This document shows, one piece after another, positions 1 through 24,589 of a DNA stretch of 24,589 nt. The notes under the pieces were generated by a model, which saw only the letters and a list, made by a program, of their open reading frames with translations, was not told the origin of the DNA and searched no databases. A program made the position numbers and the translations under genes. Position 1 is the first letter of the stretch, and each line of letters starts with the position of its first letter. Where the stretch lies: positions 1 to 24,589 of the IMG/VR virus record IMGVR_UViG_3300035698_001059. One strand, given 5' to 3'. Source of the stretch: a virus.

Positions 1-44
1 CGGAACGTTCGGTTCGGGGTGGTGATCATTTCGTTCTATTGCCT

Positions 45-52
45 TACTTTTG
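45..52 (+). promoter_or_regulatory. Possible Bacteroidota -7 box before the terminase operon
   Basis: TACTTTTG fits the Bacteroidota sigma-A -7 consensus TAnnTTTG. It ends only 4 nt before the ATG at 57, so a transcript from it would be leaderless or nearly so. I see no clear -33 TTTG at the usual spacing, and the reading frame is open through the site, so it could be chance. Confidence 0.3.
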
Positions 53-56
53 GCAA

Positions 57-551
57 ATGGACAAACAAAACCAACCATCCGACACGGGCGCGGACGCTAA
101 GAAAAAACCAAACGGGGCGAAACGGTGCGCGGTTGGCTGCAAGTGCGGACGTCATAAGAAACGAACGGGGGCGAAAACATTAAAGGCACAAACACGGACG
201 CGGGTTCGTCAAATGGAGTTCATCCGCCTTTTGAAACTTTCGGGCGGAATACATCAACCCGCGTTGACTGAATTGGGGATCAACCGTTGTACGTTGAAAG
301 ATTGGCGCGACAAAAGTGACGAATTCAATCAAATGATGAATGACGTCCAACACGAACAAATCGATTTCGTTCGGACGAAGTTGATGAAAGGGATCAACAA
401 CGGATCGGAACGATTGATCGAATTTTATTTGTCCCGCCGCGATCCCGATTTCGCGAAGCCGATCGAAACCGTTGTCGATGATACGATCGAATCACCCGCC
501 CCGAATGTTGTTTTCATTCCCGCATCCAAAACACCCCCATCGAATGACTGA
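57..551 (+). CDS. terS: Terminase small subunit (TerS-like)
   Basis: Probable DNA-recognition subunit of the packaging motor (164 aa). Residues 50-90 hold a helix-turn-helix-like segment (GGIHQPALTELGI, then LKDWRD..DEF) like that of phage small terminases, followed by a helical region. The N-terminus is very basic and carries C24-x3-C28-x-C30-x2-H33, which looks like a small zinc-binding knuckle and is not usual for TerS. I chose the ATG at 57; the frame is open to the window edge, so an upstream start cannot be excluded. The gene overlaps the large terminase start by 8 nt. The assignment rests on the HTH and on its position directly before terL. Confidence 0.75.
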   Translation: MDKQNQPSDTGADAKKKPNGAKRCAVGCKCGRHKKRTGAKTLKAQTRTRVRQMEFIRLLKLSGGIHQPALTELGINRCTLKDWRDKSDEFNQMMNDVQHEQIDFVRTKLMKGINNGSERLIEFYLSRRDPDFAKPIETVVDDTIESPAPNVVFIPASKTPPSND

Positions 552-1950
552 CGAATTTCAGATTCAATACAACCCGAAATTCGAATCGGTGTTCACTTGT
601 AAGCGTCGTTATTTAATGCTGAAAGGGGGCGCGGGATCGGGAAAATCAGTTGTCACGGCTCAAAAATTAGTTAGTCGATTTATATCCGAAAAAAGTCATC
701 GATTTTTGGTTTGTAGAAAACACGGTGTTGATATTAGGTTGTCGGTTTGGGATTTAATTTTGAACGTGATTTCCGATTGTGGACATTCTAAATTTCTAAA
801 AATAAACGAAACCCGCCGATCGATCAAACATTTGGTGACTGGATCGGAATTCGTTTTCAGCGGGATCGATGATCCCGAAAAAATCAAATCGATCGTTGGT
901 ATCACGGGGATTTGGTGCGAGGAAATCACCGAATTCGACGAACAAGATCTTGATCAACTCGATCTACGTTTAAGGGGCGAAACGCTATACTATAAACAAA
1001 TAATTGGGACATTCAACCCCGTGTCCAAAAGGCATTGGATAAAAGCGAAGTTTTTCGACACCCCGTCCGATGATGTGTTCACGCATCAATCTACGTTCCG
1101 CGATAATATGTTCATCGATGATGAATATAAAAATGTATTGATGAATCGATTCAAGTCGAATCAACGTTTGTTTCAAATTTATGTTTTGGGCGCGTGGGGC
1201 GAACCGATCACGGGGTTGGAATTTTATTCCCAATTCAATATCGGCGTCCACGTTGGCGACCCGCCCGAATACGATCCCGCCGCCCCTTTACACGTGACTT
1301 TCGATTTCAATGTCGTCCCGCACGTGACGGTGTGCGTGTGGCAAATTAAACACGTCCGCGATGACGATGACATCATCGTTTCAACGACGCTTTGGTGTAT
1401 CGATGAAATTTGTTTGGAACACCCGTTGAACAACACCCCGTCCGCTGCGAAACGGGTTCGGTTAATGTACGGCGAACACACGGGGGGCGTTCACATTTAC
1501 GGCGATCCGTCGGGGGCGTCACGCGACACCCGATCCGAATCGGGACGAAACGATTTCACAATCATTTTTGATGAACTTCGCCCCTTAAATCCGATCAATC
1601 GCGTTCAATCATCCGCGCCCAACATCATCAATCGGGGACAATGGATAAATTCAATATTTGACAACGACGACCCGTCCGTGTTTCGTTTAAGATTTGCCGA
1701 CAAATGTGTTGTGACGATCGACGATTTTCAGTTGTGCAAAATGGCGGCGGATGGTAAGAAGTCAAAGAAGCGAATTACAAACAAACAAACGGGCGTTAGT
1801 TATGAGCAGTACGGACACGCAACCGACGCGTGTGAATACCTTTTCACGACGTTATTTGAATCCGTGTTCCGTGACTTTATTCACGGGACGGTCGAACCTA
1901 CAAACCGAACCATTGAACGGCGATCGGTTTCGCGTGGGAAATCGTATTAA
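544..1950 (+). CDS. terL: Terminase large subunit
   Basis: ATPase-nuclease that drives DNA into the prohead and cuts the concatemer (468 aa, normal length). The Walker A motif GGAGSGKS is at residues 28-35 and the Walker B-type WCEEITEF at 124-131. The C-terminal RNase H-fold nuclease shows its acidic residues in FDFN (D254), YGDPSG (D321) and HATDAC (D428). The layout matches the PBSX/Terminase_3 group. I start it at ATG 544, inside the end of the small subunit gene (ATGACTGA junction), because the longer frame upstream only mirrors TerS coding sequence. All catalytic motifs are intact. Confidence 0.95.
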   Translation: MTDEFQIQYNPKFESVFTCKRRYLMLKGGAGSGKSVVTAQKLVSRFISEKSHRFLVCRKHGVDIRLSVWDLILNVISDCGHSKFLKINETRRSIKHLVTGSEFVFSGIDDPEKIKSIVGITGIWCEEITEFDEQDLDQLDLRLRGETLYYKQIIGTFNPVSKRHWIKAKFFDTPSDDVFTHQSTFRDNMFIDDEYKNVLMNRFKSNQRLFQIYVLGAWGEPITGLEFYSQFNIGVHVGDPPEYDPAAPLHVTFDFNVVPHVTVCVWQIKHVRDDDDIIVSTTLWCIDEICLEHPLNNTPSAAKRVRLMYGEHTGGVHIYGDPSGASRDTRSESGRNDFTIIFDELRPLNPINRVQSSAPNIINRGQWINSIFDNDDPSVFRLRFADKCVVTIDDFQLCKMAADGKKSKKRITNKQTGVSYEQYGHATDACEYLFTTLFESVFRDFIHGTVEPTNRTIERRSVSRGKSY

Positions 1951-1959
1951 TCGAAACCC

Positions 1960-1967
1960 TATCTTTG
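1960..1967 (+). promoter_or_regulatory. Candidate Bacteroidota -7 promoter element
   Basis: TATCTTTG is an exact TAnnTTTG match in the 33-nt gap between the large terminase and the next gene (ATG 1984). The predicted transcription start is about 10 nt before the ATG, giving a very short leader. It could boost head-gene expression independently of the terminase genes. Confidence 0.45.
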
Positions 1968-1983
1968 TGAAAAATACTTTTCA

Positions 1984-2526
1984 ATGATATTCATCAAATC
2001 CCGCGACATCGAACGATCGATCCGCGATGAACATTTGACATCGATCACGGCGGACGACGCGACGATCATGACCGACGCGGAATTGGCGTCAATCACCGAA
2101 ATCAAATCTTATTTGATTGGCAAATATGACGTCGCGGTTTTGTTCGCGTTGGTTGCGGATTGGGACGTTTCGGTTTCGTACGTCAGCGGGGACGTTGTGT
2201 TTTACGCTACGGATCAAACGTTTTATGTTTGTGTTGATCCTATTTCGGGCGTATTACCAACCGCGTCACCGCGTTGGTCAATAACACCCGACCCGCGGGA
2301 TCCGTTAATCGTGGAATTCATGGTTGATTTGATATTGTATCGAATACATTCAAGAATCGCACCCAAACAAATCCCCGAACACCGAATGACGCGCCGTGAT
2401 GACGCGATTTCGTTCCTAAAATCCGCCGCGAAATATACCATTTCCGCACCGTGGGAACAAGAAACGGGGATCGAACCCGCGTCTATTTCGTGGGGATCAA
2501 ATGAAAGAGAAATAAAGCAATATTAA
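1984..2526 (+). CDS. Mu gp36-like head protein (DUF1320-type)
   Basis: 180 aa. The pattern matches the Mu gp36/DUF1320 family: a long helix-rich C-terminal half with EFMVDLILYRIHSRI and RRDDAISFLKSAAKY, preceded by a beta-rich YVSGDVVFYATDQTFYVCVD module at about residues 67-87. That module resembles the small aromatic-rich insert found in many gp36-like proteins. Family members are head-completion or connector proteins. In Mu the gene lies after the capsid gene; here it sits between the large terminase and the portal. It ends 1 nt before the portal ATG. The family call is from pattern memory and is fairly secure. Confidence 0.7.
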   Translation: MIFIKSRDIERSIRDEHLTSITADDATIMTDAELASITEIKSYLIGKYDVAVLFALVADWDVSVSYVSGDVVFYATDQTFYVCVDPISGVLPTASPRWSITPDPRDPLIVEFMVDLILYRIHSRIAPKQIPEHRMTRRDDAISFLKSAAKYTISAPWEQETGIEPASISWGSNEREIKQY

Positions 2527-2527
2527 A

Positions 2528-3811
2528 ATGAAGATTTTCGGACTAAATTTCGGCGGAAACGCCCCAAAAGTTGACAACGTTGACAAAAAACGCCCCGATT
2601 CGGGGTCGGTTTACAACACCGTAATCCAAACGCAACTAACAAGATCACGCGCGAACATCGGAAAATGGGTCGGCGCGGTCGCAATGGCGGAATCCATAAA
2701 AACCCCCGATAGGACTGAATTGGTTCGTTTGATGAAAGAGGTCGATCGTGATCCGCATTTAAAATCGCTTATGACGACACGAACGAACGCCGTTTTGTCA
2801 ACGCCTTATTTTTTGAAAAACAAAGGGTCGGGCGAAGTCGATGAAGATCAATCTTTGAAATTGAATTCGGAATGGTTTGTCAAGTTTTTAGAGTTGACGA
2901 TTGACGCGCGATTTTATGGTTTTTCGTTGATTCAGTTGGATGAAATAATTGACGATAAATTCAAATCGGTCGAACTTGTTCCGCGTCAATATGTAGTCCC
3001 CGAATTCAAATCGGTTCGTTTGAAATTAGGTTCAAAGGAAATGAAATCATTTGTCGATCCCCCGTTTTCGGATTGGTGTGTTGGTGTTGGCGATCCGTTC
3101 GATTTGGGGATCATGAACAACGCGATCCCGTTCCTAATTTATAAAAAGGACGTTTTATCTGCGTGGTCAGAGTACGCCGATTTGTTTGGCGCGCCCGTTA
3201 GAATAGGACGAACGGACGTTCAAAACAACGTTAAACGGGATAATATGAACGATATGTTGAAAAACATGGGGTCGATGTCGTGGGGGACTTTCGACCTTAA
3301 CGATCAACTGGAATTAGTAGAAGCCAACAACCGCGACGCGTTTAATGTATTTAAGGAAATGGCGAACACGGTAAATTCTGAATTGTCGAAATTATTCGTC
3401 GGTCAAACGGGAACAACGGACGAAAAATCGTTCGTCGGCTCAGTCGAAGCGCATGAACGAACGTTCAACACGTACACATCCGCCGACAAACGGTTCGTCG
3501 CTAACGTGGTGAACAATCAGTTGATCCCGCTGATGGTTTTACACGGCATGATCCCCGACGGTTTCGAATTCGCGTTCGATTATACTGAGAAACTTTCTTT
3601 GACTGAAAAACGCGAAGCGTTCGCCGCGGTCGCCCCGTTTTTCGAGGTTGATCCCGATTGGATCAACGATCAATTCGGAATTGACATCACGGGCGTCAAA
3701 TCGGGCGGCGGAATAGCCGACCCGACAAACGGATTGTCGAATTCTCAAAGGGTTTTGGTCGCGACCTCTAAACTTTACGAACAAGCAAAACCGAAAAAAA
3801 CCCCCGCTTAA
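2528..3811 (+). CDS. Portal protein (DUF935 / Mu gp29-like)
   Basis: Forms the dodecameric ring at the head vertex through which DNA passes (427 aa, family-typical). DUF935 signatures are visible: DRDPHLKSLMTTRTNAVLS (73-91), a conserved region ARFYGFSLIQL near residue 130, YADLFGAPVRIG near residue 220, and ELSKLFVGQT with VEAHERTF near residue 300. The C-terminal KTPA end abuts the next gene: its TAA is immediately followed by ATG. Position after the terminase and before the F-like protein is the Mu order. Confidence 0.88.
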   Translation: MKIFGLNFGGNAPKVDNVDKKRPDSGSVYNTVIQTQLTRSRANIGKWVGAVAMAESIKTPDRTELVRLMKEVDRDPHLKSLMTTRTNAVLSTPYFLKNKGSGEVDEDQSLKLNSEWFVKFLELTIDARFYGFSLIQLDEIIDDKFKSVELVPRQYVVPEFKSVRLKLGSKEMKSFVDPPFSDWCVGVGDPFDLGIMNNAIPFLIYKKDVLSAWSEYADLFGAPVRIGRTDVQNNVKRDNMNDMLKNMGSMSWGTFDLNDQLELVEANNRDAFNVFKEMANTVNSELSKLFVGQTGTTDEKSFVGSVEAHERTFNTYTSADKRFVANVVNNQLIPLMVLHGMIPDGFEFAFDYTEKLSLTEKREAFAAVAPFFEVDPDWINDQFGIDITGVKSGGGIADPTNGLSNSQRVLVATSKLYEQAKPKKTPA

Positions 3812-4603
3812 ATGGATTTTTCCGACGCTCAGATCGCCGCACTATTAAAGGCGGTTTTTAATGGAACGGTGACGGGGTTTGATCCGTCGTTGGACTTGTA
3901 CACCGCAACCGCGGAATTTTTGGACGACGGATTGTTCGAAGGTTACGGGATGACGTTGTTCGGTGGTGATATTTCAACACTAGACGAACAACTATTGATC
4001 GACCTTCGTGACAACATTCACGTTTTTTCGGCGTTCAAATCGCACCATTCCGCCGAATTCATGGGGGGGTTGATGTGGGACGATGACGGAAACAAACGGG
4101 CGTTCGGGGACTTTAGATCGGACGCGATGTCGTATTTCGGAATCAGTCACGACACGCATTTGAAAACCGAATTTCGAACATCGATCGCAATGGGTCGGGG
4201 CGCGGCGTTTTGGCGCGATATAAATGACGACGCGAAACAATACCCTTTTTTAAAATATGACACCGTAGGCGATGAACGGGTTCGCCCCGATCATGAAGAT
4301 TTCGACGGGATCACGCGCCCGATAAACGACGCGTTTTGGAAATCACATTTCCCGCCGAACGGATTTCGATGTCGGTGTGATGTGACGCAAATCGAAGGGA
4401 ACGAAAAGGGATTCAAAGCAACCCCGAAAAAAGTCATTGACGCGACACCCGATCCGCCCGAATTATTTAAGATGAACCCCGCGATCGATCGCGTTGTGTT
4501 CGCGGCGGATCATCCCGCGTTCACCGTGGCGGAAAAATACAAGGTCGAAGCGAAAAAAATGTTCGGGTTGCCGCCTAAATTCGGGCGACATTTGGATGAA
4601 TGA
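3812..4603 (+). CDS. Mu F-like head morphogenesis protein
   Basis: 263 aa. The C-terminal half carries the phage_Mu_F signature: DERVRPDHEDFDG (about 154-166), then PINDAFWKSHFPPNGFRCRCDV (about 170-191) with the Cys-x-Cys pair. Family members (Mu gp30, SPP1 gp7) are minor head proteins associated with the portal and early DNA ejection. The start is directly abutting the portal stop, so the two are probably translationally coupled. The gene ends the first head block and is followed by a palindrome-rich gap. Confidence 0.85.
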   Translation: MDFSDAQIAALLKAVFNGTVTGFDPSLDLYTATAEFLDDGLFEGYGMTLFGGDISTLDEQLLIDLRDNIHVFSAFKSHHSAEFMGGLMWDDDGNKRAFGDFRSDAMSYFGISHDTHLKTEFRTSIAMGRGAAFWRDINDDAKQYPFLKYDTVGDERVRPDHEDFDGITRPINDAFWKSHFPPNGFRCRCDVTQIEGNEKGFKATPKKVIDATPDPPELFKMNPAIDRVVFAADHPAFTVAEKYKVEAKKMFGLPPKFGRHLDE

Positions 4604-4643
4604 CCTATTTCGTTAAACGAAACCCCCTATTTCGTTAAACGAA
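4604..4643. repeat. Two tandem copies of an 18-bp repeat, each a near-perfect palindrome
   Basis: cctatttcgttaaacgaa occurs at 4604-4621 and again at 4626-4643 (22-bp period). Each copy contains TTCGTT-A-AACGAA, a perfect 13-bp inverted repeat with a one-base centre. One-turn phasing (2 x 11 bp) puts both palindromes on the same DNA face, as expected for paired operator sites. The second copy is also flanked by CCCCC (4623-4627) and GGGGGG (4645-4650), so in RNA it could fold as a longer hairpin. No T-tract follows, so it is not a classical terminator. Confidence 0.75.
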
Positions 4644-4701
4644 CGGGGGGTGGTATGAAAACGCGTAGGATATAACATCAACTTATAACAAAGAATAGAT
4701 T

Positions 4702-5118
4702 ATGCCTATCAATTTTAAACGAATCAAATCACGCGTCAAGAAAGTCAAAGCGGAAACCCCGCGATTGATTTCGGTCGAAGCCGTGAACCATTTCAAAAAA
4801 TCATTTCGTGACGGCGGGTTCACCGATGATCGTTTATCACCGTGGAAAAAACGAAAACGTCAAAATCGGGCGGATAAGAAAACAAAAAAGCGACGGGCGA
4901 TTTTAGTTGATTCGGGTGATCTTAGAAAATCAATTCGAAAACGTAAAATTTCACCCCGAACGATCATCGTCGGCTCTTATGGCGTCAAATATGGCAAATT
5001 CCACAACCGCGGGACGGGTCGTCAAACGAAAAGGCAATTCATCGGGGAATCGCACAAACTCAATTTAAAAATTAGGTTAATTTTACACAAGCGTTTCAAA
5101 AGGGCGTTGAAAAAATAA
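4702..5118 (+). CDS. Mu gpG-like virion morphogenesis protein
   Basis: 138 aa, strongly basic. It shows the phage virion morphogenesis (Mu gpG / HK97 gp10-like) pattern: LVDSGDLRKSI at about 68-78, then YGKFHNRGTG at about 97-106 and RQFIGES at 111-117. In the family these correspond to a TG.L..S motif, a Y....H..G motif and the R.F.G motif. These proteins act at the head-tail joint or in tail completion. It begins after the 98-nt palindrome gap, so it may head a new transcript or be subject to control there. Confidence 0.75.
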   Translation: MPINFKRIKSRVKKVKAETPRLISVEAVNHFKKSFRDGGFTDDRLSPWKKRKRQNRADKKTKKRRAILVDSGDLRKSIRKRKISPRTIIVGSYGVKYGKFHNRGTGRQTKRQFIGESHKLNLKIRLILHKRFKRALKK

Positions 5119-5124
5119 AACGAC

Positions 5125-5691
5125 ATGGCATCACCTAAAACGAACATGATCAACGCGATTCGAAACGCGATTTCCGCGATCCCGAACATTGGATCATTTC
5201 GCGGGTTCAACGGGCAATTTGACGACAACCGTGAACACCCGTTGAAATTCCCGTGTGTTCTTTGGGAACTAGCGACGATCGATTGGCGACAAATGAAAAA
5301 CCCGAACGGCGTCGGGAACATTCAAAGGGCGATGAATGGCGAAATCATTTTTCATGTCGGCGTTCGTTCGTTTGGCGATGATCCGAATGTTGACGATGAG
5401 GTTTTCGAAATAGCGGATTCGGTCGCCGCGGCGATCGCGGGAATTGATTCGGATGAATTCGGGCGGTTTTATCGTTTGTCGGAATTAATGGACGTTCAAC
5501 ACGAAACCGTCGTTGATCATCAAATCACGTTCAAATTTCAGATCATCGACGTCGTGACATTCGCGGGCGAAACGACGACGGGGATCATTAAAACATTACA
5601 AGAAACGGGCGACATTCAAACACCGCCCCCGAACGCGATCCCGTTGTTCGATGAAACCCCAACACACGGAACGGACAACCCGAACGACTAA
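5125..5691 (+). CDS. Probable tail terminator / gp37-like tail protein
   Basis: 188 aa. N-terminal helix (NMINAIRNAISAIPNIG), then beta-rich segments FPCVLWELATIDW and MNGEIIFHVGVRSFG, and a helix DDEVFEIADSVAAAIAGI. This is the alpha/beta order seen in tail-terminator proteins (DUF1834/DUF3168-like), where a pairwise comparison region follows a ligand strand. The C-terminal 40 residues are low-complexity and Pro/Thr/Asp-rich. It lies 6 nt after the gpG-like gene. The function is inferred from fold pattern and position, not from a clear motif. Confidence 0.5.
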   Translation: MASPKTNMINAIRNAISAIPNIGSFRGFNGQFDDNREHPLKFPCVLWELATIDWRQMKNPNGVGNIQRAMNGEIIFHVGVRSFGDDPNVDDEVFEIADSVAAAIAGIDSDEFGRFYRLSELMDVQHETVVDHQITFKFQIIDVVTFAGETTTGIIKTLQETGDIQTPPPNAIPLFDETPTHGTDNPND

Positions 5692-5904
5692 ATGAACAGA
5701 AACCCCGAAAACATAAACCGCCGCCGCGATGATTTGAACGCGGAAATCGAATCCCGAAAAAGTGAACGCGTTTCGGATGTGATTCGTGATTTCGCGGGAC
5801 GTCATTATTTGTCGGAATCGACCGTGTGGAAAGACTACAAACACGACAATTCTGAAAACAACAACAACGCGGGACGAAACGACGTCAATTCTAAGCGGTA
5901 TTGA
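5692..5904 (+). CDS. Small helix-turn-helix-like protein, unknown role
   Basis: 70 aa, ATG directly abutting the preceding TAA. Residues 27-50 (VSDVIRDFAGRHYLSESTVWKDYK) have the spacing of a helix-turn-helix, with the second helix SESTVWKDYK as recognition helix. The flanks are charged and the tail is Asn-rich. It could be a DNA-binding regulator of late genes or a small structural protein. It is the last gene before a 129-nt gap and a promoter-like box. Confidence 0.5.
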   Translation: MNRNPENINRRRDDLNAEIESRKSERVSDVIRDFAGRHYLSESTVWKDYKHDNSENNNNAGRNDVNSKRY

Positions 5905-6018
5905 TCACTAGACACGTCAAAATTCAACGTTCGTTTGTTTTAGGTGTGTTTGTGTGTGTTGTTACTGTAAAGACGAAAAAAAGCCGTTTTAAACTAATTT
6001 AAGAAAACTAAAATCAAA

Positions 6019-6026
6019 TATCTTTG
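6019..6026 (+). promoter_or_regulatory. Candidate Bacteroidota promoter before the protease-capsid block
   Basis: TATCTTTG matches TAnnTTTG exactly and ends 7 nt before the ATG at 6034, so the start of transcription would fall at or next to the start codon. The 129-nt gap before it (5905-6033) has no gene; it contains a GT-rich tract near 5945-5960 and an AT-rich run just upstream of the box. No convincing -33 element is visible. Confidence 0.5.
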
Positions 6027-6033
6027 TGATCTC

Positions 6034-7176
6034 ATGGAATTGAAACACGTAAAAAACAAAACATCCGACACGGCGTCGATGTTTATATTTTCGGAAATTG
6101 GCGGTTGGGGAATCGACGGTCAGCAATTCGCCAATGAAATCGACTATTTGGGTCGAAACGGAATCACCACAATCAACGTTCACATCAATTCGGGCGGCGG
6201 ATCAGTCATTGACGGTTTGTCAATTTTGCGCTCTATGCAATTATTTGACGGCGTGATCAATACCCACGTCGAAGGTGTCGCGGCATCAATCGCGGGAATT
6301 TTAGCGATGGGGGGTTCGAATCGAACGATCGTTGATTTCGGTCGAATAATGATACATGATCCTAGTTTTTCGGGTGGCGAAAATCTTGACGAAAAACAGA
6401 AAAACGCGATCGATTCAATCCGAGAAATGCTGATCAGTATATTCGACAAAAATTCCACAATGACGACCGATGAAATTTCGGAAATCATGACGGCGGAAAC
6501 ATGGTTCGATTCGGTTGAATCATTGTCGCGGGGACTGGTTGATGAAATAATTGACACGGAACGAAAGTTCGAAAACATTTTCGAAGGGGAAACAAATGTC
6601 GCGACGATGGTGAATCGGGCGGCGTCGGCTTATTTGCCAAAACATAAAAACGTAAAAAAAGAATCTAAGATGAAAAATTTGACATCACATTTGAAACTTG
6701 ACGCTTCGTCAAATGAATCAACAATCATTGACGCGGTGAAAGTTATCGAAGCGAACGCCGCGGCGGTTGCGGGGCAACTAACAGACGCGACGGAAATCGT
6801 GAACGCGAACGCGACGGAAATCGAAAGATTAAGATTAGTTATTGCGACGGGCGAAGTTGACGCGGCGATCGCATCGGGAAAAATTAAAAAGGAATCACGC
6901 GACGCGATGATTGTTTTGGCAACCGATAACGGCGAAGCGTTCAAAACGATCGTTGATTCAGTACCAACAAAGGCGGCGAAAATTATCGACCTATTAGGCG
7001 ACGAAGGGGCGGCGACTGATTTGGAAAAATTGATTGACGGTAAATCTTTTAGAGATTTAGAAAAAACGAATTCGGCTTTATTGAATAAGATCAAAGCGGA
7101 AAACGTGGAATTGTTTAATAAAATGTATTTAGCGGAATACGGTGTGAAACACCCGAACGACATCGCGACAAAATAA
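6034..7176 (+). CDS. Prohead protease (ClpP/S14-like fold) fused to a scaffold domain
   Basis: 380 aa. Residues 15-175 form a ClpP-like serine protease: INSGGGSVIDGL oxyanion region (51-62), nucleophile S85 in GVAASIAG, H108 in RIMIHDPS, and ETWF (155-158), in the place of the third catalytic residue, before GLVDEI. The rest, after about residue 205, is a charged, Ala/Glu/Lys-rich helical domain (about 213-380), the usual scaffold type. Such a protein cleaves and removes the scaffold during head maturation. In Mu the protease I and scaffold Z come from one gene through an internal start; M213 (ATG 6670) could do the same here. It precedes the capsid gene, as expected. Confidence 0.88.
   Translation: MELKHVKNKTSDTASMFIFSEIGGWGIDGQQFANEIDYLGRNGITTINVHINSGGGSVIDGLSILRSMQLFDGVINTHVEGVAASIAGILAMGGSNRTIVDFGRIMIHDPSFSGGENLDEKQKNAIDSIREMLISIFDKNSTMTTDEISEIMTAETWFDSVESLSRGLVDEIIDTERKFENIFEGETNVATMVNRAASAYLPKHKNVKKESKMKNLTSHLKLDASSNESTIIDAVKVIEANAAAVAGQLTDATEIVNANATEIERLRLVIATGEVDAAIASGKIKKESRDAMIVLATDNGEAFKTIVDSVPTKAAKIIDLLGDEGAATDLEKLIDGKSFRDLEKTNSALLNKIKAENVELFNKMYLAEYGVKHPNDIATK
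6670..7176 (+). CDS. Possible separate scaffold product from an internal start
   Basis: In-frame ATG at 6670 would give a 168-aa scaffold (MKNLTSHLKLD...) without the protease domain. The 25 nt before it are almost all A (aaaaacgtaaaaaaagaatctaag), the type of leader seen before other starts in this window. The arrangement copies Mu I/Z, where Z starts inside I. This is an inference: an A-rich Lys codon run could also be just a linker. Confidence 0.35.
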   Translation: MKNLTSHLKLDASSNESTIIDAVKVIEANAAAVAGQLTDATEIVNANATEIERLRLVIATGEVDAAIASGKIKKESRDAMIVLATDNGEAFKTIVDSVPTKAAKIIDLLGDEGAATDLEKLIDGKSFRDLEKTNSALLNKIKAENVELFNKMYLAEYGVKHPNDIATK

Positions 7177-7220
7177 ACCGAACATAATTCGGGTGTAATT
7201 AATTAGCAAAAAAAAAGAAA

Positions 7221-8114
7221 ATGGCTATTCAAAAAGAAATTTGGACAAAAGACATTCAAGATGTTTTATTTCAAGGTTTAGAATTTACGGGGCGCGCGCT
7301 GAATCACAACGCGTATATCAACGGAAAAACGGTTCACGTTCCACAAGCGGGGGCGAATCCGACGATCGTTGTTGACAGATCATCATTTCCCGCGACAATC
7401 GGTCAACGTACCGACACAACAAGGGATTATTCGATGAAATCATTGACAACCGATCCGATTTTAGTGACGAATGTTGATGAGTTACAAACGGAATATGACA
7501 AAAGAAAGTCAGTTCTTTCAGCTCATACGAACGTTTTAACAGAACGCGCGGGACTTGAAATCGTTAACGGTTGGGCGGGAACAGTCGCGAACAAGGTGGC
7601 GACATCGGGATCGACTGACGCGCTAGCACTAGCACCGTCCGCCACGGGAACAAGAAAGGCATTATTAATGAAGGACATTCGAGCGTGTGCGAAATTAATG
7701 GACAAACAAAACATCCCGATGAATGGTAGAATGTTGATTTTACCGTCTGACATGTATTACCAATTATTTGATGACGCGGACGCGACGAAAAGGGACGCAA
7801 TGAACGCGAATCCGTTGTTGACGGGTGTGATTGACAAAATTTTCGGATTCGACATTTATTCGATGGGGGTTGTCAACAGATTGACGACTGGTTTAGAGTT
7901 AAGAACGGTAACGCACGCGGGTGCGGCGACTGACAATTTCGCGGGAATCGCGTGTCACGCTGATCATGTCGCGAGGGCGTTAGGTTCGATTAATGTTTTC
8001 GCCGAAGCTGAAAAGGCTGATTACTATGGCGGCGTAATGTCGGCTGAAGTGATGATCGGATCAGCACCGATTAGAACAAGCGAAGCGGGCGTTATCACTT
8101 TGCACCAAGTTTAG
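7221..8114 (+). CDS. Major capsid protein
   Basis: 297 aa. It is placed directly after the protease-scaffold and preceded by a very A-rich leader (aaaaaaaaagaaa) fit for high expression. Visible segments typical of HK97-fold coat proteins include an early beta region VHVPQAGANPTIVVDRSSFP (about 38-57), a long helix around TEYDKRKSVLSAHTNVLTER, the segment MNGRMLILPSDMYYQLFDD, and a late LTGVIDKIFGFDIYSM. It lacks a cleavable delta domain, which is consistent with scaffold being on the protease gene. Identity is from context and pattern. Confidence 0.8.
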   Translation: MAIQKEIWTKDIQDVLFQGLEFTGRALNHNAYINGKTVHVPQAGANPTIVVDRSSFPATIGQRTDTTRDYSMKSLTTDPILVTNVDELQTEYDKRKSVLSAHTNVLTERAGLEIVNGWAGTVANKVATSGSTDALALAPSATGTRKALLMKDIRACAKLMDKQNIPMNGRMLILPSDMYYQLFDDADATKRDAMNANPLLTGVIDKIFGFDIYSMGVVNRLTTGLELRTVTHAGAATDNFAGIACHADHVARALGSINVFAEAEKADYYGGVMSAEVMIGSAPIRTSEAGVITLHQV

Positions 8115-8125
8115 AAAATAAGGTC

Positions 8126-8365
8126 ATGAAGTTATTAAACCATGACGAACGCGGCGTGATGAACGCGGCGGGATTGAAACAATCCGATTTATGGATCACG
8201 GGGGACGGAACATCGTTCCCCGCCAATCCAATCGGCGAAGCGTTCGCGAAGAAATACGCGAAGAAATTCACCCCTAATTTGTCGGTGAATTTTACAAAAA
8301 AATCAAAGATTAAAACGAAAACGATCGCCGCGGATAAGGGCGGAAAAACAGAAAATTCGAATTGA
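8126..8365 (+). CDS. Small basic protein of the head-tail region, unknown
   Basis: 79 aa, 11 nt after the capsid gene. The N-terminal half contains LKQSDLWITGDGTSFPANPIG; the C-terminal half is Lys-rich (KKYAKKF, then KKSKIKTKT) and probably disordered. It is located where Mu carries gp35. I do not recognise a domain; a minor head or connector protein is plausible from position only. Confidence 0.55.
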   Translation: MKLLNHDERGVMNAAGLKQSDLWITGDGTSFPANPIGEAFAKKYAKKFTPNLSVNFTKKSKIKTKTIAADKGGKTENSN

Positions 8366-8398
8366 TCGTCATTTACTAACTAAGAAAAACCCCCAAAG

Positions 8399-9586
8399 AT
8401 GGGAACTCCAAAAATATTATTTAATCGCGGCGCGGGCGGTTTAGGGCGCGCGCTAACTTCGAACGATCACATTTCCGCGTTGATGTTTTTCAATGACAAT
8501 TTACCCGCGGGATTCGGGGCGAATGATCGCGACAAAGCGGTTTATTCGTTAGAACAAGCCGAAGCATTAGGGATCGCCGAAGGTTCGGCGAATCACGCGT
8601 TCGAATGGTATCAAATACAACAATTTTTCAACCAAAACCCGAACGGGAAACTTTGGATTTCGATTCAAGTGTTGACGTCAATGACGACAACGTTCACGGA
8701 AATTGACGCGTTGCAAAGAACCGCGGACGGCGAAATTCGTCAGATCGGTATTTGTGACCTTTCGGATTCGTCAGTTGTAAGAATAGGAACAGACAATGTA
8801 CCGACTACGATTCAAACGATTGTCACGGCACTAAAAACGGCGGATATGCCGTTGAACGTGTTGATCGGATTTGATGATTCGGGATTGACTGATTTGACGT
8901 CATACGTTGACGGGGCGGCATTAGATAAAGAAAACGTTTCATGTGTTATCGGGGCGGATTCATCGAATGTTGGTCAAGCGTTGGAAACGGCGTCATCGAA
9001 AAGCGTTCCGACGGTCGGGGCGGTGTTGGGTGTGGTTTCATTTTCCGCGGTCAATGAATCGATCGGGTGGATTGGAAAATTCGACATGGCGAAAGATGCC
9101 GAACTCGCGATCCCGAAATTAACATCGGGCGAACTAGTCAAAAGTATTTCAGTAGCGTCGGAATTATCGTTGAATGACAAGGGATATATATTCCTTAAAA
9201 CACATAGAGGGACGAACGGAACATTCGCCAATTTTGGACGAACTTTCGGTGATCAATCGGGTGATTTTTCCACGATTGAAAACAATCGAACGATGGACAA
9301 GTCGATTCGAAACATTCGAACATTCATGTTGCCGAACTTAAATTCGCCGTTAGTACTTAACGCGGACGGAACATTGACAGATAACACGATCGCGGTTTTC
9401 GAAAATTCGTGTCAACGTGCGTTGGATGGTATGGTTCGCGATGGTGAAATTTCAGCCTATTCGGTGAAAATAGATCCATCACAACCCGTTTTATCAACGT
9501 CGAATCTAGTGATCGCCGTGGCGGTTGTTCCCGTTGGTGTAGCGTCCACGATCACCACGAACATCGGTTTCGCCGTGGCGGTTTAA
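8399..9586 (+). CDS. Contractile tail sheath (DUF2586-type)
   Basis: 395 aa. The overall pattern is that of the DUF2586 sheath found in Bacteroidota Mu-like phages: an N-terminal MGTPKILFNRGAGGLGR, SALMFFNDNLP, a mid-domain with WISIQVL, and the conserved C-terminal half GYIFLKTHRGTNGTF, FGDQSGDFSTIENNRTMDKSIRNIR and LPNLNSPL. The C-terminal strand region (LVIAVAVVPVGVASTI) would form the inter-sheath beta augmentation. It is followed at once by the tube gene. A sheath makes the tail myovirus-type. Confidence 0.85.
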   Translation: MGTPKILFNRGAGGLGRALTSNDHISALMFFNDNLPAGFGANDRDKAVYSLEQAEALGIAEGSANHAFEWYQIQQFFNQNPNGKLWISIQVLTSMTTTFTEIDALQRTADGEIRQIGICDLSDSSVVRIGTDNVPTTIQTIVTALKTADMPLNVLIGFDDSGLTDLTSYVDGAALDKENVSCVIGADSSNVGQALETASSKSVPTVGAVLGVVSFSAVNESIGWIGKFDMAKDAELAIPKLTSGELVKSISVASELSLNDKGYIFLKTHRGTNGTFANFGRTFGDQSGDFSTIENNRTMDKSIRNIRTFMLPNLNSPLVLNADGTLTDNTIAVFENSCQRALDGMVRDGEISAYSVKIDPSQPVLSTSNLVIAVAVVPVGVASTITTNIGFAVAV

Positions 9587-9611
9587 TTATAAATTTTTAA
9601 AGAGCAAAAAA

Positions 9612-10022
9612 ATGATTCCATTAATTAACGGCGAAGCGTATGATTTCGCACAAATACTTGTAAACATCGCGGGCGTTCCTATTGCGTCGGTGACTTCGAT
9701 CGAATACGGCGAAGAACAAGAAAAAAAGAACAACATGGGGGCGGGGCGTCGTCCCGTGTCTAGGGGTCGCGGGACAATACAAGCGTCCGCATCAGTCGAA
9801 ATGTCGATGACAGACATTCAAGCGATTCGAAACGGCGCGCCAAACAGATCGCTGCTATCAATCGCCGCGTTCGACGTTGTTGTCGTTTTCGGGAATCCTC
9901 AGTCGCCAACGGTTCACACGTTGAAAAACGCGGAATTCACGACGGACAAACTTTCGGGATCGTTAGATGATACAGATTTGACGACATCGTTCGATTTGAT
10001 CATTTCGCACATCGAATGGTAA
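9612..10022 (+). CDS. Tail tube protein
   Basis: 136 aa, one gene after the sheath. It is beta-rich, with GEAYDFAQILVNIAGVPIASVTSIEYGEEQEKKNNMGAG-type N-terminus, a central segment with IQASASVEMSMTDIQAIRNG, and a C-terminal FDLIISHIEW. Position and size fit the inner tube protein (Mu gpM-like), which stacks as hexamers inside the sheath. The sheath-tube-chaperone-tape measure order supports it. Confidence 0.75.
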   Translation: MIPLINGEAYDFAQILVNIAGVPIASVTSIEYGEEQEKKNNMGAGRRPVSRGRGTIQASASVEMSMTDIQAIRNGAPNRSLLSIAAFDVVVVFGNPQSPTVHTLKNAEFTTDKLSGSLDDTDLTTSFDLIISHIEW

Positions 10023-10069
10023 AAAATAGACTTTATTAATAATTCAGAACCATCACACACAAACATACA

Positions 10070-10396
10070 ATGGCTAAGAAAGTAGAAAAAACCGCGCCCG
10101 AAAAGGACGCGAAAACGGCGATCGAAATCCCCGCGGGGACTGTTTACACGATCGAAGTCGAAGGGAAAAAAGCATATTTAAGAAAACCCGACCGTCACAC
10201 CGTCGAAGCGGCTTTAGGTTATGCGATGCCGATTCAAGGACGTCCGCAATACGTCCGCGCGGGCGAAATCGTTTTGTTGGGTTGTTGGTTAGGCGGTGAC
10301 GAAGAAATCAAAACGGATGATGACCTTTTAGTCCCCGCAGCAATGCAAGCGTTCCAAACAATAAGCAAAACGGCGGCGACTTTAAAAAAAAACTAA
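10070..10396 (+). CDS. Tail assembly chaperone, short (G-like) form
   Basis: 108 aa between tube and tape measure. It contains AYLRKPDRHTVEAAL (about 36-50) and ILLGCWLGGDEEIKTDDDL-type segments (about 64-86), a pattern of tail assembly chaperones in Mu-like Bacteroidota phages. It ends in ACT TTA AAA AAA AAC TAA. This string contains the slippery heptamers T TTA AAA (10381-10387) and A AAA AAC (10387-10393), placed right before the stop. The -1 frame is open into the small reading frame that runs to 10590, giving a predicted 173-aa long form. Confidence 0.8.
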   Translation: MAKKVEKTAPEKDAKTAIEIPAGTVYTIEVEGKKAYLRKPDRHTVEAALGYAMPIQGRPQYVRAGEIVLLGCWLGGDEEIKTDDDLLVPAAMQAFQTISKTAATLKKN

Positions 10397-10590
10397 GTGA
10401 TCACCGCTTAAACGCAAAAAACGGATCAGCGGAAATCACCAAAATGAATTCGCTGATCCGTTTTTATTTTCATATTGATCCGCGAACGTTAGATGATGAC
10501 GAATTTTCGCGGACGTGGGGCGAATTACAATTTGCGATTGATTATCATCGAAAAAATGTTGTTGGATTAGTCGAAAACGTTAAAAAATAA
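10387..10590 (+). CDS. Tail assembly chaperone -1 frameshift extension (T-like)
   Basis: In the -1 frame from the slippery run there is no stop until TAA 10588-10590. The extension adds 67 residues: KKLSDHRLNAKNGSAEITK, then MNSLIRFYFHIDPRTLDD, DEFSRTWGELQFAIDYHRK and NVVGLVENVKK. Fusion would give residues 1-106 of the short form plus these. An ATG at 10444 in the same frame could allow a 48-aa free product. The long form would bind the tape measure protein, whose gene follows 8 nt later, as lambda gpGT and related proteins do. It was too short to be noticed by simple size filters. Confidence 0.7.
   Translation, partial: KKLSDHRLNAKNGSAEITKMNSLIRFYFHIDPRTLDDDEFSRTWGELQFAIDYHRKNVVGLVENVKK
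10417..10465 (+). promoter_or_regulatory. Perfect 15-bp hairpin inside the chaperone extension
   Basis: aaaaacggatcagcg (10417-10431) is the exact reverse complement of cgctgatccgttttt (10451-10465), with a 19-nt loop that contains the ATG at 10444. The right arm runs into TTTTTATTTT. It could stimulate the frameshift, although it begins 23 nt after the slippery site, farther than usual. It could also act as an intrinsic attenuator that lowers tape measure transcription, or occlude the internal ATG. Confidence 0.8.
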
Positions 10591-10598
10591 CTCTAAGA

Positions 10599-12383
10599 AT
10601 GGCACAAACTGAGGAATTTATAATAAAATTAAAGGATCAATTTTCGTCAAAACTTCGCGACGCGGATGACGCTTTGGATGACACGCGTGATTCGGCGGAC
10701 GATTTAAATTCATCTTTCGATAAAATGAAATCGGTCGCGGGTGCGGCGGTTGCGGCTTTAGGTTTACGCGAATTTATACAAGCGACGGGCGAATTCTCAA
10801 AGATGCGCGCGGCGGTCATGGCGTACACGGGCGAATCGGGAAAAGCGGGTGACGATCTGATCACCACCGCGAACGCTATTTCCGCGTCTTATGGCGGTGA
10901 AACGACTGAAATTCTAAGGGCGGCGAACGCTATGACGAAACAAGTCGGGGGATCAATGGAATCGAACATGAACTTAATCGTTTCGGGGTTTCAAAAGGGC
11001 GCGAACGCGAACGGCGAATTTATTAATCAGCTGATCGAATATCCCGCGTTCATGAAGGAAGCGGGTTTGTCGGCGTCGCAATCAATCGCGTTGATCACCC
11101 AAGCGTCAAAGGATGGAATCTATGACGACAAAGCGTTCGATTCGGTCAAAGAAATGACGCTTTCGTTGACGGAAATGACAACAACCCAACGGGACGCGAT
11201 CAACAACATCGGAATCGATGCGGGCGCGTTGTTGGCGGACATGAACACGGGGGCGATGTCACCGTTTCAAGCGATGCAGAAAATTGTCGGAGTTATGGAC
11301 GATTTTGACATTTCCGCACAAAAAACAATCGTCGCGGACATTTTCAAAGGTGCGGGCGAAGATAGTGGACTGGCGTTCATTAAATCGTTGGAAACGATTG
11401 ATCTTGAATTGGAAAACTTAGAGGGGACGGGAAACGCTTATTCGGACGGATTGTTCAAGATGAACACTATGTTCGAAGGTTTGAAAACGACGGTTTTGTC
11501 GGCAGTTTTGCCCGCGATGGGGGGGTTGATGACATTCATCGCCGAAAATAAACCTTTACTTTTAGGATTAGCGGCGGCGGTGGGCGTGATGGCTGCGGTG
11601 ATGGGCGTGATGACGATTCAAACGTGGCTATTAAATACGGCATTATTTGCGAATCCGATTGTTTTGGTTGGCGTTGCGATCGCCGCGTTGATCGGGTTGG
11701 TTGTTTACGCCTACAATGAATTCGAAACGTTCCGCGGGATCATGGACGGGATCGGAAAAGTGATCGGCTACGTCGCGGGGTTGATTTGGGACGCGTTGGT
11801 CGGGGCGTTCAACATGATCAAAACGGTCATTTCGTCCGTGATTGATTGGTTTATTCAATTCGCGCCAATGATCAAAAAATATATGTTGATGGCTTTGGGT
11901 TTTGTTATAAAATTAAATCCGATTTATTGGTTGGTGCAAGCGATAAAAAAGATTTTTCCTAAATTATACGCGACGGTCATGGATAAATTCAACGATGTTT
12001 TCGGTTGGTTGATTAAGAAATGGAACAAAATGAAAAAGTTTTTCGGAATGGATGTCAGCGTGAACGCGGACATTTCAACGGATGACAAACTGAAAGATGA
12101 TCCCGCGGGCGATGGTTCGGAATTAGTAGTTCCAACGGGCGGCGGGACGTTGGGAATAAACACCAACCCGTCATCAACGGCGGCGGGATCATCGAACATC
12201 GGGTCGGGTGTCAGTAGCGTTTCGAATTCCGCCCCGAAAACGTTCAATATCAACATTGATTCCTTAATTTCATCTTTTAGCATTAACACCGAAAACGTGG
12301 AAACGTCAACACAAAGAATCCGCGACATGGTATTGGAAACACTATTGTCCGCGGTTAACGACGTACAAACGGCGATTGATTAA
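10599..12383 (+). CDS. Tape measure protein
   Basis: 594 aa, the longest gene in the window, and directly after the chaperone genes. The N-terminus is a charged coiled-coil-like stretch (KLRDADDALDDTRDSADDL). Residues 50-300 resemble the TMP core domain (MRAAVMAYTGESGKAGDDLI, IFKGAGEDSGLAFI). Then come hydrophobic segments at about 318-371 and 387-445, typical of tape measures that insert into the inner membrane on ejection. The C-terminal part (490-550) is Gly/Ser/Thr-rich. The protein sets tail length; this one predicts a fairly short tail. Confidence 0.88.
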   Translation: MAQTEEFIIKLKDQFSSKLRDADDALDDTRDSADDLNSSFDKMKSVAGAAVAALGLREFIQATGEFSKMRAAVMAYTGESGKAGDDLITTANAISASYGGETTEILRAANAMTKQVGGSMESNMNLIVSGFQKGANANGEFINQLIEYPAFMKEAGLSASQSIALITQASKDGIYDDKAFDSVKEMTLSLTEMTTTQRDAINNIGIDAGALLADMNTGAMSPFQAMQKIVGVMDDFDISAQKTIVADIFKGAGEDSGLAFIKSLETIDLELENLEGTGNAYSDGLFKMNTMFEGLKTTVLSAVLPAMGGLMTFIAENKPLLLGLAAAVGVMAAVMGVMTIQTWLLNTALFANPIVLVGVAIAALIGLVVYAYNEFETFRGIMDGIGKVIGYVAGLIWDALVGAFNMIKTVISSVIDWFIQFAPMIKKYMLMALGFVIKLNPIYWLVQAIKKIFPKLYATVMDKFNDVFGWLIKKWNKMKKFFGMDVSVNADISTDDKLKDDPAGDGSELVVPTGGGTLGINTNPSSTAAGSSNIGSGVSSVSNSAPKTFNINIDSLISSFSINTENVETSTQRIRDMVLETLLSAVNDVQTAID

Positions 12384-12389
12384 AATAAA

Positions 12390-13052
12390 ATGATAGAAAC
12401 AAACCAACCCGAAAACAAGTTCACGCCGTCATTGATTGACGCGGGACAATCAAAGATCGCGAAATTAGGGTTCGCGCCGTTCGTTTTGGACACGCGGACA
12501 ATTTTGAAAGGTGTCGCATCGGGCGCGGTGCGTTCGTTCATTTTTGACCCCTTAAATGATGATATTGACAAATCCGATCAAACGTCCTATTTAGGGACGG
12601 CGGTTTTTTCGAACTTAATTTTCGAACCCGATCCCGTTTTGAATACGACGGGAACATTCACCGACATCGACGGGACTGATCAAACGTTCGAAGGTTTAAG
12701 AATAGACACGGTTTTATTTCAAATTCAACGATCGAAAAACATTGTAAAAACATCCGTGCAAGGTAAAAACGGAACATTTAAGGAATACACGTCCGACGGG
12801 GATTTCGAAATTTCAATCAACGGATCAATCGTTTCGGAAAACCCGAATAAATATCCCGCGGATGATGTGAAAAAACTGATCAAACTGATGTCAATTCCCG
12901 AATCTATTTCGGTGACGTCCGAATTTCTGTCATATTTCGAAATCACGGACGTCGTTGTTGAATCATATTCAATCGCGCAAAATAGCGGGTTTTTAAACGT
13001 TCAACCGTTTTCGATTAAACTATTATCTGACACCCCAATCGAACTAAAATGA
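12390..13052 (+). CDS. Baseplate/tail protein (DUF6046-like), unknown detail
   Basis: 220 aa, beta-rich. It contains ILFEPDPV-type and DTVLFQIQRSKNIVKTSVQGKNGTFKEY segments, then DGDFEISINGSIVSENPNKYPADDVKKL. This arrangement, a conserved VQG..GT.KEY followed by an I.I.G.. strand and a YP.....L helix, is what I recall from DUF6046 of Bacteroidota phages. Position between tape measure and hub is that of Mu gpN (DNA circulation/baseplate). It overlaps the hub gene by 4 nt (ATGA). Confidence 0.6.
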   Translation: MIETNQPENKFTPSLIDAGQSKIAKLGFAPFVLDTRTILKGVASGAVRSFIFDPLNDDIDKSDQTSYLGTAVFSNLIFEPDPVLNTTGTFTDIDGTDQTFEGLRIDTVLFQIQRSKNIVKTSVQGKNGTFKEYTSDGDFEISINGSIVSENPNKYPADDVKKLIKLMSIPESISVTSEFLSYFEITDVVVESYSIAQNSGFLNVQPFSIKLLSDTPIELK

Positions 13053-14017
13053 AACGATTAGTTTGTGAAATATCGATCGGATCAATCGCGGCGAATTACG
13101 TTGAATCATTCAAAATTAGTTCATCGTGGGACACGTTCACCGACACCGCTGAAATTTCGATCCCGCGAACGGTGGTTCATGAAAAACAAAAAAAACGAAT
13201 TGACACGCTGATTTCGGTCGGCGATGAGGTTGAAATAAAAGCGGGATATTTCCCAAACTTAGAATCGCGTTTTGTTGGTTTCGTTGTCGGTGTTGAATCG
13301 GGCGTCGTCACTAAAATAAAATGCGAAGATTTCGCCTACTTATGTAAGCAAAAGGCGGAAAATTTTTCAACGGAATCGACAACGGTTGAAACATTGATCA
13401 ATAAAATGAAACCCGACGGAATAACCGTTGACGCAATAGACGCGGAAATCGGATCGTTTCGTGTTAAAAATTCAACGTTGTCGCAAGTTTTAGACAAAAT
13501 TCGAAAAAATTACGGTGTCCGAACGTGGTTTCGCGATTCGATATTAATCGCGGGGTTGCCTTATATTAGTAATTCGGGAATTGATCACGAAATTTCGTTT
13601 CAATCCGACATCCCAATCGGTAAGGGTGACGGATTGAAATACGAAAATTCTGACGACGTAAAATTGAAAGTCAAAGCGATTTCGATTTTACCAAACAATA
13701 AAAAAATTACCGTCGAGGTTGGCGACCCTACGGGCGAACAACGAACGTTCAACGCCTACAATATTAAAACCGAAAAGGAACTAAAAAAATTAGCCGATCA
13801 ACATTTGGACGACTTAAAGTTCACGGGGTTTCGGGGGTCGTTTGAAATGTTCGGCGAACCGATGATCAAACACGGGGACAAAGTAAAATTGACGGATAAA
13901 TTGAACCCCGAACGCGGTGACGGGGTGACGAAATACGGCGTCAAAGGTGTCGAAACGTTGTTTTCGGTTGGTTCGGGGTTTCGTCAAATAGTAACACTAG
14001 GCAAAAAATCCAGCTAA
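13049..14017 (+). CDS. Baseplate hub protein (Mu gpP / T4 gp27-like)
   Basis: 322 aa. N-terminal beta domain VESFKISSSWDTFTDTAEISIP and VGDEVEIKAGYF..FVGFV, a helical mid-region KNSTLSQVLDKIRKNYGV, and the C-terminal GEPMIKHGDKVKLTD of late-control D/gp44-like hub proteins. This protein joins the tube to the spike. It overlaps the upstream gene by 4 nt and precedes the spike gene by about 90 nt. The pattern fits the family well. Confidence 0.8.
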   Translation: MKRLVCEISIGSIAANYVESFKISSSWDTFTDTAEISIPRTVVHEKQKKRIDTLISVGDEVEIKAGYFPNLESRFVGFVVGVESGVVTKIKCEDFAYLCKQKAENFSTESTTVETLINKMKPDGITVDAIDAEIGSFRVKNSTLSQVLDKIRKNYGVRTWFRDSILIAGLPYISNSGIDHEISFQSDIPIGKGDGLKYENSDDVKLKVKAISILPNNKKITVEVGDPTGEQRTFNAYNIKTEKELKKLADQHLDDLKFTGFRGSFEMFGEPMIKHGDKVKLTDKLNPERGDGVTKYGVKGVETLFSVGSGFRQIVTLGKKSS

Positions 14018-14038
14018 AATCGGCGAAATTCGTCGTCA

Positions 14039-14098
14039 ATGAACGTTCGCGTTTTTCGTGGGGATTCGTTGTTGAAAAAAAAGATCGTTCAAAATTGA
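14039..14098 (+). CDS. Tiny open frame between hub and spike genes, doubtful
   Basis: ATG at 14039 opens 19 codons (MNVRVFRGDSLLKKKIVQN) to TGA 14096-14098. It fills most of the 90-nt gap between the hub and spike genes. The start resembles the first strand of LysM-type modules (V..GDSL), so it could be a remnant of a tail gene. It is too short for firm support. Confidence 0.2.
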   Translation: MNVRVFRGDSLLKKKIVQN

Positions 14099-14107
14099 GT
14101 GCTTAAA

Positions 14108-14554
14108 ATGGAAAAGGGAAAAAACGTTCGGGAACTAATTCGGAAAATGGCGGATGACGGTTCGGAAATTTATTCGATCATTTGCGAAGTGATAAAAGTT
14201 GATATTTCAAAGCGTGTTTGTGTGGTCAACCCAATCGACGAATCACCCGAAATTTTTGGTGTGCGTTATTCACCGACGGACGGTGATTCGTTGGGGTTGA
14301 TTATGAACCCCGCGATCGGATCGTTGGTTGTGGTTTCATTTTTAGATGATCACAACGCGTTCATTTCGTTGATGACTGAATTCGACACGATTGTTTTAAA
14401 AAATACCGACGCGGATTTGAAAAAAATACTTTTAGACCTCATCGGAATGATTAAGGTCGCGACATTTCCAACGCCCGCGGGCGCGTCATCAACGGCGATC
14501 AACGCGGCGACATTGACACCAATAGAAACGGCAATAAATAAACTATTTGAATAA
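14108..14554 (+). CDS. Baseplate spike protein (gpV / Mu gp45-like)
   Basis: 148 aa from ATG 14108; a GTG three codons upstream is possible but less likely. It opens with a helix (NVRELIRKMADDGSEIYSIICEVIKVDISKRVCVVNPID), then an OB-fold-like string of strands (EIFGVRYSP.., LIMNPAIGSLVVVSFLDDHNAFISLMTEF), and a C-terminal helical tail. This is the pattern of the central spike that pierces the outer membrane. Neighbours on both sides are baseplate genes. Its TAA overlaps the next ATG by 1 nt. Confidence 0.7.
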   Translation: MEKGKNVRELIRKMADDGSEIYSIICEVIKVDISKRVCVVNPIDESPEIFGVRYSPTDGDSLGLIMNPAIGSLVVVSFLDDHNAFISLMTEFDTIVLKNTDADLKKILLDLIGMIKVATFPTPAGASSTAINAATLTPIETAINKLFE

Positions 14555-14796
14555 TGGCATTAGTAAAAGCGACATTAAAATCGGCAATAAAAGCGGCGTT
14601 CGAAGCCGAAAAGGAATCAACTGATCCCGCCGCCACGTCAATCGATCGAATCGCGACGGCTATTTCCGACGCCGTTGACGTTCATATTCGTTCGGCGACC
14701 TTAACAGTCCCCGCGGGAATCCCCGTGGCGACCGCGGGTTCACCATCCGCACAAGTAGGAGCGACAACCGCCCCCGCGCTTTGTTTAATATCGTAA
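14554..14796 (+). CDS. Small baseplate-region protein, conserved type, unknown role
   Basis: 80 aa. N-terminal helical part (LKSAIKAAFEAEK), then IATAISDAVDVHIRSATLTVPAGIPVATAG and a Gly/Ala/Thr-rich end. Small proteins with this VDVHI.S.T..VPAGI.V.TAG pattern recur next to spike genes in Bacteroidota Mu-like phages as I recall them, but no function is known to me. A spike-associated role is possible. It is coupled to the spike gene by a TAATG junction. Confidence 0.6.
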   Translation: MALVKATLKSAIKAAFEAEKESTDPAATSIDRIATAISDAVDVHIRSATLTVPAGIPVATAGSPSAQVGATTAPALCLIS

Positions 14797-14805
14797 ATTT
14801 GAAAC

Positions 14806-15108
14806 ATGAAAGGAATCGATATACTTTTGAGAACAGATGACTATAACATTGAAATTCAAAACGGTGATTTCGTGATCGGTGAATCCGATCAACAACACAT
14901 TCAAACAATTTTACACGCGAAAGCGGGTCAATTTTACGAAACGCCGATGATCGGTGTCGGGATCATTGATCACCTTAATTCAGGCGTGACGGTCACGCGT
15001 ATCAAAAACGTCATCACTAAAAACTTAAACGTTGATAATTTTGACGTCAAATCGATTTCGGTCGGTGATGATTTCACTATTGGGGTCGATGCAATACGAA
15101 AAAAATGA
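14806..15108 (+). CDS. Baseplate wedge protein (gpW/gp25, Mu gp46-like)
   Basis: 100 aa. Contains DILLRTDDYNIEIQNGDFVIGESDQQHIQTILHAK and FYETPMIGVGI with the conserved EIQNGDFVIGES-type turn, a compact domain typical of gp25/gpW wedge proteins that start sheath assembly. It ends in an ATGA overlap with the next gene. Length and motifs are normal. Confidence 0.8.
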   Translation: MKGIDILLRTDDYNIEIQNGDFVIGESDQQHIQTILHAKAGQFYETPMIGVGIIDHLNSGVTVTRIKNVITKNLNVDNFDVKSISVGDDFTIGVDAIRKK

Positions 15109-15428
15109 TTGATTTAATAATTGTAAAAGAGCAACAAAATATCTTCGATTCGTTGTTGGCGGCGGGCGGAACGATCGTTGACGCGATTTCGTTTCTAATC
15201 GAAGCCAATGACGATTCATTGAATTGGTTGGCGTCAACGGGCGACACGTTCGACCGTGGAACGGTTGACGATTTGGATTTCATGGTTTTAACCGCGTACA
15301 AAAAAAACAATCACGTCCCCGTCAATCGGATGTCGTGGTTGGATAATGATCCAACGGATTTTCAAAACGGTTTACAATCGGCGGGAATTGGGGCGGGTGT
15401 AATTGGATCAAATTTCGTTATTGGTTAA
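15105..15428 (+). CDS. LysM-like baseplate protein
   Basis: 107 aa. The N-terminal VKEQQNIFDSLLAAGGTIVDAISFLIEANDDSLNWLASTGDTFD follows the LysM-like plan (V..GQ...D.....G....... L...N..S...L..GD...) of small baseplate proteins such as the gp53/XkdP types. The C-terminus is Gly-rich. It is translationally coupled to the gp25-like gene. Binding of peptidoglycan is not implied; these domains are often structural. Confidence 0.65.
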   Translation: MIDLIIVKEQQNIFDSLLAAGGTIVDAISFLIEANDDSLNWLASTGDTFDRGTVDDLDFMVLTAYKKNNHVPVNRMSWLDNDPTDFQNGLQSAGIGAGVIGSNFVIG

Positions 15429-15463
15429 ATAAAGAAAATAAAAGGAACTAAAAAAACAATAAA

Positions 15464-16027
15464 ATGAGCAACAGAACAACATTAAAGGCGTTTTTCGAAA
15501 CTGATGACGTCCCGACCGAATCACAATTCGCCGACCTCATAGATTCAAATTTAAATTTAACAGACGACACGACCGACGAAATCACCGAAGGTTCGACAAA
15601 TTTATTCGAATCCGCCGCCGCGTCAACCGCCGAAGCCGAAGCTGGTACGGAGGGTTCTTTGCGGGCGTTTTCGCCGCGAAACATACAAAGGGCTATTGCC
15701 GCTTTGCAAGCTATAAATGTCATAATAGACACCCCGTTAATCACTTCGGGTTTTACTTTCTCGAATAGAATATACCTTTTGAACTTATCTAGTGCGGTCG
15801 CTTTTTTACCGCCCGCATCACCTAGTGCGGGTGATCAGTTTGGCATAATTGACGCGACACGAAGTATTAGTAGTTCGGTTTATTGTCAAATTAGATTTGC
15901 ATCTTCGGGGGTGAAGTTTCACGGAACCAATGTTAACATTAACATTCAAAAACAAGACGCGAGCGTCGTTTTTGAATACGTGAACACGGCGACGGGTTGG
16001 GTGATTATTCGGGGTTCAATAACTTAA
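15464..16027 (+). CDS. Fibre- or baseplate-associated protein with a PTE.QF..LIDS N-terminus
   Basis: 187 aa. The N-terminus, TLKAFFETDDVPTESQFADLIDSNLN, is a recurrent motif in Bacteroidota phage and tail-like particle proteins. Next comes an Ala/Glu-rich segment with EAEAGTEGSLRAFSPRNIQRAI, the pattern of phage fibre repeat units ending in a TP...AI element. The C-terminal part is beta-rich (FSNRIYLLNLSSAVAFLP). It is probably a distal structural protein. Exact place in the particle is unknown. Confidence 0.55.
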   Translation: MSNRTTLKAFFETDDVPTESQFADLIDSNLNLTDDTTDEITEGSTNLFESAAASTAEAEAGTEGSLRAFSPRNIQRAIAALQAINVIIDTPLITSGFTFSNRIYLLNLSSAVAFLPPASPSAGDQFGIIDATRSISSSVYCQIRFASSGVKFHGTNVNINIQKQDASVVFEYVNTATGWVIIRGSIT

Positions 16028-16041
16028 AAAAATAAAAAGAA

Positions 16042-16908
16042 ATGGCGCGAAGTATTTCAACGATATACGATGAACTTGTGACAATAAAATTGTCACAACC
16101 CGATTTGACTGATTTGACACCGAATCCGTCAACGGCTCAAGATTTGAAAACCGATTTGTCATCGGGATCGGTTGTCGCGGTTTGGCGATTATGGCTTTGG
16201 ATCATGGCGGTCGCTACGCATACGCATGAACTTTTATTCGACAAACACATCGTCGAAGTCGAAGCGATTCACGACGGGCGCGAGTGGGGGACGCTCCAAT
16301 TTTTACACGATCGGACGTTGTTGTTTCAATTAGGCGATGCGTTCGATTGGAATGGCGTTCAGTTTGTTTACGACCCTATAACACCCGCGAATCAAATAAT
16401 AAAACGTTGTGCGGTGGTTGTTTCGGGTTTTCAAGTACTCTTTAAGGTGGCAAAACTTGACGGGAACAATGATCCCGAAAAATTGTCCGCCGCTGAAATT
16501 TCAGCGTTGGAAACGTACGTTGATCGGATCGTTTACGCGGGTACGCAATACGTTGTCATTTCCGATGATCCCGATGATGTGAAAGTTGATCTTTCGTTGG
16601 TTTTCGATCCGCTTATTATATCGCCGAACGGTTCGTTGATCACGAATTCCGCGATTTTTCCCGTTGTTGATGCGATCAACGCGTTCATTAAAAATTTATC
16701 GTTTAACGGTGTGGTGAACATCACGGCGTTGGTTGATTATTTACAGACGATTGACGGCGTGATCGATCCGACGATGAATTCAATGTCATCCAAGTTTGGC
16801 GGCTATAATTACGCGCCTATTGTGATGAACTATCACACTTTCGCGGGTCATGCCGTTTTGGATGAACCGAATTCATTAATCACCTATATTTCCGAAAACG
16901 ATGTTTGA
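16042..16908 (+). CDS. Baseplate J-like wedge protein (Mu gp47/T4 gp6-type)
   Basis: 288 aa. The N-terminal ARSISTIYDELVTIKLSQPDLTDL plus SSGSVVAVWRLWLWIMAVATHTHELLFDKH follows the Bacteroidota variant of baseplate J-like proteins. Middle part LFQLGDAFDWNG..FVYDP and SAAEISALETYVDRIVYAGTQYVVIS is consistent with the J fold. It overlaps the next gene by 8 nt. Order (gp46-like, small LysM-like, fibre-like, J-like, gp48-like) is close to Mu except for the two inserted genes. Confidence 0.65.
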   Translation: MARSISTIYDELVTIKLSQPDLTDLTPNPSTAQDLKTDLSSGSVVAVWRLWLWIMAVATHTHELLFDKHIVEVEAIHDGREWGTLQFLHDRTLLFQLGDAFDWNGVQFVYDPITPANQIIKRCAVVVSGFQVLFKVAKLDGNNDPEKLSAAEISALETYVDRIVYAGTQYVVISDDPDDVKVDLSLVFDPLIISPNGSLITNSAIFPVVDAINAFIKNLSFNGVVNITALVDYLQTIDGVIDPTMNSMSSKFGGYNYAPIVMNYHTFAGHAVLDEPNSLITYISENDV

Positions 16909-17407
16909 TATTAATTTTTCTTTATTTGGTAGGGAATTGACGCCGTGGTTTTGGCGTTCGCCGCGTTGGAAACAATGGATCGGGGTGTGTTTGTGGGGGC
17001 TGCAAGCCGTGAACGCTTTGTTTGTTTCATATAGAGAAACGACCGCGTTCAATTTAGGTTTTAACGGACAAAAAATATATTTAGAAAAGTGGCTAAATTT
17101 GACTTTTGACGTGAATGATCAAACGTATCAAATAATAAATCGCCCCGCTTTAGATACGCCCGCAATATGGAACAAAGCGGAACAAGTTGGAAACCATATT
17201 TTCAACAAATCCGAATCGTCATCGGATCGATTGTACTTGTTTAACAAAGCCGAACGAACGGGGGGTTTTGATTTTATCGTTTACGTTCCCGCGCCGCTTG
17301 TATTGACGCCCGCGTTAATCGCTGCGATTCGGGTTCAAGTTGACAAGTTTGTCATCGCGGGCAAAAATTACGAAGTCACACAAACGATCAACCCGTGGGG
17401 ATATTAA
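16901..17407 (+). CDS. Tail/baseplate protein at the gp48 position, unknown family
   Basis: 168 aa. Trp-rich N-terminus (PWFWRSPRWKQWIGVCLWGLQAVNALFVSYRE), then LGFNGQKIYLEKWLNLTFD and FDFIVYVPAPL..IRVQVDKFVIAGKNYEV. A Trp-rich start like this is common in the baseplate protein that follows the J-like gene in this phage group. I do not recognise a named domain. It probably belongs to the wedge. The 8-nt overlap with the J-like gene suggests equal expression. Confidence 0.55.
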   Translation: MFDINFSLFGRELTPWFWRSPRWKQWIGVCLWGLQAVNALFVSYRETTAFNLGFNGQKIYLEKWLNLTFDVNDQTYQIINRPALDTPAIWNKAEQVGNHIFNKSESSSDRLYLFNKAERTGGFDFIVYVPAPLVLTPALIAAIRVQVDKFVIAGKNYEVTQTINPWGY

Positions 17408-17428
17408 CAGAAATTAAAAAAAATTAAA

Positions 17429-18325
17429 ATGAATAAATTAATCACAACGGACGTCGGGGGGATGCCTTTCGATTCCGACGATCTCAGATATTTAGATGAA
17501 GCACAGCGCGCCGTTTTTAATGCAATAGGGACGGCAATGATGAACGGAACATCAAACACGATCATTTCGTTGGTCGGGTGTGATGTTGTTTCAAATGGTT
17601 TGAATTGGGATGTTTCCGCGGGATATTTGTTCGCGAATGGTGAATTTTTCGCCGTTCCCGTTCATTCGGTGTTAAAGGGCGTTGATCCTATAACGAACTA
17701 TTGGGGCGAACATTTCACTTTTGACGCCGCGGGAAACGAAAATTTCAAAATCGCGGGGTCGTTTGATACGTATCAAATAAGGGAATTTAAGTTGAAAAAT
17801 TCGGACACCGACGGGGCGTCGGGTGCGGATGATCATGTCATCACCGAATTGAAATCTTTCGCGGATGTATTCACCACCGCCGAACGATTCGAAGCGTTCG
17901 AAGTGTTGACAACAGAATATCAATACAACGAACCGCGGTTCGGTGTTGTCGCTGATTTATACAACGGTCAAACGGTCACATATTCGGTTTATACTTCTTT
18001 TAATCAATTATTGTCAACGGGAAACAATGTCATCGGGGGCGGATTGGTTCTTTTGGCTGGTTCTGTTAATCAAATAACAATCACGACCGAACTAGCGGTT
18101 TCGACTGACTGGATTCGAATAACATCCGCGAACCCTACGGCATCGGCGGACGTTGTTGTCATCGGGGGCGGATTGGTTTTCGATGGTTCGGGTCATGTCG
18201 ATTGGAATTCAAACGATCCGATCACGTTCATGATCATTAACAATTCTGACGTCAATCGAGTTTGTCCGATAACAACATTGAAAAAATCGTCAATATCTGT
18301 TTCAATGGTTTCTAAATTTATCTAA
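17429..18325 (+). CDS. Probable tail fibre / baseplate-fibre adaptor protein
   Basis: 298 aa. Starts MNKLITTDVGGMPFDSDDLRYL, a pattern recurrent at the head of fibre-region proteins in these phages, then a DVSAGYLFANGEFFAVP beta hairpin. The C-terminal half holds two VIGGGLV strands (from about 201 and 244), encoded by an identical 21-bp direct repeat. It sits last in the baseplate block, where receptor-binding genes lie. I see no peptidase, lectin or reverse-transcriptase-linked variable region. Confidence 0.5.
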   Translation: MNKLITTDVGGMPFDSDDLRYLDEAQRAVFNAIGTAMMNGTSNTIISLVGCDVVSNGLNWDVSAGYLFANGEFFAVPVHSVLKGVDPITNYWGEHFTFDAAGNENFKIAGSFDTYQIREFKLKNSDTDGASGADDHVITELKSFADVFTTAERFEAFEVLTTEYQYNEPRFGVVADLYNGQTVTYSVYTSFNQLLSTGNNVIGGGLVLLAGSVNQITITTELAVSTDWIRITSANPTASADVVVIGGGLVFDGSGHVDWNSNDPITFMIINNSDVNRVCPITTLKKSSISVSMVSKFI

Positions 18326-18328
18326 AAA

Positions 18329-18685
18329 ATGAATGACAACATGAACATGATGATTTCGTTCGGGAATTTCGTTTTCGCTGCGGTTGGAATGGTTGCCGCG
18401 ATATTGATCCCTTTAATGTTGGGATTGATTAAAATAAATAAGTCCCAACAAGCGACGAACGTTCGATTGAATAATTTAGAAAAACATCGATCCGATAATG
18501 ATCCAAAAATGGACAAAGTGATCGAACTAGAATCCCGCGTGAATTCGTTGGAAAAACATCGATCCGACATTGAACCGTCACGAATCAAAATGATTTCAAT
18601 GTTGGCGGTCATCAATACAAAACTAGACGCGAACACCGATTCGATGACAGAAATTTGGAAATACATTCATAAAGATAAAAAATGA
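18329..18685 (+). CDS. Membrane-anchored coiled-coil protein of the lysis block
   Basis: 118 aa. One transmembrane helix at about residues 8-34 (FVFAAVGMVAAILIPLMLGLI), then a charged coiled-coil with a 24-residue internal repeat: NLEKHRSD.DP and SLEKHRSD.EP. The layout, short N-terminus in/out then coiled coil, resembles XhlA-like or accessory lysis proteins, with the membrane helix at the opposite end. It overlaps the endopeptidase gene by 4 nt, supporting a lysis role. ATG at 18329 is followed by further in-frame ATGs, so the real start may be later. Confidence 0.5.
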   Translation: MNDNMNMMISFGNFVFAAVGMVAAILIPLMLGLIKINKSQQATNVRLNNLEKHRSDNDPKMDKVIELESRVNSLEKHRSDIEPSRIKMISMLAVINTKLDANTDSMTEIWKYIHKDKK

Positions 18686-19155
18686 AACATCATAAATTCG
18701 GTAAAACATCATCGGAACGGTTGAAAACGTGTCATCCCGATTTGATCAAAATCATGACGGTCGCGTTGGAATTTTCGCCCGTTGATTTCTCGATCACGTG
18801 CGGACATCGAACCGTCAAAGAACAGCAAAGATTATATAAACAAGGCAGAAAAACGGCGGGTTCAATCGTCACCAATATCGACGGGATCACAAAACTTTCG
18901 GATCATAACGAATTCCCGTCGCGTGTTGTTGATTTTCACGCCTATGTCCCGACTAATCGAAAAATGACATTTGATCATCGAACCTTGTCCGTGATCGCGG
19001 GATGTGTTTTTTCGGCTGCATCTTGTTTAGTTGAATCGGGTGAAATCAATCCGAAATCGTTCATCCGTTGGGGTGGTGATTGGGATCGTGACGGCGTGAT
19101 TGTCGTTGATCAAAATTTGGTTGATTTGCCGCATATTGGCGTACATTTAAAGTAA
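18682..19155 (+). CDS. Peptidoglycan endopeptidase (peptidase M15 type endolysin)
   Basis: 157 aa; cuts peptide cross-links in peptidoglycan, probably as an L-alanyl-D-glutamate type enzyme. Zinc motif: S73-x-H75 ... V83-D84 in KLSDHNEFPSRVVDF, and D148-x-x-H151 in DLPHIGV, matching the D-x-x-H of T5 endolysin. Spacing between H75 and D84 is two longer than the classic SxHxxGxAxD, as in other phage M15 enzymes with HN..PS.AVD. ITCGHRTVKEQQRLYKQG is the conserved substrate-side helix. No signal peptide, so it needs the downstream holin. Confidence 0.88.
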   Translation: MKHHKFGKTSSERLKTCHPDLIKIMTVALEFSPVDFSITCGHRTVKEQQRLYKQGRKTAGSIVTNIDGITKLSDHNEFPSRVVDFHAYVPTNRKMTFDHRTLSVIAGCVFSAASCLVESGEINPKSFIRWGGDWDRDGVIVVDQNLVDLPHIGVHLK

Positions 19156-19173
19156 AATTAAAAACAAAGCAAA

Positions 19174-19377
19174 ATGAAAATTTTCAAAAATTACAATAAA
19201 CCGACGCCCGCATTTTGGCGAAGGTTGGGCGATTCACTTTTGGCGGTGACTACAATGACGACCGCGTTCGCTATTGCAACGGACAACACGAAAATCGCGA
19301 TCACGGTTTTGGTCATCGGTGCGATCGGTAAATTCATGACGAACTTTTTTTCGATTGAAAACGATGTTCGGAAATAA
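19174..19377 (+). CDS. Holin (two transmembrane segments)
   Basis: 67 aa. After a basic N-terminus (FKNYNKPTPAFWRRLGD), two hydrophobic helices at about 19-36 and 42-60 are separated by a short polar turn; the tail is charged. The KPTPAFWRRLGDSLL start is recurrent in small membrane proteins of Bacteroidota phages. Placed after the endopeptidase and before a spanin candidate, it should form the inner-membrane hole. The end overlaps the next gene by 14 nt. Confidence 0.75.
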   Translation: MKIFKNYNKPTPAFWRRLGDSLLAVTTMTTAFAIATDNTKIAITVLVIGAIGKFMTNFFSIENDVRK

Positions 19378-19903
19378 CGTCATCACATCGATCGCGTTCA
19401 TTTTGGTTTTAATTTTTTCGGGGTGTTGTGTTTCACAAAAAACAAGCGCGCGAAAAATTAATCGAATGGTCGAATGTAACCCGTCATTGATTGACGATTT
19501 TCGCGACACGGTGATCGTGAACGTGATCGACACGGTGTTGATTCCCGAATTGATTGTTTCGGGGTTTGTTGATGTTTCAATATTGGACACGGCATTGATC
19601 ACCGACATTGATTCGGGGGTTCAGATTGAAATAATAACATCACCTTTCGAGGGGTTGAAATTAGAAAGTGACACGATCCCACGGTTCAATGTTAAGGCTA
19701 CGGCGATAATTCCGCGCGACACGGTGATCGTGATTCGAAACGTTGTTGTCCCGTGTCCCGATCCGATTGTCGTCGATGATGTTTCGGGTTCGATTGATTC
19801 GATTCGAATGAAATTCGGGGCGATCGGGTTCGTGTTTGGTATTATAACGATTCTTTTAGTTTTACGAATGGTGCGATTTGTTGTCGGAGAACCGCCCGAT
19901 TAG
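19364..19903 (+). CDS. Candidate unimolecular spanin (lipoprotein with C-terminal membrane helix)
   Basis: 179 aa from ATG 19364; an upstream TTG at 19355 exists. N-terminal signal with lipobox: residues 5-20 hydrophobic, F18-S19-G20-C21. A C-terminal transmembrane helix lies at about 152-173 (FGAIGFVFGIITILLVLRMV). The 130-residue part between is rich in beta strands (DTVIVNVIDTVLIPELIVSG). Lipid anchor in the outer membrane plus helix in the inner membrane is the topology of T1 gp11-type u-spanins, which fuse the two membranes at lysis. Known from topology and position only; a two-membrane lipoprotein with another role is possible. Confidence 0.65.
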   Translation: MFGNNVITSIAFILVLIFSGCCVSQKTSARKINRMVECNPSLIDDFRDTVIVNVIDTVLIPELIVSGFVDVSILDTALITDIDSGVQIEIITSPFEGLKLESDTIPRFNVKATAIIPRDTVIVIRNVVVPCPDPIVVDDVSGSIDSIRMKFGAIGFVFGIITILLVLRMVRFVVGEPPD

Positions 19904-19904
19904 C

Positions 19905-19912
19905 TACATTTG
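19905..19912 (+). promoter_or_regulatory. Candidate Bacteroidota promoter box after the lysis operon
   Basis: TACATTTG is a TAnnTTTG match beginning one base after the spanin stop codon. TTG/TTTG lies 21-24 nt upstream (19877-19883), within the range for a -33 element. Predicted start is near 19919, and no gene follows before the terminator at 19959-19992, so the transcript would be a short RNA. Confidence 0.5.
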
Positions 19913-19918
19913 CGATTC

Positions 19919-19992
19919 TTATTTAAATTGATTTGGTTGGTTGATTTAAGTTCATGTTAAAATCCCCGTGCATCGTGTACGGGGATTTTTTT
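19919..19992 (+). ncRNA. Candidate small RNA, about 75 nt
   Basis: Bounded by the promoter box at 19905-19912 and the terminator at 19959-19992, it has no open frame. The 5' half has the direct repeat TTGATTT (19928-19934 and 19941-19947). The stretch TTGGTTGGTTG (19933-19943) plus GTTCATG (19950-19956) is complementary to the first codons of the gene at 20152 (CATGAAC and CAACCAACC) and of the gene at 23764. It could therefore act as an antisense regulator of early genes. This is an inference; the stretch could equally be a plain late-operon terminator. Confidence 0.35.
19959..19992 (+). terminator. Rho-independent terminator
   Basis: A-rich lead, stem AATCCCCGTGCA paired with TGTACGGGGATT (one G-U pair), three-base loop TCG, then seven T. 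This is the clearest intrinsic terminator in the window. It would end the late/lysis transcript and the candidate small RNA. Confidence 0.93.
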
Positions 19993-19993
19993 G

Positions 19994-20019
19994 TTTAAGG
20001 TGTCAAACACCCCCTTAAA
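19994..20019. repeat. Inverted repeat right after the terminator
   Basis: TTTAAGGTGT (19994-20003) pairs with ACACC...TTAAA (20007-20019) across a 3-nt loop; three extra C bulge out on the right arm. No T-run follows, so it is more likely an operator or a read-through hairpin than a second terminator. The remaining 20020-20139 is AT-rich with no gene and no tRNA that I can see. Confidence 0.5.
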
Positions 20020-20139
20020 ACCGATTAAAATTAATTTAAGGCATCAGAACCCCAATTCAACACCCGCGTCCGTGTGTGGCTTTTTTAACCGTATTTTAAA
20101 ATAAATGAAATAAAATATTATATATTAAAACGTTTAGTG

Positions 20140-20147
20140 TAAATTCG
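20140..20147 (+). promoter_or_regulatory. Weak candidate -7 box for the early operon
   Basis: TAAATTCG differs from TAnnTTTG by one base and ends 4 nt before the ATG at 20152. It follows an AT-rich stretch of about 50 nt. No clear -33 element. If used, the early transcript is nearly leaderless. Confidence 0.35.
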
Positions 20148-20151
20148 CACC

Positions 20152-20424
20152 ATGAACAACCCAACCCAACCAACCGCCCAAAACGTCAACACGCTGACTT
20201 TCAAAGGTATCACGCTAAAAGAAGCCAACCGCGATTTTTTGGTTCGTTTATATCCAAACTCAAAACAACGATCAAATCATAAATTAATGTCGGTAAATTC
20301 GTTACGAAATGAAATCGGGGATTTGTACACGGTGAAATTTGTGGAAAAGTTCATCAATTCGGGAAATCAAAAACAATCGTTCAAACTACGCCGCGGAATA
20401 GAGGTTGTTTTATGGGCGCGATAA
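20152..20424 (+). CDS. First early-region protein, unknown
   Basis: 90 aa. Pro/Gln/Thr-rich start (MNNPTQPTAQNVNTLTF), then a mixed alpha/beta body with ANRDFLVRLYPN, SVNSLRNEIGDLYTVKFVEKFINSG and a basic C-terminus (QSFKLRRGIEVVLWAR). I do not recognise a domain; a small nucleic-acid-binding protein is possible from the basic charge. It opens the early operon behind an AT-rich leader, and its first 24 nt are complementary in two blocks to the candidate small RNA upstream. Confidence 0.65.
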   Translation: MNNPTQPTAQNVNTLTFKGITLKEANRDFLVRLYPNSKQRSNHKLMSVNSLRNEIGDLYTVKFVEKFINSGNQKQSFKLRRGIEVVLWAR

Positions 20425-20457
20425 ATCAAATATTAATTAATCAAATACATATTAAAA

Positions 20458-20991
20458 ATGGCAAAGCCAAAAACAAAGAAGTCAAACACGAAAATCGGTT
20501 CGGGAACATCCCGATCGAAATCGGCGTGTGAATTTACCATCCGCCGCGAAATAATCACAACGGACGACGATAAAAAAAGATCGAAATTCGTGATCATCGG
20601 GGCGGCGGGGTTGGCTCATAATTTCAACACCGCGAACGAAGTCGTCAATTTTTGTTTGGCGGTTTACAAAAGGAAAATTGACATTTCCGCGCTGAGGTCG
20701 GGCGTTTTGGAATTTTTAGACGACGGCGGGGTTTCGCGTTCAGAAAAGGCGAAATTAATGGTCGCGTTCGGTAGATTGGAAAAAGGCATCGAATCAATAA
20801 TCCAAGCGCGCGCCACGTTTTTAAAGGGTGATTTGTCCCCCGAATCGATCAACATGATTATGATCGACAAAATAGAAGATTTAGAGATCCCTATAATCGA
20901 AATGAAACAATTCATCGCGGACACCATCACACCGCCCGCGCCGACGGAATCGGACACCCTTAAAAATGACGAAACGTCATCATCTAACTAA
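20458..20991 (+). CDS. Early-region protein, unknown
   Basis: 177 aa, preceded by a 33-nt AT-rich gap. A basic Lys/Ser-rich N-terminus (KPKTKKSNTK, then SRSKS) leads to a beta strand SKFVIIGAAGLAHN and a helical body (EVVNFCLAVYKRK, KAKLMVAFGRLEKGIESIIQARATFL). The last 25 residues are Pro/Thr/Ser/Asp-rich. No domain recognised. Its stop overlaps the next start by 1 nt (TAATG), so it is coupled to the next gene. Confidence 0.65.
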   Translation: MAKPKTKKSNTKIGSGTSRSKSACEFTIRREIITTDDDKKRSKFVIIGAAGLAHNFNTANEVVNFCLAVYKRKIDISALRSGVLEFLDDGGVSRSEKAKLMVAFGRLEKGIESIIQARATFLKGDLSPESINMIMIDKIEDLEIPIIEMKQFIADTITPPAPTESDTLKNDETSSSN

Positions 20992-21218
20992 TGGAAAAGA
21001 ACCAAACAAAATTCGACATACTTCGCGACCGCGTTAATGTCGTCCGATCTAATTTCGAAGATCATCCGAATTTCAAATGGTTGACGGTTTTTCGCAACGA
21101 ACACCCCCAACACCGTCCCGATCGAATAAAAAACGTTTATTACTTAAATTGCACGAACGAAACGATCACGTCGGATTTGGAAAAATTTTTCTTAAAATAT
21201 AAACCTTTAAAAAAATGA
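20991..21218 (+). CDS. Small early protein, unknown
   Basis: 75 aa. Sequence EKNQTKFDILRDRVNVVRSNFEDHPNFKWLTVFRNEHPQHRPDRIKNVYYLNC; basic and aromatic, with His-Pro-rich middle. No motif recognised. It overlaps both neighbours (TAATG at its start, ATGA at its end), so it is surely translated within the operon. Confidence 0.6.
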   Translation: MEKNQTKFDILRDRVNVVRSNFEDHPNFKWLTVFRNEHPQHRPDRIKNVYYLNCTNETITSDLEKFFLKYKPLKK

Positions 21219-21601
21219 ACATGAACATGAACATTTCATTCCAAACACAAATCGGGCGCGCGCTTGTTTTAATGGAAACCGTGAAACCTTTATCCTCGAA
21301 AGTAAAAAGGGAATTTCCGAATTTTGATCCGTCAGAAATCGAAATTTTAAACGCGACAATCGATTGGACGGCGGAAATCAATTCGATGTCATGGGGCGTT
21401 GAAATCGGAAAAAAAACGATTAATCGAATCACCGTTCACGCGGTTGTTGATGGTTTAAAAATGGATTTGAATTTCACCAGTAAAAACGCGGAAATAAAAA
21501 TTCATCACGAATCGAATGATCCGTCGCGGAAATTCATCGCCCCGATCGAATTGTCGATCAAAATAATTTCAAATAAAAATCAAATATCAATTACCTATTA
21601 A
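21215..21601 (+). CDS. Early protein, unknown
   Basis: 128 aa. The start has three in-frame ATG codons spaced by AAC (MNMNMNISFQ), so the true initiation site is uncertain by two residues pairs. It contains a helical N-terminus and beta segments NRITVHAVVDGLKMDLNFTS and IAPIELSIKIISN. The C-terminus ends in KNQISITY. I do not recognise it. It is between the unknown early gene and the SSB-like gene, so a role in DNA metabolism is possible. Confidence 0.6.
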   Translation: MNMNMNISFQTQIGRALVLMETVKPLSSKVKREFPNFDPSEIEILNATIDWTAEINSMSWGVEIGKKTINRITVHAVVDGLKMDLNFTSKNAEIKIHHESNDPSRKFIAPIELSIKIISNKNQISITY

Positions 21602-21612
21602 AATAAAATATC

Positions 21613-22260
21613 ATGGCTAAAAAAGCAACACAAACAAAGAAAACGAACGCGGGATTTTTGCCCGATGGTTTCGAAATGCCCGCGACATCGGGGGACAATT
21701 ACATGAAATTTGAAATCGGGGAAACTACGTTTCGAATAATATCAAAACCGTTGATCGGTTGGTTGGCGTGGGCGGACAAAAAACCGCATCGATTCGCGTC
21801 ATTGGAATCGGCGAACGCGTCCGATGTTGTATTCGAGGACGCACCGCGCTATTTTTGGGCGGTTGTCGTTTGGAATTCGGAAAAGGGACGCCCGCAAATT
21901 TTAGAGATAACACAAAAAACGGTGTTGAACGTGGTTCACGCGCTTAACAAGAATCCGAAATGGGGCGCGCCGTTCACTTATGATTTGACCGTTGAAAAAA
22001 CGGGATCGGGAAAAGACGGGACGAAATACGCTACAACGCCAAACCCTAAAGAGAAACTGACACCCGAAACGATCGCGGCGTGTAAAGAATGGACGATCGA
22101 ACTTGAAAACCTATTTTCGGGCGGCGATCCGTTCACGAAAATCCCCGCGTCATTTCAATCGGACGAAGATGACGAACCAAAAAACACGGCAAAGAACGCC
22201 ACGGAATTCGAACAAGAATTGACAGACGATTCGGAGATCGATGACGATTTACCGTTTTAA
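21613..22260 (+). CDS. Single-stranded DNA-binding protein-like
   Basis: 215 aa. Starts with a Lys-rich arm, then GFLPDGFEMP and GDNYMKFEIGETTFRIISKPLIGWLAW (about 28-53), the pattern of phage ssDNA-binding proteins that coat the replication fork. The end, EQELTDDSEIDDDLPF, mimics the SSB C-terminal tip (DDD.PF) that docks partner enzymes. The middle has many aromatic residues suited to stacking on bases (RYFWAVVVWN). It is placed next to a RecE-like exonuclease, so it may act in recombination. A short hairpin follows. Confidence 0.8.
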   Translation: MAKKATQTKKTNAGFLPDGFEMPATSGDNYMKFEIGETTFRIISKPLIGWLAWADKKPHRFASLESANASDVVFEDAPRYFWAVVVWNSEKGRPQILEITQKTVLNVVHALNKNPKWGAPFTYDLTVEKTGSGKDGTKYATTPNPKEKLTPETIAACKEWTIELENLFSGGDPFTKIPASFQSDEDDEPKNTAKNATEFEQELTDDSEIDDDLPF

Positions 22261-22262
22261 AT

Positions 22263-22318
22263 TTAGTAATTAAATTAACCCAATAAGGGCGGCGAAATCA
22301 GCCGTCCTTATTTACTAA
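22263..22318. repeat. Hairpin between the SSB-like and exonuclease genes
   Basis: AATAAGGGCGGC (22282-22293) pairs with GCCGTCCTTATT (22301-22312), one G-U, 7-nt loop; an outer pair TTAGTAA (22263-22269) and TTACTAA (22312-22318) brackets it. Only a short T-run follows, so it is at best a partial attenuator or an mRNA-processing or stability element. Confidence 0.6.
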
Positions 22319-22330
22319 TAAAAAGAAAAC

Positions 22331-23149
22331 ATGAACAAAAAAATAGTCAAAAAAGAATGGAACAAAGAACCCGTTTCGTTTTCATCCCTAAAAGCGTTTG
22401 ACGCGTCGCCGTCGAAATTTATCGCCCACAAAAAACGCGTATTTGAACCGACCCCCGCGATGATCATGGGGTCGTTGATTCACTCCTTAATCCTAGAACC
22501 GAAAACCGTGGACGAAAAGTTTATCGTTTGGGAGGGCGGACGACGTGCGGGAAAAATTTGGGACGAATTCAAGTCAGTCGCATCCGCCGAAAATCTCGAG
22601 GTCGTTAAACGCGATGAAATGGATTCAGCTATTTTAGTCCGTGACGCGGTGATGAATCACGAAATCGCGGGCGACATGATCCGATCGTTCGAAGCCGTTG
22701 AAAAACTGATCGAATGGAACGACCCCGAAACGGGGATTCCGTGTCGGGGATTTTTGGACGGTATTGGGGACGGTTTCGTTTGTGATCTCAAATCAACGGC
22801 ATCAAACGACCCCGACGACTTTATTCGTTCGTGTTATAATGAAAAATATTCATTACAATCGGCGATGTATTTGGACGCGGCGAAAGTTGACGATTTTTTC
22901 ATTATAGCGTTCGAAAAAACCGCCCCATTTCACGTTATGGTGTACGAAGTGACGCCAACGTTCAAAGCCTACGGGAACGCCATGAAACGTCGTTTAATGG
23001 CATCATTCGCGAAGTGGGACGGGAAACCCGCGGGACGGGAATTTCACACGGGAATTTCGATCGCGCCGTTGTCAACCCCTAAATATTCGAAATTAGAACC
23101 GCATTTCGACCCACCGTCCGCGCTTGACGCTGCAAAAGAAAGGTTTTAA
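22331..23149 (+). CDS. RecE-like PD-(D/E)XK exonuclease
   Basis: 272 aa. Motifs of the RecE/DUF3799-type nuclease: MGSLIHSLILEP (46-57, with H51), CRGFLDGIGDGFVCDLKST (138-156; D143, D152, K154) and SLQSAMYLD (174-182; Q176). This is the full GxxxH - D - DxK - QxxxY order. It degrades one strand of double-stranded ends to feed single-strand annealing. The SSB-like gene is next to it; no annealase (RecT/Erf/Redbeta) is seen in the window, but one of the unknown early genes or a gene beyond the end could supply it. Confidence 0.88.
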   Translation: MNKKIVKKEWNKEPVSFSSLKAFDASPSKFIAHKKRVFEPTPAMIMGSLIHSLILEPKTVDEKFIVWEGGRRAGKIWDEFKSVASAENLEVVKRDEMDSAILVRDAVMNHEIAGDMIRSFEAVEKLIEWNDPETGIPCRGFLDGIGDGFVCDLKSTASNDPDDFIRSCYNEKYSLQSAMYLDAAKVDDFFIIAFEKTAPFHVMVYEVTPTFKAYGNAMKRRLMASFAKWDGKPAGREFHTGISIAPLSTPKYSKLEPHFDPPSALDAAKERF

Positions 23150-23152
23150 GAC

Positions 23153-23455
23153 ATGAAAAATCAAAAATTCATAGTCATCCGCAAAAGTCAATTCCGAAAA
23201 ATGATCAGATCCAACGGTTCGCCGTTTGGGTTTGATGTTTTCGCGAAAACCGTCCCGCGATCGGAAATAAATTCAATTATCGAATCATCAAATGACCGAA
23301 AGGAAAAAAACAACGCCCGATCGGCGATCGAATTCAATTTACCGTTCGCCGTTGGTTCTTTTTTAATCATCCCAACGGAATCAATCGAGATCAATAAACA
23401 TTCGAAAACGTGGGTTTTCGGGCGTCAAAATTTATCGGATAATGTCGGCGAATAG
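23153..23455 (+). CDS. Small early protein, unknown
   Basis: 100 aa. Basic, with KSQFRKMIRSNGSPFGFDVFAK, a Lys/Asn-rich middle, then beta-rich LPFAVGSFLIIPTESIE. It starts 3 nt after the exonuclease stop and overlaps the VRR-NUC gene by 14 nt, so it lies in the same translational unit. No domain recognised. Confidence 0.6.
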   Translation: MKNQKFIVIRKSQFRKMIRSNGSPFGFDVFAKTVPRSEINSIIESSNDRKEKNNARSAIEFNLPFAVGSFLIIPTESIEINKHSKTWVFGRQNLSDNVGE

Positions 23456-23831
23456 TTTGACGCGGGCGATTGTCCAGTATCTAAATTTCAACGGGGTCGT
23501 CGCGTGGAACGTGTACAACGGCGGCGTGTACGATCCTAAATTGAAAAAATATCGTAAAAACCCCCAACACAAACACGGAGTGTTCGACATTTGCGGATTC
23601 ACAAAAAAAGGGGGGCGACACGTTGAAATCGAAATAAAAATCGGACGTGATAAAATGTCAGATCACCAACGCCGTCACTTTATAGAGTTAAGCGACGCGG
23701 GCGCGCTTGTATTTGTCGCCCGTGATTTCGATTCATTTGAATCGTGGTTCAAAAAACAAGAAAATGAACAACCAACCAACCGAACCAAACAAAAAAACAT
23801 CGCCACCGAATTCGGATCGGGGATCGCGTAA
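23442..23831 (+). CDS. VRR-NUC-type nuclease
   Basis: 129 aa. Pattern of the VRR-NUC domain: GVFDICGFTKKGGRHVEIEIKIGRDKMSDHQ gives G46..D49, E64-x-K66 and Q76, the PD-(D/E)XK residues, and LSDAGALVFVARDFDSF follows. Phage members act as structure-specific endonucleases or resolvase-like enzymes at branched DNA. It overlaps the preceding gene, and the following gene starts inside its tail, so it belongs to one replication/recombination unit. Confidence 0.85.
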   Translation: MSANSLTRAIVQYLNFNGVVAWNVYNGGVYDPKLKKYRKNPQHKHGVFDICGFTKKGGRHVEIEIKIGRDKMSDHQRRHFIELSDAGALVFVARDFDSFESWFKKQENEQPTNRTKQKNIATEFGSGIA

Positions 23832-24498
23832 ATTCCGCGGGATTTGGATTCCCTCAGAAATTTGGGAAAATGACAAATTAACAATTCAACAAAAAGTTTT
23901 TCTTTCTGAAATCGATTCATTGTCGGGGCGTTCGGGGTGTTTCGCGTCGAACGCTTATTTCGCTAAATTTTTCGGATTATCAAAATCGCGCGTTTCGAAT
24001 GTAATTTCATCACTTGAAAAATTAAGGATGATTAAAATCACACTAATCAAATCGCAGTCGGGAAAAAACGTCGAAAAAAGAATCATTAAACCAACTGGCG
24101 AACAACGAACGCCGCCCGTCAACGTCCCAAAAGAACAAGCGAAACCAAAACACAAAACCCAACCGAATCACGTTTCATCAGTCAAACCGATCGTCGAGTT
24201 GTTGAATTCGGTCGCGGGTTCAGATTACAAACACACCACCGCCGCGACGATCAAACACATCAACGCCCGAATCAATGAAGGTTTCACCGCCGCCGATTTC
24301 AAAACGGTGATCACGGATCGCGTTCGGTTATGGCGCGCCGATGATAAAATGAAACAATTCATCCGTCCCGAAACATTGTTCGGGAATAAATTCGAATCGT
24401 ATTTGAACGCCGCCAATCAGTCATCAGTTAAGGCATCAAAGAACACAAACAACGCGACCGTAGATTTCGGCGAACGCGCAAAACCTGAATCGAAATGA
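23764..24498 (+). CDS. Replication initiation protein / replisome organiser
   Basis: 244 aa from ATG 23764; a longer frame from 23707 only mirrors the nuclease gene. N-terminal winged helix-turn-helix at about 25-95 (KVFLSEIDSL, then YFAKFFGLSKSRVSNVISSLEKLRMIKI). The middle (110-138) is a Lys/Pro-rich linker. The C-terminus (142-215), VELLNSVAGSDYKHTTAATI...INARINEGFT..DFKTVI...RLW...IRPETLFGNKFESYLN, is the Phg_2220_C type seen in organisers that load helicase at the phage origin. It begins ATGAACAACCAACCAACC, alike to the gene at 20152. Confidence 0.88.
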   Translation: MNNQPTEPNKKTSPPNSDRGSRKFRGIWIPSEIWENDKLTIQQKVFLSEIDSLSGRSGCFASNAYFAKFFGLSKSRVSNVISSLEKLRMIKITLIKSQSGKNVEKRIIKPTGEQRTPPVNVPKEQAKPKHKTQPNHVSSVKPIVELLNSVAGSDYKHTTAATIKHINARINEGFTAADFKTVITDRVRLWRADDKMKQFIRPETLFGNKFESYLNAANQSSVKASKNTNNATVDFGERAKPESK

Positions 24499-24589
24499 GT
24501 GACAAAAATGACCACGCCGAAAGGTTTCAAAATATAGGTTTCACGCCGAAGGGTTCACAAGATCAACAAAAAACGAAATGCAAAGCGAC
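24495..24589 (+). CDS. Start of next replication gene, cut by the window end
   Basis: ATGA overlap with the organiser gene. The visible 31 residues are MSDKNDHAERFQNIGF followed by TPKGSQDQQKTKCKA, with a KTKC-type end. A Q.K.KC start is common before zinc ribbons of phage primases, but no zinc pair is visible here. The context (after a helicase-loader-type protein) would suit a primase or helicase. The rest lies outside the window. Confidence 0.5.
   Translation, partial: MSDKNDHAERFQNIGFTPKGSQDQQKTKCKA

Follow-up and report, generated by a model that had tools for sequence, protein, structure and literature searches.

The conserved G/GT class of Xu, Hendrix and Duda (2004), as set out in PMC5009743, is among the closest described counterparts of the locus analysed here, and the same source gives the lambda scheme for the roles of G and GT. 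For an HK97-like chaperone cluster, a frameshift efficiency of 6–7% has been reported (PMC3711429). Both the heptamer X_XXZ_ZZN and the tetramer Z_ZZN are recognised as −1 motifs (PMC4066793). In E. coli, the tetramers that shift most readily include A_AAG, the best of them, and U_UUU/C; A6G and A6A are the commonest IS heptamers, and A6C (A_AAA_AAC) is a weak heptamer of low efficiency (PMC4066793). The G/GT kind of frameshift is already known. In the literature searched, which covered few subscription papers, we found no report of it for Winoviridae-like phages, nor any account of a frameshift for Winoviridae, Hankyphage or Bacteroides phages.

The window, which is the whole 24.6-kb virus record IMGVR_UViG_3300035698_001059 (24,589 nt), carries a Mu-type portal and F-like genes, a DUF2586 sheath gene, a gene in the tube position, the genes G and T, a tape measure gene and baseplate genes (Table 1). 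G is a short gene with an overlapping −1 ORF, T, and the pair is located between the sheath and tube genes and the tape measure gene. This arrangement and the sequence comparisons presented below indicate that the locus is very probably a lambda-type G/GT −1 frameshift of a contractile-tail, Winoviridae-like, Mu-headed phage. In Mu itself the shift is reported as −2, unlike the −1 shift proposed here. G falls into phrog_19076, a PHROG entry without assigned function, and its homologues occur in Flavobacterium phages of Winoviridae and in prophages across Bacteroidota. Named Winoviridae members have homologues of both G and T in an identical tail gene order, and the window has sheath and Mu-type portal families; these genes are the basis for calling the phage Winoviridae-like. 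A direct repeat, TCGCCGTGGCGGTT, is present at 9513–9526 and 9570–9583, 57 nt apart, close to the end of the sheath gene.

Table 1 Features of the G/T locus and its neighbours in the window
Feature	Position	Strand	Basis
Tail sheath gene	8399–9586	+	DUF2586 (E 3e-34); PHROG tail sheath
Probable tail tube gene	9612–10022	+	PHROG tail protein (E 8e-12; head-protein PHROG matches too); position
Gene G, putative tail assembly chaperone, 108 aa + stop	10070–10396	+	ORF; phrog_19076 (E 2e-15); fold; gene order
−1 slippery heptamer A_AAA_AAA, A-site codon AAA 10388–10390, most likely shift site	10384–10390	+	Codon position conserved in relatives
Overlapping heptamer A_AAA_AAC, alternative shift site	10387–10393	+	Last base C or T within the clade
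T extension, −1 frame, 65–66 codons + stop, predicted two-helix domain	10391–10590	+	161 of 162 junctions; AF2 model
Zero-frame stop TAA of G, one codon past the shift site	10394–10396	+	Stop placement relative to the slip codon equal in heptamer and tetramer classes
Small hairpin UAAGUG-AUCAC-CGCUUA, directly 3' of the shift site	10394–10410	+	Predicted; weak evidence
17-bp hairpin, arms 10417–10433 and 10449–10465	10417–10465	+	Fold z; compensatory changes
Tail tape measure gene	10599–12383	+	Directly 3' of T; PhageMin_Tail (E 7e-10); several tape measure PHROGs

We utilized AF2 to predict the structure of G, and the model reached a pLDDT of 85. The best solved match to the model was 3fgx (Z 6.6), which was also retrieved by sequence profile (E 0.0018), and the HK97 tail assembly chaperone 2ob9 matched weakly (Z 3.2, rmsd 4.2, 72 residues aligned). 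Against BFVD, G gave weak matches that included several annotated tail assembly chaperones (best E 0.035), and Foldseek of G against the PDB returned no match at E below 0.1. The predicted fold, weakly matched as it is, and the gene order would fit a tail assembly chaperone. In L051 (FPSV-S1) and L052 (pippi8-1), the alignment suggests that G has a further copy of its domain at the N-terminus.

Gene G ends in ACT TTA AAA AAA AAC TAA (10379–10396), with an A9 run at 10384–10392. The −1 frame (CTA AGT GAT ... at 10393) is open up to a TAA at 10588–10590 and contains an ATG at 10444. A sequence-only reading of this DNA had described this gene end as holding two overlapping heptamers, followed by a −1 frame open to 10590, and re-reading of the letters confirmed the sequence, its coordinates and the open frame. 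The length of 173 aa that it gave for the fusion is borne out by arithmetic for either heptamer (107 + 66 or 108 + 65 aa), with residue 108 being K if A_AAA_AAA slips and N if A_AAA_AAC slips, and the −1 shift by which it would be made is supported by conservation in relatives. Taken alone, the slippery motif is unremarkable and not above chance. The window genes hold 92 in-frame X_XXY_YYZ heptamers, of which 21 are A_AAA_AAN, and two A9 runs against about 4.8 expected. ORF length is no discriminator, as many non-gene ORFs in the window reach the length of T. Since the motif alone is within chance, the case for a frameshift rests on conserved position, frame and RNA fold in relatives. The second A9 run of the window (7208–7216) lies just 5' of ATG 7221 and is perhaps the A-rich leader of the gene at 7221–8114.

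We analyzed the conservation of the junction by iterating G and T profiles over 249 loci. Both genes were found in 242 of these, corresponding to 162 distinct G/T junctions, and dereplication at 85% identity left 130 relatives. T was in the −1 frame relative to G in 161 of the 162 junctions. The lone exception, L220, is in +1, perhaps through an indel introduced during MAG assembly. In 119 of 130 relatives we identified a recognised −1 motif, with the last but one sense codon of G in the A site, and in the great majority the G stop lies one codon past this conserved A-site codon. Seventy-five relatives carry the heptamer NNA AAA AA(A/G), i.e., A_AAA_AAN. In 44 others the heptamer is gone and Z_ZZN stands at the equivalent codon (37 A_AAG, 3 A_AAA, 1 A_AAC and 3 T_TTT), CTG GTA AAG CTN TAG being an example with A_AAG; the remaining 11 show no obvious motif of either class at the expected codon. 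Relatives that keep both frames without the slippery string thus do exist, but all 44 of those in the tetramer class have Z_ZZN instead, and the −1 reading stands. Well-supported branches of the G+T tree force at least six changes for the tetramer class, and parsimony counts 10. A Bacteroidales clade (L231, L090, L114, L127 and L229) has the junction CTG GAG GAA TTG/TTA stop, with neither heptamer nor Z_ZZN; T is still in the −1 frame there, and its frame opens 73–223 nt upstream of the stop.

The comparison also bears on which bases slip in the window. Two heptamers, T TTA AAA and A AAA AAC, had been singled out from the letters; both are present, but T TTA AAA is not conserved, reading G TTA in L054 and C TTA in L056, the nearest relatives. 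What relatives share is A_AAA_AA(A/G), with its last base at 10390; this site precedes A AAA AAC by one codon. Because T TTA AAA is altered in the nearest relatives, A_AAA_AAA is favoured over it, and the shift in the window would most likely occur on A_AAA_AAA ending at 10390 rather than on T TTA AAA or A AAA AAC. Upstream of the shift site, SD-like GGAGG/AGGAG was found in 25 of 130 relatives, compared with 11.7 expected from synonymous codon choice. This enrichment is odd because Bacteroidota hardly use SD sequences for initiation. The SD-like sequence mostly keeps one spacing, 12 nt ahead of the A-site codon (e.g., L011, L041 and L008), and none was found upstream of the window's own shift site.

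A9 runs are within the length range of known polymerase slippage. RNA polymerase might therefore add an A in the run at the end of G, and the resulting A10 mRNA would encode the fusion without a ribosomal shift. The run has nine A residues in the window, L054 and L056. Its length varies, however, with A8 in the close relative L057 and A6 in 41 of the 75 relatives that have the heptamer, and the 44 tetramer-class relatives have either just three or four A or a T run. Selection for downstream RNA structure, described below, is not expected under polymerase slippage either. We consider it highly improbable that polymerase slippage explains the fusion in place of ribosomal −1 shifting, to which it could add in the window clade.

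AF2 predicted T with a pLDDT of 85 as two helices (residues 14–26 and 35–64). Matches of T in BFVD were weak and included a 42-aa protein of phage lotta8-1, a member of the same phage group, and a Pfam search of G and T gave no convincing match. T could in principle be a separate small gene of 48 aa starting at ATG 10444, as in the annotation of Flavobacterium phage pippi8-1, where a CDS of that kind is called gp39. The in-frame ATG is present in the window, L054 and L056, and selection on the T protein is tighter past the ATG (pN/pS 0.12–0.32) than before it (0.37–0.59). In L057, however, whose T frame is 60% identical, this codon is ATC. Between the G stop and the T core helix, the start of which was set for these counts with a simple motif criterion, 101 of 130 relatives lack an ATG and 75 lack any ATG, GTG or TTG. 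Moreover, T is always in the −1 frame, barring the one junction noted above, with the shift motif at its upstream edge, and ATG 10444 lies in the loop of the 17-bp hairpin. An independent start at ATG 10444 is hardly credible in view of these counts, and the reading of T as the second part of a fusion stands.

We then compared the folding of the first 99 nt of T with that of synonymous-codon shuffles, which keep the protein, so that z measures fold beyond coding need. The mean z over the 130 loci was −2.29; 56% of loci were below −2 and none was above +2. Control regions gave −0.62/−0.64 in G, −0.18 in later T and −0.90/−0.46/−0.30 in the tape measure gene, and early T differed from G in a paired Wilcoxon test (p 6e-13). 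These values show that predicted RNA structure in the first 99 nt of T exceeds the protein-coding requirement. The excess of pairing starts at position 7 after the A-site codon, and positions 4–6 are less paired than expected. Stimulators of −1 shifting usually follow a spacer of ~6 nt (5–8 nt), which the pairing onset in relatives approximately fits, and the downstream stem is clearest in the tetramer class.

An outer helix of tetramer-class members (e.g., AGGCTGCCG with CGACAGCCT, ~75 nt apart) showed 43 compensatory cells, compared with 15.1 when shuffled and at most 19 when slid. RNAalifold returned no consensus structure for a 30-sequence tetramer-class alignment, probably owing to bulges that put the helix in different registers from one sequence to the next; compensatory cells were instead counted on a named structure. 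When each sequence was tested singly against synonymous shuffles, the outer helix by itself reached significance in only 14 of 30, and the claim of structure is therefore based on covariation and on z for the whole region. An Rfam search gave no match. Taken together, the comparisons indicate that the slip site, the −1 frame and the predicted early-T RNA fold are all under selection. The idea that the tetramer class offsets its weaker motif by stronger structure was not supported (Mann-Whitney p 0.30).

The slippery run and −1 frame of the sequence-only reading held up, but it had missed the 17-bp hairpin of the window, whose 3' arm encodes NSLIRF. The z of this hairpin was −7.4 against dinucleotide shuffles and −3.8 to −3.9 against synonymous-codon shuffles over the region, and uninterrupted stems of 11 to 18 bp with the 3' arm over the LIRF codons occur in ~17 of 130 relatives. 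We assessed covariation in 4 window-clade and 9 second-clade members aligned on the pairing register. With the window-type hairpin, 174 of 182 cells were paired and 15 were compensatory, compared with 69–92 paired and 1–4 compensatory when slid. Inside the window clade we saw nothing but wobble changes and mismatches; the covariation signal therefore stems from comparison with, and within, the second clade. L073, L076 and L086 have perfect 12–17 bp hairpins at the equivalent T position with other arm sequences.

The stem starts 26 nt past A_AAA_AAA and 23 nt past AAC, compared with the usual spacer of ~6 nt. By standard ribosome geometry, a stem 23–26 nt away should be out of reach for a ribosome paused at the shift site; therefore, either a nearer element spans this distance or the hairpin serves some other purpose. 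The candidate bridging element would be either the small hairpin directly 3' of the shift site, which is not conserved (it was not seen in L054, L056 or L057), or an outer stem as in L057. The 17-bp hairpin may stimulate shifting, although by the same geometry it lies too far away for contact. Conceivably, the near-perfect 11–18 bp hairpin that the window clade and the second clade conserve ~24–26 nt downstream of the shift site influences frameshifting, or the balance of G and tape measure protein, in a manner unlike standard stimulators (spacer 5–8 nt), an idea that we regard as rather improbable. If true, the coding sequence of T would contain a distance-set RNA element.

The hairpin may instead do another job, as an intrinsic terminator or attenuator, or by stabilising mRNA, between G, whose product is abundant, and the tape measure gene, whose product is scarcer. 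We consider such a job possible though unlikely. Its distance from the shift site is unlike that of a classical stimulator, and the stem is followed by UUUUUAUUUU. However, L054 (TTTCTATTTA) and L056 (TTTCTACTTA) keep the stem but have an interrupted U tract, so a terminator role is disfavoured; the loop measures 15–19 nt, and a terminator scan gave no call there. Relatives, moreover, put structure at the usual ~6 nt spacing. Another job of this kind would touch the hairpin only and leave the frameshift unaffected.

Under ribosomal −1 shifting, most ribosomes would stop at the TAA of G and release G. A minority, with two tRNA-Lys on A_AAA_AAA, would slip back one base and read T to its end, producing the 173-aa G–T fusion, and RNA folding downstream, within T, would tune the shift. 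By the lambda analogy, binding of the tape measure protein would fall to G and recruitment of the tail tube protein to the T part. We infer the shifting itself, its efficiency and, by that analogy, the roles of G and GT.

The locus shares with lambda G/GT a short gene before the tape measure gene, a −1 extension and a slip near the stop of the first gene; in both, two products come from one start and a second start codon is unnecessary, which for the window is a prediction. It differs from lambda in belonging to another sequence family (phrog_19076), in its all-A heptamer or A_AAG tetramer, in its strong lineage-specific downstream RNA structure, and in its contractile tail and Bacteroidota hosts. 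The comparison would extend the G/GT frameshift, by evidence beyond the motif, to a large family of Bacteroidota phages and prophages, in which early T appears to co-encode an RNA fold with a protein domain.

The Winoviridae phages FPSV-S1 and pippi8-1 have the same order as the window (sheath, tube-position gene, G, T and tape measure) and homologous G/T pairs with A_AAA_AAG sites. They differ from the window in their second G-domain copy and in a T0 structure z near zero or positive (L051 and L095). No frameshift is annotated in either record; FPSV-S1 omits T, and pippi8-1 calls T a separate hypothetical protein. Existing annotation in this Bacteroidota phage family thus drops T or makes it a separate gene. 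The family also offers a natural series in which one gene pair uses an A heptamer or a bare tetramer, with at least six switches, and through which the rules of −1 shifting in Bacteroidota become testable. The IS3-family and dnaX −1 cassettes studied in E. coli (Sharma et al. 2014, PMC4066793) use the same X_XXZ_ZZN and Z_ZZN classes with the same favoured members, and they share a stem ~6 nt downstream (tetramer class) and an SD-like AGGAG/GGAGG upstream in a minority. In contrast to those cassettes, the role of the present one would be tail assembly, the window clade has no upstream SD-like sequence, and its hairpin is placed 23–26 nt away.
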